A stretch of DNA of 64,000 nucleotides from Alphaproteobacteria bacterium (GCA_020446675.1 JAGREE010000007.1:1-64000); one strand, 5' to 3'; counted from the stretch's first letter, positions 1 to 64,000 are shown. The notes: generated by a model not told the origin, from the sequence alone. Numbers and translations are program-made.

Positions 1-23
1 TTCGAGTCCCGTAGGGGTCACCA
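1..23 (+). tRNA. 3' end of a tRNA gene (partial)
   Basis: The window opens inside a tRNA. What remains is the T-loop TTCGAGT, the 3' side of the T-stem CCCGT, the 3' acceptor strand AGGGGTC, discriminator A and an encoded CCA. A T-rich run follows, as at a terminator. The anticodon lies outside the window, so the isotype cannot be assigned; the 5' acceptor strand should read GACCCCT. Confidence 0.8.
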
Positions 24-135
24 TCTTTTTTAGGTTATTTTTGCAACCTCTTCACTTGATCGAAACCTGATATTTATTAACCACTGAGACGACAAATCCT
101 CTGGTGATATGGTTTATTATGAGTTTTTATATTAT

Positions 136-149
136 TTGATCAGCATCAA
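136..149. promoter_or_regulatory. FNR/FixK-type binding site
   Basis: TTGATCAGCATCAA is a perfect match to the TTGAT-N4-ATCAA consensus of FNR/FixK/Anr regulators. It lies about 120 bp before the start codon of the cytochrome b561 gene, in an otherwise gene-free stretch (24-267). Oxygen-responsive control of that gene is an inference. Confidence 0.55.
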
Positions 150-267
150 TGACAGATCAATTTATTTTCTATTTACTGAATGAAACGGACTTAAGCAGAA
201 ATTTTGTTTCGACTGACTGGGAAAGTCAGTTTTATAAGCTAATTTTTTAGTTTTTGGATTATACATC

Positions 268-999
268 ATGGAAAAATCATACATCGTTTATAAAGTCTGG
301 GATTTGCCAGTGAGACTTTTTCATTGGATAAATTTTCTTTGTATCATTGGATTAATCGCGCTTGGAACGATGATTTTATACCATCGTGATCTGGGCCTTT
401 CGGATGAGGGGGAGGCACTGGTTCAAACAATTCACGTCTATGTGGGGTATATTTTTGCAATCAATTTGTTTGTACGGTTGATATGGGCGTTTGCGGGAAA
501 CAGGTTTTCCCGATGGAATAATCTTATTCCTATCGGTTCAGGGTATTTTTTAAAATTAAAAAATTATTTGAGCGCTGCCAGGGAAGGAAAGCATCTATTA
601 TATCTTGGTCATAATCCTCTCGGCCAATTGGCAGTTTTTGCTATAATGATTGCTTTGTTGGCAATGGTCGTTTCAGGGTTGTTGATGGCTGGGACCGATC
701 TTTATATGCCTCCCTTTGGGTCATATTTTCAAAAATGGGTTGCAGCAACCGGTGTAAATCCAAGCGATGTGGTTGCACATGTCAGGGATAATGTCGATGA
801 AACAGCTTTTGCTGAAATGAGGGCGTTCCGCCGCCCGTTCAGTACGGTACATGTCTGGACCTATTATATAATTATCGGACTCGTTATCCTTCATATAGGT
901 GCTGTGATTTATACAGAAGTGAAATCCGGCGCAAATTTGATTTCTGCAATGTTTACAGGCAAAAAAATTCTGCCGGGCGAAGCAGAGGATGAGGATTAG
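268..999 (+). CDS. Cytochrome b561 family membrane protein
   Basis: Predicted 243-residue integral membrane b-type cytochrome that would pass electrons between quinones or a periplasmic partner and haem in the inner membrane. The N-terminus has the family pattern VWDLPVRLFHW with His19. Further candidate haem ligands are His56 and the pair His195/His209 in the last membrane segment. About four or five hydrophobic helices are visible (roughly 18-37, 52-70, 120-140, 195-215). It stands alone with no hydrogenase or dehydrogenase subunits beside it, so the electron partner is unknown. ATG start. A perfect FNR/FixK-type box lies upstream at 136-149. The acidic tail (EAEDED) is unremarkable. Confidence 0.85.
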   Translation: MEKSYIVYKVWDLPVRLFHWINFLCIIGLIALGTMILYHRDLGLSDEGEALVQTIHVYVGYIFAINLFVRLIWAFAGNRFSRWNNLIPIGSGYFLKLKNYLSAAREGKHLLYLGHNPLGQLAVFAIMIALLAMVVSGLLMAGTDLYMPPFGSYFQKWVAATGVNPSDVVAHVRDNVDETAFAEMRAFRRPFSTVHVWTYYIIIGLVILHIGAVIYTEVKSGANLISAMFTGKKILPGEAEDED

Positions 1000-1071
1000 A
1001 AATCGTTCCACTTTATTCTTCTTACTTTAATGAACTGATCAGATGCATGCTGTGAGATAGCCTCTCCGTTT

Positions 1072-1093
1072 TTCATTCTGTTTATAGAATGAA
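1072..1093. terminator. Stem-loop after cytochrome b561 gene
   Basis: Inverted repeat TTCATTCT / AGAATGAA around a 6-base loop, about 75 bp after the stop codon. There is no real T-run, so it is at best a weak terminator or an mRNA-end stabiliser. The rest of 1000-1227 shows nothing else. Confidence 0.3.
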
Positions 1094-1227
1094 TTGTCAT
1101 TAATAATTAATTAAGGCTGATCTTCTAATATTTGTTAACATATTAAGAATTGATTCTTATTTTGAATTTTTTGTTCTATTAATAAATAGTTTGGGGTTGC
1201 ATAATTTTAAATCGCGCAATTGAAAAA

Positions 1228-1812
1228 GTGGATTATTTTGAATTTCATCATTTAAAAGATCACCTTATCAAGAAACTTGCTCTGGCCATGATTGGCTTAA
1301 ATGACCCATATACGGCAGTACATATTGAGGAAGTGGCAGACATTGCAGGAAAAATAGGGGTAACGCTTGGGCTTGAAAATGACAGGCTTGAAAATTTGAC
1401 GCTGGCAGGTTACTTACATGATATCGGCAAGCAGGCTATACCTAATTCCATCCTTTCAAAACCTACAAAATTAACGAATGAAGAATATTCGCTGGTTAAA
1501 ACCCATGTGGATGTCGGTGTACAGTTGTTAAAATATGCTGAAGTTTCTCCAGAGATAATCAGAATTGTCAGCAAGCATCATGAAAGACTGGATGGTAGCG
1601 GATATCCAAAAGGATTAAAAGGAAACCAGATATCTTTGGAAGGACAGATTATTGGGGTTGCAGATGTATTGTCTGCTCTGACCAGTAAAAGAACGTATAG
1701 AACTGCCGCTACGAAAGAAGAAGTTACCAAATTATTATTAGACTCTTGTCCTCATAAATTTAATCTTAGGGTGGTTAATGCCGCACTGGAATGTCTGGAC
1801 AGTCTATATTAG
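1228..1812 (+). CDS. HD-GYP domain phosphohydrolase
   Basis: A compact 194-residue HD-GYP domain, the type that hydrolyses the second messenger cyclic di-GMP. Visible signatures are the early His32, the metal dyad in LHDIGK (His64-Asp65), the HH pair at 117-118, the GYP motif in DGSGYP (122-127) and the later Asp146 in GVADV. There is no receiver, PAS or membrane domain, so it would be a free-standing cytoplasmic enzyme. The start used is GTG at 1228; no in-frame ATG with a ribosome binding site is visible upstream, so the true start is uncertain. It is transcribed alone. The metal and GYP residues look intact, so activity is likely, but the substrate is inferred from the family. Confidence 0.88.
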   Translation: MDYFEFHHLKDHLIKKLALAMIGLNDPYTAVHIEEVADIAGKIGVTLGLENDRLENLTLAGYLHDIGKQAIPNSILSKPTKLTNEEYSLVKTHVDVGVQLLKYAEVSPEIIRIVSKHHERLDGSGYPKGLKGNQISLEGQIIGVADVLSALTSKRTYRTAATKEEVTKLLLDSCPHKFNLRVVNAALECLDSLY

Positions 1813-1879
1813 AAAATATGTTTTAAATAGGGATTTTTATACTAACTCCCCTTTGTTTTTTTCTTTGATCTACAGATAA

Positions 1880-3058
1880 TTAATTGATTATCTTTTTTAG
1901 AATATCAACGAATTTGTCAATTTCATCCTGATCATTGTAATAATGTAAGGATGCACGAACCAATCCCGGCAAGTTGTTCTTGGTTGCATCAAGCAGTGTG
2001 CTGCCGGGTTCGGAAACGCTGGTGTTTATATGGTGATATCTAAGGGTGGTTACAATATCGGCTGCCTTGTGGTTTTTAGCCCAAAATGTAACAATGGCAC
2101 ATTGATTTTTGCTGATTGTATGCGTGACGATACCCTCTATTTCAATTAATCGATTACGCAGATAATCTGCGAGTTCCTTGTTACGTGCCCATATATTCTC
2201 AAGCCCAATATCAAGCGCATAGTCAACAGCGATACCGAGACCTAATACTGACGCATAATTAAATTCCCAGTTTTCAAATCTTTTTGCATCATTCCTGAGT
2301 TCATATTCGTGATCATTAATCCATTTTGCGCTTTTCAAATCAATAATCGGCGGGTGCAGCTTTTCAATCACTGATTTTCGGGCATATAAAAACCCAATGC
2401 CACGAGGACCACGCAAATATTTTCGACTTGTGGCCGATAGTAAATCACACCCAATTTCTTCTACGTCCAAAGGCATCTGTCCGGCTGACTGGCAGGCATC
2501 CACCTGATATAGGATGCCGTGTTTTTTGGCTATTTTGCCGAGTGCACTAACATTATTGATCAGCCCACTGTTGGTTGGGACATGTGTGGCGGAGATCAGT
2601 TTTACTTTCTCATCAATCATAGTCTCCAGTAAATCTAGCTCGAGGTCCCCATTTTCATCACTGGGGATGACATCAATAGTGACGCCTTTTGATCTGGCCA
2701 TATGCAGATAGGCGAGATAGTTTGACGCATATTCCGCTTCTACAGTAAGAATCCGGTCACCGGGTTTAAAATCTATAGCATAAAATCCCATTGCCCAGCC
2801 AACAGTGGCATTTTCAACCAGCGCAATTTCATCAGAATTTGCATTTATTAATTTTGCAATGGAATTATAAACAGCATTGATCTGATCCTTTTTATCGGCC
2901 ATGGCTTCATAGCCACCGATAATGGCTTCCAGTTTTAGATGAGCTATTTGTGCATCGAGTACCGGTCTGGGCATGAGGGACGACCCTGCATTATTCAAAT
3001 GAATAAAATTACTTTTACCCGGTGTATCAGCAAATATTTTTTCTTTATTCATTGCCAT
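1880..3058 (-). CDS. Class V aminotransferase-like PLP enzyme
   Basis: Fold-type I PLP enzyme of class V (cysteine desulfurase / isopenicillin-N epimerase-like), 392 residues, without signal peptide. Seen: the start NNAGSSLMP, the cofactor-stacking region AEYASNYLAYL, DACQSAGQMPLDV with the PLP-binding Asp and Gln, and the Schiff-base lysine in SATSRKYLRGPRG. The catalytic Cys loop of true cysteine desulfurases is not evident. Substrate unknown: it may be an amino-acid lyase, epimerase or aminotransferase. Start could be ATG 3058 or the second ATG two codons on. It is divergent from the amidase at 3151, with about 90 bp between. A distant paralogue with a Tat signal is at 35717-36943. Confidence 0.8.
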   Translation of the reverse strand: MAMNKEKIFADTPGKSNFIHLNNAGSSLMPRPVLDAQIAHLKLEAIIGGYEAMADKKDQINAVYNSIAKLINANSDEIALVENATVGWAMGFYAIDFKPGDRILTVEAEYASNYLAYLHMARSKGVTIDVIPSDENGDLELDLLETMIDEKVKLISATHVPTNSGLINNVSALGKIAKKHGILYQVDACQSAGQMPLDVEEIGCDLLSATSRKYLRGPRGIGFLYARKSVIEKLHPPIIDLKSAKWINDHEYELRNDAKRFENWEFNYASVLGLGIAVDYALDIGLENIWARNKELADYLRNRLIEIEGIVTHTISKNQCAIVTFWAKNHKAADIVTTLRYHHINTSVSEPGSTLLDATKNNLPGLVRASLHYYNDQDEIDKFVDILKKIIN

Positions 3059-3150
3059 TAGATTATATCCCCTTGTCTTCGAATGGCACTAGAACATAAA
3101 AATTCAGCTTTCTCAATTGGAATAATTAAGTTAGCATAGCGAAAAATTTG

Positions 3151-4734
3151 ATGGGGATATTTAAATTGTTTAAGTCATTATTGGCCTTTTTGATTTTTTT
3201 TAGTGGTTTTAGCCAATCTAACGCGGACGACTTTAAATTCGTTGAAGCGACAATTGATGATATTCATCAGGCACTTTCATCCGGTGATATGACCTGTCGC
3301 GAAATCGTATCCGGCTATCTTAATAGAATTAAGTCCTATGATCAGCAATCGGGGCTAAATGCAATCACAGTTGTCAATCAGAAAGCATTGGACAAAGCAG
3401 ACCAGATTGACAGGAAAATAAGCAACGGTGAAAAACTTGGTCCCCTTTACTGTGTTCCTATGTTGATAAAAGACAATTATGATACACATGATCTGCCGAC
3501 GACCGGCGGTTCAATTGCCCTCATGAATAACTATCCGCCTGATGATGCTTTCATGGTCAGAAAATTACGTGAATCCGATGCGATCGTCATCGCCAAAACC
3601 AATATGGCTGAATGGGCGTTTAGTCCGCGTCAAACAAAAAGCTCATCATTTGGCACCACTGCCAATGCTTATGATCTTTCGCGTGTACCTGCAGGGTCCA
3701 GTGGCGGTACAGCATCCGGTACGGCGGCCAGTTTTGGGGTTGCGGGCATGGGAACCGATACGGGAAACAGTATCCGCGGGCCGTCATCGCATCTTGCCTT
3801 ATTTGGTATCCGCTCAACCATTGGTCTTACCAGTCGCGATGGTATTATTCCACTTGCATGGGATCGTGATGTCGCGGGTCCAATGACAAGAACGGTAAAG
3901 GATGGAGCTTTGATTTTTAATGTGGTGGCCGGATATGACCCAAATGATCCCATGACCGAACTCGGCAAAGGGAAACGTAAGGCTGATTATACGGCCTTCC
4001 TTAAGAAAGATGGACTTAAAGGAAAACGGATAGGGGTACTTCGCGCACTCGTTACGACAGAAGATGCTGATCCGGAAATTATTGCTTTATTTTTAAAAGC
4101 CGTGGATGATTTAAAAGCGGCAGGTGCCATTATCGTAGATCCATTTGAAATAACCAATCTTGATCAGCACCGCGAAGCACCAAATTTCTGTCGTCGATTT
4201 CGCTATGATATGCATGAGTATCTTAAATCACTGGGGGACAAGGCCCCAATTAAAGATGTGATGGAAGTATTGGAAACAGGTGAATATTCGCCCTATGTCA
4301 AAGGAGGGCTTGAGAATTTTGGCGCTGGCCCACTTGATATTCATCCAGGGAATGAAAATCCACCATGTCCCGAATATCCCAATCATCCGGGAAGAAATGC
4401 GTTTAAGGCAGATGTTATAAAATCTATGGATAAATATAATGTGGATGTGGTTATTTATCCCTCCTGGACTAATCCGCCTGCAAAACTTGACCTTGCTGAT
4501 GAAGATTATAAAGGGGATAACAGCCAGATTATTGCCCCGGCAACCGGACTTCCTGCCGCTACGGTCCCCATGGGCTATTCCCATGGAAATCTGCCTGCCG
4601 GACTTCAGATACTCGCTCGTCCATTTCGTGAGGATGTCATATTTGGGGTGGCTTACGCATATGAACAGGCAACGAAACATCGAAAACCACCCAGCCTTTT
4701 TCCCGAACTTAAAAATAATGATAAAAAAATGTGA
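3151..4734 (+). CDS. Exported amidase-signature family hydrolase
   Basis: Amidase signature enzyme of about 527 residues that hydrolyses C-N amide bonds with a Ser-cisSer-Lys triad. The triad is visible as Lys in LIKDNYDT and the serines in PAGSSGGTASGTAASFG, followed by GTDTGNSIRGPSS. It is not GatA, because a signal peptide (residues about 1-25, hydrophobic core ending near SNADD) targets it to the periplasm or envelope and gatB/gatC are absent. I prefer ATG 3151 over the TTG three bases upstream. Formate-THF ligase begins 8 bp after its stop, so the two are probably cotranscribed. The physiological amide is unknown. Confidence 0.88.
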   Translation: MGIFKLFKSLLAFLIFFSGFSQSNADDFKFVEATIDDIHQALSSGDMTCREIVSGYLNRIKSYDQQSGLNAITVVNQKALDKADQIDRKISNGEKLGPLYCVPMLIKDNYDTHDLPTTGGSIALMNNYPPDDAFMVRKLRESDAIVIAKTNMAEWAFSPRQTKSSSFGTTANAYDLSRVPAGSSGGTASGTAASFGVAGMGTDTGNSIRGPSSHLALFGIRSTIGLTSRDGIIPLAWDRDVAGPMTRTVKDGALIFNVVAGYDPNDPMTELGKGKRKADYTAFLKKDGLKGKRIGVLRALVTTEDADPEIIALFLKAVDDLKAAGAIIVDPFEITNLDQHREAPNFCRRFRYDMHEYLKSLGDKAPIKDVMEVLETGEYSPYVKGGLENFGAGPLDIHPGNENPPCPEYPNHPGRNAFKADVIKSMDKYNVDVVIYPSWTNPPAKLDLADEDYKGDNSQIIAPATGLPAATVPMGYSHGNLPAGLQILARPFREDVIFGVAYAYEQATKHRKPPSLFPELKNNDKKM

Positions 4735-4742
4735 GTAAATAA

Positions 4743-6425
4743 ATGAGCCAGAAATATAAAAGCGATATTGAAATCGCTCGCGAAGCCACAGCAAAACCAA
4801 TTGAAGACATTGCTGCAAAAATTGGTATCCCGGCAGAGAATCTGATCCGCTATGGTCATGATAAGGCAAAAGTAAGTCTGGATTATATTGATAGTTTAAA
4901 GGATAAGCCGGATGGAAAGCTTATTCTGGTAACGGCCATCACGCCAACACCGGCTGGTGAAGGGAAAACCACGACAACCGTTGGGTTGGGTGACGGGCTA
5001 AACCGGATAGGTAAAAAAGCAATGATCTGTATTCGCGAACCTTCGCTGGGGCCATGTTTCGGAATGAAGGGGGGAGCGGCAGGCGGTGGCTACGCGCAGG
5101 TCATCCCGATGGAAGATATCAATCTTCATTTTACCGGAGATTTTCATGCAATCACCAGTGCTAATAATCTTTTGGCGGCAATGATTGATAACCATTATTA
5201 CTGGGGAAACGGTACTGAACTGGATAATCGCCGTATCACCTGGCGACGTGTGCTGGATATGAACGACCGCTCATTGCGTCAGGTCGCCACATCACTTGGT
5301 GGTGTCGCAAATGGTTTCCCGCGAGAAGGGGGCTTTGACATCACGCCAGCTTCAGAAGTAATGGCAACCTTCTGTCTGGCAAGCGGCCTTGATGATCTGC
5401 GCCGTCGGATTGGGCAGATTACAATAGGCCAGACGCGGGAGAGAAAGACAATTTATGCCCGTGATATCAAAGCCGATGGTCCAATGACGGTTCTGCTGAA
5501 GGATGCATTGCAGCCGAACCTTGTTCAGACCCTGGAACATAATCCTGCTTTCATACATGGGGGGCCTTTTGCCAATATAGCGCATGGGTGCAATACGGTT
5601 ATGGCAACTAAGGCCGCTCTCAAGATGGCGGATTATGTTGTTACCGAAGCCGGTTTTGGAGCTGATTTGGGGGCAGAAAAATTTTTTGATATCAAATGCC
5701 GCAAGGCTGGCCTTAAACCAGCGGCTGTCGTTCTAGTCGCAACAGTACGCGCTCTTAAAATGCATGGTGGTGTCGGCAAAGACGATCTGGCAAAGGAAAA
5801 TGTTGATGCGGTTAAAAAAGGGCTTAAAAACCTTGAACGTCATGCTGAGAATATCAAAAAATATCATGTGGACAGTGTTGTCGGCATTAACCGTTTTCCA
5901 ACCGACACTGATGCGGAAATTGCTGCTGTGGTTGAGGCCTGTGCAGATGTAGGTATAAAGGCAGTAGAAAGTAGCCACTGGGCTAACGGCAGTGCTGGCA
6001 GTGCCGAATTAGCGAAGGAGGTGGTCAAGACCATAGAGCGTGGCAATTCAAACTTCCAGGTGCTTTATCCTGATAATTATGGATTGATGACCAAAATTGA
6101 AATTATTGCCAAGGAAATATACCGTGCCGATGAGGTCTTTGCGGATCAGAAAATCCGCAATCAGTTAAAAGACCTTGAAAAAGACGGTTTTGGCCATTTA
6201 CCCATCTGTATTGCTAAAACGCAATATAGCTTCTCAACGGACCCGTCTCTTAAAGGCGCCCCAAAAGGTTATGGGATACCGGTCCGTGAAGTCCGTCTTT
6301 CTAATGGGGCCGAATTTGTGCTGGTGGTTTGCGGGGAAATCATGACCATGCCTGGTCTGCCGCGTGTGCCGGCTGCCGAGGCAATAGAAATTGACAAAAA
6401 TGGATTAGTACAGGGATTATTCTAA
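4743..6425 (+). CDS. fhs: Formate--tetrahydrofolate ligase
   Basis: ATP-dependent ligase that turns formate plus tetrahydrofolate into 10-formyl-THF, feeding purine and one-carbon metabolism in the cytoplasm. The 560-residue length is normal. Seen: the P-loop-like [16 protein letters not shown] near residue 70, [19 protein letters not shown], and the strongly conserved [15 protein letters not shown]. It starts 8 bp behind an exported amidase gene, which suggests one transcript. A pairing of the two functions (amide hydrolysis releasing formate) is only an idea. glyA, another one-carbon gene, lies at 40995. Confidence 0.97.
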
Positions 6426-6545
6426 AATTTGCCGAGTTTAATAATGCAGAGTGCTTTAAGCTGATCATTATTGATCAACCGATAGCGCTTGTCTGCATTG
6501 TGCCTTTATCCTATACATAAATAATAACAAAATTAGGAAGTAAGG

Positions 6546-7568
6546 TTGCCAAACGAGATGTGGATTAAGAAATTTACTGTTCTGATTGTAAGTGCCGCTA
6601 TTTCACTTATGCCGGCTCATTCGGCACTCTCGGCTCGAAAACAGTTTAATATTGGCACTGGTTTTGTCGGCAGTTCCATGCATTCACTTGGAACTGTGTT
6701 GGCAAAAAATCTTCAGAAAAATATGCGTTTGCGGGTGACTGCCCGACCCTTTGTCGGACCGAGTTCGTTTATTCCGCTTATCAATGCCGGTGAGCTGGAA
6801 ATGGGGCTTACGTCCATGGCCGGTATGGGAACAGCTTATAGAGGAATTGATACGGATTCCAATAAGGATATTCGCGTTGTAGCAAGACTTTTTGCAATGC
6901 CGTTTGCTTTTATGACCAGAAAGGATTCGGGAATTAAAAATATTGCTGATCTTAAGGGAAAAAAAGTCGTTTTGGATATTACTGCTGCTCAGGCAGTGAA
7001 TACAATGGCTATTGCCATGCTGGAAGCAGCAGGACTTGACCGCACTGATGTCACCGTCATTCCGGTTTCTGGCGTTGGGCAGGGGGTGGAAGCAGTTGTT
7101 GAAGGCAATGCTGATGCCACTCCGGGCAGTGTCAGCATGTCGGCGGTCAGAAAAGCGGACGCAACAGTAGGAGTGCGTATTTTAAATCTGGCAAGTCCGG
7201 GGTACGAGCAAAGGCTTGAAAATTCGTCCGCACCAGGATTAAGATCTTATGTGATTGAAGCTGGTCTTTATCCCGGCGTTGAAACCGAAACCCGCATTTT
7301 TGCAATGGATATGTATCTGTTGGTGCCAAAAGCACTGGAAGATGAGGATGTGGTTAAAATACTTGATGCACTTCACGCGAGCTGGCCGGAAATGCAAAAG
7401 GAGTATGCTGGATTTAAGGGGGTTTCAACAGATGAATTTGTCCATCCATCGCAAACTGTTCCCTATCATAATGCGGCAATAGACTATTATAAAAGCGGCA
7501 AAGGTACAGCTGTCTGGGATGAGCAGGCAGAACTCAGAAATCAAAAACTTCTTGATGTCTGGAAATAA
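6546..7568 (+). CDS. TAXI-family TRAP transporter solute receptor
   Basis: Periplasmic substrate-binding protein of the TRAP-associated extracytoplasmic immunogenic (TAXI) type, about 336-340 residues. A Sec signal peptide covers roughly residues 1-30 (hydrophobic stretch ending AHSALSA). The mature part begins QFNIGTGFVGSSMHSLGTVLA, then FVGPSSFIPLINAGELEMG, typical of the family (usually acidic ligands such as glutamate). Start may be TTG 6546 or ATG 6558; an AGGAAG-type ribosome binding site ends around 6540 and fits TTG better by distance. No fused TRAP permease is near, so it is an orphan receptor or depends on a permease elsewhere. Confidence 0.85.
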   Translation: MPNEMWIKKFTVLIVSAAISLMPAHSALSARKQFNIGTGFVGSSMHSLGTVLAKNLQKNMRLRVTARPFVGPSSFIPLINAGELEMGLTSMAGMGTAYRGIDTDSNKDIRVVARLFAMPFAFMTRKDSGIKNIADLKGKKVVLDITAAQAVNTMAIAMLEAAGLDRTDVTVIPVSGVGQGVEAVVEGNADATPGSVSMSAVRKADATVGVRILNLASPGYEQRLENSSAPGLRSYVIEAGLYPGVETETRIFAMDMYLLVPKALEDEDVVKILDALHASWPEMQKEYAGFKGVSTDEFVHPSQTVPYHNAAIDYYKSGKGTAVWDEQAELRNQKLLDVWK

Positions 7569-7811
7569 ATTTAGCCGATTTATAGACAATTTAATGTGTT
7601 ATTATAATAACAATTGATGCTTGACTAATATTCGTTACTCAATTTATGTTGCTTTTATGAAATTTTGAATTGGAGCAAAATATATTCTTTATTTTAGATG
7701 TATTAAATGTGATAATTAATATTAATAAAAAGTATTAATGGTCAAATCAACTTTACCTTATTCGGGTTATGATATAACATCTCTAAAAGTTGCAAAAAAT
7801 AGGTAGGACTT

Positions 7812-8276
7812 ATGGTTAAATTTACTATTAATGGAAAATCACATACTTTTAACGGTGATGAAGAAATGCCGCTATTGTGGTATTTGCGTGATGAAGCAAA
7901 ATTAACAGGTACAAAATTCGGCTGTGGTATTGCACAGTGCGGCGCATGCACAGTTCATGTCAACGGACAGGCTCAGCGTTCTTGCGTACTGCCGATGATG
8001 GCCGTTGAGGGTGAGGAAATTACCACAATTGAAGGAATTGGTGATGAAAGCCATCTTCATGCAGTACAAAAAGCCTGGATTGATGAAGATGTTTCTCAGT
8101 GCGGTTACTGCCAAACAGGTCAGATTATGGCCGTGGTTTCGTTTCTAAAAGATTATCCAAACCCTACTGATCAGGACATAGATGAGAACCATAGTAACCT
8201 ATGCCGTTGTGCCAGCTATATAAGGATTAGAAAAGCCATACATAGAGCGGCCAGATATTTAAGGGGGGAGATGTAA
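7812..8276 (+). CDS. (2Fe-2S) subunit of molybdenum hydroxylase (IorA/CoxS-like)
   Basis: Small electron-transfer subunit of a xanthine-oxidase-family molybdenum hydroxylase, 154 residues. The plant-type ferredoxin cluster is KFGCGIAQCGACTVHVNG plus a later Cys (RSC). The second, helical [2Fe-2S] domain has CGYCQTGQ and NLCRCASYIR. All eight cysteines expected for two clusters are present. It ends one base before the large subunit begins and would be exported with it, having no signal of its own. ATG 7812 follows AGGACTT. The 243-bp gap upstream (7569-7811) is AT-rich with no other gene. Confidence 0.93.
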   Translation: MVKFTINGKSHTFNGDEEMPLLWYLRDEAKLTGTKFGCGIAQCGACTVHVNGQAQRSCVLPMMAVEGEEITTIEGIGDESHLHAVQKAWIDEDVSQCGYCQTGQIMAVVSFLKDYPNPTDQDIDENHSNLCRCASYIRIRKAIHRAARYLRGEM

Positions 8277-8277
8277 G

Positions 8278-10497
8278 ATGGAAAATTTCAACAGACGTCG
8301 CTTCCTTAAGGTTTCTGCTGCTGCTGGAGCACTGGTGATTAGTGCACCAGGGATCAGTTTTGCGCAAGGGATGAGCAATGAAAGATATAGGAACCTTGAT
8401 ACAAACCTTGGCTTTTATCTGAAAATTGATGGGGATAATAAAATAACCATCGGTTATTCAGTTCCTGATGACGGAACAGGTGTAAGTACAGCACTCCCGA
8501 TGCTGGTTGCTGAAGAGCTTGATGTTGATTTTAAATCTGTCAATGTGGATAAATTACCGCCGCTTTATAAAAAAGCAGAAGGTGAAAACGGATACGAAAA
8601 TCAAACATACAAAGGGCAGCCAATCCATCAGTCTACAGGTGGTAGCCAGGCAATCCGCAGATCTTATATTATGCTCCGTCAGGCAGGCGCAGAGGCCAGA
8701 GCCCGCCTTGTCAAGGCAGCCGCGCAGAAGTTGGGCGTATCAGAAAATGATCTTTCGACAGAAAACGGGTTTGTGGTTCATGGAAGCAACCGTTTAAGTT
8801 ATGGATCTCTTGTTGATGCTGCTGCAAAGGTAACGTTAAGCAGTGAGCCGAAGCTGAAAGATTACGCAGATTATAAAATAATCGGGACTGACCAGCCACA
8901 AAAAGCAGCTTTGGATATTGCTTTGGGTAAGCCAATTTACTGTATGGATATGGAATTGCCGGGCATGCTTAACGCAGTAATTGCACGTTGTCCTTATATT
9001 GATGGTGTTGTTAAGTCGTATGATGATTCCAAGGCACTCAAAGTGCCGGGGGTCAGAAAAGTTGTCAGAATTCACCGTATTCCTGAAGACCGTAATCAGC
9101 AGAAAATAATTTCTGACGGCGTTGCTGTAATTGCGGACAACCATTGGGCCGCTCTTAAAGGGCGCGACGCGCTTGAAATTGAATGGGATGACAGTAAATG
9201 GGCCCATGCTGATGATGCCTGGTTAAATAGTGAATTTGACAGGATGGTTAAAAACGGCAAACGGGAAATTAAAATAGAGCATGGCGATTTTGATGCAGCA
9301 TATGCGAAAGCTGATAAAAAGCTTGAGGTGGCTTATGAACAGCCATACTGGGCACATGCCACAATGGAAACGCCATGTGGTATTGCCGATGTAACCAAAG
9401 ATAAGATTACGGTTATTGCCGGCAATCAGACAGCTGTGCGGGTTATGAATGATCTGATGAAGGTCTTTCCAGAATACCGCCATGACCAGTTCGATGTTAC
9501 GCTGATGCGACTTGGCTCAGGTTTCGGGCGAAAATTTATCGTTGATGCAGTGACGGAGGCAGCACTCTGTTCAAAAGCTGTCGGAAAACCGGTCAAGGTT
9601 ATATGGACCCGCGAAGATGACCTTGAACAGGATTTCTATAATCCAAAAGGACGGCACGTTTTCCGTGGAGGACTGGATAAAAACGGTAAAATCATTGCCG
9701 CAAACTATCTTCATTGTTCTACAGATAATGATTTTGCTACCCATGCGTTTCCTGCTCATAATATCCCTAACTATAGGGGGGAAGTAGTCCATAAGCAGGT
9801 TCTGCCAAGCGGTCCCTGGCGTGGGCCAACCGAAAATGTTGCCGGTTACGCCATGCAATCTTTTGTAGATGAAATGGCCCATCTGGCAGGACAGGACCCA
9901 CTGGAATATCGGATTAACATGTTCCGTGAAACAGGTGATACGCCGCATCCCGGGTTCAGCAGTGATTTTATCCGTGCTGATCGCTTTATCAATATCCTGC
10001 AAATAGCAGCGAAGAATGCCGGTTGGGGTAAAAAACTACCCAAAGGACATGGTATGGGCGTTGCCAGTTTCATGACTTTTGGCGGCTATGCTGCTGCAGT
10101 GGTTGAGGTTAAAGTGGATGATGATGGCACTTTAACAATTATCAAAGCGTCAGGAACCTGTGATCCGGGTGTGGTTATTAACCCTCTAGGCTGTAAAGGT
10201 CAGATTGAGGGCGGAACTCTGGATGGGTTTAGTGCTGCACTAGGTCAGGAAATTAAAATTGATGGTGGACGTGTTATCACCAATAATTTTGATACCTACC
10301 ATATGGCGCGAATTGCGCAGGCACCAATTGAGTTTGAGGCAGAGGTCGCCAAAAATAACATTGAACCGCGCGGAATGGGTGAAATGGCACTTCCGGCGGC
10401 AATACCGGCGCTTTGTAATGCGATTTATGCGGCTTGTGGTGTAAGAATACGTAAATTACCTATTGCTGATCAGCTAAAGACTGCCATGAGACGTTAG
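8278..10497 (+). CDS. Tat-exported molybdopterin subunit of aldehyde/isoquinoline oxidoreductase type
   Basis: Catalytic Mo-cofactor subunit of the IorB-like branch of xanthine dehydrogenases, 739 residues. The N-terminus NRRRFLKVSAAAGALV is a twin-arginine signal, so the heterodimer works in the periplasm. Seen: GSGFGRKFIVDAVTEAA and PSGPWRGPTEN in the cofactor domain, and RGMGEMALP near the C-terminus with the expected catalytic Glu. No FAD subunit and no cytochrome c subunit are adjacent, so electrons must leave through an unlinked carrier. The substrate (aldehyde or N-heterocycle) cannot be told from sequence. A strong GGGGGGAG ribosome binding site lies just upstream. Confidence 0.9.
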   Translation: MENFNRRRFLKVSAAAGALVISAPGISFAQGMSNERYRNLDTNLGFYLKIDGDNKITIGYSVPDDGTGVSTALPMLVAEELDVDFKSVNVDKLPPLYKKAEGENGYENQTYKGQPIHQSTGGSQAIRRSYIMLRQAGAEARARLVKAAAQKLGVSENDLSTENGFVVHGSNRLSYGSLVDAAAKVTLSSEPKLKDYADYKIIGTDQPQKAALDIALGKPIYCMDMELPGMLNAVIARCPYIDGVVKSYDDSKALKVPGVRKVVRIHRIPEDRNQQKIISDGVAVIADNHWAALKGRDALEIEWDDSKWAHADDAWLNSEFDRMVKNGKREIKIEHGDFDAAYAKADKKLEVAYEQPYWAHATMETPCGIADVTKDKITVIAGNQTAVRVMNDLMKVFPEYRHDQFDVTLMRLGSGFGRKFIVDAVTEAALCSKAVGKPVKVIWTREDDLEQDFYNPKGRHVFRGGLDKNGKIIAANYLHCSTDNDFATHAFPAHNIPNYRGEVVHKQVLPSGPWRGPTENVAGYAMQSFVDEMAHLAGQDPLEYRINMFRETGDTPHPGFSSDFIRADRFINILQIAAKNAGWGKKLPKGHGMGVASFMTFGGYAAAVVEVKVDDDGTLTIIKASGTCDPGVVINPLGCKGQIEGGTLDGFSAALGQEIKIDGGRVITNNFDTYHMARIAQAPIEFEAEVAKNNIEPRGMGEMALPAAIPALCNAIYAACGVRIRKLPIADQLKTAMRR

Positions 10498-10527
10498 CAG
10501 TCTGGAATTTTTAACTCAGTTTTATTT

Positions 10528-10557
10528 TAAGGGCGATAATGATAATTTTCGCCCTTA
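10528..10557. terminator. Bidirectional terminator between Mo-hydroxylase genes and hisI
   Basis: TAAGGGCGA / TCGCCCTTA stem with a 12-base loop, followed by TTCTTTTTT on the plus strand. It overlaps the hisI stop codon, and the run of A before the stem gives T on the minus strand, so it can serve both convergent genes. Confidence 0.75.
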
Positions 10558-10971
10558 TTCTTTTTTATAAAGCTCATCAGGGTTTTTAAGGACATTGGAC
10601 GTGATTTTTGTTGTACCGTCTTTTGCGACTTCCTCAAAGAAACAGCTATATCTTCCTGTGTGGCAGGCGACGCCGACTTGATCAACAAGAAGAAGAATAG
10701 TGTCACTGTCACAATCTATCCGGAAACTTCTTAGTGTTTGCGTTTGACCGGAGGTCTCACCCTTACGCCATAATTTTTGTCTGGATCTTGAATAGTAACA
10801 AACCTGACCCGTCTTTAAAGTTTCAATAATGGCATCTGCATTCATCCATGCCATCATCAGAACTTCACGCGAATCGTGAGCCTGTGCAATAACGGGGATT
10901 AGGCCATCATCATTAAATTGCAATCGGTTTATAATTTGCTCTAAAGAGTTGTTATTTTCCGGGCTTGTCAT
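10555..10971 (-). CDS. hisI: Phosphoribosyl-AMP cyclohydrolase
   Basis: Third enzyme of histidine synthesis; opens the adenine ring of phosphoribosyl-AMP in the cytoplasm. The 138-residue protein is the single-domain form without a fused HisE. Seen: MMAWMNADAI, YYSRSRQKLWRKGETSG, the metal-site region DCDSDTILLLVDQ and the Cys/His cluster VGVACHTGRYSCFF. It is transcribed alone here, not in a his operon, and is divergent from zur with 88 bp between. Confidence 0.97.
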   Translation of the reverse strand: MTSPENNNSLEQIINRLQFNDDGLIPVIAQAHDSREVLMMAWMNADAIIETLKTGQVCYYSRSRQKLWRKGETSGQTQTLRSFRIDCDSDTILLLVDQVGVACHTGRYSCFFEEVAKDGTTKITSNVLKNPDELYKKE

Positions 10972-10974
10972 ATT

Positions 10975-11015
10975 ATTGTCCTGATGGGTTGATATTTTAT
11001 AACAATCAGGGCAAT
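10975..11015. promoter_or_regulatory. Inverted repeat between hisI and zur
   Basis: ATTGTCCTGAT at 10975-10985 is matched by ATCAGGGCAAT at 11005-11015, 10 of 11 positions complementary, with a 19-base AT-rich centre. It sits in the short divergent region between hisI and zur. It may be an operator or a hairpin; it does not closely match the usual Zur box. Confidence 0.35.
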
Positions 11016-11059
11016 ATCATAAATTAGGGCTCTTTGGAATAGTAACGAGAGAGAAAAAA

Positions 11060-11521
11060 TTGTTAAAACATAAACACAATCACGATGAATGCATAGAATC
11101 TGCATTGGAGGCAGCGCAGAAGATATGCGAGGAACGCGAAACAAGGTTTACGCCGCTAAGGCGTAGAGTGCTTGAATTGGTGTGGAGTAAGCATCAGCCA
11201 ATAACAGCATACGAAGTACTTGATTTGCTAAGCGAGGGCCAGAAAAGGGTAGCGCCACCAACAGTATATCGCGCGCTTGATTTTCTGATTGAGGAAGGGT
11301 TTGTTCACAGGATCGAATCACTGAACGCATTTGTTGGGTGTAGCGATCCTGAACACAAACACCAGGGCCATTTTATGATTTGTACAAAATGCAGCAATGT
11401 TACTGAAATGAACGAAAAATCGTTGCATGATGTTATCAAAAAAGCAGCAAAGGAAAATGGCTATACCTACGAAAATTCTATTTTGGAAATCGCAGGTGTA
11501 TGTGAAAATTGTAGGAACTAG
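11060..11521 (+). CDS. zur: Fur-family zinc uptake regulator
   Basis: Fur-superfamily repressor, 153 residues: winged helix (about 30-90) with TPLRRRVLELVW and APPTVYRALDFLIEEGFVHRIESLNAF, then a metal-binding dimerisation domain with HKHQGHFMICTKCSNV and a terminal CENC that completes the structural zinc site. Its stop overlaps the start of znuC, and the next gene is znuB, which makes a zinc-responsive Zur far more likely than Fur. The start is TTG at 11060 behind GAGAGAG, since no in-frame ATG lies upstream of the helix-turn-helix. The N-terminus is His-rich (LKHKHNHDE). Confidence 0.9.
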   Translation: MLKHKHNHDECIESALEAAQKICEERETRFTPLRRRVLELVWSKHQPITAYEVLDLLSEGQKRVAPPTVYRALDFLIEEGFVHRIESLNAFVGCSDPEHKHQGHFMICTKCSNVTEMNEKSLHDVIKKAAKENGYTYENSILEIAGVCENCRN

Positions 11522-12297
11522 TGGGGATGGGCGTTAAATCTAGTCAACTACTAAGGCTAGAAAAAGTCTGCAAAAGCTACAACACTAATCTTGTGCTGGA
11601 GGATGTTTCTTTTTCAGTTAATCGGGGAGAGACAGTGACTCTGATTGGGCCAAATGGGGCCGGCAAAAGCACTTTAATGAAAATTTCACTGGGGATTCTG
11701 GATGTCACTTCCGGTGATGTGTTCAGAGCTAAAAATATATCCATTGGATATATGCCGCAAAAGGTCATGATTGATGATGTTCTGCCATTAAGTATCAGGG
11801 ATTTTTTATATCTTAGACCCAATACCACTTATGATAATATTGAGGAAGTTCTGGAAACAGTAAGACTTCCCCATATTGCAGATCAGCCTATTCAAAGTGC
11901 TTCAGGTGGTGAAATGCAGCGTATTTTGCTCGCGAGGGCATTGCTTGGAAAACCAGATTTATTGGTGCTTGATGAACCGGTTCAGGGGATAGATATTCTT
12001 GGTCAGCAGGAAATATATGGACTTATTGCGGAAGTTCGTGACAAAACGAACTGCGGCGTCCTGATGATTTCCCATGATCTGCATCTTGTTATGGCTTCCA
12101 CGGATCAGGTGCTTTGTCTGAACCGTCATATCTGTTGTAGCGGTCCTCCGGAATTTGTGAGAAACGATCCTGAATATTATGCGTTAATGGGACGGCCTAT
12201 GGAGGGCGTTGCTATATATACTCACCATCATAGCGAAGGCCATGATCATCTTTATCATGGTCATAAATCTTCCAGGGATAATCACGATCATGATTGA
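11521..12297 (+). CDS. znuC: Zinc ABC transporter ATP-binding protein
   Basis: Cytoplasmic ATPase of the ZnuABC high-affinity zinc importer, about 256-258 residues. Seen: Walker A GPNGAGKST, signature SASGGEMQR, Walker B LLVLDEPVQG and the H-loop MISHDLH. The C-terminal 30 residues are a histidine-rich tail (THHHSEGHDHLYHGH and on to HDHD), likely to bind zinc. Start is GTG 11521, overlapping the zur stop, or ATG 11527, which sits better behind AGGA. The stop overlaps the znuB start. The periplasmic ZnuA is not in this window. Confidence 0.93.
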   Translation: MGMGVKSSQLLRLEKVCKSYNTNLVLEDVSFSVNRGETVTLIGPNGAGKSTLMKISLGILDVTSGDVFRAKNISIGYMPQKVMIDDVLPLSIRDFLYLRPNTTYDNIEEVLETVRLPHIADQPIQSASGGEMQRILLARALLGKPDLLVLDEPVQGIDILGQQEIYGLIAEVRDKTNCGVLMISHDLHLVMASTDQVLCLNRHICCSGPPEFVRNDPEYYALMGRPMEGVAIYTHHHSEGHDHLYHGHKSSRDNHDHD

Positions 12298-13081
12298 TCA
12301 GTTTATTATCAATGCATTGGTTGCAGGTGTAATGGTTGCGGCAATAGCAGGGCCATTAGGATGTTTCATGGTATGGCGCAAGATGGCTTATTTTGGTGAT
12401 ACAATTGCCCATTCTGCCCTGATGGGGGTCGCACTTGGAATTGCATTTGATAGTGAAAATCCGGTCATAATGATTGGCACCTGTTCTGCTGTTGCGATGC
12501 TTTTACTTTTCCTGCAAAGGGACAGGCGGTTTTCATCAGATACATTGCTTGGGATCCTCGCACATAGTGCCTTATCTATAGGTATGATCGTCATTTCAAT
12601 GATGGATCGTTTCAGAACGGACATGATGTATTATCTTGTTGGTCAAATTCTAGCCATAGGAACTGATGATCTTTATACAATTGGCGGGGTAGTCTTTTTA
12701 TCTGCCGTTATACTTTATTTTATTTGGCGGCCATTGCTTTCAATTACGGTGCATGAAGATCTGGCCAGAATAGAAGGTGTCAGGGTAGATCAGATTAAAA
12801 TTTCCTATATGTTACTTATTGCTTTTGTGGTTGCTGTGTCACTTAAGGTTATTGGTGTTCTGCTCATCACGGCTTTAATGATCATTCCTGCGGCAGCGGC
12901 AAGAACATTGGCAAAAACACCGTTACAGATGATTGTCCTATCCTCAGTTTGTGGGATAATATCCGTTATTTCAGGGATCAGTATTTCAAACATGTGGGAT
13001 GTGCCGACAGGGCCGGCAATTGTGCTAAGTGCAACCGTATTATTTTTATTCGGGCGATTTTTTATCCGGGCAAGAGCATAA
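12290..13081 (+). CDS. znuB: Zinc ABC transporter permease
   Basis: Inner-membrane channel subunit of ZnuABC, 263 residues with about eight hydrophobic helices. Seen: the family N-terminus with GPLGCFMVWRKMAYFGDTIAHSALMGVALG and the later LKVIGVLLITALMIIPAAAARTLA. ATG 12290 (MIDQFIINAL) is chosen because it overlaps the znuC stop (ATGATTGA) and matches the family start; an in-frame extension upstream to 12209 would lie inside the znuC His tail. It forms one operon with zur and znuC and ends 14 bp from convergent metC. Confidence 0.94.
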   Translation: MIDQFIINALVAGVMVAAIAGPLGCFMVWRKMAYFGDTIAHSALMGVALGIAFDSENPVIMIGTCSAVAMLLLFLQRDRRFSSDTLLGILAHSALSIGMIVISMMDRFRTDMMYYLVGQILAIGTDDLYTIGGVVFLSAVILYFIWRPLLSITVHEDLARIEGVRVDQIKISYMLLIAFVVAVSLKVIGVLLITALMIIPAAAARTLAKTPLQMIVLSSVCGIISVISGISISNMWDVPTGPAIVLSATVLFLFGRFFIRARA

Positions 13082-13095
13082 ATTTAAAAAATCGG

Positions 13096-14271
13096 TTATA
13101 GAGCATTGTTGAAATGTCTGAACGCCTGATCAAGGTCCTCAATTAAATCGTCCGCATCTTCAAGTCCGACATGTAGTCGGATAAGAGGTCCATAATGATC
13201 CCAATTATGACCGACTCTTTCTTTCTTTAAATTATAAAGGCTCATGACCAGACTTTCAAAACCACCCCAGCTATACCCCATTTTAAAAAGGCATAGGTTA
13301 TTCAGAAACGCTTCTACTGCTGCTTCACTGTTCTGTTGTCTAAGGGTAAATGAAAAAAGACCGTTTGATCCATTAAAATCCCGTTTCCATATTTCGTGAC
13401 CCGGGCAATCGTTTATGGCCGGATGTAGCACAAGATCAACTTCATTTCTTGATTTTAGCCAGTTGGCAATTTTTAGTGCACTAGCCTCATGCTGTTTAAT
13501 TCTTGCATTAATGGTCCTGATCCCCCTTAACGCAAGGTTTATATCATCAGGGGCAGCCGTATAGCCCATAAAAAAGCTATTGTCATAAAGCTGTGACCAA
13601 TATTTTTCTGAAGTCGTAATGGTACCCAGCATCGCATCTGAATGCCCGACTATATATTTTGTTGCTGCCTGAATGGAAATATCGACACCATGTTCATAAG
13701 GGCTAAAATTAACAAGATTGCCATATGTATTATCCAGCATCACAATAATATTTCTGGCATGGGCGACTTGTGAAATAGCCGGAATATCCTGAATTTCCAT
13801 TGTTACAGAGCCGGGGGACTCACAGAAAATCACTTTAGTATTTTCGCGAATTAAGCTTTCTATACCACGCCCAATTAAAGGATCATAAAAGGTGGTTTCG
13901 ATTCCCATTCTTTTTAATACATTATTGCAAAGTACTCTTGTCGGTCCATAAGCGGTATCAACCATCAATAAATGATCACCACTGCTTAAGAACGACATGA
14001 GTGCGGCATTAATTGCGGCCAGTCCGGATGGATATATTAGACAGTCATGTCCACCTTCAAGTTCCGCCATGGCATCGCGGAAAGCAAAATGAGTAGGCGT
14101 GCCGCGACGACCATAATACATAATTTTATTCTTAAAATTTTTCAGCGCATATTTTAAATCGTCAACTGTTTCATGGATAATGGTTGATGTATGATATACG
14201 GGCGGATTTACTGCTTGGCCGGTCCATTTCTTTTTACGTCCACTGTGGGCTATTTTTGTATCTTTTTTCAT
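13096..14271 (-). CDS. metC: Cystathionine beta-lyase
   Basis: PLP-dependent trans-sulfuration enzyme that splits cystathionine to homocysteine, ammonia and pyruvate in methionine synthesis. 391 residues. Seen: YYGRRGTPTHFAFRDAMAELEGG, the PLP Asp in MLDNTYGNLV, the Schiff-base lysine in IQAATKYIVGHSDAMLGT, and the C-terminal VGLEDADDLIEDLDQAF. ATG 14271 (MKKDTKIAHSG) is chosen; the longer frame to 14319 would run into sseA. It begins 2 bp after the sseA stop, so sseA-metC form a sulfur operon. Related Cys/Met enzyme metY is at 30630. Confidence 0.93.
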   Translation of the reverse strand: MKKDTKIAHSGRKKKWTGQAVNPPVYHTSTIIHETVDDLKYALKNFKNKIMYYGRRGTPTHFAFRDAMAELEGGHDCLIYPSGLAAINAALMSFLSSGDHLLMVDTAYGPTRVLCNNVLKRMGIETTFYDPLIGRGIESLIRENTKVIFCESPGSVTMEIQDIPAISQVAHARNIIVMLDNTYGNLVNFSPYEHGVDISIQAATKYIVGHSDAMLGTITTSEKYWSQLYDNSFFMGYTAAPDDINLALRGIRTINARIKQHEASALKIANWLKSRNEVDLVLHPAINDCPGHEIWKRDFNGSNGLFSFTLRQQNSEAAVEAFLNNLCLFKMGYSWGGFESLVMSLYNLKKERVGHNWDHYGPLIRLHVGLEDADDLIEDLDQAFRHFNNAL

Positions 14272-14273
14272 GG

Positions 14274-15116
14274 TTATTTTTCCACGGGCGTATCTGCCCT
14301 CGTCCCCCATTCGGCCCATGAACCGTCATAAAGGGCTCCATCCTGATGACCAATCTGGTCAAGAGCAAAAAGCAGAACACATGCCGTTATCCCACTTCCG
14401 CAAGTTGTGACGATAGGTTTGCTCAAATCCACGCCATTTTCGACAAATATTTTTTTAAGTTCATTTTTACTTTTAAAGGTTCGGTCTTCATTCAGAAGTT
14501 CATTATAAGGCACACTATAACTGCCGGGAATATGACCGGACCGTGATTCTGGTCTTGGTTCAGGGGCCGTTCCAAGGAACCGCCCTCTTGAACGTGCATC
14601 AATAACCTGTTCTTTATTATTTTCAATATTGTTCTTAATCTGATCTAAGCTGCGAATTTTATTTTCATTTTTATGAGCCTGATAATGGCTGCTGGTAAAG
14701 TGTGGAATTGCTGACTGGGTAGGGCGGCCCTCCTGGCACCATTTTTTCAATCCACCATCAAGGATAGAAATATTTTCATGACCAAAATTTTTAAACATAA
14801 ACCAAGCGCGTGCCGCTGAATTAAAATCGCTGTTATCATAAACTACAATATGATTACTGTTGGATATTCCCATCTTTCTGACCCGACTGGACATTTTTTC
14901 ATTGCTTGGCATCATATGGGGGAGAGGGATGTCAGTGTCAGCAATTTCATCAATATCAAAGTATAGTGCTCCTGGTATATGACTATGCCCATATTCTTCC
15001 TTGGCATTATTTTCTGAATTTGGAAGATACCAGGTCGCATCAAGTATTCTAACATTAGGATCACTCATATTTTCAGCAAGCCATTCTGTTGTTACGAGTG
15101 AAGATGTTCCGGGCAT
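14274..15116 (-). CDS. sseA: 3-mercaptopyruvate / thiosulfate sulfurtransferase
   Basis: Two-domain rhodanese of 280 residues. The inactive N-terminal rhodanese fold (about 1-140) carries VRILDATWYLP. The C-terminal catalytic domain has the active loop CGSGITAC starting at Cys239. The CGSG[VI]TAC loop is typical of 3-mercaptopyruvate sulfurtransferase rather than thiosulfate sulfurtransferase. Role: transfer of sulfane sulfur derived from cysteine. It is the promoter-proximal gene of sseA-metC. Confidence 0.92.
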   Translation of the reverse strand: MPGTSSLVTTEWLAENMSDPNVRILDATWYLPNSENNAKEEYGHSHIPGALYFDIDEIADTDIPLPHMMPSNEKMSSRVRKMGISNSNHIVVYDNSDFNSAARAWFMFKNFGHENISILDGGLKKWCQEGRPTQSAIPHFTSSHYQAHKNENKIRSLDQIKNNIENNKEQVIDARSRGRFLGTAPEPRPESRSGHIPGSYSVPYNELLNEDRTFKSKNELKKIFVENGVDLSKPIVTTCGSGITACVLLFALDQIGHQDGALYDGSWAEWGTRADTPVEK

Positions 15117-15276
15117 TTTTTGGAGTCCATTTTAGTTTATATAAAAATTGAAGATAAGTTTATTCAGGATACAGGTCAACAAGGTGAATTGATGATTATT
15201 GAACTTTTTCCCTAGGCTGATGACAATCGGCCATTATTATATTATATGATGATCTTTTAGCATTGAAAGAAGATAT

Positions 15277-15741
15277 ATGAGCAAAAAAATATATGATGGA
15301 CTTTCCCAATTGGGCGGATCAGCAAAGTTACCTGAAAATCCTGATCAGGCAATTTTGGAAAAAGTTCCAAATCCGAGACCGGCATCAGCATATTTTGTAC
15401 GATTTACCTGTCCTGAATTTACGTCACTATGTCCGGTAACGGGACAGCCTGACTTTGCACATATTGTAATTGATTATGTGCCTGAGAAATATCTGGTCGA
15501 AAGCAAGTCACTTAAGCTTTATCTTCATTCTTTTAGAAATCATGCGGGATTTCATGAGGACTGTACGGTCGGCATCGCAGAGCGTCTGGTTGAAGAATTA
15601 AAGCCCGTCTGGCTGCGAATAGGGGGCTACTGGTATCCCAGGGGCGGAATACCCATTGATGTCTTTTATCAAACAGGAAAGCCGCCGGAAGACCTCTGGA
15701 TTCCGGATCAGGATGTGCCCGGATACAGAGGTCGTGGATAG
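15277..15741 (+). CDS. queF: NADPH-dependent preQ0 reductase
   Basis: Reduces the nitrile of 7-cyano-7-deazaguanine (preQ0) to preQ1 in queuosine tRNA modification. The 154-residue length is that of the single-domain (type I, Bacillus-like) QueF. Seen: [18 protein letters not shown] with nucleophile Cys52 and acid Asp59, [14 protein letters not shown], and the His/Glu substrate region [10 protein letters not shown]. It stands alone; no other que gene and no recognisable preQ1 riboswitch lie in the 160-bp leader. A strong terminator follows. Confidence 0.97.
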
Positions 15742-15762
15742 TCTGAAAACGAATATTTCATA

Positions 15763-15788
15763 AAAAAGGAGGCCGGAGCCTCCTTTTT
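15763..15788. terminator. Rho-independent terminator after queF
   Basis: Perfect 11-bp stem AAAAAGGAGGC / GCCTCCTTTTT with a CGGA loop. Symmetric A and T tracts mean it can end transcription of queF (+) and of the convergent TRAP operon (-). Confidence 0.92.
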
Positions 15789-15807
15789 ATTTTGAGTTTA
15801 ATAAATT

Positions 15808-17454
15808 TTATTTTCCAAATATGACTTCTGGTAACCAGGTAACCAGTCCTTCAAAATTATAAAGGATTACCAGAGCAACAACCTGAATAAGAATATAGGG
15901 AATGACACCCTTATAGATATCGGTGGTTTTGACCTTATCTTCAGGCGCGACACCACGCAGATAGAAAAGCGCATATCCAAATGGCGGTGTCAGGAATGAT
16001 GTTTGAAGGTTCATCGCCATCATAATACCCAGCCAGATTGGATTAATATCCATCAGGAAGAGCACAGGGGCAACAATGGGAACCACAACAAACACAATCT
16101 GAATGAAGTCAAGGAAGAAACCAAGGGCAAACATAACAAGCATAACGACAAGGAAAGCGCCCAAGCGACCACCAGGAAGATTGGTGAGGAATTCAGTAAT
16201 ATAATAGTCACCATTAAAACCTAGGAAAATCAGTGTGAATAATGCGGCACCAACCATGATGATAAAGATCATCGAACTGATTTTAGAGGTCATTTGCATA
16301 ACTTCATGGATAACTCTGGTGCGGTAGACCCGCAAAAAACAATCAAAGACGCCCCAGAACAATGCAATCACAAGAGGAATGGAAAGACCAAATGCAATAT
16401 AATCCATGAAAGCAATTTTTTCACGTCCCATCCTAAGATCAAACACGCCACCTAAAATAATTAGAAGGACAATTGAGGAACCAGCCACAATTACCGGTAA
16501 AGGTTTGGCTTTATTGTTTTTATATCCCGCCATGAGAATTGCACCAACGGCACCAAGGGCCGCCGCCTCAGTCGGCGTTGCAATACCGGCAAGAATGGAT
16601 CCAAGTACTGCCACAACCAGTATAATTGGTGGAAGAAATGCTGCCAAAACCGGCTTGAGATCTATTTTTTCACTTTTTTCAATTACAGGTGGGCATGTGC
16701 TTGGTAAAAAGATAGCAAGTAATACCTGATATAAAATATATAGCAGAACAAGGCCCAAGCCAGGAATCAAAGCACCAGCAAACAAATCACCAACTGAAAG
16801 CGGTGTAGGAGAAAAGTTCCCGATTGATAGCTGTGATGATTGCCATGCTGAGGATAATTGATCGCCCAATAAAACAAGAACGATTGATGGCGGAATAATC
16901 TGTCCCAGTGTACCAGAGGCAGCGATGCCGCCGGTTGCAACAGCTGGACTATATCCCTTATTTAACATGGTTGGCAATGCCATAAGGCCCATAATAACCA
17001 CAGTCGCACCGACAATGCCGGTAGATGCAGCGAGAAGGGCGCCGACGATAGTTACAGAAATCGCCAGGCCACCTTTAAGCCGTCCCATTAATTTCCCCAT
17101 GCTTTCAAGCAGGTCTTCGGCAATTTGTGACCTTTCGAGCATAACGCCCATAAATACGAAGAGGGGGACAGCCATCATCACCACATTCGTCATCGTGCCG
17201 TATATTCTTTGCGGCACACCACCAAGAATAGAGAAATGAAATATTCCCATTGCATAGCCAAGGCCGCCAAATATGAGTGATATGCCAGGAAGAGTGAAGG
17301 CAACCGGGTAGCCGAGAAGTAAGGCACCACAAGCCAGTGCAAACATAACACTGCAAAGCAGTAGGTCCAGGGGCATACCAAAAAATTCGTTTAACCAGAT
17401 TCCGATAAGTACGAAATCAATATGAACCCCAATTAGTGATAAATCTAAAATCAT
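15808..17454 (-). CDS. TRAP transporter large permease (DctM/TakM-like)
   Basis: Twelve-or-more-helix membrane subunit of a TRAP (tripartite, ion-driven) importer, 548 residues. The common DctM length is about 430; the excess is an inserted hydrophobic stretch in the middle (about residues 300-400), as in TakM-type proteins. Seen: MGVMLERSQIAEDLLESMGKLMGRLKGGLA and GGIAASGTLGQIIPPSIVLVLLGDQ. Its start overlaps the stop of the small permease gene. Last gene of the receptor - small permease - large permease operon, ending near the strong terminator at 15763-15788. Confidence 0.93.
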   Translation of the reverse strand: MILDLSLIGVHIDFVLIGIWLNEFFGMPLDLLLCSVMFALACGALLLGYPVAFTLPGISLIFGGLGYAMGIFHFSILGGVPQRIYGTMTNVVMMAVPLFVFMGVMLERSQIAEDLLESMGKLMGRLKGGLAISVTIVGALLAASTGIVGATVVIMGLMALPTMLNKGYSPAVATGGIAASGTLGQIIPPSIVLVLLGDQLSSAWQSSQLSIGNFSPTPLSVGDLFAGALIPGLGLVLLYILYQVLLAIFLPSTCPPVIEKSEKIDLKPVLAAFLPPIILVVAVLGSILAGIATPTEAAALGAVGAILMAGYKNNKAKPLPVIVAGSSIVLLIILGGVFDLRMGREKIAFMDYIAFGLSIPLVIALFWGVFDCFLRVYRTRVIHEVMQMTSKISSMIFIIMVGAALFTLIFLGFNGDYYITEFLTNLPGGRLGAFLVVMLVMFALGFFLDFIQIVFVVVPIVAPVLFLMDINPIWLGIMMAMNLQTSFLTPPFGYALFYLRGVAPEDKVKTTDIYKGVIPYILIQVVALVILYNFEGLVTWLPEVIFGK

Positions 17455-18023
17455 TAGACGCCCTCCCCGAGTTCTTCTTCCACGAGATGTTCATACCCGA
17501 ATATGACGAGGAGAGAATGCAGCGAAATAGAAACACCCTGTAAGAATGTACTGCCCACAAACAATAAAATCATTGTTTTCAATATATATACAATTTGAAG
17601 ACCACTGGTCTCGATTGATCCTTCTTTAATTTTCCAAGACTGTATAACGAATGGCCACGCGTAATAACCGATACAGATGAGGACAGGGAATAAAATGATC
17701 AGAGCTCCAAACAAATTTATATAGGCCTTTTTTTTCTCATCCATTTTACTATAGAAAATATCGACACGGACATGGCCATTATGAAGTAGAGTATACCCTG
17801 CTGCCCCAAGAAAAACTAAAGAATGCATATAGGTCAGACTTTCCTGTACGGCAATGACACCTTCACTATAAAGGTAGTTAAATAATACAATTCCAAACTG
17901 CACAAGTACAAGCGTTAGCGCTGCCCAAGAGACGATCTGCCCGATTTTTTCATTTATGGCATCTATAGCGCGGGCAGTAATTGCAATTCCTTCCATTGGA
18001 TTTTGCTCCCGAATGTTATTCAC
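17454..18023 (-). CDS. TRAP transporter small permease (DctQ/TakQ-like)
   Basis: Four-helix membrane subunit of the TRAP importer, 189 residues, which links receptor and large permease. Seen: helix 1 around VSWAALTLVLVQFGIVLFNYL, then YMHSLVFLGAAGYTLLHNGHVRVDIFYSKM, the family hallmark with the conserved HVRVD. It follows the receptor gene by 26 bp and overlaps the large-permease start, indicating one operon. Confidence 0.92.
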   Translation of the reverse strand: MNNIREQNPMEGIAITARAIDAINEKIGQIVSWAALTLVLVQFGIVLFNYLYSEGVIAVQESLTYMHSLVFLGAAGYTLLHNGHVRVDIFYSKMDEKKKAYINLFGALIILFPVLICIGYYAWPFVIQSWKIKEGSIETSGLQIVYILKTMILLFVGSTFLQGVSISLHSLLVIFGYEHLVEEELGEGV

Positions 18024-18049
18024 TGAATTTTTTTTTCATGGTCATCGTA

Positions 18050-19225
18050 TTATAAAGGCTGACCAAATTTATCTGATAGTCGACGTGCTGCAATATATGG
18101 CTCATCGGCAACGGCACTCCATTCCTTGGCAGCTGCAAGTGTTTCCATGTAGCTGTTATAGACCCGTCTTGAAATGTCATCAGTTCTGCCAATGTCAGCA
18201 ACCACATCAGCCGCTGTATCGACAAGTGCCTTCATTACTTCCGGTGGGAACTGACGTGTTTGTACATTATGCTCATTGATCAAAGTACGAAGTGAACCGT
18301 CATTCCGGGCATTAAATTCAGCCAGTGAATAAGAATAATGTTTTTGTGCCAGTGCTTCGATAATTACTTTTTCTGAATCACTTAATGTGTTCCAGACCTC
18401 AAGATTCCATCCGGCACATACAGATGCGCTAGGCTCATGCCAACCTGATGTATAATAATATTTTGCTGCCTGATGGAAGCCCAGAGTTAAGTCATTCCAA
18501 GGGCCAATCCATTCTGTTGCATCAATATTACCCTGTGAAAGTGAGAGGAAAATTTCACCACTGGGTAAGGTTACCGGCGTTGCACCAAGACGTTTCAAAA
18601 TCTCGCCACCAAGTGCTGGGATACGCATTTTTAAGCCCTGGAAGTCTTCAACAGAATTGATTTCCTTGTTGAACCAGCCGGCCATCTGAATACCAGTTGC
18701 GTTACAAAGCATGGGCTTGATATTAAATCCGGAGGAAATCTCATCCCAAAGAGCTTGACCACCACCATATTGAAGCCACTGTGTCATCTCTGTCGCGGTA
18801 AGCCCAAAAGGAACAGCACCAAAGAAATTAAAAATCGGGTGCTTACCTTGCCAGTAATAATCTGGTCCGTGATAAATATCAGCATTGCCTTGCGAGACCG
18901 CGTCAAATGCCTGGAGGGCAGGGACCATTTCATCGGCAGCATAAACACGTATGCGAATTCGACCATTGGTCGCAGTGTTAATATCATCGGCAAATTTTAC
19001 AGCACGATCCCCAAGACCCGGAAAGTTTTTACCCCAGGTTGTAACCATTTTAAGATCAATAGAAGGTTGACTGTTTTGAGAGCCAGATGAAGAAGATGCT
19101 CCGACGTTCTTGTATTTACCTGAATTTGGATCAACGGGGCTTGGACTACAGGCAGCTACAGCACCAGCAGCAAGAGTTCCTGCGCCTAAGGCAGCAGATT
19201 TTTTTAGAAAAGAACGACGTTTCAT
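18050..19225 (-). CDS. TRAP solute receptor, TakP-like (2-oxo acid type)
   Basis: Periplasmic DctP-family receptor, 391 residues, first gene of the TRAP operon. The N-terminus MKRRSFLKKSAALGAGT is a twin-arginine signal, and VAACSP looks like a lipobox, so it may be a Tat-exported lipoprotein. A low-complexity Ser/Gly/Asn linker (about 30-50) follows. The body carries VTTWGKNFPGLGD, GPDYYWQGKHP, the receptor motif around AGWFNKEINSVEDFQGLKMRI, and LGGEILKRLGATPVTLP, all close to the alpha-keto-acid receptor TakP. Substrate is inferred as a 2-oxo or hydroxy acid. Confidence 0.9.
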   Translation of the reverse strand: MKRRSFLKKSAALGAGTLAAGAVAACSPSPVDPNSGKYKNVGASSSSGSQNSQPSIDLKMVTTWGKNFPGLGDRAVKFADDINTATNGRIRIRVYAADEMVPALQAFDAVSQGNADIYHGPDYYWQGKHPIFNFFGAVPFGLTATEMTQWLQYGGGQALWDEISSGFNIKPMLCNATGIQMAGWFNKEINSVEDFQGLKMRIPALGGEILKRLGATPVTLPSGEIFLSLSQGNIDATEWIGPWNDLTLGFHQAAKYYYTSGWHEPSASVCAGWNLEVWNTLSDSEKVIIEALAQKHYSYSLAEFNARNDGSLRTLINEHNVQTRQFPPEVMKALVDTAADVVADIGRTDDISRRVYNSYMETLAAAKEWSAVADEPYIAARRLSDKFGQPL

Positions 19226-19321
19226 ATGTTAGCCTTAATTTTGATATAGAAAAATTTATTGTTATAAGATTTCATTCACTTATAAACATGCATTTTATAA
19301 AATTCAATAATAACTATAGAG

Positions 19322-20113
19322 TCAGTTTAATTTATTTAAGAGCTTCCAGCCGTTTGAAGTCAGAATTTCCAATGGTTGGAAGTTTCTTTTATAACTCATC
19401 TTGGGACTGTCTTTCACAAAATATCCAAGGTAGATATGATCCAGATTTCTAGATTTTGCAATATTTATATGATTAAGGACAATAAAGACACCAAGACTAC
19501 GTCTGATCATTGGAGGGGAGACATCAAAAAAACTATAAACCATTGATAGCGAGTCCTGCATTTGATCTGTAAGGGCAGCGCCAACTAATGTTCCGTCTGG
19601 CAGTCTGTATTCTATTATAACGGTGCTTACGGGACTACTTTCGACCATATCACGATATTCATGAAATGTAATCCCCGCCATTCCTCCATCAAAATGGCGG
19701 CTGTTAATGTAATTTACGATGAGTGAATATTGCTCTTTTGTTGCAATGTTTGGTTTTATTTCGAAAATAATATCTTTATTTTTTGAAAGAATGCGCTTTT
19801 GAGTTTTTGTCTCTTTGAATAATATTACTGGAATTCTTACCGATTTACATTCGTGACAACCTTCACAGGCGGGACGATAAGCAATATCCTGACTCCTTCT
19901 AAACCCAACCAGGGCAAGTGAATGATGAAGGTCTTCGGCCCGTTGTCTGTTTGTGTCTGGCCCCTGGTAATTTAAAATGGCCTCTCTGTCATAAGCTAGT
20001 TGTTCAGGCCTGAGTTCGGTAAATATTTTTCTCTCTGTTTTTCCTTCAAGATAAGGGCAGGCATTCGGAGCCGTTACATAAAATTTGGGAAAATGGGAGG
20101 ATTGGTCAGTCAT
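19322..20113 (-). CDS. bpt: Aspartate/glutamate leucyltransferase (N-end rule)
   Basis: Cytoplasmic aminoacyl-tRNA-protein transferase of the Bpt/Ate family, 263 residues. It adds leucine from Leu-tRNA to N-terminal Asp or Glu so that ClpS/ClpAP degrade the protein. Seen: the N-terminal Cys motif ACPYLEGKTERKIF, the second Cys pair in YRPACEGCHECKSVRIPV, and HEYRDMVESSP with GALTDQ-type residues later (LVGAALTDQMQDSLSMVYSF). These Cys probably bind a metal or Fe-S cluster. It is unlinked to clpS/clpA here. Confidence 0.93.
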   Translation of the reverse strand: MTDQSSHFPKFYVTAPNACPYLEGKTERKIFTELRPEQLAYDREAILNYQGPDTNRQRAEDLHHSLALVGFRRSQDIAYRPACEGCHECKSVRIPVILFKETKTQKRILSKNKDIIFEIKPNIATKEQYSLIVNYINSRHFDGGMAGITFHEYRDMVESSPVSTVIIEYRLPDGTLVGAALTDQMQDSLSMVYSFFDVSPPMIRRSLGVFIVLNHINIAKSRNLDHIYLGYFVKDSPKMSYKRNFQPLEILTSNGWKLLNKLN

Positions 20114-20178
20114 AACAAATAAATACCATATTTTTTCATTATTTAGCAGTGTATTTTTTTCAATTATTCAATGTCCTT

Positions 20179-22035
20179 TTACAGATCATAATACCAGGGT
20201 GCAAAGAAAGTATAACTAATCCACAGCACTAAAATAAGCGGTACACCTACTTTAATGAAGTCAGTAAATTTGTAATTTCCAGGCCCAAAAACCAAAAGGT
20301 TTGTTTTATACCCCATAGGTGTTGCAAAAGAGCAATTCGCTGCAAAAATTACCGTGGTTACAAAAATGAAAGGATCAATATTAATTTCATGGGCCATATT
20401 TATGGCAATAGGCGTAAATAATACAGCGGTCGCATTGTTGCTTAAAATATTGGTCATAAAGGCGATCAACAGAAAAAATGCTGAAAGAATAACTGTCGGA
20501 CTCGCGCCATTGAGTAAAGTGACCATATGCATGGCAATATAAGATGCACCGCCAGTTGCCTGAAGAGAAGTTCCCATGGCCAAAGCAGCGCCAATTAACA
20601 AAAATATATTACGGTCAATAGCACTTGTCGCTTTCTTAACACTAAGACAACCGCTTACGATCATTGCAAATGCACCGAGCAAAGAAGAAATGGCGATCGG
20701 TAATATTCCTGTGGATGCAAGAAACACGACAGACATAAATATGAACATGGATTTCCACATATCAGCAATAATCGGAATTTCTTTGGCGGACCATTCCAGC
20801 ATTAATACATCATTGTTAAGTCTAAGAGATTGAATTTCCTGCTGGTTCCCAAGCGCTAGCAAGGTATCATTGGATTCTAGTTTAATATCATTTATTGTCG
20901 TTCTGATCATTCGACTTCGCCGCTGAATTCCAAGAATTTTACATCCACCCGGCAAACTGAAACCAGATTGTGCTAATGTCCGACCAGCTAGTTTGGATTC
21001 CTGCATTATAACAACTTCTACAAGTTTTTGTCCTCTATATGGAACTTGGTCTTCACGGTCTGTTTTTTTGCTGTCATCCTCTGAATGCCCTTTTACATCA
21101 GAAAGAAGTAAATGTTCTTTGGCAATTTTATCGGTAAGTTCCTTTCTTGTTGCCGCTAAAATAAGCTGGTCTCCTTTTTCAAGGCTAATATCATCAAACG
21201 GCGGCAGGAATGATTTTGTCCCGCGCCTTATCATTTGCACAGTTAATCCGGATAATATCGGAAACATACCGGCAACAGCTTTGTGACCAATTAATGAATT
21301 TCCTTCTGCGAGGTCAATTTGAACGATAAATTGTTTGCCTGTGATCTGTGTATCCTTATTGGAGGCTGTGCGGTCTTTCGGTAAAATATATGGGGCAATG
21401 AACAGAACATATAAAAATCCGATGAAGGCAAGAAAAATTCCAGGAATAGCAAAATCAAAAAAACCTAATTCAATTCCTCCAATTGTTCTTAAAGACTCAG
21501 AAACAAGCAGGTTTGTACTTGATCCAATCAAAGTGGTCATCCCGCCCAGAATGGCGACAAAACTGAGGGGCATCAGATAAATTGACGGGGATTTTCCCAA
21601 ATTCTCAGCAAGAGTAATCATAATGGGAATAAAGATAACGACGACTGGAGTGTTATTTAAAAAGGCGCTGATAAACATGACGACAAGTAATGACAAAACG
21701 ATAACGGCAACAGGATAAGTGCTGCTTAAGCGGATCAGAATTTTGACAGGACTGTCCAGCGCGCCAGTTTCCACTATACCATGTCCAACCACAAGTAAGG
21801 CAAGGATGCTTATCAGTGCAGGGTCGGCTAGCCCTTCCAGCAATGATCTTGTATTTATAAGAACTTTATCATCTTCGCCATGAAGTGGCATAAAATGAAA
21901 CAACAGTAGTAATGCAACAATAATACCCAGTGAGACAAGTTCCATCGGATACTTATCGAGCACGTAGAAGAAGATACCAACTGCGATCAGGCCAAACGAT
22001 AACCACATCTGGACTGAGGGCTCTAAAATTTCCAT
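20179..22035 (-). CDS. SLC13-family permease with two RCK_C domains
   Basis: Predicted inner-membrane anion symporter (citrate/dicarboxylate/sulfate-like), 618 residues. N-terminal and C-terminal helix blocks (about 1-215 and 410-618) flank two cytosolic TrkA-C/RCK_C domains (about 225-300 and 325-405), the second with VVIMQESKLAGRTLAQSGF. The pattern NNTPVVVIFIPI in the first half and NNATAVLFTPIAI in the second are the paired substrate motifs of the family. The substrate cannot be given; in bacteria this layout is often a sulfate or dicarboxylate carrier. Monocistronic. Confidence 0.88.
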   Translation of the reverse strand: MEILEPSVQMWLSFGLIAVGIFFYVLDKYPMELVSLGIIVALLLLFHFMPLHGEDDKVLINTRSLLEGLADPALISILALLVVGHGIVETGALDSPVKILIRLSSTYPVAVIVLSLLVVMFISAFLNNTPVVVIFIPIMITLAENLGKSPSIYLMPLSFVAILGGMTTLIGSSTNLLVSESLRTIGGIELGFFDFAIPGIFLAFIGFLYVLFIAPYILPKDRTASNKDTQITGKQFIVQIDLAEGNSLIGHKAVAGMFPILSGLTVQMIRRGTKSFLPPFDDISLEKGDQLILAATRKELTDKIAKEHLLLSDVKGHSEDDSKKTDREDQVPYRGQKLVEVVIMQESKLAGRTLAQSGFSLPGGCKILGIQRRSRMIRTTINDIKLESNDTLLALGNQQEIQSLRLNNDVLMLEWSAKEIPIIADMWKSMFIFMSVVFLASTGILPIAISSLLGAFAMIVSGCLSVKKATSAIDRNIFLLIGAALAMGTSLQATGGASYIAMHMVTLLNGASPTVILSAFFLLIAFMTNILSNNATAVLFTPIAINMAHEINIDPFIFVTTVIFAANCSFATPMGYKTNLLVFGPGNYKFTDFIKVGVPLILVLWISYTFFAPWYYDL

Positions 22036-22104
22036 ATAACGTTCCTTGTTAATGGAAATAATTTTAGCAGTAGTTATCAGGAAAAGACAAGGTCTTTTAT
22101 AGAC

Positions 22105-22986
22105 TTACAGATTGCTTGGCAGAGTAGGGGCTTCACGGATGACAAGAATAGTTATTCTTCGGTTTTCCGGGCGATCAGGGCGACCGGGTAGCAATGGCTC
22201 AGTTGCTGCCTTGCCGGTGATCTCTGCAAAACGGTCTGTAGAAACGCCCGAGGATAGAAGAACTCTTCTGGCGGCATTTGCCCGATCTGAGCTTAATTCC
22301 CAGTTAGAGTAATTTGATCCGGCCCTGTATGGCTTTGAATCCGTATGTCCGGCAATCGAAATACGGTTTGGCAATTTACCAACTTTTTCAGCAATGAGCT
22401 GTAGCATTCTTTCTGCATAAGAATAAAGTTCAGCAGTGTTGCTTTTAAACATTGATCTGTTGTCTTTATCAACAAGCTGAATACGCATACCATCTTCGGT
22501 CATATCAATAATAACCTGATCTTTTAACTGGGAAAGCTCTGCATTATCCTGAATGCTTAAGTTGAGATCAGTTGCCATATCTTCAAAAGCTTCTTGCTCA
22601 CGGTTTGCCATGGCAACTTCAAAACTATTTTCTTCCGCTGCGTCGTCATTACGTTTGGCGACTTCTTCTTTTTTAATCACAACTTCATCAGGCATTGGTG
22701 TGGTCACATCACTTGAAGAGGACCCGTCTGAATTTACAGATACGCCTTCAAGCACACTATCAGCTCCGGCTATTGCCTGTGTTGCAGCAGTGGTTGGTGT
22801 AAAATAGTCGGAAAGTCCTTCTTTTTGTTCCTGGGATGTTGAATTCAGAAGCCATAAAAGCAGAAAAAATGCCATCATGGCTGTAACGAAATCAGCATAC
22901 GCCACTTTCCAGGCACCACCATGGTGTCCGCCCGAAACCTTTTTAATACGCTTTATAATTATGGGGCGTTGTTGTTCGTCCGACAT
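22105..22986 (-). CDS. motB: Flagellar stator protein MotB
   Basis: Peptidoglycan-anchored half of the flagellar stator, 293 residues. Seen: cytoplasmic start, then the single membrane helix in WKVAYADFVTAMMAFFLLLW with the ion-carrying Asp, a plug/linker region, and an OmpA-like peptidoglycan-binding domain (about 170-285) with ISIAGHTDSKPY and LSSDRANAARRVL. motA is not adjacent: threonine ammonia-lyase lies between, and motA is on the other strand at 24456. Confidence 0.94.
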   Translation of the reverse strand: MSDEQQRPIIIKRIKKVSGGHHGGAWKVAYADFVTAMMAFFLLLWLLNSTSQEQKEGLSDYFTPTTAATQAIAGADSVLEGVSVNSDGSSSSDVTTPMPDEVVIKKEEVAKRNDDAAEENSFEVAMANREQEAFEDMATDLNLSIQDNAELSQLKDQVIIDMTEDGMRIQLVDKDNRSMFKSNTAELYSYAERMLQLIAEKVGKLPNRISIAGHTDSKPYRAGSNYSNWELSSDRANAARRVLLSSGVSTDRFAEITGKAATEPLLPGRPDRPENRRITILVIREAPTLPSNL

Positions 22987-23077
22987 CTAAAACCTTATTT
23001 TATAAAAAAAATGACTTTATCTGCCTATAATGCCCGCGGATGGTTAATTAAATATTATCATAAGCCATCTTTTTGGA

Positions 23078-24310
23078 TTACATATCAATATTTCGGTTTA
23101 CATTCACCACAAAGCCCTCTTCACGAAGTTCATCAAGTATATCCTGAAGATGTCGTGCGTCTCTTGTTTCCAATGTTATGTTCGAATAAGTTTCCTTGGC
23201 CGGAAGTTCTGTAAACAGTCGATGATGTGATACATCAATAATATTACCACCCTGATTACCGATAATTGATGAAATAACGGATAGGGCGCCTGGTACGTCA
23301 GGAAGTTCAATGCGAAGACGTGTGATTCTCCCGTCCCTGACAAGTCCACGCATTAAAATAGAGGCCAGAAGACGGGTATCAATATTACCACCGGTAATGA
23401 CCAAGCCGACTTTTTTGCCCTTAAAAATATCCGGATAGCGAAGGACCGCTGCAAGAGGGCAGGCACCAGCCCCTTCAACGACTGTTTTTTCAACGGTTAG
23501 AAAAAGGCCCAGTGCTTTTTCGATTTCGTCTTCACTGACTAGTAAAATATCATCAACATATTTTTTACAAACTTCGAGCGTTTTTTCACCAATCGTTTTT
23601 ACGGCAATCCCTTCTGCCAGTGTTGAGCCTTGTGCGACATAATCCTGTCCATTAAATGCCCGATAAAGAGATGGAAACCGTTCCGATTGAACACCAATTA
23701 CTTTTATATTGGAATTTATAGCTTTTGCAGCAGTGGCAATGCCAGCGATGAGGCCTCCGCCTCCAACAGGGACTACGATGATATCAAGGTCCGGGACATC
23801 GGACAATAATTCTAAAGCTATCGTGCCCTGTCCGGCCATCACGTGATAATCATCAAACGGATGAACGACTGTAAGTTCTTGTTCTTCAGCAATTTTTAAC
23901 GCCGCTTCCGCTGTTTCATCAAACCGCTCACCAACCTGTACGACTTTTGCACCAAGTGCTTCTGTATTACTGATTTTTACAAATGGTGTACCAAGTGGCA
24001 TAGCAATGGTTGTTGGAATTTTAAGTCGGCTTCCATGATAAGCGACTCCTTGCGCATGGTTTCCGGCACTGGCGGCAATGACGCCCTTTTTCCTCTGTTC
24101 GGGCGATAAATTTAAAAGTTTATTAAGTGCCCCTCGTTCTTTAAATGAAGCTGTAAACTGACTACTTTCCAACTTTATATATATATCTGCGCCTGTAATG
24201 TCGGAAAGAGTAATAGCATAATTTGTCGGTGTGTGTTTAATGGCACCGTCAAATGCCTTGGCGGCATTTTTAACATCCTCTATGGTCAGTGTTTCCGAAT
24301 TATTGCTCAT
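23078..24310 (-). CDS. ilvA: Threonine ammonia-lyase with C-terminal ACT domain
   Basis: PLP enzyme deaminating threonine (and serine) to 2-oxobutyrate, the first step toward isoleucine, or catabolic. 410 residues. Seen: Schiff-base lysine in SSQFTASFKERGALNKLL, ASAGNHAQGVAYHG, the PLP-phosphate loop PVGGGGLIAGIA, and a C-terminal ACT-like domain (about 330-410) with LRIELPDVPGALSVIS. The length and single ACT fit the short bacterial form; whether it is biosynthetic or catabolic is not decided by sequence. It lies between motB (same strand) and motA (opposite strand). Confidence 0.92.
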   Translation of the reverse strand: MSNNSETLTIEDVKNAAKAFDGAIKHTPTNYAITLSDITGADIYIKLESSQFTASFKERGALNKLLNLSPEQRKKGVIAASAGNHAQGVAYHGSRLKIPTTIAMPLGTPFVKISNTEALGAKVVQVGERFDETAEAALKIAEEQELTVVHPFDDYHVMAGQGTIALELLSDVPDLDIIVVPVGGGGLIAGIATAAKAINSNIKVIGVQSERFPSLYRAFNGQDYVAQGSTLAEGIAVKTIGEKTLEVCKKYVDDILLVSEDEIEKALGLFLTVEKTVVEGAGACPLAAVLRYPDIFKGKKVGLVITGGNIDTRLLASILMRGLVRDGRITRLRIELPDVPGALSVISSIIGNQGGNIIDVSHHRLFTELPAKETYSNITLETRDARHLQDILDELREEGFVVNVNRNIDM

Positions 24311-24455
24311 GATTTTCTGCCGATCACCCAGTTTCTTTATTTCTACAGTGCCCTGATATATTGGTTTATCAATAAAAAGTCCAAAATTATTATTTTTAAT
24401 TTTTTCATTTTTTAGGCCGACATTAAAACTTGCTTAATAACCTTTAACTATAACT

Positions 24456-25364
24456 ATGGGTAACTATAAAAAAATAAAGGTTAGTTTAATGCTGGTTATT
24501 GTTGGTATTGTAGTCACACTGGGAATGGTATTTGGCGGCTTTATTGTCCATGGCGGTAATATGGCTGTGATTTTTCATGCACTCCCTACGGAAGCTATGG
24601 TTATTGGTGGTGCCGCGATTGGTTCATTCATTACAGGGAACAGTGGATCAATCATGAAAAAAGCTGGTAAAGGTTTTGGCAAAGCCATTAAAGGATCAAA
24701 ATGGAAGACGCAGGATTACAGTGATCTATTATGTCTGCTTTTCATGCTTTCAAAACTGATTAAGACCAAGGGTGTTATCGCCCTGGAAGCCCACATTGAA
24801 AATCCCAGTGAAAGTAAAATTTTTAACCATGTCGGCAAAGTAAAAGATGATCATCACGTCGTTGATTTTATCTGCGACTATTTCCGCATGACAACGATGA
24901 ATTTTGATGATCCAAACCAAATGGAAGATGTTATGCTTAAAGAGCTTGAAAAGCATCACCATGAGGAAAGTGAAGGGGCCCATGCTCTTGCTGTGGTTGC
25001 GGAAGCTTTTCCTGCACTTGGTATTGTGGCGGCGGTTCTTGGCGTGATCAATACCATGTCATCAATTGATCAGCCTGTTGAAATCCTTGGTGCCCTGATC
25101 GGTGGCGCGCTAGTGGGAACGTTTCTGGGTATTTTGATTTCCTATACGATGGCCGCACCGCTTGCGAGCAGATTACAGCAGATCATTGATGAGGAAGGTC
25201 ATTTTTTCGGAGTCGCAAAAGATTTCATAATTGCCCACCTGCATGGAAGCGCACCGCAAATAGCAGCAGAAATCGGACGAAAAGCGGTCCCGGGTGAATT
25301 TCAGCCATCATTTTATGATCTTGATGAATTATTGCAGGAAATACCAAACGACGTCTTTTCCTGA
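24456..25364 (+). CDS. motA: Flagellar stator protein MotA
   Basis: Ion-channel half of the flagellar stator, 302 residues, four membrane helices. Seen: N-terminal helix, IVHGGNMAVIFHALPTEAMVIGGAAIGSF, the cytosolic torque loop (about 80-175) with acidic and basic residues, then the conserved Pro in EAFPALGIVAAVLGVINTM and GALIGGALVGTFLGILISY. Pairs with MotB at 22105-22986, although the genes are 1.5 kb apart on opposite strands. The two promoters face away across ilvA, so they cannot share one transcript. Confidence 0.95.
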   Translation: MGNYKKIKVSLMLVIVGIVVTLGMVFGGFIVHGGNMAVIFHALPTEAMVIGGAAIGSFITGNSGSIMKKAGKGFGKAIKGSKWKTQDYSDLLCLLFMLSKLIKTKGVIALEAHIENPSESKIFNHVGKVKDDHHVVDFICDYFRMTTMNFDDPNQMEDVMLKELEKHHHEESEGAHALAVVAEAFPALGIVAAVLGVINTMSSIDQPVEILGALIGGALVGTFLGILISYTMAAPLASRLQQIIDEEGHFFGVAKDFIIAHLHGSAPQIAAEIGRKAVPGEFQPSFYDLDELLQEIPNDVFS

Positions 25365-25378
25365 TTTCATTCAATAAT

Positions 25379-26374
25379 CTATGCGTGTTTGAGTTTTTCG
25401 GCGACGACCGGGGCAAAGTAGGTCCAGATTCCACTTGCGCCAGCCCGTTTAAAGGCAAGAAGACTTTCCATCATTGCCTTATCCAGATCTAGCCAGCCGT
25501 TTGCTGCGGCTGCATGAATCATCGCATATTCACCACTGACCTGATAAGCAAAAGTCGGAAAGTTAAGTTCCCGGGTGACACGCTCTATAATATCAAGATA
25601 AGGCATGCCGGGTTTGACTATGATACTGTCAGCCCCTTCATCGATATCCATAATGACTTCGCGGATCGCTTCATCGGTGTTTGCCGGGTCCATTTGATAA
25701 GTTTCTTTACTGCTTTTCAAATTGGATGATGACCCAACGGCATCGCGGAATGGACCATAAAAGGCGGAAGCATATTTTGCAGCGTAAGACATGATCCCAA
25801 CATTGAAATATTTTTTTCGCTCAAGCATTTGACGGATGGCGGCGATGCGCCCGTCCATCATATCTGAAGGGGCAATGATATCGCATCCGGCCTTAACCTG
25901 TACATGCGCCTGATTGACCAGTGCTTCAATCGTCAGATCATTGTCAACATAACCGTTTCTGATCAGGCCATCCTGACCATGTGATGTATAGGGATCAAGG
26001 GCGACATCACAAATAATACCGATATCCGGCACCTGTTCCTTTATGGCGCGCACGGTGCGGCAAACCAGATTCTCAGGGTTCACCGCCTCGTAGCCTTCAT
26101 CACATTTTAATTCTTCCGGTGTTTGTGGAAAAAGCGCAATCGCCGGAATGCCAAGCTCCACTGCTTTAGCGGCATTTTCTATAATCAGATCAATGGTATA
26201 ACGTTGAACACCGGGCATAGAGGAAACGTCAGTTGCAGTATTTTTTCCTTCCTGGACAAAAAGTGGCCAGATCAAATCTTTAACGGACAATGAATTTTCA
26301 CGGACTAGGTCACGGGACCAGGCATATTTTCGGTTGCGTCGGGGGCGACTATTGGGGAAGGAACCACTGATCAT
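25379..26374 (-). CDS. hemB: Porphobilinogen synthase (delta-aminolevulinate dehydratase)
   Basis: Condenses two 5-aminolevulinates to porphobilinogen, 331 residues. Seen: RPRRNRKYAWSRDLVREN at the N-terminus, the first active Lys region around MSYAAKYASAFYGPFRDA, and the Schiff-base lysine in IVKPGMPYLD. The metal-site segment reads VALDPYTSHGQDG, i.e. Asp instead of the three Cys of zinc enzymes, so this is the Mg-dependent type common in alphaproteobacteria. It is divergent from the ldtR-like gene, with palindromes in the gap, and hemA follows that gene. Confidence 0.96.
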   Translation of the reverse strand: MISGSFPNSRPRRNRKYAWSRDLVRENSLSVKDLIWPLFVQEGKNTATDVSSMPGVQRYTIDLIIENAAKAVELGIPAIALFPQTPEELKCDEGYEAVNPENLVCRTVRAIKEQVPDIGIICDVALDPYTSHGQDGLIRNGYVDNDLTIEALVNQAHVQVKAGCDIIAPSDMMDGRIAAIRQMLERKKYFNVGIMSYAAKYASAFYGPFRDAVGSSSNLKSSKETYQMDPANTDEAIREVIMDIDEGADSIIVKPGMPYLDIIERVTRELNFPTFAYQVSGEYAMIHAAAANGWLDLDKAMMESLLAFKRAGASGIWTYFAPVVAEKLKHA

Positions 26375-26418
26375 TAACTGCTCCGAAATTATTTTCTACT
26401 TATTTTAAACTATTAATT

Positions 26419-26432
26419 ATTTGTAAACAAAT
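26419..26432. promoter_or_regulatory. Palindrome in the hemB/ldtR divergent region (1)
   Basis: ATTTGTAAACAAAT, a perfect 14-bp palindrome-type site (arms ATTTGT/ACAAAT). It lies 45 bp before the hemB start and 81 bp before the MarR-type gene, where an operator for either gene would be expected. Binding protein unknown; the adjacent MarR protein is the obvious candidate. Confidence 0.4.
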
Positions 26433-26456
26433 TTTTAACAGCTTGTTAGTTATGTT

Positions 26457-26466
26457 GTTATATAAC
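26457..26466. promoter_or_regulatory. Palindrome in the hemB/ldtR divergent region (2)
   Basis: GTTATATAAC, a perfect 10-bp palindrome about 47 bp before the MarR-type start. It overlaps a plausible -10/-35 zone for the plus-strand gene, which would suit autorepression. Confidence 0.3.
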
Positions 26467-26512
26467 GGATGCAAATAAAACAAAATATATTTATTAATAA
26501 TAGGATATTAGG

Positions 26513-27031
26513 ATGTCACTTACACATCACAGCAGCAATCTGATTGGTGGTCACGAAACTCAGGAAACAAGAACGCGCCATAACTTTCTGGAGTGTTTGA
26601 GACTGATTGAGCGTCTTCACAGAAGAATGCTTGATATTGTTAAACATCGTCTTGATTTAAAAGGGATGAGCGATATTAATTCAGTTCAGGCCCTTTTGCT
26701 TTATAATATTGGTGATCATGAAATTACTGCGGGGGACTTAAGAAACCGTGGCTATTATTTAGGGTCAAACGTATCATATAATCTCAAAAAACTTGTTGAA
26801 GCGGGCTATATCCGTCAGGAGCGTTCTGAACATGATCGTCGCGCCTTAAGGATTTGGCTTTCCGATAGTGGAAAATCAGTTTGCAACCTGGTGGGAGAGT
26901 TGTTTGATGAGAATCTTGATCTGGTCCGCGACCAGAATCTGTTCACTGATCAGGGAGTAACAGAGCTGCGCGACAGGCTAAGATCTCTTGAAAGTTTCTG
27001 GACAGATATGCTTCGTTTTTCTGGCGAATAA
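26513..27031 (+). CDS. ldtR: MarR-family regulator, LdtR-like
   Basis: Winged-helix MarR protein of 172 residues. The DNA-binding domain (about 55-115) shows SVQALLLYNIGDHEITAGDLRNRGYYLGSN, then the wing with ERSEHDRRALRIWLSD. The RNRGYYLGSNVSYNLKKL recognition helix is the feature I associate with alphaproteobacterial LdtR, which in Liberibacter and Rhizobiales controls L,D-transpeptidase and stress genes. Here it sits divergent from hemB and 170 bp before hemA, so haem synthesis genes are plausible targets or at least neighbours under shared control. Confidence 0.8.
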   Translation: MSLTHHSSNLIGGHETQETRTRHNFLECLRLIERLHRRMLDIVKHRLDLKGMSDINSVQALLLYNIGDHEITAGDLRNRGYYLGSNVSYNLKKLVEAGYIRQERSEHDRRALRIWLSDSGKSVCNLVGELFDENLDLVRDQNLFTDQGVTELRDRLRSLESFWTDMLRFSGE

Positions 27032-27072
27032 ACAAAAACCTCCGATTTAATAGTGCAAAGATTGATTTTTTT

Positions 27073-27084
27073 TGACATATGTCA
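27073..27084. promoter_or_regulatory. Palindrome upstream of hemA
   Basis: TGACATATGTCA, a perfect 12-bp palindrome about 120 bp before the hemA start, with TTGACA as a possible -35 hexamer inside it. Candidate operator for hemA. Confidence 0.4.
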
Positions 27085-27202
27085 TTTGAAATTTGGTCTT
27101 TAAGCTAATAAACTGCCAGTTATTGAAAAGTATATTTTTTCCTTCCTTTGTCAAAAAAACTAAGGTACGACAAAGTGAATGGATTTAGCTGGAATTATAG
27201 TA

Positions 27203-28423
27203 ATGAATTACGACCAAATATTTTCGTCAGCTTTAAGCGATATTAAAGAAGAAGGCCGATACCGTGTATTTATGGATATCGAGCGTAAAAAAGGCGAATT
27301 CCCAAAAGCGACATGGCATACAGAAAACGGTGAAAAAGAAATCGTCGTATGGTGTAGCAATGACTATCTGGGTATGGGGCAGCATCCCGACGTTATTAAA
27401 GCCATGAAGGATGCGATTGATAAGGTCGGTACCGGCTCGGGTGGTACCCGTAATATCAGCGGCACACATCATTACCATGTAATGCTTGAGGAAGAACTGG
27501 CAGATCTTCATAATAAGGAAGCAGGTCTTCTATTTACCTCAGGCTATATTTCAAATGAAACATCTATTTCAACAATTGCAAAACTGCTGCCAGGATGCAT
27601 TATTTATTCAGATGAACTCAATCATGCATCCATGATAAGCGGCGTGCTCAATGGGAAATGCCAGAAAAGAATTTTCAAACATAATAGCGTTGAGCATCTT
27701 GAAGACCTTATTAAAGCCGATGACCCGACACTTCCAAAAATCATATTGTTCGAGTCTGTTTATTCAATGGATGGTGATTTTGCGCCGATTGAAGAATTCT
27801 GCGATCTGGCCGACAAATATAATGCCATGACCTATATGGATGAGGTTCATGCGGTTGGTATGTACGGTCCCCGCGGCGGGGGTGTCGCCGAACAACGTGG
27901 TCTTATGGACCGTGTTGATATTATTGAAGGAACTTTGGGGAAGGCCTTTGGTCTTATGGGCGGCTATATCGCAGCATCAAAAAATATTGTTGACTGTGTT
28001 CGCAGCTTTGCCTCCGGCTTTATTTTTACCACATCATTGCCGCCAGCCCTGACCGCTGGCGCTCTGGCCAGTGTCCGCCATCTTAAAAAATCAAATGTTG
28101 AGCGGAAAATCCATCAGGAACGCGCAGCAAGATTAAAAGAAAAGTTGCGTGAAGCTAATCTGCCAGTGATGCCGTCCGACAGCCATATTGTACCGGTTCT
28201 TGTTGGCAACCCGGTTATTTGCAAAAAAGCGTCTGATATTCTGCTTGATGAATTTGGCATCTATGTGCAGCCGATTAATTTTCCGACTGTACCGCGGGGG
28301 ACAGAACGTCTTCGTTTTGCGCCAAACCCGCTACATGATGATGACATGATTGACCATCTGGTAAAATCATTAAGGGAAGTGTGGCAACGCCTGGATATCG
28401 ATAAATATTCAAAAGCGGCATAA
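27203..28423 (+). CDS. hemA: 5-aminolevulinate synthase
   Basis: PLP enzyme joining glycine and succinyl-CoA to 5-aminolevulinate, the committed step of haem synthesis in alphaproteobacteria (Shemin pathway). 406 residues from ATG 27203 ([11 protein letters not shown]), preferred over an upstream in-frame ATG at 27179 because it matches the family N-terminus. Seen: [49 protein letters not shown], and the Schiff-base lysine in [16 protein letters not shown]. hemB lies just upstream on the other strand. A small conserved gene follows at 28447. Confidence 0.96.
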
Positions 28424-28446
28424 ATTTAAGCGAAAGGGCCCGGACC

Positions 28447-28629
28447 ATGGACGAAAATGAATTTATTATTGAATTCATTGCCATGGGAAACTCTGTCAAA
28501 GTGACCTGTATTGACCTGAAATCAGGGCGGGAGGTTTCCACAATCGGCCCGGCCAACCTTTCAAAAGATCAGCTCAGTAAAGCCGCAATCAACAAAATGC
28601 ACTATGTTCTGAAAAAAGAGCAGTCCTGA
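28447..28629 (+). CDS. Small conserved protein (DUF6898-like)
   Basis: 60-residue cytoplasmic protein starting MDENEFIIEFIAMGNSVKV, with the GNSVKV...D..SG.EVS..GP pattern of a small alphaproteobacterial family I recall as DUF6898. No catalytic motif, membrane segment or cysteine is visible. It follows hemA by 23 bp and is likely cotranscribed. Function unknown. Confidence 0.7.
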   Translation: MDENEFIIEFIAMGNSVKVTCIDLKSGREVSTIGPANLSKDQLSKAAINKMHYVLKKEQS

Positions 28630-28641
28630 ATTTATAGACCT

Positions 28642-28935
28642 CTAGCGTTTTTTTACCAATGTTACGCCGCCTGGGCCAATCAGCACATCATCACTTTGCA
28701 GTTTATAAACCTGGGCAATGCCGGGAGCGACAAATATTTTAATCTCATCCCCTTTTTTTTCATAATCAAATTCTGCAAGTCTGCTGCCGATCATTGACTG
28801 GCTTACTCTGCCATCTGGTTTGAAATCCATCACGACAGCCCCCTGCATGGCGCGGTATTGCCCGGAAAAACCGCCCCCGCAAGCGGTTAGCAACAATAAA
28901 ATTAAAAATGTAAAATATTTGGATATTTTTTTCAT
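28642..28935 (-). CDS. Small lipoprotein of unknown function
   Basis: 97 residues: a Lys-rich n-region, a Leu-rich hydrophobic core and the lipobox LLTAC with Cys19 followed by GGG, so a lipoprotein. The mature 75-odd residues are rich in beta-type sequence with no motif I recognise. It converges with the hemA transcript 12 bp away. Real by its clean signal sequence and length; role unknown. Confidence 0.7.
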   Translation of the reverse strand: MKKISKYFTFLILLLLTACGGGFSGQYRAMQGAVVMDFKPDGRVSQSMIGSRLAEFDYEKKGDEIKIFVAPGIAQVYKLQSDDVLIGPGGVTLVKKR

Positions 28936-29115
28936 TTGTTTCTCGCTAAATAAGTGAAACCTTCATCTATAATGGCAGGTGAAGCTGAACATAAACTGAA
29001 TTATTTAAAAACTCTTTATCCTTTAACTATCAGTTTCGATAAATAACAGGGGCATTAGCAGTAGCTGTTTGAAACTGCTTATTTGCTGCAATTCGTATAC
29101 GGGGTCTGCCGTCCT

Positions 29116-30507
29116 TTAAAAATTATCGGCAATTTCATCCAGAAAATTTTCCATGACCATATAATAATTGGAAAGCCCGGTAATGGTTACATATTCATCA
29201 TCAATCAGGCCGCCGGTGCCTTCCAGACGCATAAGAAGTATGCTGCTGCCCTGCGGTGTAAACCAGCGGGCGTCACAGCCACCAGTTTCATGCATCAGGC
29301 TTGGGAAGCGACCTTGTTTTAACAGAGCGCGCATCAGGTCAAGAAGCGCTGCATCATCCGCTTCGATACTAACCGGATCGGCACTGTTCATAATTTCCAG
29401 CTTTGAATTTTTCAGGGCATTTTTTATTTTTTCCATGATGGCGGTCACCGTTAATATTGGTGGATAGCGCAGATCAATGGTTGCTTCAGCCATCGCCGGA
29501 ACAGCATTTGTCGCTTCTCCACCCTTTAGAGTGCCCAGATTGAATGTAATATTGCTCTGATGGTCAATATCACCATATGAAAACTGCTGTTTCACACTCT
29601 CTATATCATCATAAAGCAGGTCGATGGCGGATTTTCCTTCCCACGGGCGGGAGCCGTGAGCGGCTTTTCCGGTGGCGGTTAGTTTAATCTGCAAAATTCC
29701 TTTTTCAGAAATTGACGGGTTCAAAGGATGCCCACCATCCGGGTTGAATACGACCTTGGCTTTTAATCCATAATCCTGAGTTAAATGTGCGGTGCCGTTA
29801 AAGCCGCCGATCTGTTCATCCGTTGTCATGACAAGAGCATAATTTTCAAAATGAGGATTTTGGCTGTTGTCGAGAAAAAGTTTGATCATGCCTGCTGTCG
29901 CGGCCTTCATGTCGCTGATCCCCCGGCCATGCAGGGTATTGCCGATCACTTTAGGCGTATAGGAACTAAGATCAGGATTATCAACCACATCCAGATGGCC
30001 TAAAAATATAAGATCAAAATCAAAGCTATCCTTTTTGCTTATGATCATTGACTGAGCACCATTTTTTTCAAATCTTCGGATGATATATCCACTGCCTTTA
30101 AAAAGCTTTTCCACATAATCAGTGATCGCGAGGCAGGCATCCAGATTTGTCGAGTAAGAAGGGATCGAAACCAGATCAGATGTTAGTTTGACCAGTTGGT
30201 CCTGTAATATTGATAGTTCTTGTTCACTATATTTGCGGGGGCTTTTATTTTCGTTGCCGATAATCTGATAGGCGCGGGCTGTTTCATCCTTTGCAAAAAG
30301 CGGATGGCCGGATAATTCAGTAGATTGAATATCAAAAGAAGATATCTCCTGCGTAAAGGCGGTGGAGCTAAAACCAAAAACCAGCACAGCGAGAAGCGAA
30401 TGCCATTGGAACAGGACATATGAAATGTACTTTAGGGGCTTGCTAAATATGGTGCGTCTCTTTTTTATGAAGATAATAATTAAAATAAAACCTATACATA
30501 TATTCAA
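29116..30507 (-). CDS. Exported M20-family metallopeptidase
   Basis: M20 (ArgE/DapE/CPG2-like) exopeptidase or amidohydrolase, up to 463 residues. Seen: first zinc His and catalytic Asp in FLGHLDVVD, bridging Asp in GRGISDMKAA, general-base segment TTDEQIGG, Asp in NPDGGHP, the lid-domain TGKAAHGSRPWEGKSA and the last ligand region HETGGCDARWF. In the base segment the usual EE pair is EQ, so one expected zinc-ligand Glu is Gln. Two hydrophobic stretches precede the domain (about 4-14 and 33-52), so the true start may lie inside the frame and the second stretch be the signal peptide. Monocistronic, divergent from metY. Confidence 0.82.
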   Translation of the reverse strand: MNICIGFILIIIFIKKRRTIFSKPLKYISYVLFQWHSLLAVLVFGFSSTAFTQEISSFDIQSTELSGHPLFAKDETARAYQIIGNENKSPRKYSEQELSILQDQLVKLTSDLVSIPSYSTNLDACLAITDYVEKLFKGSGYIIRRFEKNGAQSMIISKKDSFDFDLIFLGHLDVVDNPDLSSYTPKVIGNTLHGRGISDMKAATAGMIKLFLDNSQNPHFENYALVMTTDEQIGGFNGTAHLTQDYGLKAKVVFNPDGGHPLNPSISEKGILQIKLTATGKAAHGSRPWEGKSAIDLLYDDIESVKQQFSYGDIDHQSNITFNLGTLKGGEATNAVPAMAEATIDLRYPPILTVTAIMEKIKNALKNSKLEIMNSADPVSIEADDAALLDLMRALLKQGRFPSLMHETGGCDARWFTPQGSSILLMRLEGTGGLIDDEYVTITGLSNYYMVMENFLDEIADNF

Positions 30508-30512
30508 ATTAC

Positions 30513-30566
30513 GTCAACGAATTAGCTGATTAACCGGTTGACTATTTTGCTTACAGAAAGCTGATT
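30513..30566. promoter_or_regulatory. metY leader / divergent control region
   Basis: GTCAAC (30513-30518) and GTTGAC (30537-30542) form an inverted repeat around GCTGATTAACCG, and the octamer AGCTGATT occurs at 30524-30531 and again at 30559-30566. The segment recalls the loop of SAM-II/SAM-V riboswitches, but their 3' conserved GCTAAA part is not seen. Either a diverged riboswitch, an operator pair, or chance. Confidence 0.3.
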
Positions 30567-30629
30567 GGAATTGATTTTTTTGTATGGTACAAATTTTACG
30601 GCCCACAAATAATTTTTAAGGAACAAGTT

Positions 30630-31916
30630 ATGTCTGATAATTATAAATTTTCAACTCTGGCGCTTCATGCAGGACAAAATCCGGACCCGACCACAGGCGC
30701 ATGTGCGACACCAATTTACCAAACGACCGCCTATAAATTTAATAATACCGAACATGCGGCCAATTTATTTAACTTAAAAGAGTTTGGAAATATTTACACA
30801 CGCCTGATGAACCCGACAACGGGGGTGCTTGAAGAACGTATGGCAGCGCTAGAAGGCGGGGCGGCATCCCTTGCAGTTTCCAGCGGCCATGCGGCGCAAT
30901 TTACCGTTTTTCACATGCTGCTTGAACCTGGTGATGAAATTCTGGCATCCAACAAGCTTTATGGCGGTTCAATTACGCAAATGGGCACCAGTTTTAAGAA
31001 ATTCGGCTGGAAAACAACATTTGTTGATCCCAAACCTGAAAATTTCAAAGCGGCTTTGAATGACAAGGTTAAAGCGATTTTTGTTGAAAGCCTTGCCAAT
31101 CCCGGGGGTATTGTTACGGACCTTGCCGGTATTGCAAAAGTCGCCAAAGAAGCTGGGATTGTTTTTGTCGTTGATAACACTCTGGCAACACCTTATCTGT
31201 GCCGACCGATTGAGCATGGGGCGGATATTGTTGTTCACAGCTTAACAAAATTTTTGGGCGGTCACGGCAACAGCATGGGCGGCGTTATTGTGGATAGCGG
31301 TAAATTTGACTGGATGAAAGATGATAAATACCCGACATTTTCACAGCCCTGTCCCAGTTATCATGGGATGGTATTGGGCGATGTTTTTGGCCCTGCGATG
31401 GGCAATATTGCTTTTGCCATTGCCTGCCGGGTTCTGTCACTTCGTGATATAGGGCAGTGCCTGTCACCGCAAAATTCCTTTTATATTCTAAACGGCATTG
31501 AAACATTACCGCTTCGTATGCAGCGTCACTGTGATAATGCACTTGCGGTCGCCAAACATTTAAAAGCGCATGATAAAATTTCATGGGTGTCCTATGCGGG
31601 ACTTAGTGATAATCCTTACCACGCACTTCAGCAGAAATATATGCCAAAAGGGGCCGGGGCCGTTATGACGCTTGGTTTGAAAGGCGGCTATGATGCCGGA
31701 GTAAAAATGGTTGAATCAGTAAAATTATTAACCCATCTCGCCAATATCGGCGATGCACGCAGCCTGATTATTCATCCGGCATCAACAACCCATCGTCAAC
31801 TTGATGAAGCCGGACAAATTGCTGCCGGTGCAGGACCCGATGTTATCCGTCTTTCAATCGGGATTGAGGATGTTGATGATATCATTGCTGATCTGGATCA
31901 GGCAATGAACAGCTAA
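30630..31916 (+). CDS. metY: O-acetylhomoserine sulfhydrylase (aminocarboxypropyltransferase)
   Basis: PLP enzyme making homocysteine directly from O-acetylhomoserine and sulfide, 428 residues, typical MetY length. Seen: TLALHAGQNPDPTTGACATPIYQT, YTRLMNPTTGVLEERMAALEGG, FVVDNTLATPYLCRPIEHGADI, and the Schiff-base lysine in VVHSLTKFLGGHGNSMGG. The length and the large insert separate it from metC/metB. GGAACA ribosome binding site 8 bp before ATG. Ends in a clear terminator. With metC at 13096 the cell seems to have both trans-sulfuration and direct sulfhydrylation genes. Confidence 0.95.
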   Translation: MSDNYKFSTLALHAGQNPDPTTGACATPIYQTTAYKFNNTEHAANLFNLKEFGNIYTRLMNPTTGVLEERMAALEGGAASLAVSSGHAAQFTVFHMLLEPGDEILASNKLYGGSITQMGTSFKKFGWKTTFVDPKPENFKAALNDKVKAIFVESLANPGGIVTDLAGIAKVAKEAGIVFVVDNTLATPYLCRPIEHGADIVVHSLTKFLGGHGNSMGGVIVDSGKFDWMKDDKYPTFSQPCPSYHGMVLGDVFGPAMGNIAFAIACRVLSLRDIGQCLSPQNSFYILNGIETLPLRMQRHCDNALAVAKHLKAHDKISWVSYAGLSDNPYHALQQKYMPKGAGAVMTLGLKGGYDAGVKMVESVKLLTHLANIGDARSLIIHPASTTHRQLDEAGQIAAGAGPDVIRLSIGIEDVDDIIADLDQAMNS

Positions 31917-31937
31917 CAGATAAGTCCAACTATTAGA

Positions 31938-31967
31938 AAAGGCCACATTGTAAACAGTGTGGCCTTT
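31938..31967. terminator. Terminator after metY
   Basis: AAAGGCCACATTG / CAGTGTGGCCTTT stem (13 bp with one wobble) and a TAAA loop, then a T-rich stretch. Lies between convergent metY and a methyltransferase gene and can act in both directions. Confidence 0.9.
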
Positions 31968-31971
31968 GATT

Positions 31972-32670
31972 TTATTTTGCTCTTGAAAACCATGCGTGAA
32001 TAAAAAGAGCCTGATAAAATAAATTTGGTTTTTCAAAACCGCTCTCCAAGATCATTTTCTCAATGTCATCTTTGGTGCTGATGGCGACATCTTTCCCCAA
32101 GGTTTTTGAAATATTTTCAACCTGTTCATCACTAATTCCAGCATATTTCCACATGCGGACCCATACTTCAAACAGTGTTTTATAGTCATCTGAAGACATA
32201 TCGGCTGAAAGATCAGCATTGATCATATAGCCACCCTTATGGAGGAGAGAAGCCACTTTGGTGAAGAATTTTTTACGGTCAACGGGGTTTATCAGAAACT
32301 GGGAAACGAGGAGGGCAGTGGCTGCATGAAATGGCTCAGATGAGGGCAGGGTATCAATATAGCCTTCGTGGAATGTGCATCGGCTTTCTATATTATTTTT
32401 CTTTGCCCGTTCTTTGCATATATCGAGCATCGCTTTGGCGGGCTCAACAAGGGTGAATTTCCAGCCGGGAAAGGCATTGGCCAGATATAAAAGCTCGTCA
32501 CCCGTGCCGACCCCGATACAGAGTATATTGGCGTTTTCGGGAAGCTCGCCTAATACCAGCCTTATGGCTAAATGCATTGCGTCTTTTAATGGGGCCGTTT
32601 TTTCCCATTGTTTGTCATATTTTTTTGCGTGTTCGGAATCAAAATGCGTTGGTGATTTTTCTGATGTCAT
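31972..32670 (-). CDS. Class I SAM-dependent methyltransferase
   Basis: Soluble 232-residue Rossmann methyltransferase. Seen: motif I region ILCIGVGTGDELLYLANAFPGWKFTLVEPAKAML, with the GxGxG loop GVGTG and acidic Glu at the end of strand 2, then motif post-I and an active-site helix region with FHAATALLVSQFLI. The substrate cannot be read off; it belongs to the broad ubiE/tRNA-cmo5U methyltransferase-like group. Monocistronic. Confidence 0.82.
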   Translation of the reverse strand: MTSEKSPTHFDSEHAKKYDKQWEKTAPLKDAMHLAIRLVLGELPENANILCIGVGTGDELLYLANAFPGWKFTLVEPAKAMLDICKERAKKNNIESRCTFHEGYIDTLPSSEPFHAATALLVSQFLINPVDRKKFFTKVASLLHKGGYMINADLSADMSSDDYKTLFEVWVRMWKYAGISDEQVENISKTLGKDVAISTKDDIEKMILESGFEKPNLFYQALFIHAWFSRAK

Positions 32671-32761
32671 GATCTACCCTCAATTTTATTTTGTTATGTT
32701 ATAACAATTGATATGATATTTTATTCAAAAAGATCAAGAGGGCTACGCTGAAAAAAAATTT

Positions 32762-33445
32762 TTAAAGACAAACTTTATTATATCGTTCATTTTCCCTGGC
32801 AAACATTTCCTTGATAACATCGCCGTCTGATGGCTCGACTTCCAATGTTTCTGGGTCCCATTGATGTCTGGGCGTTGCGAAAAAATCACCTCCGTAAATA
32901 TGAATTCCACCAGTGAAGCGAAGCAATGGATTGGTAACAGAATGAATTGCGTCGGCTTCCATGGTTGTCACGTCCCCTTCAAAAAGGCAATTGGCGGTCA
33001 CGGCTTCTATTCCATTTTCACCCTGTTTCCATAAAATATTATCCTCACGACCGGTATATATCCCGATGAGGGCCCACATTTCATGATCATGTGGCAGTAA
33101 ATTCATTTGTGGTGTCCAGGCCGCCGCAAATATGGTTAGTGTTGGCGAAGATAGAAGCACATCAAGTCCAGCTTTTGATGGGTCTCCCAGTGTTTTTAGA
33201 ACGGAACCATGATCAGATACAGCACGGGCCAAGACTTCCCTTACGGCGGATCTGGCGTCTGTTTCCATATGGGCTTTAATACAGTCTTCCACGAAACGGT
33301 CCCTGTCAAACGGTCTGGATTGACCTTTTGCAAGATCAACTCTGGTCTTACCCGGCTTTTGCTGGCCTATCGCTATTGTCGTTGAGGTTGTTATGGCGGC
33401 CGTTCCGGCTATTAAAAAATTGCGACGAGAAAAATTAGAGGCCAC
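32762..33445 (-). CDS. Tat-exported cupin-fold protein
   Basis: 227 residues. The N-terminus SNFSRRNFLIAGTAA is a twin-arginine signal. The rest resembles the predicted metal-dependent double-stranded beta-helix (cysteine-dioxygenase-like, COG5553) group: an alpha-helical start, then PQMNLLPHDHEMWALIGIYTG with the HxH metal pair and Glu expected of a cupin metal site, and a later His in AIHSVTN. An export signal is unusual for this group, whose known members are cytosolic. Divergent from an HxlR-type regulator 155 bp away, which probably controls it. Substrate unknown. Confidence 0.75.
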   Translation of the reverse strand: MASNFSRRNFLIAGTAAITTSTTIAIGQQKPGKTRVDLAKGQSRPFDRDRFVEDCIKAHMETDARSAVREVLARAVSDHGSVLKTLGDPSKAGLDVLLSSPTLTIFAAAWTPQMNLLPHDHEMWALIGIYTGREDNILWKQGENGIEAVTANCLFEGDVTTMEADAIHSVTNPLLRFTGGIHIYGGDFFATPRHQWDPETLEVEPSDGDVIKEMFARENERYNKVCL

Positions 33446-33600
33446 TTCATTCTCCTTTAAGATAAATCGGGGTCAAAATCTAATAAGCTGCCCTTTATGG
33501 TAAGGAGAATTAAATTGCCTTCAAGTCAATAATCTGGACTTGATCAGGGTATGGCACTAAGCTTTACTGCTTATTTCATTGATAAACAGGAGGGCTTACT

Positions 33601-34281
33601 ATGTCGACATTTGGTCAGTTTTGCCCAATTGCACTTGCATCAGAAATTCTGACCCAAAAATGGATGTTGCTTATCGTCCGGGAATTAAATGCTGGAAGCA
33701 AAAGATTTAATGATATCCGTCGCGGTGTTCCCAGAATTTCTGCCACTTTGCTTAAACAAAGACTTGATCAGCTGGAATTGGCAGGGGCATTGATTAAAAA
33801 GCCAATGGATAATGGTGCAGGGGATGAATATTTACTTACTGATGCTGGTCGGGAATTAAAAAATATATTGGGCGCCATTGGTGAATGGGGGCAAAGATGG
33901 GCTAGGGATATATCCCCGGAAGATCTTGACCCCGGTTGGCTTGTATGGGCAATGCACAGGCGCATTGATACTAGCCGGATGCCAAAAGGAAGAACGGTAC
34001 TGGAAATAGAATTTACGGATGCGCCAAAATCACAACGTTTTTTCTGGCTTCTTTGTCATAAAGATAATGTAGATGTCTGCATAAAACCCCCAGGATATGA
34101 CACGGACTTGACTATAAAAACGGATGTTCTGACACTCGCAAAAGTATGGCGTGGTATTGGTGAATTAAAAAAAGAGATATCCTGCGGGCACATCACACTA
34201 GAAGGTAAAAATGATCTTAAAAAACAATTTCCAAATTGGTTGCTACTTAGTATTTTTGCAAAAATAAAAAAACAAAAGTGA
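33601..34281 (+). CDS. HxlR-type regulator with C-terminal SCP2-like domain
   Basis: 226 residues. The N-terminal 100 residues are an HxlR winged helix: FCPIALASEILTQKWMLLIVRELNAG with the leading Cys seen in redox/aldehyde-sensing HxlR proteins, then RFNDIRRGVPRISATLLKQRLDQLE. The C-terminal half (about 115-220) looks like an SCP2 sterol-carrier-type ligand pocket. Strong AGGAGGG ribosome binding site. Divergent from the Tat-exported cupin gene and upstream of an APC permease, so likely a ligand-responsive repressor of one or both. The ligand is unknown. Confidence 0.82.
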   Translation: MSTFGQFCPIALASEILTQKWMLLIVRELNAGSKRFNDIRRGVPRISATLLKQRLDQLELAGALIKKPMDNGAGDEYLLTDAGRELKNILGAIGEWGQRWARDISPEDLDPGWLVWAMHRRIDTSRMPKGRTVLEIEFTDAPKSQRFFWLLCHKDNVDVCIKPPGYDTDLTIKTDVLTLAKVWRGIGELKKEISCGHITLEGKNDLKKQFPNWLLLSIFAKIKKQK

Positions 34282-34403
34282 GTGACTATCAATCAAGACA
34301 AATTATTCATTGTTTGACCCAAAGTGCAAAAATTTAAATTGAAATAAAAGATGCATTGGATGTTTTTTTCGCTAAACTGAAAAAAATATAATGAGGGATT
34401 ATA

Positions 34404-35720
34404 ATGTCTGAGGGAACATCTAAAAAACTGCTTGGCTTTTGGGATCTGATGGGTATATCGCTTGGTCAGATTATTGGCACCGGGGTTGTGGTGCTGACCG
34501 GGATCAGTATCAGTATGACAGGTTATGGTGCGCCCTGGGCTTTTATATTTGCTCTGGCAATTGTTGCTATCCCGACCATCTGTATTGCGGCTTTGGGATC
34601 TGCCGTGCCCAATACCGGGGGTAATTATACCTATGTGCGTGATTTTCTTGGGCCAAGGACTTCTTTTCTTTATCTGTCGCTATTGATTTCGGGACAGGTG
34701 ATTCTGGCCAGTTTTGCGATCGGTTTTGCCGAATACGCATCAGAACTTTTTCCAGGCATTAACCTGACCTTTACCGCCGCTTTTATTATGGTGCTTTGTT
34801 ATCTGGCCAATTTATTCGGGATCAAGACAGCCGCCCGGTTCCAAAGCATTATGGTGTTGGTTCTTGTCGGGTCGCTTATTTTTTATATTTTGTCAGGCCT
34901 CGGCCATATTGATGATTACAGCCATTATAGCTCAGCGGGTGATGTGTTACCCAATGGATTTGGCGGTTTTTTTGCCGCAGCATTCCTGCTTCGTCTTAGC
35001 CTGATTGGGTCTGAATTTGTTTCTGAATTTGGCGGGGAAATGGAAAATCCCGGAAAAACGATTCCATTGGTCATGGGACTTTCGCTGCTTCTGGTGGTGG
35101 TGCTTTATATTGGCATTGCCATCGTTGCGACAGGTGTATTGCCGCTTGAGGAGGTATTGGGAAAAAATCTGGCAGCAACGGCTGAAGTTGTTTTTTCACC
35201 GCCGGTTTATATTGCCTTTATCGGTGGTGGTATTATGATTTCCCTGGTCACATCCCTTAATGCAATTTTTGCCTGGTGTACACGGGGGCTTTATATGGCA
35301 ACGGAGGATGGCTGGCTGCCCATAAAGCTGGCGGCAAAAAATAAATATGGCACACCTTATATTTATTTGACGGTCTTTTTCATTGTCGGGATTACGCCGA
35401 TCCTGACCGGGCTCAGTCTTGAATATGTGTCAATTCTTGGGAACGCGGTGGGGGCAATTTTCGGATTGTTTCCTGTTGTTGCGCTTTTTAATCTGTCCAA
35501 TCGAAATCCGGAAGCCTATAAAAAAGCCCCGTTCAGATTGCCGGTCTGGGCAACCAAGCTATTCCCGATGATCGCTGTTATAATTTATGGCTACGGGATC
35601 TATTCCTCATGGGATTTTATCGGCAATACAGGCTGGTTCATGCTTGCCGGTTACGTAGTGCTGATCATAGGGTATATTGCGATCCGGCAAAAGCATGTCA
35701 GGGCCTGTCAGGAAAACTAA
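34404..35720 (+). CDS. APC-family amino acid permease
   Basis: Twelve-helix amino-acid/polyamine transporter of the APC superfamily, 438 residues. Seen: the first helix with GQIIGTGVVVLTGI (the unwound GxG substrate motif), AALGSAVPNTGGNYTYVRDFLGPRTSF in helix 2-3, and SLNAIFAWCTRGLYMATEDGWLP in the helix 8 loop. Substrate unknown; neighbours are PLP enzymes and an amino-acid kinase-like gene, which suggests import of an unusual amino acid or amine. GAGGG ribosome binding site. Its stop overlaps the end of the convergent class V PLP gene by 4 bp. Confidence 0.9.
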   Translation: MSEGTSKKLLGFWDLMGISLGQIIGTGVVVLTGISISMTGYGAPWAFIFALAIVAIPTICIAALGSAVPNTGGNYTYVRDFLGPRTSFLYLSLLISGQVILASFAIGFAEYASELFPGINLTFTAAFIMVLCYLANLFGIKTAARFQSIMVLVLVGSLIFYILSGLGHIDDYSHYSSAGDVLPNGFGGFFAAAFLLRLSLIGSEFVSEFGGEMENPGKTIPLVMGLSLLLVVVLYIGIAIVATGVLPLEEVLGKNLAATAEVVFSPPVYIAFIGGGIMISLVTSLNAIFAWCTRGLYMATEDGWLPIKLAAKNKYGTPYIYLTVFFIVGITPILTGLSLEYVSILGNAVGAIFGLFPVVALFNLSNRNPEAYKKAPFRLPVWATKLFPMIAVIIYGYGIYSSWDFIGNTGWFMLAGYVVLIIGYIAIRQKHVRACQEN

Positions 35721-36943
35721 ACAGCCCCTTTTAATGCCCCCAGCAGTTTGTCAATGTCCGCCATATCATTAAAGACCGATGGTGAAATGCGAAAGCGATC
35801 AGGATATAAGGCTATCTGAATATTGGCGGCATCCATCCTTGGTTTTAATATTTTATCGGCACCCGCGAGCGAAACGACAACCATCGGTCCGTCGCTGTCA
35901 TTTGGGGTAATCACATTATATCCCATTTTTGGCAGTTCCGTCTTTAAATGATCGGTCATATTTTTTGAATAGGCGTGAATATTTTCAACGCCCATCTCCA
36001 ATATATAGGTAAGGGATTGTTTCAGGATTGCCACTCCGCTGAAGGAACGGGTGCCAATTGCAAAAAGCCCTGAAGCACTCTCTGGAAACCCGTAATTTTC
36101 TTTTGCGTCTTCTGCGGCTTTTCCAGCGCTTGGTGTGTTAAGGCCAAAATATCCGAAATTGGTGCGGGCAAGGTGGTTTTGAGCCTGTTTGCTGGCATAA
36201 ATAAAGCCGGTACCAAAGTCCCCCATCAACCATTTGTAACTTGAACAGGCAGCAAAATCGATGCCGCAATCCTTTACATCAATGGGAACAGTGCCAGCCG
36301 CCTGTACCATATCGGCATATACAAGCGTTCCGTTTTTATGGGCGATTTCACAGACGGCTTTAAGGTCATGTTTAAAGCCTGTCTCCATGGCAACCAGTGA
36401 CAAAGCAATCAGTTTGGTATTGGGCCTTAAGGCATTTTTGATGTCACTCAGGTCAATGCGGTTATTTCTCCCTTCAATGCGGGTGACATCCATGCCGTTA
36501 TGGGCCATCCAGTCATACATGATGAGCGAAGGGTGAAAATGAAACTCGTCGGTAATGATATGTCCACCACTTTCGGGGAATCCAAGTCCCCGGACGATCA
36601 TCTGTTCACCGGCGGATGTGCTTTGAACATAGGCCACTTCATCAAAATCCGCATTTATCATTTTGGCGAAATTTTCAATCGGAATATTGCTGTCATGAAG
36701 TCCCTTTGGCGCTTTTGGATTAAGCCGGCGTTTTGCAAGATATGTTTCCGCCTCTGCGCTGGATTTAAAACTGATCGGATGCTGCGATGCGTTGTTCAGA
36801 TAGGTGAATCCCATTTTTTCAAATGATTCTTTATCCGGAAGTGAAGGGACAGCCGCTGAAACAATATTTGTCTGAGCCAGTGCCATGCTCGCGATCGGTA
36901 ATGCGGCGGTTGTTTTGATAAGACCTCTGCGGGTGATCTTCAT
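35717..36943 (-). CDS. Tat-exported class V aminotransferase-like PLP enzyme
   Basis: 408 residues. The N-terminus MKITRRGLIKTTAALPIAS is a twin-arginine signal ending near ALAQTN, so a folded, PLP-loaded enzyme would be exported. The body is class V fold-type I: FTYLNNASQHPISFKS, the cofactor region VQSTSAGEQMIVRGLG, DMVQAAGTVPIDVKDC, and the Schiff-base lysine in AACSSYKWLMGDFGTGF. Related to isopenicillin-N epimerase-like proteins and to 1880-3058. An exported PLP enzyme suggests conversion of an amino compound in the periplasm, perhaps before uptake by the convergent APC permease. Function is inferred only. Confidence 0.85.
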   Translation of the reverse strand: MKITRRGLIKTTAALPIASMALAQTNIVSAAVPSLPDKESFEKMGFTYLNNASQHPISFKSSAEAETYLAKRRLNPKAPKGLHDSNIPIENFAKMINADFDEVAYVQSTSAGEQMIVRGLGFPESGGHIITDEFHFHPSLIMYDWMAHNGMDVTRIEGRNNRIDLSDIKNALRPNTKLIALSLVAMETGFKHDLKAVCEIAHKNGTLVYADMVQAAGTVPIDVKDCGIDFAACSSYKWLMGDFGTGFIYASKQAQNHLARTNFGYFGLNTPSAGKAAEDAKENYGFPESASGLFAIGTRSFSGVAILKQSLTYILEMGVENIHAYSKNMTDHLKTELPKMGYNVITPNDSDGPMVVVSLAGADKILKPRMDAANIQIALYPDRFRISPSVFNDMADIDKLLGALKGAV

Positions 36944-37091
36944 TTAAGTCTCCTAAAACGAGAATAGTGATATAAAAATCACCATAGCCAATTTATTTTA
37001 AAATGTCACACGGCATGATGATTTCTGTCTGGACTTTGTGACACTATTTCTACAGGATGGCCCGATTATTACGTATGAAGGGAGGAAATTT

Positions 37092-38258
37092 ATGCATCTG
37101 TTAGACAGCCCGATAAGATCTGAAGAGCTGCTTGTAAAGACGTTCGGAATAAAACATCGTTTTTATGCCTCTTCATCAGAACCGCTTTCCCATAAGGAAC
37201 TGATTGAGCTTGCTGAAAAGCATGGGGATCGTGATCTTATCGATCTTTATAATGATCATTCACTTGGATATGCGGAAAATAGCGGCAGCCTTGATTTGCG
37301 AACAGAACTGGCAACCCTTTATGGTCCCGAAATTGACGCCGATAATATTGTTGTCTTTCCGGGTGCACAGACAGGTATGACATTGACGACATTATCGCTC
37401 CTTCGCCCGGGGGATCATTCAATCGTTATAACGCCGAGTTATCAGTCCCTTGAAGAAGGTATAAAAATTGCAGGAAGTGATTTTACGAGAGTGACCCTGA
37501 GCCCAAAAAATAACTGGCAGGTTGATGTGGCCGCGATCGAAGCGGCCATTCGCGGGAACACAAAATATATAGTATTTAATGATCCGCATAACCCGTCAGG
37601 GTCATTGATGAGCGCCCAGACCAAAAAAGAACTTGTTGAATTGGCCGAACGACATAACATCCTGCTTTTTTCTGATGAAGTTTACCGACTGCTTGAGCTT
37701 GCCCCTAAAATGCGGTCGGCGTCAATCGCGGAAATGACAGAAAATGGCATAGCTCTTGGCACAATGGCCAAGCCTTTTGGCGCTGGGGGGACCTGTATTG
37801 GCTGGGTTGCCTGTCAGGATAAAGACATCATTGAAAAATTGCGAAAAGCGCAGCATATTTTCGCGGTTTGTTTTGCCCGTGCCGGTGAAATACAGGCCAT
37901 GATGGTTCTTCGCGTTCGCGAGAGTATCGTTGAAAAAAATATGAATATAATCAAAGAAAACCTGGCACTGCTGGAAGATTTTTTTGCGAAAAATGGCGAC
38001 CTTTTTGAATGGATGCCGCCACAGGCTGGTGGAACAGGGTTTGTGAAATTCAAAGGGCCGCTGACGTCCGATCAACTGGCCAAAGAATTGCTGGAGCAGG
38101 AGATATTGGTTTTCCCGTCATCCATTTTTGATTGTGAGGATGAACTTAAACAATATTTCCGTATTGGCTTCAGCAGACGCACTATGCCCGCCGCGTTGGA
38201 CGCTTTTAAGGAATTCGTTGATGAACGAAGGGAAAGTTGGGGATTTCCCCGTTCATAA
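37092..38258 (+). CDS. Fold-type I (class I/II) aminotransferase-like enzyme, paralogue 1
   Basis: 388-residue cytoplasmic PLP enzyme. ATG 37092 is chosen because it follows a perfect GGAGGAAATT site; a longer frame to 37038 exists. Cofactor residues are present: Asn163 in NDPHNPSGSL, Asp195/Tyr198 in SDEVYRLLE, Schiff-base Lys227 in GTMAKPFG, and the substrate-carboxylate Arg in FRIGF. After the lysine the usual GLRIGW reads GTCIGW, so the Arg that normally contacts the PLP phosphate is missing. The same loss occurs in the paralogue at 39280. First gene of a three-gene operon with a kinase. Reaction unknown: aminotransferase, lyase or oxidase. Confidence 0.85.
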   Translation: MHLLDSPIRSEELLVKTFGIKHRFYASSSEPLSHKELIELAEKHGDRDLIDLYNDHSLGYAENSGSLDLRTELATLYGPEIDADNIVVFPGAQTGMTLTTLSLLRPGDHSIVITPSYQSLEEGIKIAGSDFTRVTLSPKNNWQVDVAAIEAAIRGNTKYIVFNDPHNPSGSLMSAQTKKELVELAERHNILLFSDEVYRLLELAPKMRSASIAEMTENGIALGTMAKPFGAGGTCIGWVACQDKDIIEKLRKAQHIFAVCFARAGEIQAMMVLRVRESIVEKNMNIIKENLALLEDFFAKNGDLFEWMPPQAGGTGFVKFKGPLTSDQLAKELLEQEILVFPSSIFDCEDELKQYFRIGFSRRTMPAALDAFKEFVDERRESWGFPRS

Positions 38259-38298
38259 ATCATAAATTTTAAGTGAAGTGTTATATTAAAGAAAAATT

Positions 38299-39270
38299 AT
38301 GCAGGATCAGGTTCCCAATTTTAGTAATGAAAAGATCGCAAACATTGCCAAAGAGCTTTATGGTCTGGAAGGTGAGATCAAGGCACTTGTTTCCTTTGAA
38401 GATCAGAATGCCCGGATTAAAACGGCAAATGGTAGGTTTGTCCTAAAAATTGCCAATAAAAGATGGAGCAGGGAATTTCTGCAGATGCAGACGGATGTTC
38501 TGGATCATTTGAAAATGGTGGCCCCGGATATGGCCTTTCCGGAAGCGGTTAAAACCCTGAAAGGTGAAACGATCACCTATATTGATGGTTTTGCAGTTCG
38601 ACTACTGACCTATCTTGAAGGAAATATTCTGGCAAATATGGACAGAAGCCCTGTTCTTTATAAGGATATAGGGCGTTTTCTGGGCCAGTATTCAAAAGCG
38701 ATGGAGAGTTTCCCATATGACGGCACTGACGGGTCGGACAAATACTGGAAGCTGGATAATGTCATCGCCTGCAAAAAATATCTTCCGGAGGTTGATGACC
38801 TTGACGCGAGAGACCGGATTGAACGGCTTTATAGTCATTATGAAAAAAATATTCTGCCACTGCTGCCTGATCTTCGTAAAGCCGTAATTCACAGTGATGC
38901 CAATGAGCAAAATTTTCTGATTAATCCGGAAAGGCCTGAAAAAATAGCGGGGCTGATTGATTTTGGTGAAATGCAATATGCCAGTCAGGTCAATGAGCTT
39001 GCCATAACCCTTGCATACAGTCTTTTAAACGAGGATGATATTGACATGGCCTCTGGTAATATTATTGATGGATATATCGGCGAATTTCCGCTTGAGCCGC
39101 TAGAGCAGGAAATTTTATATGATCTGATGGCCATGCGTCTTGTGACCAATATTACAATGACATCCCATAGTGCAAAAATGTTTCCTGATAATGACTATAT
39201 TTTAATATCACAAAAACCGGCCAGAGAGCTTTTAAAAAAACTGGAAGACGAAAACTATATATTAAGATAG
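38299..39270 (+). CDS. APH-fold kinase, hydroxylysine-kinase-like
   Basis: 323-residue small-molecule kinase of the aminoglycoside phosphotransferase / homoserine kinase fold. Seen: LYGLEGEIKALVSFEDQNARI and RFVLKIAN with the ATP-binding Lys, the catalytic loop AVIHSDANEQNFLI (HxDxxxxN) and the metal-binding DFG in LIDFGEMQYA. The N-terminal pattern resembles hydroxylysine kinases and the kinase part of bacterial kinase-aminotransferase fusions. It lies 40 bp after one PLP-enzyme gene and 9 bp before its paralogue, so all three are one operon. Probably phosphorylates a hydroxyl of an amino acid or amine. Confidence 0.85.
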   Translation: MQDQVPNFSNEKIANIAKELYGLEGEIKALVSFEDQNARIKTANGRFVLKIANKRWSREFLQMQTDVLDHLKMVAPDMAFPEAVKTLKGETITYIDGFAVRLLTYLEGNILANMDRSPVLYKDIGRFLGQYSKAMESFPYDGTDGSDKYWKLDNVIACKKYLPEVDDLDARDRIERLYSHYEKNILPLLPDLRKAVIHSDANEQNFLINPERPEKIAGLIDFGEMQYASQVNELAITLAYSLLNEDDIDMASGNIIDGYIGEFPLEPLEQEILYDLMAMRLVTNITMTSHSAKMFPDNDYILISQKPARELLKKLEDENYILR

Positions 39271-39279
39271 CATTGTACA

Positions 39280-40440
39280 ATGACATATAGAGAACCATGG
39301 TCTAAAAAACATAAAAGGGTGACGGCAAATACACCGTTTAATCTGTCCAATTCCTTTGCCGAGCCACTCACCAGTGACGAGCTGATCAGGCTTTCGCTGG
39401 AGCGTGGAGACAAAGATATTGTTGAGCAATATCAGCATCATATCCTGACTTATACGCCCAATGGCGGCAGCCTTGATCTGCGGGAGGAAATAGCAGGGTT
39501 ATATGGCCCGGCTATAGGTCCGGAAAATATTGTCGTTTTTCCGGGGGCACAGGTGGCATTGCAGACAGCAGCCAATGCAATTGTTGATGAAAATTGCCAT
39601 TCAATTGTTTTTACCCCAGCTTATCAGTCCGTACAGCAGGCCCCCCTTCATGCGGGAAGTGAGATCACAAAAATCAGACTTGATCCGGAGAGTGGATGGC
39701 AGATTGACCCTGATCAGGTGGAAGCGGCAATAAAACCGAATACGAAATATATGGTTTTTAATGAACCCTTTAATCCGGCTGGTACATTGATGAGCCATAA
39801 AAGCCAGGCATGCTTAAAGGATATTGCTGAAAAAAATGGGATTTATATATTATCTGATGAAGTTTACCGATTGCTGGAACATGATGAAAAAGACAGACTG
39901 CCGGCCATGGCGGATTTTTATGATAAGGGCATAAGCGCTGTTACCCTTTCAAAACCATGGGGAGGATGCGGCATTACCATCGGCTGGCTGGCGATGCAGG
40001 ATCTGGACTTAAAACAAAAAATCATTGATACAATGTATTTTGCTACAGCCTGCCCAAGCCGTGCCAGTGAAATTCAGGCAATTATGACGCTTCGGGCAAG
40101 TGATTATATACTCGAACGAAATTTAAAAATTATCAGACATAATGTGGCTCTTCTGGATCAGTTTGTCGAAAAATACCGTGAGTTTTTTGAATGGGTGAGG
40201 CCGGTTGCCGGGGCCATTGCCTATATGAAATTTAAAGGGCCATTAAGTTCCGAAGAACTTGGGGAACAATTGGCTGAGCATGGGATATCAATTAAACCTG
40301 CTTATGTTTTTTCCGATGAAAAATTATATACTGACTATTTTCGAATTGGGTATGGAGAAGCCATCATGCCCAAGGCACTTGATGCGCTCATCCGGTTTGT
40401 CGAGGATCATCAGAAAGAATGGCGAAGCCAGCTTTCATAA
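39280..40440 (+). CDS. Fold-type I (class I/II) aminotransferase-like enzyme, paralogue 2
   Basis: 386 residues, clearly homologous along its length to 37092-38258 (for example NGGSLDLREEIAGLYGP against NSGSLDLRTELATLYGP). Cofactor residues: Asn161 in NEPFNPAGTL, Asp193/Tyr196 in SDEVYRLLE, Schiff-base Lys225 in VTLSKPWG, and Arg in FRIGY. Where most class I enzymes have GLRIGW it has GITIGW, so the phosphate-contacting Arg is again absent. Starts 9 bp after the kinase gene. May form a heterodimer with paralogue 1 or act on the phosphorylated product of the kinase; both ideas are inference. Confidence 0.85.
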   Translation: MTYREPWSKKHKRVTANTPFNLSNSFAEPLTSDELIRLSLERGDKDIVEQYQHHILTYTPNGGSLDLREEIAGLYGPAIGPENIVVFPGAQVALQTAANAIVDENCHSIVFTPAYQSVQQAPLHAGSEITKIRLDPESGWQIDPDQVEAAIKPNTKYMVFNEPFNPAGTLMSHKSQACLKDIAEKNGIYILSDEVYRLLEHDEKDRLPAMADFYDKGISAVTLSKPWGGCGITIGWLAMQDLDLKQKIIDTMYFATACPSRASEIQAIMTLRASDYILERNLKIIRHNVALLDQFVEKYREFFEWVRPVAGAIAYMKFKGPLSSEELGEQLAEHGISIKPAYVFSDEKLYTDYFRIGYGEAIMPKALDALIRFVEDHQKEWRSQLS

Positions 40441-40531
40441 ATTATCCCGCCTTTTTTATTTCATCTAATAATCATGTATGTTATGAAGCGGGTGTTATTG
40501 AAAATCGCTTCGATGAATGTGAGGGTGCCGG

Positions 40532-40966
40532 ATGTCAGATGAAGTTATTGCAATTGCCAGTGATCATGGCGGTTATGATTTAAAAGAAATTCTGAAAACC
40601 GAATTGGAGCATCTGGGTTATGCTATTCTTGATCTTGGCTGTTATAATAAAGACTCGGTGGATTATCCCGATTATGCCGATAAAATGGCGGCAGCACTCC
40701 TTAATAAATCTGCGGAACGCGGTGTCCTTATCTGCGGTTCCGGTATCGGTATCAGCATAGCAGCAAACCGCCATAGGCATGTGCGGGCAGCACTCGTTCA
40801 TGACGGGCTCACTTCGCAACTTTCCAGACATCATAATAATGCCAATGTCATCGTCCTGGGCGGGCGGACGACGGGCGTTGATGTGGCAAAAGACTGTCTT
40901 AAAATATTTCTTGAAACTGATTTTGATGGTGGACGCCATCAACGTCGAATTGAACTTATGTCCTAA
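40532..40966 (+). CDS. rpiB: Ribose-5-phosphate isomerase B
   Basis: Interconverts ribose-5-phosphate and ribulose-5-phosphate in the pentose phosphate pathway, 144 residues. Seen: IASDHGGYDLKE at the start, GCYNKDSVDYPDYA, the active Cys in GVLICGSGIGISIAANR, and HNNANVIVLGGR. First of the conserved run rpiB-glyA-nrdR-rib; glyA begins 28 bp after its stop. Confidence 0.96.
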   Translation: MSDEVIAIASDHGGYDLKEILKTELEHLGYAILDLGCYNKDSVDYPDYADKMAAALLNKSAERGVLICGSGIGISIAANRHRHVRAALVHDGLTSQLSRHHNNANVIVLGGRTTGVDVAKDCLKIFLETDFDGGRHQRRIELMS

Positions 40967-40994
40967 TTTTTTTTATTATTAAAGGCTTTTACAA

Positions 40995-42272
40995 ATGTCA
41001 TCATATTTAGATTCATTTTTTAATGCACCCTTAAGCGAAGCAGACCCTGAAATTCTGGAAAGTATTGATCTGGAAATGGGGCGCCAGCAAAGCCATATTG
41101 AGCTGATTGCCTCTGAAAATATTGTCAGCCGCGCGGTAATGGAAGCGCAGGGCTCAATCATGACCAATAAATATGCGGAAGGATATCCCGGTCGTCGTTA
41201 TTACGGTGGGTGTGAGTATGTTGATATTGCTGAAAGTCTGGCGATTGAGCGGGCCAAAAAACTTTTTAATTGTGAATTTGCCAATGTTCAGCCGCATTCC
41301 GGTGCACAGGCCAATGGCGCAGTGATGTTGGCTCTTGCCAAGCCGGGGGACACCATTCTTGGAATGTCGCTTGATGCCGGTGGGCACTTGACCCACGGTG
41401 CGCCACCGGCACAATCGGGTAAATGGTTTAACGCCATTCAATATGGTGTGCGCCGCGATAATCATCTGATGGATTTGGAACAAATTGAAAGTCTGGCAAA
41501 AGACCATAATCCAAAAATCATCATTGCGGGGGGGTCTGCCTATCCGCGTGAAATTGATTTTAAGAAAATGCGCGAAATTGCTGACAGTGTAGGCGCCTAT
41601 TTAATGGTTGATATGGCTCATTTTGCTGGTCTGGTCGCAGGCGGTGTTCATCCAAGCCCGCTAGAGCATGCCCATGTGGTTACAACCACAACCCATAAAA
41701 CCCTGCGTGGTCCGCGCGGTGGTATGATTCTGAGCAATGATCTGGAAATTGGCAAAAAAATCAACAGTGCGGTTTTCCCCGGTCTTCAGGGCGGTCCGCT
41801 TATGCATGTTATAGCGGCAAAAGCAGTGGCTTTTGGCGAAGCGCTTAAACCGGAATTCAAACAATATGCTGCTCAGGTAAAATCAAATGCCCATGCATTG
41901 GCAGCAAAACTTAAAAAAGGTGGTTGTGATATTGTATCCGGGGGTACTGATACGCATGTAATTCTGGTGGATCTTCGCCCGAAGGGGCTTACAGGACGTG
42001 ATGCCGATAATTCACTGGGCCGCGCCAACATTACCTGTAATAAAAATGGTGTGCCGTTTGATCCGGAAAAACCGATGATTACCTCTGGTATCCGGGTGGG
42101 AACGCCAGCCGGCACAACACGGGGATTTAAAGAAGCAGAATTTGAACTGGTTGGGGATTATATTCTTGAAATTCTTGACGGGCTTGCCAAAAATCCAGAA
42201 GATAACAGCGTGGCAGAAGCCGCTGTAAGGGAAAAAGTAATCGCACTTTGTGACAAATTCCCGATATATTAA
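40995..42272 (+). CDS. glyA: Serine hydroxymethyltransferase
   Basis: PLP enzyme converting serine and THF to glycine and 5,10-methylene-THF, 425 residues. Seen: [61 protein letters not shown] and the Schiff-base lysine in [17 protein letters not shown]. Supplies one-carbon units used by fhs (4743) and glycine for hemA (27203). Cotranscribed with rpiB and nrdR. Confidence 0.98.
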
Positions 42273-42290
42273 TTTTTTTGAGGAAATGAA

Positions 42291-42752
42291 ATGCGGTGCC
42301 CATTTTGCGGAAATGAAGATACCCAGGTAAAGGACAGTCGGCCAACCGAGGATAATTCTGCGATCAGGCGCCGCCGTTCCTGTGGCGGCTGTGGCGCACG
42401 ATTTACAACATTTGAGCGCGTGCAGCTTAGGGAACTGACCGTGCTTAAAACGTCAGGCAAAAAAGTACCCTTTGATCGTTCCAAGCTGGAGCGATCAGTG
42501 GATATGGCAATCCGAAAACGGCCAGTGGCAGAAGAGCAGGTCGAAAGAATGGTTAGTGGCGTCGTTCGCCAGCTGGAAAGTATGGGTGAAAGTGAAATCC
42601 CCTCAACAACCATTGGGAAATTAATTATGGAAGGATTAAAGCAACTGGATACTGTTGCCTATGTCCGGTTTGCATCGGTTTATAAAAATTTCCGGGAAGC
42701 CAGCGATTTTGAACATTTTGTCAGCGAGATTGCTGATCATGAAGAAAGCTGA
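42291..42752 (+). CDS. nrdR: Transcriptional repressor NrdR
   Basis: Zinc-ribbon plus ATP-cone regulator of ribonucleotide reductase genes, 153 residues. Zinc ribbon: Cys3 and Cys6 (MRCPFCG) with the SCGGCG pair around residue 31-34, then RFTTFERV. The ATP-cone (about 48-138) senses dATP/ATP. It follows glyA by 18 bp, and its last 14 bp overlap ribD, the standard alphaproteobacterial arrangement. Confidence 0.97.
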
Positions 42753-43854
42753 AAAATTTTCTGAGCAGGACAAAGCGTATATGAAGATAGCGCTTGACCT
42801 TTCAAGGCGCGGTCTTGGCACCGTTTTTCCAAATCCATCTGTTGGTTGTGTGCTCGTCAGGGATGGCCATATAATTGGTCGTGGCTGGACGGGGGCAGGG
42901 GGTCGTCCGCATGCGGAAAAAAATGCGCTTAAGTTTGCTGGGAATGCAGAAAATTCAACAGCTTATGTTACTCTTGAACCCTGTTCTCATTATGGGAAAA
43001 CCCCACCTTGCGCACAGGCGCTTATAAATGCCAATGTGGCAAAAGTCATTGTTGCAACAAGTGACCCGGACCCCCGGGTAAGCGGCAAGGGGATCAGAAT
43101 GCTTAAGGATGCAGGAATTCAGGTTGAATTCGGGCTGCTGCAGGAAGAAGCGGATTATATCAATCAGGGATTTTTCCAGAAAATTAAAGAAAACAGACCG
43201 CTTATTACCGTAAAGATTGCAAGCACAAAAGATGGTAAAATTGCTAAAGTTGAAGGAGAGCAATATTGGGTGACTGGCCCGCTTTCAAGAAAACGCGGAC
43301 ACCTCTACCGGGCCACTCATGATGCTATTATGGTCGGAATTGGTACTGTAATAAGCGACGATCCTATGCTGAATTGCAGAATTAACGGGCTTGAAAACCG
43401 TTCACCAATAAGGGTGGTTCTTGATAGTCAATTAAGAATAAATCCACAAAGTAAACTTTGTAAATCGGCAATGGATATCCCGCTCTGGATTATGACCACT
43501 GTGTCGAATTCAGAAAAATACACAGAATTGGAAAAACTTGGTGCTAAAATATTCTGCATTAATAAGGATAAAATAGGACAGGTAAATATTGATCAAGTTA
43601 TGGAAGTGCTAAGTGATGAAGGCATTACAAGAATATTGTCAGAGGGAGGAGCCAAACTTAATGCTTCCCTGATCAGGGCAAGTCTGGTAGACCGTCTGCT
43701 ATGGTTTAAATCTGAAGATTCTATTGGTGAAACCGGCGTTGATGCGTTATATGATATTCCCATAGAAAATCTTGGAAAATACCTTAATTTATCGCTCGTG
43801 GATGAAGGTGAGACCCCTCCCGATCATTGGCAGGAATTTAGGATAAAACGTTAG
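42739..43854 (+). CDS. ribD: Bifunctional pyrimidine deaminase/reductase RibD
   Basis: Second and third steps of riboflavin synthesis: deamination then NADPH reduction of the pyrimidine ribosyl phosphate. 371 residues from ATG 42739 ([15 protein letters not shown]), which overlaps the nrdR end and sits correctly before the family start [15 protein letters not shown]. Deaminase zinc site: PHAEKNAL and [15 protein letters not shown]. Reductase domain from about residue 145, with [23 protein letters not shown] and [14 protein letters not shown]. Confidence 0.95.
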
Positions 43855-43861
43855 GTAAAAA

Positions 43862-44458
43862 ATGTTTACTGGAATAATTACCGATATAGGCAAAGTGACG
43901 GGAATTAAGAAAAACGGTGATACCCGTATTTCAATCAGCACAGCTTATGACACGTCTACGATAGAATTTGGGGCATCCATCGCCTGTTCGGGTGTTTGCC
44001 TGACAGTGGTGGATAAGGGAGATGATTGGTTCAGTGTCGATGTTTCCAACGAGACGCTTTCCTGTACCACCCTTGGCAACTGGACCGTGGGAATTCGTAT
44101 CAACCTGGAGCGCGCTTTGAAAGTTGGTGAAGAACTTGGCGGACATCTTGTTACGGGCCATGTGGACTGCGTAGGAAACGTTATTGCTGTTGAACCAGAA
44201 GGGGACAGTAAGAAATTTACATTCAGTCTTCCGCATAAACTGAAGACTTTTGTCGCGGAAAAAGGATCAGTGACAATCAATGGTGCCTCGTTGACGGTAA
44301 ATAAGGTTACCGATGAAGCGGATCATACCTTGTTTTGTATCAATATCATTCCCCATACCCAGGAAAAAACCACTTTTTCAGAAATTGTACCTGGTGATCA
44401 GGTTAATATCGAGATTGATATCCTTGCACGATATGTTGCGAGAATGCGCGATTTATAA
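43862..44458 (+). CDS. ribE: Riboflavin synthase alpha chain
   Basis: Final step of riboflavin synthesis, dismutation of two dimethyl-ribityllumazines. 198 residues made of two repeated beta-barrel domains: first starts MFTGIITDIGKV with SIACSGVCLTVVD, second has LGGHLVTGHVDCVG and KGSVTINGASLTVN. Begins 7 bp after ribD. Confidence 0.96.
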   Translation: MFTGIITDIGKVTGIKKNGDTRISISTAYDTSTIEFGASIACSGVCLTVVDKGDDWFSVDVSNETLSCTTLGNWTVGIRINLERALKVGEELGGHLVTGHVDCVGNVIAVEPEGDSKKFTFSLPHKLKTFVAEKGSVTINGASLTVNKVTDEADHTLFCINIIPHTQEKTTFSEIVPGDQVNIEIDILARYVARMRDL

Positions 44459-44496
44459 AATATCAGACTTACTAATAAAAAAAATTAGAGAATAAT

Positions 44497-45633
44497 ATGC
44501 CGAAAAATTTCCTATCCTCCATTGAAGATGTACTTGAAGATGCAAAAAACGGGCGGATGTTCATCCTTGTTGATGATGAAGATAGAGAAAATGAAGGGGA
44601 TCTGATTATTCCCGCACAAATGGCAACGCCTGATGCTATCAATTTTATGGCCACTCATGGCCGCGGATTGGTTTGTCTGGCACTGACAGCGCGTCGTGCA
44701 GAAGATCTGGGCCTTTCCATGATGTCACAGAAAAATGCCACCCGACATCAGACAGCTTTCACCACATCAATCGAGGCTGCGGAAGGGGTGACGACCGGAA
44801 TATCGGCGGCGGACCGTGCCCACACAATATCCGTGGCCATTGACCCGACGAAAAGCAAGGATGACATAGTAACGCCAGGTCATGTTTTTCCAATTGTTGC
44901 CAAAAGGGGCGGTGTACTTGTTCGTGCCGGACATACGGAAGCGGCAGTAGATGTAGCCCGTCTTGCCGGTCTTATTCCAGCGGGCGTAATTTGCGAAATT
45001 ATGAAGGATGATGGCACCATGGCACGCCTTCCTGATTTGATTGAATTTGCCAGAAGGCATAATCTGAAAGTGGCGACAATTGCTGACCTGATTGCTTACA
45101 GACGTCGTAATGATAATTTGGTTCAGTGCATTGATACAACCCGGGTTGATAGTGAATTTGGTGGCCAGTTTTTAATGAAAGCCTATCTTGCAAAAGATGA
45201 CGGAATCCAGCATTTTGCGCTGGTAAAAGGTGATCCAAAGTCAGCTAAAAAAGTTCTTGTGCGTATGCATTCCTTTAATATTTTTGAAGATTTGCTGGGG
45301 CAAAAAGGACCGAGAAGAAGCCAGTTTAACCGTGCGATGGAAGAACTTGGCAAGGAAGAGTGCGGTGTGTTGGTATTTCTTCGTGAAAACCGGAAGACAT
45401 ATATTACCGATCAGATTGAAAAGAAGGATCAGAAAGCGAAGAAACAATCGCCGAATATCAAAAATTATGGCATTGGCGCACAGATCCTTCTAGATCTGGG
45501 CGTAAAGGACTTTGTTTTGCTTTCAGACAGTGAACAGAATGTTATTGGTATCGAAGGGTATGGATTAAATATTATCGGTCATCAAAGATTTGATGAAACT
45601 CTGGACCTCAAGATTGTAAAGAAAAAAGGATAA
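44497..45633 (+). CDS. ribBX: 3,4-dihydroxy-2-butanone-4-phosphate synthase fused to inactive GCH2-like domain (RibBX)
   Basis: 378 residues. The N-terminal 200 residues are an intact DHBP synthase: DDEDRENEGDLI with the acidic metal loop, THGRGLVCLAL, and RAGHTEAAVDVARLAG. The C-terminal half has the GTP cyclohydrolase II fold, but where active RibA has the zinc Cys cluster (VHSECLTGD...C.C) this reads VRMHSFNIFEDLLGQKGPRR with no Cys. So it cannot be a normal GTP cyclohydrolase II; it matches the RibBX type described in Proteobacteria. A separate RibA must be elsewhere in the genome. Confidence 0.92.
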   Translation: MPKNFLSSIEDVLEDAKNGRMFILVDDEDRENEGDLIIPAQMATPDAINFMATHGRGLVCLALTARRAEDLGLSMMSQKNATRHQTAFTTSIEAAEGVTTGISAADRAHTISVAIDPTKSKDDIVTPGHVFPIVAKRGGVLVRAGHTEAAVDVARLAGLIPAGVICEIMKDDGTMARLPDLIEFARRHNLKVATIADLIAYRRRNDNLVQCIDTTRVDSEFGGQFLMKAYLAKDDGIQHFALVKGDPKSAKKVLVRMHSFNIFEDLLGQKGPRRSQFNRAMEELGKEECGVLVFLRENRKTYITDQIEKKDQKAKKQSPNIKNYGIGAQILLDLGVKDFVLLSDSEQNVIGIEGYGLNIIGHQRFDETLDLKIVKKKG

Positions 45634-45638
45634 GAACG

Positions 45639-46070
45639 ATGAAGCTGCTGATCGTAGAAGCTCGGTTTTACGAGGATATTGCCGATGAGCTTGTAAAAGG
45701 CGCTATTCAGGTGCTTGAGGAAATCGGAGCGGAATATGACCGTATATCTGTGCCGGGCGCTTTTGAAATTCCGGCAGCTATTAGGTTCGCTGCCGATGGT
45801 CATGACGGCTATGATGGATATGTTGCTCTTGGCTGCGTCATTCGCGGTGAAACAACCCACTATGATTATGTCTGTGAAGAAAGTGCAAGAGCATTACAGG
45901 ATTTGGCGGTCAGAGACAGGCTGGCAATCGGTTATGGAATATTAACTGTAGAAAACAGGGATCAGGCCTGGGCAAGATGTTCCGTCAATAAACATAATAA
46001 AGGTGCTGCTGTCACACATGCGGCATTAAGGATGATTGAACTTAAAAAACAATATGGGTTAATACGCTGA
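45639..46070 (+). CDS. ribH: 6,7-dimethyl-8-ribityllumazine synthase
   Basis: Lumazine synthase, 143 residues, penultimate step of riboflavin synthesis. Seen: VEARFYEDIADELVKGA, VPGAFEIPAAIRFA, ALGCVIRGETTHYDYVCEE with the catalytic His, and NKHNKGAAVTHAALRMI. Starts 5 bp after ribBX; its TGA overlaps the nusB ATG. Confidence 0.96.
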   Translation: MKLLIVEARFYEDIADELVKGAIQVLEEIGAEYDRISVPGAFEIPAAIRFAADGHDGYDGYVALGCVIRGETTHYDYVCEESARALQDLAVRDRLAIGYGILTVENRDQAWARCSVNKHNKGAAVTHAALRMIELKKQYGLIR

Positions 46071-46528
46071 TGGCGAAAGAAAAGTCAGTAAAGGGTGGGG
46101 CACGAAGTTCGGCCCGTCTTGCCGCCGTTCAGGCGCTATACCAGATTGAAGCAAGTGATACTCCCAGCCCGATTGTTATTAAGGAATTTGTTGATCATCG
46201 TCTTGGGGAACTCATTGATGATGACCAGTTTGCCAAAGCTGATGAAGCTTTTTTTATAGATCTTGTTTCCGGAGTTGACAGCCGATCAGAGGAAATAGAT
46301 GAATTGATTACTTCCAATCTAACGGATAGCTGGAGCCTTGAGCGCATTGAATCAGTAGCACGGGCTGTTTTAAGATCTGGCGTTTATGAAATTCTGGCCA
46401 GACCGGATGTGCCGACCAACGTGATAATCAATGAATATGTTGATGTTACCAAAGCATTTTTTGATGATTCTACACCAGCATTTGTGAACGGGATACTTGA
46501 TAAAATTGCCAAACTGACGAGAGAATAG
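46070..46528 (+). CDS. nusB: Transcription antitermination protein NusB
   Basis: RNA-binding factor of the NusB/S10 rRNA antitermination complex, 152 residues, all-helical. Seen: SARLAAVQALYQIEAS at the N-terminus, ESVARAVLRSGVYEILARPDVPTNVIINEYV, and the C-terminal FVNGILDKIAKL. ATG overlaps the ribH stop (TGATG). Its stop codon is in the same reading frame as the next gene, thiL, whose likely CTG start is 3 bases further on. Confidence 0.96.
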   Translation: MAKEKSVKGGARSSARLAAVQALYQIEASDTPSPIVIKEFVDHRLGELIDDDQFAKADEAFFIDLVSGVDSRSEEIDELITSNLTDSWSLERIESVARAVLRSGVYEILARPDVPTNVIINEYVDVTKAFFDDSTPAFVNGILDKIAKLTRE

Positions 46529-46531
46529 ACA

Positions 46532-47506
46532 CTGTCAAAATCAGAATTTGACCTTATAGAACAATATTTTGCTCCTTTAAGTACGACAGGAGCCCCAGCA
46601 TTCTCATTATCAAATGATGCTGCAATTTTCGAGCCAGAGCATAACAAAAATTTGATTTTTACAAAGGATATGCTCGTTGGCGGCAAGCATTTTTTTGAAA
46701 ATGATGATCCTTATCTTATCGCTAAAAAAGCCTTGCGGGTTAACCTGTCCGATTTGGCATCAATGGGCGCAGAACCTCTTGGTTATCTGTTGGGTTTAGC
46801 TTTGCCAGATAAGAATTTTGATCCTGATCAGTGGCTTAGTCCATTTGTTGAGGGACTTAAGGATGATCAGGATAAATATCATTTTAATTTATGGGGTGGT
46901 GATACGGTGTCCACAACGGGGCCGATAACAGTTTCTGTTACGGCCATCGGACAAGCCGGGAACACCGTAAACCTGACCAGATCAGGGGCAAATACTGGCG
47001 ATGACATATATGTTTCTGGAACACTGGGAGATGCGGCAGCCGGGTTGCTCGTTCTAAAGGAAAAAATGGACCCGATAAAATTTGAATATCTGATTAAACG
47101 GTATCATTTGCCTGAGCCCAGAATCGAGCTTGGGAAAGCTTTATCAGGTATCGCCACATCAATGATGGATATTTCGGATGGGCTTTTGGGGGATATTTCA
47201 CATATATGCCGTCATTCAAAAGTCGGCGCTGAAATAAAAGTAAAAAAAATTCCGGTTTCAATTGCGCTCGGTAATCTTTTGGCAACCAAAGCAGATTATA
47301 GTTCACTTATCTGGAGTGGTGGGGATGATTATGAATTATTATTTACGACTTCACCAGATAAGGATCAGGTAATTAAAGAATTGTCAGAACAGTTGGCTAT
47401 TAAACTGACAAAGATAGGAAAGATTACCAAAGGTAAGAAAGCGATGATATTGGATGATGAAGGCGCCGAAATAAAATATGGAAAACGGGGCTTTAGTCAT
47501 TTCTAA
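46532..47506 (+). CDS. thiL: Thiamine-monophosphate kinase (probable CTG start)
   Basis: Phosphorylates thiamine monophosphate to the diphosphate cofactor. The frame opens directly after the nusB TAG (46526-46528). The first possible start with a fitting length is CTG 46532 (LSKSEFDLIEQYFAP), giving 324 residues, the normal ThiL size. Starting at the first TTG, 46652, would remove the family N-terminus SEFDLIEQYFAP and the metal region NDAAI (usually DDAAV). Later motifs: TKDMLVGGKHFFEN, VNLSDLASMGAEP, WGGDTVSTTGPI and MDISDGLLGDI. GAGAGA lies about 7 bp before the CTG. Either CTG initiation or coupling/readthrough from nusB is required. Confidence 0.9.
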   Translation: MSKSEFDLIEQYFAPLSTTGAPAFSLSNDAAIFEPEHNKNLIFTKDMLVGGKHFFENDDPYLIAKKALRVNLSDLASMGAEPLGYLLGLALPDKNFDPDQWLSPFVEGLKDDQDKYHFNLWGGDTVSTTGPITVSVTAIGQAGNTVNLTRSGANTGDDIYVSGTLGDAAAGLLVLKEKMDPIKFEYLIKRYHLPEPRIELGKALSGIATSMMDISDGLLGDISHICRHSKVGAEIKVKKIPVSIALGNLLATKADYSSLIWSGGDDYELLFTTSPDKDQVIKELSEQLAIKLTKIGKITKGKKAMILDDEGAEIKYGKRGFSHF

Positions 47507-47521
47507 AACCGGGAATAAAGA

Positions 47522-48034
47522 ATGGCTGATGAAGAAGTACAGCAAAATAGTGAACAGGAAAAACCAAAAAGCGGTAGTAAAAAATTACTCATCATAGGCC
47601 TTTTAGCAGGGCTTATTGTCGGCGGCGGCGGCGCGGCCGGGTTTTTTATCATGCAGCCGCATGAAGCAGCAAAAGACGTTCATGAAGAAAACATAGTTGA
47701 GGAAAAAGAACCGGATCTTCCAGACTATCAATATGCAAAAATGGACAGACTTCAGTTGCCATTATTTTATGATGGTAAAATATTAAATTATGCCCTTATG
47801 GACGTGTCCATTGAAGTAATTGGCAATAAAGACAAGATGCTCGTTGTAAAAAACATTCTTATCATTCGGGATGCTCTATTACGTTTCTACAGCGTAAATT
47901 CGGTTGGCCGTGACGATAACCCGCGCATTGTTGATTTTGATAAGCTATCAGAAAAAATCAAAGGTCTGGTGGATGATGAATTAAATAAAGAAATTGTATC
48001 GCGTGTTGTCATTACACAGAGCAGGAATATTTAG
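47522..48034 (+). CDS. FliL-like flagellar basal body-associated protein
   Basis: 170-residue protein with a cytoplasmic Lys/Gln-rich tail, one membrane helix (about 23-45, with GLLAGLIVGGGGAAGFFIM) and a periplasmic FliL-type domain that ends in LVDDELNKEIVSRVVITQSRNI. FliL surrounds the stator and modulates MotAB. It is 15 bp after thiL and so may share that transcript; no other flagellar gene is adjacent. Weak similarity by eye at the C-terminus, so FliL-like rather than certain FliL. Confidence 0.7.
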   Translation: MADEEVQQNSEQEKPKSGSKKLLIIGLLAGLIVGGGGAAGFFIMQPHEAAKDVHEENIVEEKEPDLPDYQYAKMDRLQLPLFYDGKILNYALMDVSIEVIGNKDKMLVVKNILIIRDALLRFYSVNSVGRDDNPRIVDFDKLSEKIKGLVDDELNKEIVSRVVITQSRNI

Positions 48035-48492
48035 TTTCCTGCCTGTGGTCCTCCGGTTGCTGATCCAAAACGACCAATATTTCCAAATAATTCAGCAAAA
48101 AAATTAACATCTCTGCCGTGTGTAATTGTTTTTTTGGAAACAGGGTCGATAACTTTATTATCGGCAACAGTATAGTGTTTGATGTCTGAAACATAATCTT
48201 CATCATCAAAGGTTATGGCCAGAATATTCATTTCAACAACCTTTTCTTTGAAAAATGCCCAGCGCTCTGTTCTTTTATTATAATAATACCAGTTATTATC
48301 ATCAAATGTAGCTTTCATGGTGGGATCTCCCAGCATGGCAACAACAGACTGTTTGGTATCTATATCTGCCCTGATCGCATCAACTTTTTCAGGATCAGGA
48401 ATATATCCATGATAAGCTTTAATTGTGGAGCATCCTGTAAGAAAAGTGACCAACAAAGAAGCAAAGATAAATTTGGTTAAAGTTTTTTTCAT
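48031..48492 (-). CDS. bamE: Outer membrane protein assembly factor BamE
   Basis: Small lipoprotein of the BAM complex, 153 residues from ATG 48492 (MKKTLTKFIF); an in-frame ATG lies three codons upstream. Signal peptide with lipobox LTGC, then the SmpA/OmlA domain: YIPDPEKVDAIRADIDTKQSVVAMLGDPTMKATFDDNNWYYY, where the KxxVxxxLGxP and WYY patterns are diagnostic. Its end overlaps that of the convergent FliL-like gene by 4 bp. Upstream it faces the Cbp3-like gene, as is usual in alphaproteobacteria. Confidence 0.93.
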   Translation of the reverse strand: MKKTLTKFIFASLLVTFLTGCSTIKAYHGYIPDPEKVDAIRADIDTKQSVVAMLGDPTMKATFDDNNWYYYNKRTERWAFFKEKVVEMNILAITFDDEDYVSDIKHYTVADNKVIDPVSKKTITHGRDVNFFAELFGNIGRFGSATGGPQAGN

Positions 48493-48728
48493 ATTGATCA
48501 CAGGCTAATTTTTTAGCTTTCTCACTCGGGAATTCATTGCAGTTTAGGATACTGCATGTTAATCCACATTCAAAAATTCAAAGCAACACATATGTTGAAT
48601 TCTAATTCAGGCAACAAAATGGCATTTGCAAGATGGCTAGTCAATAATTTAGTATATGATTTTTAGAATATTTGAATTAGAACCGCTATTTTATTGCTAT
48701 AATTTAAAATTTAAGAAAGAAAATTTTT

Positions 48729-49286
48729 ATGTTTGGTTTTTTGTTTAATGGAAAAAGACTGAATGATAGCGGTCAGGGCTTATTTCTGTCAATTATCGAA
48801 CAGTCGCGCCTCCCGTATTTTTATGCCGACTTGGAGGTTGCTGACAGTATCGATGGTAGATTTGATGTGATGGTTTTGCATATGGCTATTTTGCTCGACG
48901 AATTGGATAAGCATAATGACGAAATCCCGGAAGCGATGAAGCTAAGGCGTATAGTCCAGGAAATTATGTTTGATAATCTAGATCTTACATTGCGTGAAAT
49001 TGGTGTAGGGGATTTGGGAGTTGGCAAAAAAATCAAGGTTATGGCTGAAGCGTTTTATGGACGGGTAAAGACATATCAGGAATTATTTTTATCTGAGAAT
49101 ATAGAAAAAATGTCTGAAGCATTAAAAAGGAATGTTTATCGTGATGGTGATATCGATAAAAAGGTTTTAAGCCAATTCTCAACCTATATTTTTAAATTGC
49201 GGCATGATGTTTCCAATCAACCAATTTGGGACATAATGAAAGGAAAAATTATATTCCTAAAACCTGTGGGGAACAAAAATGACTGA
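48729..49286 (+). CDS. Ubiquinol-cytochrome c chaperone (Cbp3/UQCC1 domain)
   Basis: 185-residue soluble protein with the ubiquinol-cytochrome c chaperone domain (Cbp3/UQCC1), which helps assemble cytochrome bc1. Seen: SRLPYFYADLEVADSIDGRFDVMVLHMAILLDEL and MFDNLDLTLREIGVGDLGVGKKIKVMAEAFYGR, close to the family core. The order bamE / this gene / yceD-like / plsX is standard in alphaproteobacteria. Its last 8 bp overlap the next gene. Confidence 0.92.
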   Translation: MFGFLFNGKRLNDSGQGLFLSIIEQSRLPYFYADLEVADSIDGRFDVMVLHMAILLDELDKHNDEIPEAMKLRRIVQEIMFDNLDLTLREIGVGDLGVGKKIKVMAEAFYGRVKTYQELFLSENIEKMSEALKRNVYRDGDIDKKVLSQFSTYIFKLRHDVSNQPIWDIMKGKIIFLKPVGNKND

Positions 49287-49854
49287 TACAGGAGTTGAAA
49301 ATGAATTCAGCAGAATATTTAATCTTGACCTGATCAAAAAAAATGGCAGTGAAGTTGAATATTCGGCCAATGAAGAAGAATGTAAAAAACTGGCAGAAAG
49401 ATTTTCCATTCCTGGCGTGGTTCGCCTGAATGCCAGATGTGAATTAAAGAAACTGGATGAAAAATTAATTGGAGATTATAGTCTTTATGTGGAAATGGAT
49501 GCAGAAATTATTCAGCAGTGTGTAATGACACTAGAGGATGTAAGCGAATCAATTAAAGAGAATTTTTCAATTATTTTTAAAAGAATATCACTCTCTGAAG
49601 TAAATGACGCTCAATCAAAAGAAATTGATTTTGATGCAGATGAGGAGGATATAGTTTTTATACATCATAAAGAAATTGATATTGGTGAATTTATTGCTGA
49701 ATATTTATCGCTCTCTATGAACCCATATCCTAGGCGAGAGGATATTGATAGAAATAAATTGGGGTATGTGTTGGCAACGGAAGATCAGTTAAATACAAAC
49801 CCCGAAAAGAAAAATCCGTTTGAAGTTTTGAAAGACCTTAAACATAAAACTTGA
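49279..49854 (+). CDS. YceD-family (DUF177) protein
   Basis: 191-residue cytoplasmic acidic protein of the YceD/DUF177 family, linked to 23S rRNA / 50S assembly and often found by rpmF and plsX. Seen: the Cys in QQCVMTLEDVSESIKENFSIIF (family CxRxL-like segment), DIGEFIAEYLSLSMNPYPR near the C-terminus. No rpmF follows; plsX starts 115 bp on. Translationally coupled to the chaperone gene by an 8-bp overlap. Confidence 0.88.
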   Translation: MTDTGVENEFSRIFNLDLIKKNGSEVEYSANEEECKKLAERFSIPGVVRLNARCELKKLDEKLIGDYSLYVEMDAEIIQQCVMTLEDVSESIKENFSIIFKRISLSEVNDAQSKEIDFDADEEDIVFIHHKEIDIGEFIAEYLSLSMNPYPRREDIDRNKLGYVLATEDQLNTNPEKKNPFEVLKDLKHKT

Positions 49855-49968
49855 AGATAAAGTTTATTACTATATTTTAAACAGATAGCTTGATGAACAT
49901 GTTGTTAACGGTTCTGATATAGTATGATTTATGATATTAATAAAAAGATTATAGAATAAGGGTATGCT

Positions 49969-51063
49969 TTGACGCGTGAACTTATAATTTCATTAGATGC
50001 AATGGGTGGTGATCACGCTCCTGATATTGTTATTGAGGGGGCTAGTATTGCCAGAGAAAGAGTGCCAAATGTGCGTTTCCTCATTTTTGGCGACGAAACG
50101 AGAATCGTTCCGTTACTGACCCGTTACCCTATATTAAAAGGATGTTGCGAAGTTCATCATACCGACAAGATAATTTCAGCGGATGAAAAACCCAGTCAGG
50201 CACTTCGACGTGGTCGCGACAGCAGTATGGGACAGACTATTCAGTCAGTAAAAGACGGTAAGGCGCAGGCAGCTGTTCTTGCTGGCAACACAGGGGCCCA
50301 GATGGCACTTGCCAAATTTATCTTAAGAACAATGCAAGGGATTGATCGTCCGGCACTTGCCACTCTCATTCCCACAAGTCGCGGGGAAAGCGTTATGCTG
50401 GACTTAGGGGCAAATGTGGAATGTGATGAAAATAATCTTGTTCAGTTTGCGATTATGGGGGCTGCTTTTGCCAGAACGGTTCTTGGTGTTTCCAAGCCAA
50501 CAGTTGCTATTCTAAATGTTGGAGTTGAGGAACTTAAAGGAAGTGATGCGATCAAGAATGCAGATCGTATTTTGCGTGAAGCAAATATTCCGATGGATTA
50601 TAAAGGATTTACTGAGGGTCATGGACTTGGCGGTGGCGCGGTGGATGTTGTTGTTACAGACGGTTTTACAGGAAATATAGCCCTCAAAACGGCTGAAGGT
50701 ACGGCAAGAATGATTGCAAACCTTCTAAAAAGATCATTAAACGAGTCCCTGCTTTCAAAAATTGGGGCGCTTTTTGCGAGTTCATCTTTGATGTCTCTCC
50801 GAAACCATCTTGACCCTAATAACCACAATGGTGCCGTATTTATGGGGCTTAATGGGCTGGTGATTAAGAGCCATGGTGGGGCCTCAGCAAAAGGTTTTGC
50901 TAGTGCAATAGGCGTTGCAATAGATATGGCAGAAAATGATCTTGCGGGTAAAATTACCCGGGATTTGAAAAATTTTAACAGTACAGCAGTTGAACAGGAT
51001 GAAGATCAATTGGCCGAAAATGATGATACAATTGTTGAAATGAACATCAAGGAACACAAATAA
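49969..51063 (+). CDS. plsX: Phosphate acyltransferase PlsX
   Basis: Makes acyl-phosphate from acyl-ACP for phospholipid synthesis, 364 residues at the membrane surface. Seen: [79 protein letters not shown]. Start is TTG 49969 behind TAAGGG; the nearby ATG 49964 is out of frame and closed by TGA. About 30 extra acidic residues extend the C-terminus. fabH overlaps its stop. Confidence 0.96.
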
Positions 51064-52040
51064 TGGGCGTAATACGTTCAGTCGTTTCCGGCACAGGGTC
51101 ATATCTTCCTGAAAGAATACTTACAAATAAAGAGCTGGAAAAAAAAGTTGATACATCCGATGAATGGATTGTCGAAAGAACAGGTATCAAGCAGCGTCAT
51201 ATAGCGTCTGAAACAGAAGTGACATCAGATCTTGCCGTAAAGGCTGCAATAAAAGCTCTGGAAAGTGCAAATCTTGCAGCGACTGATATTGATCTGATCG
51301 TTGTTGCCACGTCGACAGCGGATCAGACATTCCCATCAACAGCGACAACAGTACAATTTAAACTGGGCAACACAAATGGTGCAGCATTTGATGTACAGGC
51401 CGTATGTTCAGGATTCGTTTATGCATTGACTGTTGCCGATAATTTTATCAAGGCAGGTCAATCGAAGCATGCACTCGTAATCGGTGCAGAGACTTTTTCA
51501 CGGATTTTAGACTGGGAAGATCGCACCACTTGTGTTCTGTTTGGTGATGGTGCCGGAGCCGTTGTACTTTCTGCTCATAATGGTGCAGGGAATAACAATG
51601 ACCGTGGCATTCTGGCATCGCGAATTCATTCTGATGGAACATATAATGATCTTCTTTATGTTGATGGCGGCGTGTCCTCTACCGGCACAATTGGATTTCT
51701 GCGGATGAAAGGAAAAGAAGTATTCCGTCATGCTGTTGTGAAGCTGGCAGGTGTTATCGGTGAAGTGCTTGAAGATAGCAATATGACCTCTGAAAATATT
51801 GATTGGATCGTCCCGCATCAGGCCAATAAAAGAATCCTCGACGGTACAGCAAGAAAGCTGCAAATTGATCCTGAAAAGGTCATTGTAACAGTTGATAAAC
51901 ATGCTAATACATCAGCTGCTTCTATTCCTCTGGCGCTTGATGAAGCCGTCAGGGATGGGCGAATCACTAAAGGTCAAGTGGTGATTCTAGAAGCCATGGG
52001 AGGCGGATTCACCTGGGGTGCTTGTCTGCTGAGGTGGTAA
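51063..52040 (+). CDS. fabH: 3-oxoacyl-ACP synthase III (FabH)
   Basis: Initiates fatty acid synthesis by joining acetyl-CoA and malonyl-ACP, 325 residues. Catalytic triad visible: Cys115 in [11 protein letters not shown], His in [10 protein letters not shown], Asn in [22 protein letters not shown] near the N-terminus is typical. ATG overlaps the plsX TAA. A 140-bp gap then leads to ihfA. Confidence 0.97.
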
Positions 52041-52180
52041 TATTTGCATTTAGTGTGATATTTTTATCTTTTTTCCCAATTTGACACATAATCTAGACTA
52101 TTAGGAACTATACGCATCCCTTTGATATTGACCGAATAATCCTGCTACAGTAGGCTAGAGAAAAAATAAGAGGTAGGAAC

Positions 52181-52474
52181 ATGAGTGGAAAAACAGTAAC
52201 GAGGGCTGATTTAATTGAAGCCGTTTATCAGGAAGTGGGGCTATCTAGAAACGAGTCTGCTGACCTTGTGGAAACAGTGCTTGATGAAATTGCCGCCAAC
52301 CTGACCAACGGTGAAAATGTTAAAATTTCTTCATTCGGCAGTTTTATTGTTCGCGATAAAGGGGGCAGAGTAGGCCGCAATCCAAAAACGGGCGAAGAAG
52401 TTCCAATTGAACCTAGAAGAGTGCTGGTATTCAGACCTTCACAGGTATTGAAAGACAGAGTCAGCAAATCGTAA
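52181..52474 (+). CDS. ihfA: Integration host factor alpha subunit
   Basis: DNA-bending HU/IHF-family protein, 97 residues. Seen: [55 protein letters not shown] with the beta-arm Pro that intercalates into DNA. Sequence features ([16 protein letters not shown]) and the plsX-fabH-ihfA-merR order identify IhfA rather than HU. AGAGGT ribosome binding site. Confidence 0.96.
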
Positions 52475-52520
52475 AAAAATAGAAGTAAGCAGGCTGTAAA
52501 TATGTTGTTTGACAAAGCAA

Positions 52521-52536
52521 CTGTGCGGCTGCACAG
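52521..52536. promoter_or_regulatory. Inverted repeat upstream of merR gene
   Basis: CTGTGC / GCACAG with a GGCT centre, 17 bp before the MerR-family start codon. No T-run follows, so an operator or translation-affecting hairpin is more likely than a terminator. Confidence 0.35.
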
Positions 52537-52552
52537 AAAGATATTGAGCTAG

Positions 52553-52969
52553 ATGTCAGCCTCTAAACAAGCCAAATCTCCAAATGCCTTCAGAACCATC
52601 AGTGAAGTTGCTGACAGTATAGGCATTCCTCAACATGTACTTCGCTTCTGGGAAAGTAAATTCAGCCAGATCAAACCTATGAAGCGCGGTGGGGGACGTC
52701 GATATTATCGCCCTGAGGATGTTGAGGTTATTGATGCCATTAGAAGACTACTTCATGATGACGGCTACACCATTAAGGGCGCACAGAAACTTCTTCGTGA
52801 ACATGGGGTAAAAGCGGTTGTGCAACAAAGCTATGTTCTCAGTACTGAAAGCGATGAAAAACAGATAGAGCTACCGGTTATTGCCAATACGGACGATGTT
52901 TCCTTAACATCAATCAGAGACAAGCTGGAAGAAGTCAGCGAAAATCTGAAAGCGGCTCTCAAATCATAA
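52553..52969 (+). CDS. MerR-family transcriptional regulator
   Basis: 138 residues. The N-terminal helix-turn-helix (about 14-85) reads [46 protein letters not shown] and [19 protein letters not shown], the form always seen directly after ihfA in alphaproteobacteria. No effector-binding domain or cysteine pair for metals, so its signal is unknown. The C-terminal 40 residues are predicted helical. 78 bp after ihfA, with an inverted repeat in that gap. Confidence 0.92.
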
Positions 52970-52987
52970 TTGTCGAATTTATCTGCA

Positions 52988-54298
52988 TTAATGTTTGACC
53001 AGGTCATCCCAGTTCAAAGGTTTAATGTGATGTGGTGCATCATCATAGCGACCTATAGTATTGCCGGAAATAAAATTAAGCTCAGTTTCCTTCATAACCA
53101 TTAGTTCTTCAAAATTATCAATACCATCCAGAGATAGATTTATATTTTCACGGGTACACTCGATCGCAAGTTTCTGGATTTTACCAAGATAAGCATTTGA
53201 AGTTCTCTCTCGTTCAGTGATATTCAGACAAATACCTTTAATGCCACAGGCTTTAAAATAACCTACGTCAGTGGGGATTTTATCACAGACAATTGTAACA
53301 TCACGGCAGAACGTAAGCAGGCTTGTAATAATCTCATGCATTCTGGCTTCCGGGAAACCTTCGGGAAATCCGGCCAAAGAAAAAGTGATATATTTTCTTA
53401 AGGGAATGGGGATTGACTGACACCTAATAAGAAAATTATGCAATCTGGTTAAATTGAATAATGTTTTATAATTCAATGGAATTGAAAACATAGCCCGGAA
53501 ATTATTTTTGAAGAAATCCTGCATCATTTCAATAATTTCATCAAGCATGAACTGATCCAGTTCTATCATGGACGCAAGGCAAAATGGATTTTTCAGGGCA
53601 TTATGACCTATGGGGCCAGTAACCTGATCATTAATATCCTGTTTCCCTGTTTTTCTAATGCTCACCATAAATGTGGAGACGACATTATTCTTTTTATCCC
53701 ATATTGGTTTATAAATGAGCTCATAAGGACGTTTCTTTTTGGCCTTGATCGGGGAGGCAAAAGCTTCCAGTTTAGGGGTAACTTCAGACGCTATCCTCTG
53801 CTGCTCTTCTATAAGTTCATTTTCTGTTTTGCTGGAATAGGCTACATCCTTAAACAGAAGTTTTCCATTTCGTCGGCCAATAGCAAGCCTTAAAATAATA
53901 TTATGGTCATAGGATTTTCCAAGATATTTAATGGTAATCTGTTTCAGAATATCGCCACAAATCTGTTTTGCGTCCGGTTTGGAATGATCAGTAAAAACCA
54001 CCAGATGATCAATTTCGGACCGTGAACAGAAAATATCATCTTCCCCGATATTATTTTTTATCCTTGTTGATAAGAGGGAGACAATCTCATCGCGGTGATT
54101 GATCCATCTTGAGCCGAGCTCATCATGGATGAACTGCAGGCTGATCAGATAAACCTGCCCTGACTGGAATAGCTCACTGACAGCAATAAGCTTTTCAAAA
54201 TTCTGAATATCAAAAGTGGGCGTATAATGTTTTTTCCGGGTTACGGCCGAAAATACATTTGTGAATTTGCCAGAAAAAAAATCGAGTATGCCTTTCAT
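52988..54298 (-). CDS. Degenerate EAL-like domain protein
   Basis: 436-residue soluble protein I recognise only partly. The last 200 residues have the layout of an EAL phosphodiesterase: MIELDQFMLDEIIEMM (as in EAL helix 2), a strand with CGIKGICLNIT, and the closing FISGNTIGRYDDAP (FAQGYLFG-type). The catalytic signatures are missing: no EAL/EVL motif and no DDFG. The N-terminal 150 residues may be a decayed GGDEF-like fold (DDIFCSRSEIDHLVVFTD). Probably a non-catalytic sensor or scaffold, or c-di-GMP-binding protein. Monocistronic, convergent with the merR gene. Confidence 0.6.
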   Translation of the reverse strand: MKGILDFFSGKFTNVFSAVTRKKHYTPTFDIQNFEKLIAVSELFQSGQVYLISLQFIHDELGSRWINHRDEIVSLLSTRIKNNIGEDDIFCSRSEIDHLVVFTDHSKPDAKQICGDILKQITIKYLGKSYDHNIILRLAIGRRNGKLLFKDVAYSSKTENELIEEQQRIASEVTPKLEAFASPIKAKKKRPYELIYKPIWDKKNNVVSTFMVSIRKTGKQDINDQVTGPIGHNALKNPFCLASMIELDQFMLDEIIEMMQDFFKNNFRAMFSIPLNYKTLFNLTRLHNFLIRCQSIPIPLRKYITFSLAGFPEGFPEARMHEIITSLLTFCRDVTIVCDKIPTDVGYFKACGIKGICLNITERERTSNAYLGKIQKLAIECTRENINLSLDGIDNFEELMVMKETELNFISGNTIGRYDDAPHHIKPLNWDDLVKH

Positions 54299-54441
54299 GG
54301 TCTTAGATATTCCTGATCAAAATAACAGTCCCGGCGGGCAGACCCCAATGCCGGTCCTTTTCTGATTATAAATATAGCTGGCATGCTCTTAAAAGAGCTT
54401 TAAAAATTAGATAAAATTTTTATGAAATTACGACACTAATT

Positions 54442-54930
54442 TTAGTGGTCACTGCCCTCAATCAGGCGGTCAATAACCTCATCCGAATAATCAAGCAGCC
54501 TGCCGAAGGCGGTCGCAATATCGCGCCTTGCCGCTTTGTCATATTTGTTTTGGGCAATTAATTCTGCCTTTTTCTTCTTTAGGGTCTGATATTTCTCGAG
54601 CGTATCGCCCTTGTAAATTAAGAAAAGCGTTTTTCCGTCTGTCCGCGCTGGATCAAAAAGGTCAGTGACCAGAAAATCATTTTCCCGGTAATATTTGACG
54701 TTATTACGCTCGGCAATATGCCTGACCACTGGCTCCCATTTGCTGGCCTCTTCTTCCGTGAACATTTCGCTCAGGCCGATTTGCTTGACATCCATATTGA
54801 CCACTTCGGCAAAAGCGGCAATCACGCCCATATGGAAATAGATATTTTTAACGGTGAAATCCTCCATATTCTGCGCGTGGGCTTGTGTGGAGAAAATAAG
54901 AATTGCGAGGAGAACGAGTTTTCTGATCAT
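54442..54930 (-). CDS. Small exported protein of unknown function
   Basis: 162 residues from ATG 54930 (MIRKLVLLAILIFS), chosen for the AGGA 8 bp upstream; a longer frame to 54954 exists. Clear Sec signal peptide ending AHAQ near residue 18. The mature part is helical and charged, with KYQTLKKKKAELIAQNKYDKAARRDI near the middle; no cysteine, metal motif or known domain. Real by signal peptide and codon use; function unknown. Confidence 0.65.
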   Translation of the reverse strand: MIRKLVLLAILIFSTQAHAQNMEDFTVKNIYFHMGVIAAFAEVVNMDVKQIGLSEMFTEEEASKWEPVVRHIAERNNVKYYRENDFLVTDLFDPARTDGKTLFLIYKGDTLEKYQTLKKKKAELIAQNKYDKAARRDIATAFGRLLDYSDEVIDRLIEGSDH

Positions 54931-55040
54931 GTGAGTATCCTGTAAAGTCTGCATATTCAGCCATGGTATAAATATTTTTTCAAAAGATCAATTGGCCGTT
55001 GCAGGGACACTGATGTGTCGTTATATTGCCAGCAGTTTGA

Positions 55041-55117
<77 letters not shown>

Positions 55118-55126
55118 ATGAAATCA

Positions 55127-55158
55127 AAGACCTAGCTTTTTCAAGCTAGGTCTTTTTT
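55127..55158 (+). terminator. Terminator after tRNA-Pro
   Basis: 13-base stem AAAGACCTAGCTT / AAGCTAGGTCTTT with a TTTC loop, followed by a run of T. Confidence 0.92.
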
Positions 55159-55456
55159 GCTTATGGGTACCATTTTGGGTACCATTTTAGGCGAATTACT
55201 CTCCGATTTAAGGTAAAATAAGATAATACCCAAATGCTTTTATTGTTGCGGTTTATGGAAAGAAAACTCCGGTAGCGGTTTTTAATATTAATGGTTATAG
55301 AGATGTATATACCCCCTATGCAACAGAGGATTACCGAGTGTCTGCTTCCGACCCATAGCGGACACTCGTTTACCAAAATTAGGAGATGTGTAAAGCGTTC
55401 CATTTGACAATATAAATAAAATTCAGATAATCTATTTCTTTAAGGGGGGATCAAGA
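55159..55456. other. Gene-free junction after tRNA-Pro
   Basis: About 300 bp without a credible gene. It holds two adjacent copies of GGGTACCATTTT (from 55165) and an inverted repeat CGAGTGTC / GACACTCG at 55335-55342 and 55361-55368 around TGCTTCCGACCCATAGC. Such debris right behind a tRNA gene fits the edge of an integrated element whose integrase has been lost. The open frame on the minus strand here (55161-55403) has no protein-like features. Confidence 0.5.
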
Positions 55457-56650
55457 ATGAAAAATAATCCTAAAATTTGCTACGTTGCTGGCCCAGGACA
55501 GGTGATTAAAGCACATCACTACTGGAAAAATGGCATTAAATATCCCAATGAATTTGCCCTTACATATTCTAGTCAAGTAGAGCAATATTGTTGTGATAAA
55601 GAGGTTAGGGTTCTGATTATTTCTCAAAACCCAAAACCAGATTATATTGAGGATGGAAATATTATTATTCAGAATATTGCCAAACCTTTTCATAATCCAC
55701 GGGGATTACTTTATTTAATAAATCAATTTCTTTATGGCATTAATTTAATGTTTCGAATTATTAAATTCAGATCTGACGTAGTTTTGGTCAATTCTGGTTC
55801 AACTTTCTATTTTATGTTGGCATTTTTAAAACTATTTTCAATAAAAATTATTCCCGTTTATCACAACTTGTTATGGCCAAAGGGACATTACCCACAAAAG
55901 AGACTAGCTAAAATAATACTCTGGCTTGACGGGCAGCTACTTAAATATGGAACCCATGCAGTCATTGGCGTATCATTAGAATGCTCAAGACAGGTATCGC
56001 AGATTTCAAATGGCCAACCACCACCGTTCTACCTTCTTAAACCTCAATATTTGAAGGATGAATTTGAAGGTGTGTTACCACCATCACCGCCTCAAGAAGG
56101 TGCTTTCAACATAATATTTGTCGGTAGAATTATTGAAATTAAAGGTATTTTTAGCATTATAAAAATTGCTATCGAATTAGAGAAAAAAATGCCGGGTAGA
56201 ATAAAATGGGATATTTGTGGTGATGGAAAAGATTTGGAGCAAATGAAGAAAATGTCCTCACATTTGCGTCTGGAGGGAATTATAAAATTTCATGGTTGGA
56301 CAAATTCATCTCAACAGAAAGAAATTTACAAGAATGCTCATTTATCGATTGTTCCTACTAAAAATAATACTCCAGAAGGTCTAGCCAAAACCGCTATTGA
56401 AGCAGTTCTCTTCAAACGTCCTGTTATTTTAAGTTCTGTTGTTCCTGCCTGTGAAGAAATTGGTGATGCGGCAGTGATTGTAGAGGATAATGATATTAAT
56501 TCATACGCCAAGCAAATTACCAATCTCGTTGAAGATGAGGGTTTATATAAAGAAAAAGTTAAAGCCTGTACCCGTTCTATGCAATCTTACTGGGATGGAA
56601 AGTTTGGATATTATGCAGTACTAAACAAAATATTAGATGAACAAAGTTGA
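55457..56650 (+). CDS. Glycosyltransferase family 4
   Basis: 397-residue GT-B retaining glycosyltransferase. C-terminal donor domain: FNIIFVGRIIEIKGIFSIIKI, DICGDGKDLEQMKKM, and the GT4 active-site motif with PEGLAKTAIEAV (E-x7-E). N-terminal acceptor domain is divergent. Likely acts at the cytoplasmic face of the membrane in synthesis of a surface polysaccharide or lipid-linked sugar. GGGGGGA site upstream. Base composition is much more AT-rich than the housekeeping genes before tRNA-Pro, suggesting transfer. Confidence 0.88.
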   Translation: MKNNPKICYVAGPGQVIKAHHYWKNGIKYPNEFALTYSSQVEQYCCDKEVRVLIISQNPKPDYIEDGNIIIQNIAKPFHNPRGLLYLINQFLYGINLMFRIIKFRSDVVLVNSGSTFYFMLAFLKLFSIKIIPVYHNLLWPKGHYPQKRLAKIILWLDGQLLKYGTHAVIGVSLECSRQVSQISNGQPPPFYLLKPQYLKDEFEGVLPPSPPQEGAFNIIFVGRIIEIKGIFSIIKIAIELEKKMPGRIKWDICGDGKDLEQMKKMSSHLRLEGIIKFHGWTNSSQQKEIYKNAHLSIVPTKNNTPEGLAKTAIEAVLFKRPVILSSVVPACEEIGDAAVIVEDNDINSYAKQITNLVEDEGLYKEKVKACTRSMQSYWDGKFGYYAVLNKILDEQS

Positions 56651-56809
56651 TACGCAAACCTTTCAGGATGTTTTAAAATAATTTCCATATTTCAATGTCC
56701 AATATGGGTCGAAAGAAGTCATTTTTACAATTGCTAAAAAGTTGTTTTGACTTTGAAAACTATAACCTTCAAGATTGTAATATATTTAACATTCTAAGGA
56801 AGTAAGTTA

Positions 56810-57724
56810 ATGGGGAAACTGAAATCTGAGATTACCCTATACAGGGTATTAGATAAATTATTTCAATATATCTTTAGAAAATTGCCACAGACTAATAGAA
56901 CTGAAAAATGGGCTTTGTGGTGGGGTTTCAGATTTCGATCGCCTCCAAAGGTGGTAAAACTAAGAACTGGTAAGTTAATGAAAGTCGACCCTACTGATTA
57001 CTTACAATGTCTTATATATTATTTCGGAATGTTTGAGCCGCAATGCATAAAAATATTTGAAAGCCTAATAACAGAAGGCGACATTGTTATCGATATTGGA
57101 GGTAATATAGGTTTATACTCAATAATCGGGAGTACACGAGTAGGAAAACATGGGAATATATATACTTTTGAACCAGCACCTTTCCACTGTGAAACAATAA
57201 AATATAATGCAGAACTTAATGGAATGGAAAATATTAAAATTATTCAAACTGCATTATCAGACTTTATAGGCAAAATAAAGTTGGCTTTGCCAATAGGCTC
57301 TAACAAGGGGGGATATACAATTGCCAATTTAGGTGGTGAAGAAGCGGCTGAATTGGAAATCGAAGTAAATGTGACAACACTTGATAAGTATATATCCGAC
57401 AAAAACATTAATCTAAAGAAACTGTCCTTAATTAAAATGGATATTGAAGGCGCTGAAATTCTTGCATTAAAAGGGATGTCCAATATTCTGAATTCAAAGC
57501 CTACTATTCTAATGGAAATTAATGATGTTGCCCTTGCTCGGTTTAATTCTAGTTCTGATGCTTTATGTCGTGAATTAGAGAAGTTGGGTTATAGAGGTTG
57601 GATAATTAAATTACCTCATACAGTTACTGAGATAAATTTCAAGAAGATTAACTTTGCAGAAACAATTTGGGTTCACCAAAACAATACAAGACATATGCAT
57701 GCACTTAAAGAATTCACAAGCTGA
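56810..57724 (+). CDS. FkbM-family methyltransferase
   Basis: 304 residues. FkbM-type SAM methyltransferase: VDPTDYLQCLIYYFGMFEP, motif I GDIVIDIGGNIGLYSIIGS, then IYTFEPAPFHCETIKYNAELNG, and the family closing segment LIKMDIEGAEILALKGM. Such enzymes O-methylate sugars or lipids in polysaccharide loci, consistent with the neighbouring glycosyltransferase and acyltransferase. AAGGAAG ribosome binding site. Strongly AT-rich. Confidence 0.92.
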   Translation: MGKLKSEITLYRVLDKLFQYIFRKLPQTNRTEKWALWWGFRFRSPPKVVKLRTGKLMKVDPTDYLQCLIYYFGMFEPQCIKIFESLITEGDIVIDIGGNIGLYSIIGSTRVGKHGNIYTFEPAPFHCETIKYNAELNGMENIKIIQTALSDFIGKIKLALPIGSNKGGYTIANLGGEEAAELEIEVNVTTLDKYISDKNINLKKLSLIKMDIEGAEILALKGMSNILNSKPTILMEINDVALARFNSSSDALCRELEKLGYRGWIIKLPHTVTEINFKKINFAETIWVHQNNTRHMHALKEFTS

Positions 57725-57845
57725 TATGCACCTAACTTTTAGATAGTCACAAATATAATTTTAAAGGTGATATGGGGGGGAGTGTACTTCTTCTGTACCC
57801 TAGTTATAAAGGACCGCTGTGGTAGTTTGCTCAGCATAAACCATA

Positions 57846-58103
57846 ACAATAAAAGTTTTTTGGCTCCTGTAAATATTTGAATTTATTAGATTTGGTTCAC
57901 GCGCTCGTATCTATAGCAAAACTCTTTTTTCGAGCATGAAAACTAACTTCTCCAGCTAATCCGTTTTCCATATTTCAGGTTTTCCCCATTGTATGACTTT
58001 GGTGGCGGATTTGAGGCTTTTGCAAAATGTGTCAAATTCTTCGAGTGTCATTTTACCTCCTTATCAAGCTGTCCAATGATTGACCTTGGTCGCGACTATG
58101 ATA
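57846..58103. repeat. 258-bp direct repeat, copy 1
   Basis: From ACAATAAAAG to GACTATGATA. Matches 59390-59647 over exactly 258 bp with about 11 substitutions and no gaps by eye. Contains the remnant of an MmcQ/YjbR-like gene on the minus strand. It lies in a 490-bp gene-free stretch between the FkbM and acyltransferase genes, of which the remaining parts show nothing recognisable. Confidence 0.93.
57850..58051 (-). pseudogene. MmcQ/YjbR-like gene remnant, copy 1
   Basis: On the minus strand a perfect AAGGAGGTAAA site precedes ATG 58051 and the frame MTLEEFDTFCKSLKSAT then KVIQWGKPEIWKTD, the N-terminus of MmcQ/YjbR proteins (MTLEEFxxFCxSLPATxxxxQWG). A stop follows after 31 codons and the rest is scrambled. 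Only the first third of the roughly 115-residue gene is recognisable. Confidence 0.75.
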
Positions 58104-58217
58104 CCCTTCAATCCTTTTCAGTTCTTCATATAAATAGCCAACGGTTCAATCCAAACCTTTAAGTAGTTGAACCCATTTCATAATTAATATACAAAATAGA
58201 CCTTTTAGTATACTTTA

Positions 58218-59291
58218 ATGGGGACTTATTGGTTGCAAGCAGATCTAAAAATTTTAACGGCGTTTCGTTTTTTTGCAGCGCTGTGGGTTGTGCTGTTTCA
58301 CCTGGGAAGCCGTATTGAATTTGGGGGTAATTATTTCAAGAGTATGATTGAAAATGGTGCCCGTGGAGTTGATTTTTTCTTTATATTGTCTGGTTTTGTC
58401 ATTTTTCACGTGTATAAGCAAAGTATATTAGATGGAGTATTCGCCCCTAGACGTTATTTGATAAAACGAATTAACCGCATATATCCTTTGCATTTAATGA
58501 TGACGCTGACTTTCATCATACTTATCTTTTTACGTAGTATAACTGGAATTAGTCATGATCTTGATTTAACAGTCAATGATGTTCTGGCATCAACATTATT
58601 GTTGCATGCTTGGAATGTAACTGATGGTTTGGTATTAAACGGTCCGTCATGGACTATTTCCGCAGAATTTTTTGCCTATGTATTATTTGGCTTAGCTATG
58701 ATGGGGTTTCAAAATCGGAAAATCCCAACGAAGACAATTATATATACACTTATATTAACTTTTACCGTGGCCCATTTGTGTGCAATTAATCTTGGGAAAA
58801 CAGCATTTATGCATTTAACATCAGATTATGGATGCTTTCGTATTATACCCCTTTTTATAATAGGAATCTTACTTAGACGATATGCTTCATGGCTTAATAA
58901 AGAAGTGTCATTGGCTTTCGGTGTGATAGGGATATTGCTTTTCCTTTACCTATCCGTGTTACCTGATATTGATTATATGCTTATTGTGCCTTTTTCTCTT
59001 ATGATAATTAGTGGTGCTAACTTATCTGGACAGAAATGGGTTCCACTGAATCAGAAAATTTTTACTTATTTAGGTGAAATCTCATATTCAACATATATGG
59101 TTCACGGATTAATCATCATTATTTATTTTGATTTGTTGCCCAAAATTATTCCTTCACTACCTATACTTTTCCCTAACTCCGTTGATGTGTTAATAGTTTT
59201 AATGGGTGTTTTTTTAGGGTCTGTATTTAGCTTTCACCTTATTGAACGTCCTGCACGCATATACTTAAACAATAGATTCGCCTCGGATTAA
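58218..59291 (+). CDS. Acyltransferase family 3 (OafA-like, membrane)
   Basis: 357 residues, about ten hydrophobic helices: an inner-membrane acyltransferase that O-acylates surface sugars. Seen: ILTAFRFFAALWVVLFHLGSR with the conserved His, ARGVDFFFILSGFVIFHVY, RRYLIKRINRIYPLHLMM, GPSWTISAEFFAYVLFG, and the closing FSHLIERPAR-type segment (SFHLIERPARIYLN). It lies between two 258-bp direct repeats and is AT-rich, so it looks like an inserted cassette. The ribosome binding site is poor. Confidence 0.93.
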   Translation: MGTYWLQADLKILTAFRFFAALWVVLFHLGSRIEFGGNYFKSMIENGARGVDFFFILSGFVIFHVYKQSILDGVFAPRRYLIKRINRIYPLHLMMTLTFIILIFLRSITGISHDLDLTVNDVLASTLLLHAWNVTDGLVLNGPSWTISAEFFAYVLFGLAMMGFQNRKIPTKTIIYTLILTFTVAHLCAINLGKTAFMHLTSDYGCFRIIPLFIIGILLRRYASWLNKEVSLAFGVIGILLFLYLSVLPDIDYMLIVPFSLMIISGANLSGQKWVPLNQKIFTYLGEISYSTYMVHGLIIIIYFDLLPKIIPSLPILFPNSVDVLIVLMGVFLGSVFSFHLIERPARIYLNNRFASD

Positions 59292-59389
59292 TTTAGATGG
59301 ACTGACTATCTACTGATCAACATCAAAATTATACCTAATCTGGTCTCCAAAAACGATTGCCAAAGCGTGTCGACCCTTCAAGAACCGTG

Positions 59390-59647
59390 ACAATAAAAGT
59401 TTTTTGGCTCCTGTAAATATTTGAATTTATTAGATTTGGTTCACGCGCGCGTATCTATCGCAAAACTTTTTTTTCGAGTATGAAAACTATCTGCTCCAGC
59501 CATTCCGTTTTCCATATTTCAGGTTTTCCCCATTGTATGACTTTGGTGGCGGATTTAAGGCTATTGCAAAATGTGTCAAATTCTTCGAGTGTCATTTTAC
59601 CTCCTTATCAAGCTGTCCAATGATTGACCTTGGCCGCGACTATGATA
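59390..59647. repeat. 258-bp direct repeat, copy 2
   Basis: Second copy of the repeat at 57846-58103, in the same orientation, 1,544 bp away. It ends 35 bp before the alanine racemase start. The preceding 59292-59389 holds no gene; a TTGATGTTGATCAG near 59316 (minus strand) is a near-FNR-type site with no gene placed to use it. Confidence 0.93.
59394..59595 (-). pseudogene. MmcQ/YjbR-like gene remnant, copy 2
   Basis: Same broken gene as copy 1, ATG at 59595 behind AAGGAGGTAAA. Reads MTLEEFDTFCNSLKSAT then KVIQWGKPEIWKTEWLEQI before a stop. It lacks the early stop of copy 1 (TGG instead of TAG), yet is still truncated and has a frameshift, so this copy is slightly less decayed. Confidence 0.75.
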
Positions 59648-59682
59648 AACTTTTAAACATTAAAATAACAGAGGGGACGGAA

Positions 59683-60933
59683 ATGCCAAATTCAGGTGAT
59701 AAAGTCAGTGAAAGTGCGGATACAAAAAGACGAGGGTTTTTAAAGCTCGCCAGCAGCCTGTCCGCCGGGGTGATTTTAAGCGGCTCCGCAGCCACCATGG
59801 CGCGGGCGCAAGCTTCCGGCATGGCCGAAGCCCCGCCGCAGACGGTTGAAGACCAGTTTGACCCGTGGATTGAGCTTAATATCGATAATCTGAACCATAA
59901 TATTGCCGAAGTGCGCAAGAAAATTGGCGGGCGCCCGATCATGGCGGTGATCAAATGCAATGCCTACGGCCATGGTTTGATCGAAATAGCAACCAGCATG
60001 GCTATGGAGGGGATCAACCATTTCGCCGTCGTTAAAATGGATGAAGCCGAAAACCTGCGCCACCATAAAGTGAGCGGGATGATTTTGAACCTTGGCCCTT
60101 TTTCGGCGCGGGACGCGCGCACCGCCATCACCCATGACATCAGCCAGTCTGTTTTTTCGGATGCCGTTGATATTTTGAATGAAGAGGCCGGAAAGCTGGG
60201 CCGGATGGCCAAAGTTCATATTGAGCTTGATACCGGGCTCGGCCGGGTTGGCGTGCCTTATAAAATGGCCGATGCCTTTGTGGAGAAGGTGGCAAAGCTC
60301 CCCCACATAAAAATAGAGGGGCTGATGACCGCCATGACCGAGGATGCGGATTTTAACCCGATCCAGATCGCCCGCCTGAACGCTGTATATGATAACGCGA
60401 AAGCAAAGGGGATTGATCTTGGCATCCGGCATGCCGCTTCCAGCGCGGAAGTGGATCATGACCCCAATGCCCATCTGGATATGGTGCGCCCGGGCAGCGC
60501 TCTTGTCGGGCTCGAGCCGCTGCCCAATATGGATATTAAACCAGTGCTTGGGGTCAAGACACGGGTGCTTTATATCAAGGACATGGAACCCGGCGAAAGC
60601 ATTGGTTATCATCAGGCCTATAAGGTCACAAAACCGATGAAGATTGTCACCCTGCCGCTTGGTTATTCTGATGGCTTTTCGCTTAATTCGGTGGGTAACG
60701 CCAATGTCATCATTCATGGCAAAAAATACCCGATGATTGCCATGATCACCGCCAATCACACCATCATTGATGTAACAGGCTCGGACGATATAAACATCGG
60801 CGATATTGTCACCATCATCGGCCGTGACGGCGATGCGGAAATCACAAACACCGACTATTCAAACCAGACCGGCGGTCATGCCTATCACACCGCCAATTGC
60901 CTAAAACCCTACCTGACCCGGCTAAAAGTTTGA
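59683..60933 (+). CDS. alr: Tat-exported alanine racemase family enzyme
   Basis: 416 residues from ATG 59683 (MPNSGDKVSES), chosen for the GAGGGGACGG site and because the longer frame to 59533 runs into the repeat. Residues 14-45 carry a twin-arginine signal (TKRRGFLKLASS...ATMARAQA). Then fold-type III PLP domain with Schiff-base Lys91 in MAVIKCNAYGHGL, the pattern HIELDTGLGRVGV, and the C-terminal barrel with VKTRVLYIKDMEPGESIGYHQAY, which carries the catalytic Tyr region. Alanine or broad-specificity racemase acting in the periplasm. GC content is visibly higher than its neighbours on both sides. Confidence 0.9.
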   Translation: MPNSGDKVSESADTKRRGFLKLASSLSAGVILSGSAATMARAQASGMAEAPPQTVEDQFDPWIELNIDNLNHNIAEVRKKIGGRPIMAVIKCNAYGHGLIEIATSMAMEGINHFAVVKMDEAENLRHHKVSGMILNLGPFSARDARTAITHDISQSVFSDAVDILNEEAGKLGRMAKVHIELDTGLGRVGVPYKMADAFVEKVAKLPHIKIEGLMTAMTEDADFNPIQIARLNAVYDNAKAKGIDLGIRHAASSAEVDHDPNAHLDMVRPGSALVGLEPLPNMDIKPVLGVKTRVLYIKDMEPGESIGYHQAYKVTKPMKIVTLPLGYSDGFSLNSVGNANVIIHGKKYPMIAMITANHTIIDVTGSDDINIGDIVTIIGRDGDAEITNTDYSNQTGGHAYHTANCLKPYLTRLKV

Positions 60934-61484
60934 TGATGAAGCAGGGGTTTAAAGCGATACTCATAACACTGGCCGCCCTTTGTGGTGGCTTTAGTTTGGC
61001 TCACGCGCAATCATTAAATTCCAAACCGGCAAAAGACGGCTGCCTGCTATATGGCAAGTCCTTTTGCCTGCCCGGGCCGATAAGGGGGCAGATTTACATT
61101 GAAACACAAGGGGATAGTTTTATCCGCTATTATCTGGAAAGTGAGACCTTTACTCTGATCATAAATGAAGGGGTAAGTTCTGGTTTTTCATTTTATTCTG
61201 ATATGGGGCAGGGGGTTGTGGAAACCAGAAAAGTAAATTTTGCCAATAGGGAATTTCGCCTGCAACTGTTACGCAATAGAATTACACTTGTGGCAAGCTA
61301 TAGCCTCCCGCAAACCCGCTGGCCCTATTATATTCAGTTTGTCTGTAATTCAGATGACAAGGATCGTTGTTGGAAAGTAATAGAGCAAATCAAATATTGC
61401 GAAGATAGCGACGGCAAAAACGGCGAAGAAAACCTCACTTGCCTTGATCATTATTCACTCGGCAAGATGGTTGTTATTGATTGA
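60933..61484 (+). CDS. Small Cys-containing exported protein coupled to alr
   Basis: About 183 residues from ATG 60933, overlapping the alr stop (TGATG; a second ATG follows at once). Sec signal peptide with core ILITLAALCGGFSLAHAQS. The mature protein has six Cys (DGCLLYGKSFC, FVCNSDDKDRC, KYC and LTC), spaced for disulfides in the periplasm. No domain I recognise. Overlap with alr means coupled translation, so it probably serves the same periplasmic process. Function unknown. Confidence 0.72.
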   Translation: MMKQGFKAILITLAALCGGFSLAHAQSLNSKPAKDGCLLYGKSFCLPGPIRGQIYIETQGDSFIRYYLESETFTLIINEGVSSGFSFYSDMGQGVVETRKVNFANREFRLQLLRNRITLVASYSLPQTRWPYYIQFVCNSDDKDRCWKVIEQIKYCEDSDGKNGEENLTCLDHYSLGKMVVID

Positions 61485-61589
61485 GTTATTTGTGCTGAGT
61501 TTCTTTCTACTATAAAAATTTAGAATTATCTTTAAACTAAAGTATGATTATAAGCGAAGATAATTTTTTCTCAAATCTTGGGGTAAAAT

Positions 61590-62642
61590 ATGTATTTTTC
61601 AAATAGCAGACGTTCAGTAAATTTAGCAATATTTATTATTATGTTTGTAAATTTCTTTTGTTTTGACGTTAATGCATTTAGCGAGCATATAAAACATAAA
61701 GAAATTAAAACACCTAACCTAATTGACAAACTCTTTGAATCAATTGACATAAATGAAGTTAAAAGACTGATAGACAATGGTATTGATGTTAATTATCCAA
61801 GTTCTGACGGATTTTCTGCACTAAAATTTGCTGCCCATAGGGGAAATTTTGAACTCACTCAATTGCTTTTAGAAAATGGTGCAAAACAAGATAATATCCG
61901 AGAAAATTCTGCGTTCCATACTGCATTATCTAAAGGGTATAAAGAAATTGCAGAGTTACTCTTTCAATATGGCGCGACCACAACCATTGCTGATGATCAT
62001 TTAAACTATCCTATAAAATATGCTGCAGAAAAGGGATATTTGAATATTGTAAAATTGATATTGGAAAAAGATAAAGACGAGCCTTATTTAAAATCAAATT
62101 ACGGTATTAACCATGTTATAATTTTTGCTGCGGAAGAAGGACATTTAGATGTGGTCAAAGAATTGGTTACTCATGGTGCGAAGACTGATTATTCCTTGTG
62201 GGGAGCCGCTAGGCGCAATCAGCTTTCTATTGTAAAATATTTACTTGCGAGTGGAGGAGATGTTAATAGGGTGTATGGTACAAATACAGTACTTAACTAC
62301 ACTAAATCCAATGAAATTTTAAAGCTGTTATGGGATGGATTAGACAAAAATCGTTTAAAGGTCAATTTGCAAAAAGATTTTGAAAACATTTGTCCTAACG
62401 CAGACTCTAAAGAACTTAAACGACTTACAAAACAAGGGAATATTGTTGATTCAGGTGACCAGTATAAAATTGGGAAAATTTTGTACGAATGTGGGAAAAT
62501 AATACAGGCCGAAATCTGGTTAAATTATGCGGCAGCACCCAGACCAAATAGGGGTGGTGACACCCCAATTAAAGGTAGTAAAAAAGCAGAGGAATTATTG
62601 AATAAAATTCATAAAATTAAATCAAATTCTAATGCTGTTTAA
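61590..62642 (+). CDS. Exported ankyrin-repeat protein
   Basis: 350 residues. N-terminal signal peptide (hydrophobic LAIFIIMFVNFFCF). Residues about 45-245 are at least five ankyrin repeats, e.g. DGFSALKFAAHRGNFELTQ and LLENGAKQD, then YPIKYAAEKGYLNIVKLIL and EEGHLDVVKELVTHGAK. The last 90 residues hold a Sel1/TPR-like stretch (GDQYKIGKILYECGKIIQA). Probably a periplasmic protein-interaction module. Strongly AT-rich. The following gene, on the other strand, encodes a Sel1-like lipoprotein, now broken. Confidence 0.85.
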   Translation: MYFSNSRRSVNLAIFIIMFVNFFCFDVNAFSEHIKHKEIKTPNLIDKLFESIDINEVKRLIDNGIDVNYPSSDGFSALKFAAHRGNFELTQLLLENGAKQDNIRENSAFHTALSKGYKEIAELLFQYGATTTIADDHLNYPIKYAAEKGYLNIVKLILEKDKDEPYLKSNYGINHVIIFAAEEGHLDVVKELVTHGAKTDYSLWGAARRNQLSIVKYLLASGGDVNRVYGTNTVLNYTKSNEILKLLWDGLDKNRLKVNLQKDFENICPNADSKELKRLTKQGNIVDSGDQYKIGKILYECGKIIQAEIWLNYAAAPRPNRGGDTPIKGSKKAEELLNKIHKIKSNSNAV

Positions 62643-62647
62643 AATGT

Positions 62648-63130
62648 TTAATTATTAACTCTAAGTAATATCTTTTTCTTATCCTGACCGGGATATTTTG
62701 CCATGTTTCTATAGTAATCTGCAAATCTTTGATTTTTTTGCACACCAATTCCTTCTTCATATATTTTGGCAAGTAATATCTGTGCATCGTAATTCCCTAA
62801 AGTCCCATACCCCGTAAAACTGTTTAACTGAGTACCGGGTATTGAAACTGAATTTCTTTCCCCGGTGATTTCAGCTGCTTTTTCCAGCCATTTTATGGCT
62901 GTGTCCGTATCCCCAGCCTGATAGGCGGCAAGGCCAAGTTGGTATTGCGCTTCCTGATCACCGTTTGAGACGAGGCATTCAGTATATCAGTCTGTCCCTG
63001 CATATTGGCCGCAATCCTGAAATCCGCCCGCGCAACCGCAAAGTACGAGCAGGGGGAGGGGCAGCTTTAAGGCGAAGCTTAAAAATTTTAAAATTCGGGA
63101 AAAATTAAACAATCGTACCCCCAATGTCAT
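62648..63130 (-). pseudogene. Sel1-like lipoprotein gene with one in-frame TGA
   Basis: A continuous frame of 161 codons from ATG 63130 to TAA 62648, interrupted only by TGA at 62989-62987 (codon 48). Before it: a signal peptide with LPLLVLCGCAGG, a lipobox-type start. After it, in the same frame: NGDQEAQYQLGLAAYQAGD, TAIKWLEKAAEITG and AQILLAKIYEEGIGVQKNQ, i.e. Sel1/TPR repeats. With sequence of this quality on both sides a recent nonsense mutation (TGG to TGA, for example) is the simplest explanation. Too interrupted to be listed as one ORF. Confidence 0.8.
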
Positions 63131-63191
63131 GACCTATCAATCAGCCTAATCCATCGTATCATTAAAATCAAATAGTGTATTCCAAGCCGTC

Positions 63192-63211
63192 ATACCCGCG
63201 CAGGCGGGTAT
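63192..63211. repeat. REP-like hairpin 1
   Basis: ATACCCGC-GCAG-GCGGGTAT, flanked by GTC before and CCA after. The pattern GTCA(T/C)xCCC...GGGxxTCCA is shared by all five elements here. Confidence 0.85.
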
Positions 63212-63251
63212 CCATTGATCAAGAGGTCAGAAAATGGCAGGGGATTTATGG

Positions 63252-63271
63252 ACTCCTGCCTTCGCAGGAGT
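63252..63271. repeat. REP-like hairpin 2 (inverted orientation)
   Basis: ACTCCTGC-CTTC-GCAGGAGT, with TGG before and GAC after: the same element on the minus strand, with a different but still complementary stem. Confidence 0.85.
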
Positions 63272-63302
63272 GACTAAGAAAGGTATGTTCTGTACGTTTG
63301 TC

Positions 63303-63325
63303 ATACCCCGGCCTGACCGGGGTAT
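63303..63325. repeat. REP-like hairpin 3
   Basis: ATACCCCGG-CCTGA-CCGGGGTAT, preceded by TTTGTC. Plus-strand orientation. Confidence 0.85.
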
Positions 63326-63366
63326 TTAGTTATTGGTAAGAAAGGTCGGGATTTTGATAATGCTGG

Positions 63367-63389
63367 ACTCTCCGGTCAAGCCGGAGAGT
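63367..63389. repeat. REP-like hairpin 4 (inverted orientation)
   Basis: ACTCTCCGG-TCAAG-CCGGAGAGT with TGG before and GAC after; minus-strand orientation of the family. Confidence 0.85.
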
Positions 63390-63416
63390 GACGGTAAGGG
63401 GAAGGAAAACCAATAT

Positions 63417-63460
63417 AATATTCCACACTTTACAATATTCCACGCTTTACAATATTCCAC
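63417..63460. repeat. 17-bp tandem repeat, about 2.6 copies
   Basis: AATATTCCACACTTTAC at 63417-63433, AATATTCCACGCTTTAC at 63434-63450, then AATATTCCAC at 63451-63460. Confidence 0.9.
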
Positions 63461-63466
63461 TTCGAC

Positions 63467-63486
63467 ATACCCGTTTACACGGGTAT
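63467..63486. repeat. REP-like hairpin 5
   Basis: ATACCCGT-TTAC-ACGGGTAT, ending just before the stop of the pirin gene, so it may also end that transcript. Followed by CCA as in hairpin 1. Confidence 0.85.
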
Positions 63487-63489
63487 CCA

Positions 63490-64000
63490 TCAGTCTGGAA
63501 GCGGGATAAATTCCTTATCATCGCCGGGGACTTTTGCGAAATTACCCTCTCGCCAGTCCTGCTTTGCTTTTTCAATGCGCTCTTTTGTGCTTGAAACAAA
63601 GTTCCAGTCGATAAAGCGGCGACCTATATTCTCCCCGCCGATAATGGCAATGCGGCTTTCATCAATCGCGGTCAGTTTGATGCCGTCGCAGGGCTCAAAA
63701 ACCGCCATATTATGCTCACCGATTTCAGTGTCCTTTGCCATCATTTTGCCGGTGGCGATATAAACGGCCCGCTCATCAGCATTTGGTAAAATGATTGACT
63801 GCCCGGGCTTAAGGTGGGCTTCCACATAAAGCGTTTTGGCATAAGTTTTCACAGGGGAGGTAAGACCGAAGGCAGAGCCCATAATCACGCGAAGGGGAAC
63901 GCCATCAACCACGGCTGTTGGAATGTCGTCAGCCGGGTAATGGTGAAATTCCGGGTCGCATTCCTGATCCTTTTCCGGCAGGGCCAGCCACAGCTGAAGT
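63490..64000 (-). CDS. Pirin family protein (5' end outside window)
   Basis: C-terminal part of a pirin (bicupin) protein; the frame stays open to the window edge, so at least 170 residues. At the edge it reads LQLWLALPEKDQECDPEFHH, the end of the conserved N-terminal cupin, then a linker and the Pirin_C domain with GSAFGLTSPVKTYAKTLYVEA and the final NFVSSTKERIEKAKQDWREG. Pirins are iron-containing redox or quercetinase-like proteins; the metal His cluster lies outside the window. GC content is back to the higher level of alr. Confidence 0.92.
   Translation of the reverse strand, partial: LQLWLALPEKDQECDPEFHHYPADDIPTAVVDGVPLRVIMGSAFGLTSPVKTYAKTLYVEAHLKPGQSIILPNADERAVYIATGKMMAKDTEIGEHNMAVFEPCDGIKLTAIDESRIAIIGGENIGRRFIDWNFVSSTKERIEKAKQDWREGNFAKVPGDDKEFIPLPD

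What the first reader, a model, noticed from the sequence alone, without database searches (positions are those of the whole stretch)
34404..40440. Kinase set between twin Arg-less PLP enzymes, with permease and exported PLP enzyme
Two paralogous fold-type I PLP enzymes bracket a hydroxylysine-kinase-like gene in one operon, beside an APC permease and a Tat-exported class V PLP enzyme. Both paralogues keep Lys, Asn, Asp, Tyr and the carboxylate Arg but lost the Arg that contacts PLP phosphate (GITIGW, GTCIGW for GLRIGW). In known systems such kinases work with class III phospholyases; here class I-like enzymes replace them. A route for uptake, phosphorylation and elimination or transamination of an unusual hydroxy-amino acid is a reasonable hypothesis, and I know of no described system with this set.
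Basis: partly seen in the sequence, partly recalled or inferred. Interest (0 to 1): 0.68.

Follow-up and report, generated by a model that had tools for sequence, protein, structure and literature searches.

The report
Conserved kinase between twin PLP enzymes
A three-gene unit, seen in only one genus of Alphaproteobacteria in our surveys, puts a kinase between two related vitamin-B6-dependent enzymes that lack the usual cofactor-binding arginine; it probably activates and breaks down a hydroxylated amino acid by a variant of a known scheme, but nothing about its activity has been tested.

Summary
Twin A (37092-38258), kinase K (38299-39270) and twin B (39280-40440) are tightly spaced on one strand. 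Both twins keep the PLP Lys, Asn, Asp, Tyr and the carboxylate Arg, and both lack the Arg eight residues after the PLP lysine. The unit is real: A-K-B is contiguous in eight other species of the genus, at several chromosomal locations. The permease that goes with it is a second APC protein (P2; next to the unit or to A in 9 of 12 genomes), not the window's. The window's permease and the Tat-exported class V enzyme stay at this site in species whose triad lies elsewhere, so they are probably neighbours by position.

The twins are paralogues on a long branch beside the PRK07324/GntC/VioD group and reach none of those families' cut-offs. All have a new Arg 36 residues after the lysine. K descends from kinase domains fused to class III PLP enzymes.

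Best reading: K phosphorylates a hydroxy-amino acid; the class I-type twins then eliminate phosphate or transaminate. The substrate is unknown; an arginine-like or beta-hydroxy amino acid is weakly favoured. New variant of a known kind.

The parts
37080..37085 (+). ribosome-binding site GGGAGG of twin A; start ATG at 37092
   Evidence: sequence read directly; orthologues start at the same methionine
37092..38258 (+). twin A, class I/II-fold PLP enzyme without the Lys+8 Arg (the ORF finder lists it from GTG 37038)
   Evidence: Aminotran_1_2 6.7e-46; orthologues in 11 other genomes of the genus
37770..37772 (+). twin A codon of the PLP lysine; the Lys+8 position is Cys at 37794-37796; the new Arg is at 37878-37880
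38299..39270 (+). kinase K, APH fold, closest to the N-terminal kinase domain of PRK06148
   Evidence: PF01636 2.3e-26; PRK06148 242 bits over residues 3-319; catalytic motifs invariant
39280..40440 (+). twin B, class I/II-fold PLP enzyme without the Lys+8 Arg
   Evidence: Aminotran_1_2 2.1e-33; orthologues in the genus
39952..39954 (+). twin B codon of the PLP lysine K225; the Lys+8 position is Thr233 (39976-39978); new Arg261 at 40060-40062
34404..35720 (+). APC permease P1: neighbour, probably not part of the unit
   Evidence: AA_permease_2 6e-41; stays with the class V gene and rpiB where the triad is elsewhere
35717..36943 (-). Tat-exported class V PLP enzyme: neighbour, probably not part of the unit
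   Evidence: Aminotran_5 1.7e-38; twin-arginine N-terminus; pairs with P1, not with the triad

Best explanation
The unit is twin A - kinase K - twin B, usually with an APC permease (P2) next to it. Shown by sequence: an APH-fold kinase with intact motifs; two diverged fold-type I PLP enzymes with intact catalytic residues and the alpha-carboxylate Arg; tight linkage kept through relocation. Inferred: P2 moves a hydroxylated alpha-amino acid across the membrane; K phosphorylates the hydroxyl, making it a good leaving group; a twin then binds the phospho-amino acid through its alpha-amino group and eliminates phosphate (beta or gamma), or transaminates it, giving a keto acid. The two twins handle successive steps or different isomers, because many positions are fixed differently between them. 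The new invariant Arg (B R261) either replaces the lost PLP-phosphate Arg or binds the substrate phosphate. The substrate is not known; an arginine-like or beta-hydroxy amino acid is weakly favoured from the relatives.
For: A-K-B contiguous in 9 genomes including the window, with A-K and K-B gaps of -13 to 40 bp, in several chromosomal contexts. K's closest relatives are fused or adjacent to class III PLP enzymes, and its clade is sister to a fusion clade of the same genus with another fusion outside both (100/97 at both forks), so it descends from a kinase that worked with a PLP enzyme. The twins' nearest characterised families act on hydroxylated amino acids: GntC on gamma-hydroxy-Arg, VioD and OrfR on beta-hydroxy-Arg (PMC10367076). 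Catalytic residues are invariant; dN is 0.17-0.29 with dS above 2.5 or saturated. P2 is next to the unit or to A in 9 of 12 genomes. In one genome homologues of DoeB and DoeA, which release a diamino acid from ectoine, follow B directly.
Against: No activity is known for any of the three. The DoeAB and DgcN neighbours each occur in one genome only. The structure prediction of B was poor (pLDDT 59.5), so the place of R261 is inferred from alignment. A sits apart from K (and B) in two genomes. PRK07324 relatives may be plain transaminases.
Confidence: 0.42

Rival explanations
1. A biosynthetic unit: K activates a hydroxy-arginine-like amino acid and a twin cyclises it (GntC/VioD-like chemistry with phosphate instead of water as leaving group); the permease imports the precursor or exports the product.
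For: Nearest families by profile are GntC, PRK07324 and VioD; A keeps a Ser pair like S25-S26 of the cyclases and has a conserved acid in the N-terminal helix.
Against: B has no conserved acid in the helix where the cyclases have E9, and both twins have Tyr where GntC has N52; the known cyclases need no kinase; no peptide synthetase or hydroxylase was seen beside the unit.
Confidence: 0.15
2. The twins are ordinary aminotransferases and K phosphorylates another hydroxy compound of the same pathway; no phosphate elimination occurs.
For: NCBI models name relatives aminotransferases; Y58 is the aminotransferase-type tyrosine.
Against: K's kin are linked to PLP enzymes of the phospholyase type; the twins changed the phosphate-contact Arg and gained another, which a plain transaminase does not obviously need.
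Confidence: 0.23
3. K is a homoserine or threonine kinase and the twins are an O-phosphohomoserine or O-phosphothreonine lyase or decarboxylase.
For: K has weak similarity to the APH-type homoserine kinase ThrB (63 and 53 bits); such phosphates fit an alpha-amino PLP enzyme.
Against: The match to ThrB is far below its cut-offs (271 and 256 bits) and far below the match to PRK06148.
Confidence: 0.13
4. A, K and B have no common function; adjacency is accidental.
For: A lies apart from K in two genomes.
Against: A-K and K-B are each adjacent in 10 of 12 genomes at 57-76% protein identity and in several different locations.
Confidence: 0.04

Closest known systems
Kinase plus class III phospholyase systems (HYKK/AGPHD1 with PHYKPL or ETNPPL, from general knowledge; bacterial fusion PRK06148)
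   Same: APH-fold kinase of the same family next to PLP enzymes; implied phosphorylate-then-eliminate logic
   Different: the PLP partners are two class I/II-type enzymes, not a class III enzyme; K is a stand-alone protein; the genome keeps a separate 1017-aa fusion
GntC, VioD and OrfR (arginine cyclases of the class I/II fold)
   Same: closest characterised family by profile; their substrates are hydroxylated arginines
   Different: below cut-offs; Lys+8 Arg lost, GntC N52 is Tyr, no conserved E9 equivalent in B; kinase present
PRK07324 aminotransferase family (tied to the orphan Gd4v riboswitch candidate, PMC9788692)
   Same: nearest named uncharacterised family; the genus has its own relative of it (third paralogue)
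   Different: relatives found here keep the Lys+8 Arg and often sit with a PAS regulator and an ornithine-cyclodeaminase-like protein; the twins do not
Ectoine/hydroxyectoine degradation (DoeA, DoeB, EutB, EutC)
   Same: DoeB and DoeA homologues follow B in one genome
   Different: DoeB model matches in 1 of 14 genomes only, below the cut-off, and not in the window's genome

Membership tests
GntC (NF041364) | score over curated cut-off of 415 bits | tested here: not met
   217 bits for A and 199 for B
GntC (NF041364) | N52 that assists loss of the gamma-hydroxyl | tested here: not met
   the aligned residue is Tyr58 in B, invariant in 19 twins (role of N52 from PMC10367076)
GntC, VioD, OrfR arginine cyclases | conserved N-terminal Glu (E9) and Ser pair S25-S26 | tested here: inconclusive
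   B has no conserved acid in the helix and only one of the two Ser; A keeps a Ser pair and has a conserved acid that may match E9 without gaps
VioD capreomycidine synthase (TIGR03947) | score over cut-off of 391 bits | tested here: not met
   146 and 129 bits
PRK07324 aminotransferase (NF005593) | score over cut-off of 476 bits | tested here: not met
   217 and 213 bits; the genus's own third paralogue also scores only 283
Class I/II-fold PLP enzymes | Schiff-base Lys, ring Asp, Asn and Tyr at the PLP hydroxyl, carboxylate Arg | tested here: met
   K225, D193, N161, Y196, R355 invariant in 19 twins
Class I/II-fold PLP enzymes | Arg at Lys+8 contacting the PLP phosphate | tested here: not met
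   C/G/S in A, T in B; R in all 24 relatives
PRK06148 kinase-class III fusion | kinase, M23 and class III domains in one chain | tested here: not met
   K covers only positions 6-328 of 1015 in the model; the fusion is a separate gene
HYKK-type hydroxy-amino-acid kinases | ATP-dependent phosphorylation of a hydroxylysine-type substrate | not testable with these tools
   only sequence kinship and intact APH motifs shown
Kinase-phospholyase system | PLP partner eliminates phosphate and ammonia | not testable with these tools
   no assay; inferred

The most novel reading that the evidence does not exclude
A second, separately assembled kinase-phospholyase system: a kinase that descends from class III fusions changed partner and now works with a pair of class I/II-type enzymes, in which the phosphate-binding Arg moved to a new position to take a phosphorylated hydroxy-amino acid.
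Probability: 0.33. Interest if true: 0.7.

Novelty: new variant of a known kind. Interest (0 to 1): 0.5.

Why it matters
If true, it shows a kinase changing the class of its PLP partner, and an otherwise fixed active-site arginine moving within one fold. It also gives a small, testable set of proteins beside PRK07324, the family tied to an orphan riboswitch candidate whose ligand is unknown (PMC9788692), so assays on these enzymes could help to narrow that ligand.

Tried and rejected
The window's permease and class V enzyme as parts of the unit: judged unlikely, since they keep their place upstream of rpiB in two genomes whose triad is elsewhere. Ectoine or hydroxyectoine degradation as the general role: the DoeB model matches in 1 of 14 genomes. 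AlphaFold model of B from three sequences: pLDDT 59.5, not used, no fold search made. Genome-collection scan with the kinase gave one close relative only. Rfam scan found no riboswitch in the window, only a tRNA. Promoter and terminator scans were not above shuffled expectation. Paper searches for a bacterial hydroxylysine-type kinase with a class I phospholyase found nothing. A and B as an obligate adjacent pair: weakened by two genomes with A elsewhere.

Full report
What is there. Five genes stand at the stated coordinates: permease P1 (34404-35720, +), a class V PLP enzyme (35717-36943, -), twin A, kinase K (38299-39270, +) and twin B (39280-40440, +). Twin A most likely starts at ATG 37092, not GTG 37038: GGGAGG lies just upstream, and orthologues share the N-terminus MHLLDNPIRS. 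A and K are 40 bp apart and K and B 9 bp, which fits one transcript. The window belongs to a draft genome. The nearest named relative found in the genome collection is an Emcibacteraceae bacterium (lineage).

The Arg-less observation. A and B are 45% identical. In 19 twins the PLP Lys, Asp, Asn, Tyr and the carboxylate Arg are invariant. The residue at Lys+8, which in this fold contacts the PLP phosphate (general knowledge of aspartate aminotransferase, R266), is Cys, Gly or Ser in A and Thr in B. It is Arg in 24 relatives of the third-paralogue family, in GntC and in 3OP7. New here: every twin that spans the site has Arg at B position 261 (Lys+36), where the relatives have Ala or Gly. In the alignment to GntC this lies six residues after the position of H250, which the GntC authors listed among residues that may contribute to catalysis. 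That R261 replaces the lost Arg, or holds a substrate phosphate, is inference: the model of B was too poor to use, and both changes map to one stem of the tree, so this is no statistical evidence of coupling.

What the twins are. Best profile matches are GntC, PRK07324 and VioD, all far below their cut-offs. The tree puts A and B as sister clades (100/100) on a long stem (1.67 changes per column), beside PRK07324-type enzymes of other Alphaproteobacteria (95/82) and not inside the genus's own third-paralogue clade. Twins were not found outside the genus in the other relatives, in 386 genomes of the class or in 397 of the phylum. These are samples; other phyla were searched only through plasmids, where the best identities were 33-36%. 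B lacks a conserved acid where the arginine cyclases have E9, and both twins have Tyr where GntC has N52; A is closer to the cyclases at the Ser pair. More than 40 positions are fixed differently in A and B, so the two probably do different jobs.

What the kinase is. K has the APH motifs intact in all ten orthologues aligned. Its best match is the N-terminal domain of PRK06148 (242 bits). Relatives on plasmids are fused to, or followed by, class III PLP enzymes. The window's genome also has a complete fusion of 1017 aa that passes the PRK06148 cut-off. In the tree the K clade is sister to the genus's fusion clade (100/97), with another family's fusion outside both (100/97), so K most simply descends from a fusion.

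Conservation of the unit. Of 14 genomes in the genus, 12 have A and at least part of K; 11 have B. A-K-B is contiguous in nine, the window included; A and K are adjacent in ten, K and B in ten. In G007 P2 stands between K and B, read across two contigs. In G004 and G008 A lies apart, next to P2 and smpB, while K (with B in G008) lies by P1 and the class V gene, or by rpiB. In G004 K is cut by a contig end and B was not seen. The contexts differ between genomes. The three genes thus stay together through relocation.

Which transporter. P1 and the class V enzyme are a pair of their own: in G005 and G001 they sit between the same upstream genes and rpiB-glyA as in the window, without the triad, which is elsewhere. 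They adjoin the triad, or K, in G000, G011 and G004; G002 has P1 next to A but no class V match. P2, another APC permease whose best matches are general, branched-chain and basic amino-acid transporter models, all below cut-off, is present in all 12 genomes with A. It is next to the unit or to A in nine; in G000, G001 and G011 it is elsewhere.

Mechanism. The best-supported reading is activation of a hydroxyl by K and PLP-dependent elimination of phosphate, or transamination, by the twins. Shown: intact active-site residues, purifying selection, linkage. Inferred: substrate, phosphorylation, elimination, transport. For the substrate, the neighbours in sequence space act on hydroxylated arginines (PMC10367076). 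The third-paralogue family lies in operons with a PAS regulator and an ornithine-cyclodeaminase-like protein, in some Alphaproteobacteria also with a threonine-dehydratase-like protein. PRK07324 genes are also the commonest class under the orphan Gd4v riboswitch candidate, again with cyclodeaminase-type partners (PMC9788692). One genome has ectoine-type hydrolase and deacetylase homologues behind B. These point, weakly, to a beta- or gamma-hydroxylated, nitrogen-rich amino acid.

Known or new. The logic resembles hydroxylysine kinase with its phospholyase; membership is not met on the PLP side. Filing: new variant of a known kind. Interest 0.5: no activity is shown and the substrate is open, but the conserved unit, the changed arginine and the changed partner class are unusual and testable.

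Noticed in passing
L108, L111, L117, L120, L107, L113, L116, L191: PRK07324-type enzymes (third-paralogue family) sit with a PAS-domain regulator and, variously, a threonine-dehydratase-like protein (PRK06815) and an ornithine-cyclodeaminase-like protein, in Alphaproteobacteria and on a Streptomyces plasmid. [quoted passage not shown]
   Followed up: partly
L099:8050-11103, L164:3393-6425, L166:4576-7599: The genus keeps a kinase-M23-class III fusion of about 1010 aa; in these three genomes a class V PLP enzyme (35-37% identical to the window's) lies a few kilobases away, with a protein of about 1020 aa between.
   Followed up: partly
L009:81-1112: In G007 a DgcN-like gene (459 bits, cut-off 480) follows twin B; seen in that genome only.
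   Followed up: partly
L042:3587-5796: In G011 DoeB-like and DoeA-like genes follow twin B directly; both score below the curated cut-offs.
   Followed up: partly
32762-33445: Protein of 227 aa with a Tat-type N-terminus and no Pfam or NCBIfam match, divergent from the HxlR-type regulator at 33601.
   Followed up: no
G010 (same genus in the tool's table): 97% complete by the table but without any of the genes searched (twins, kinase, fusion, permeases, third paralogue); perhaps an odd assembly or placement.
   Followed up: no
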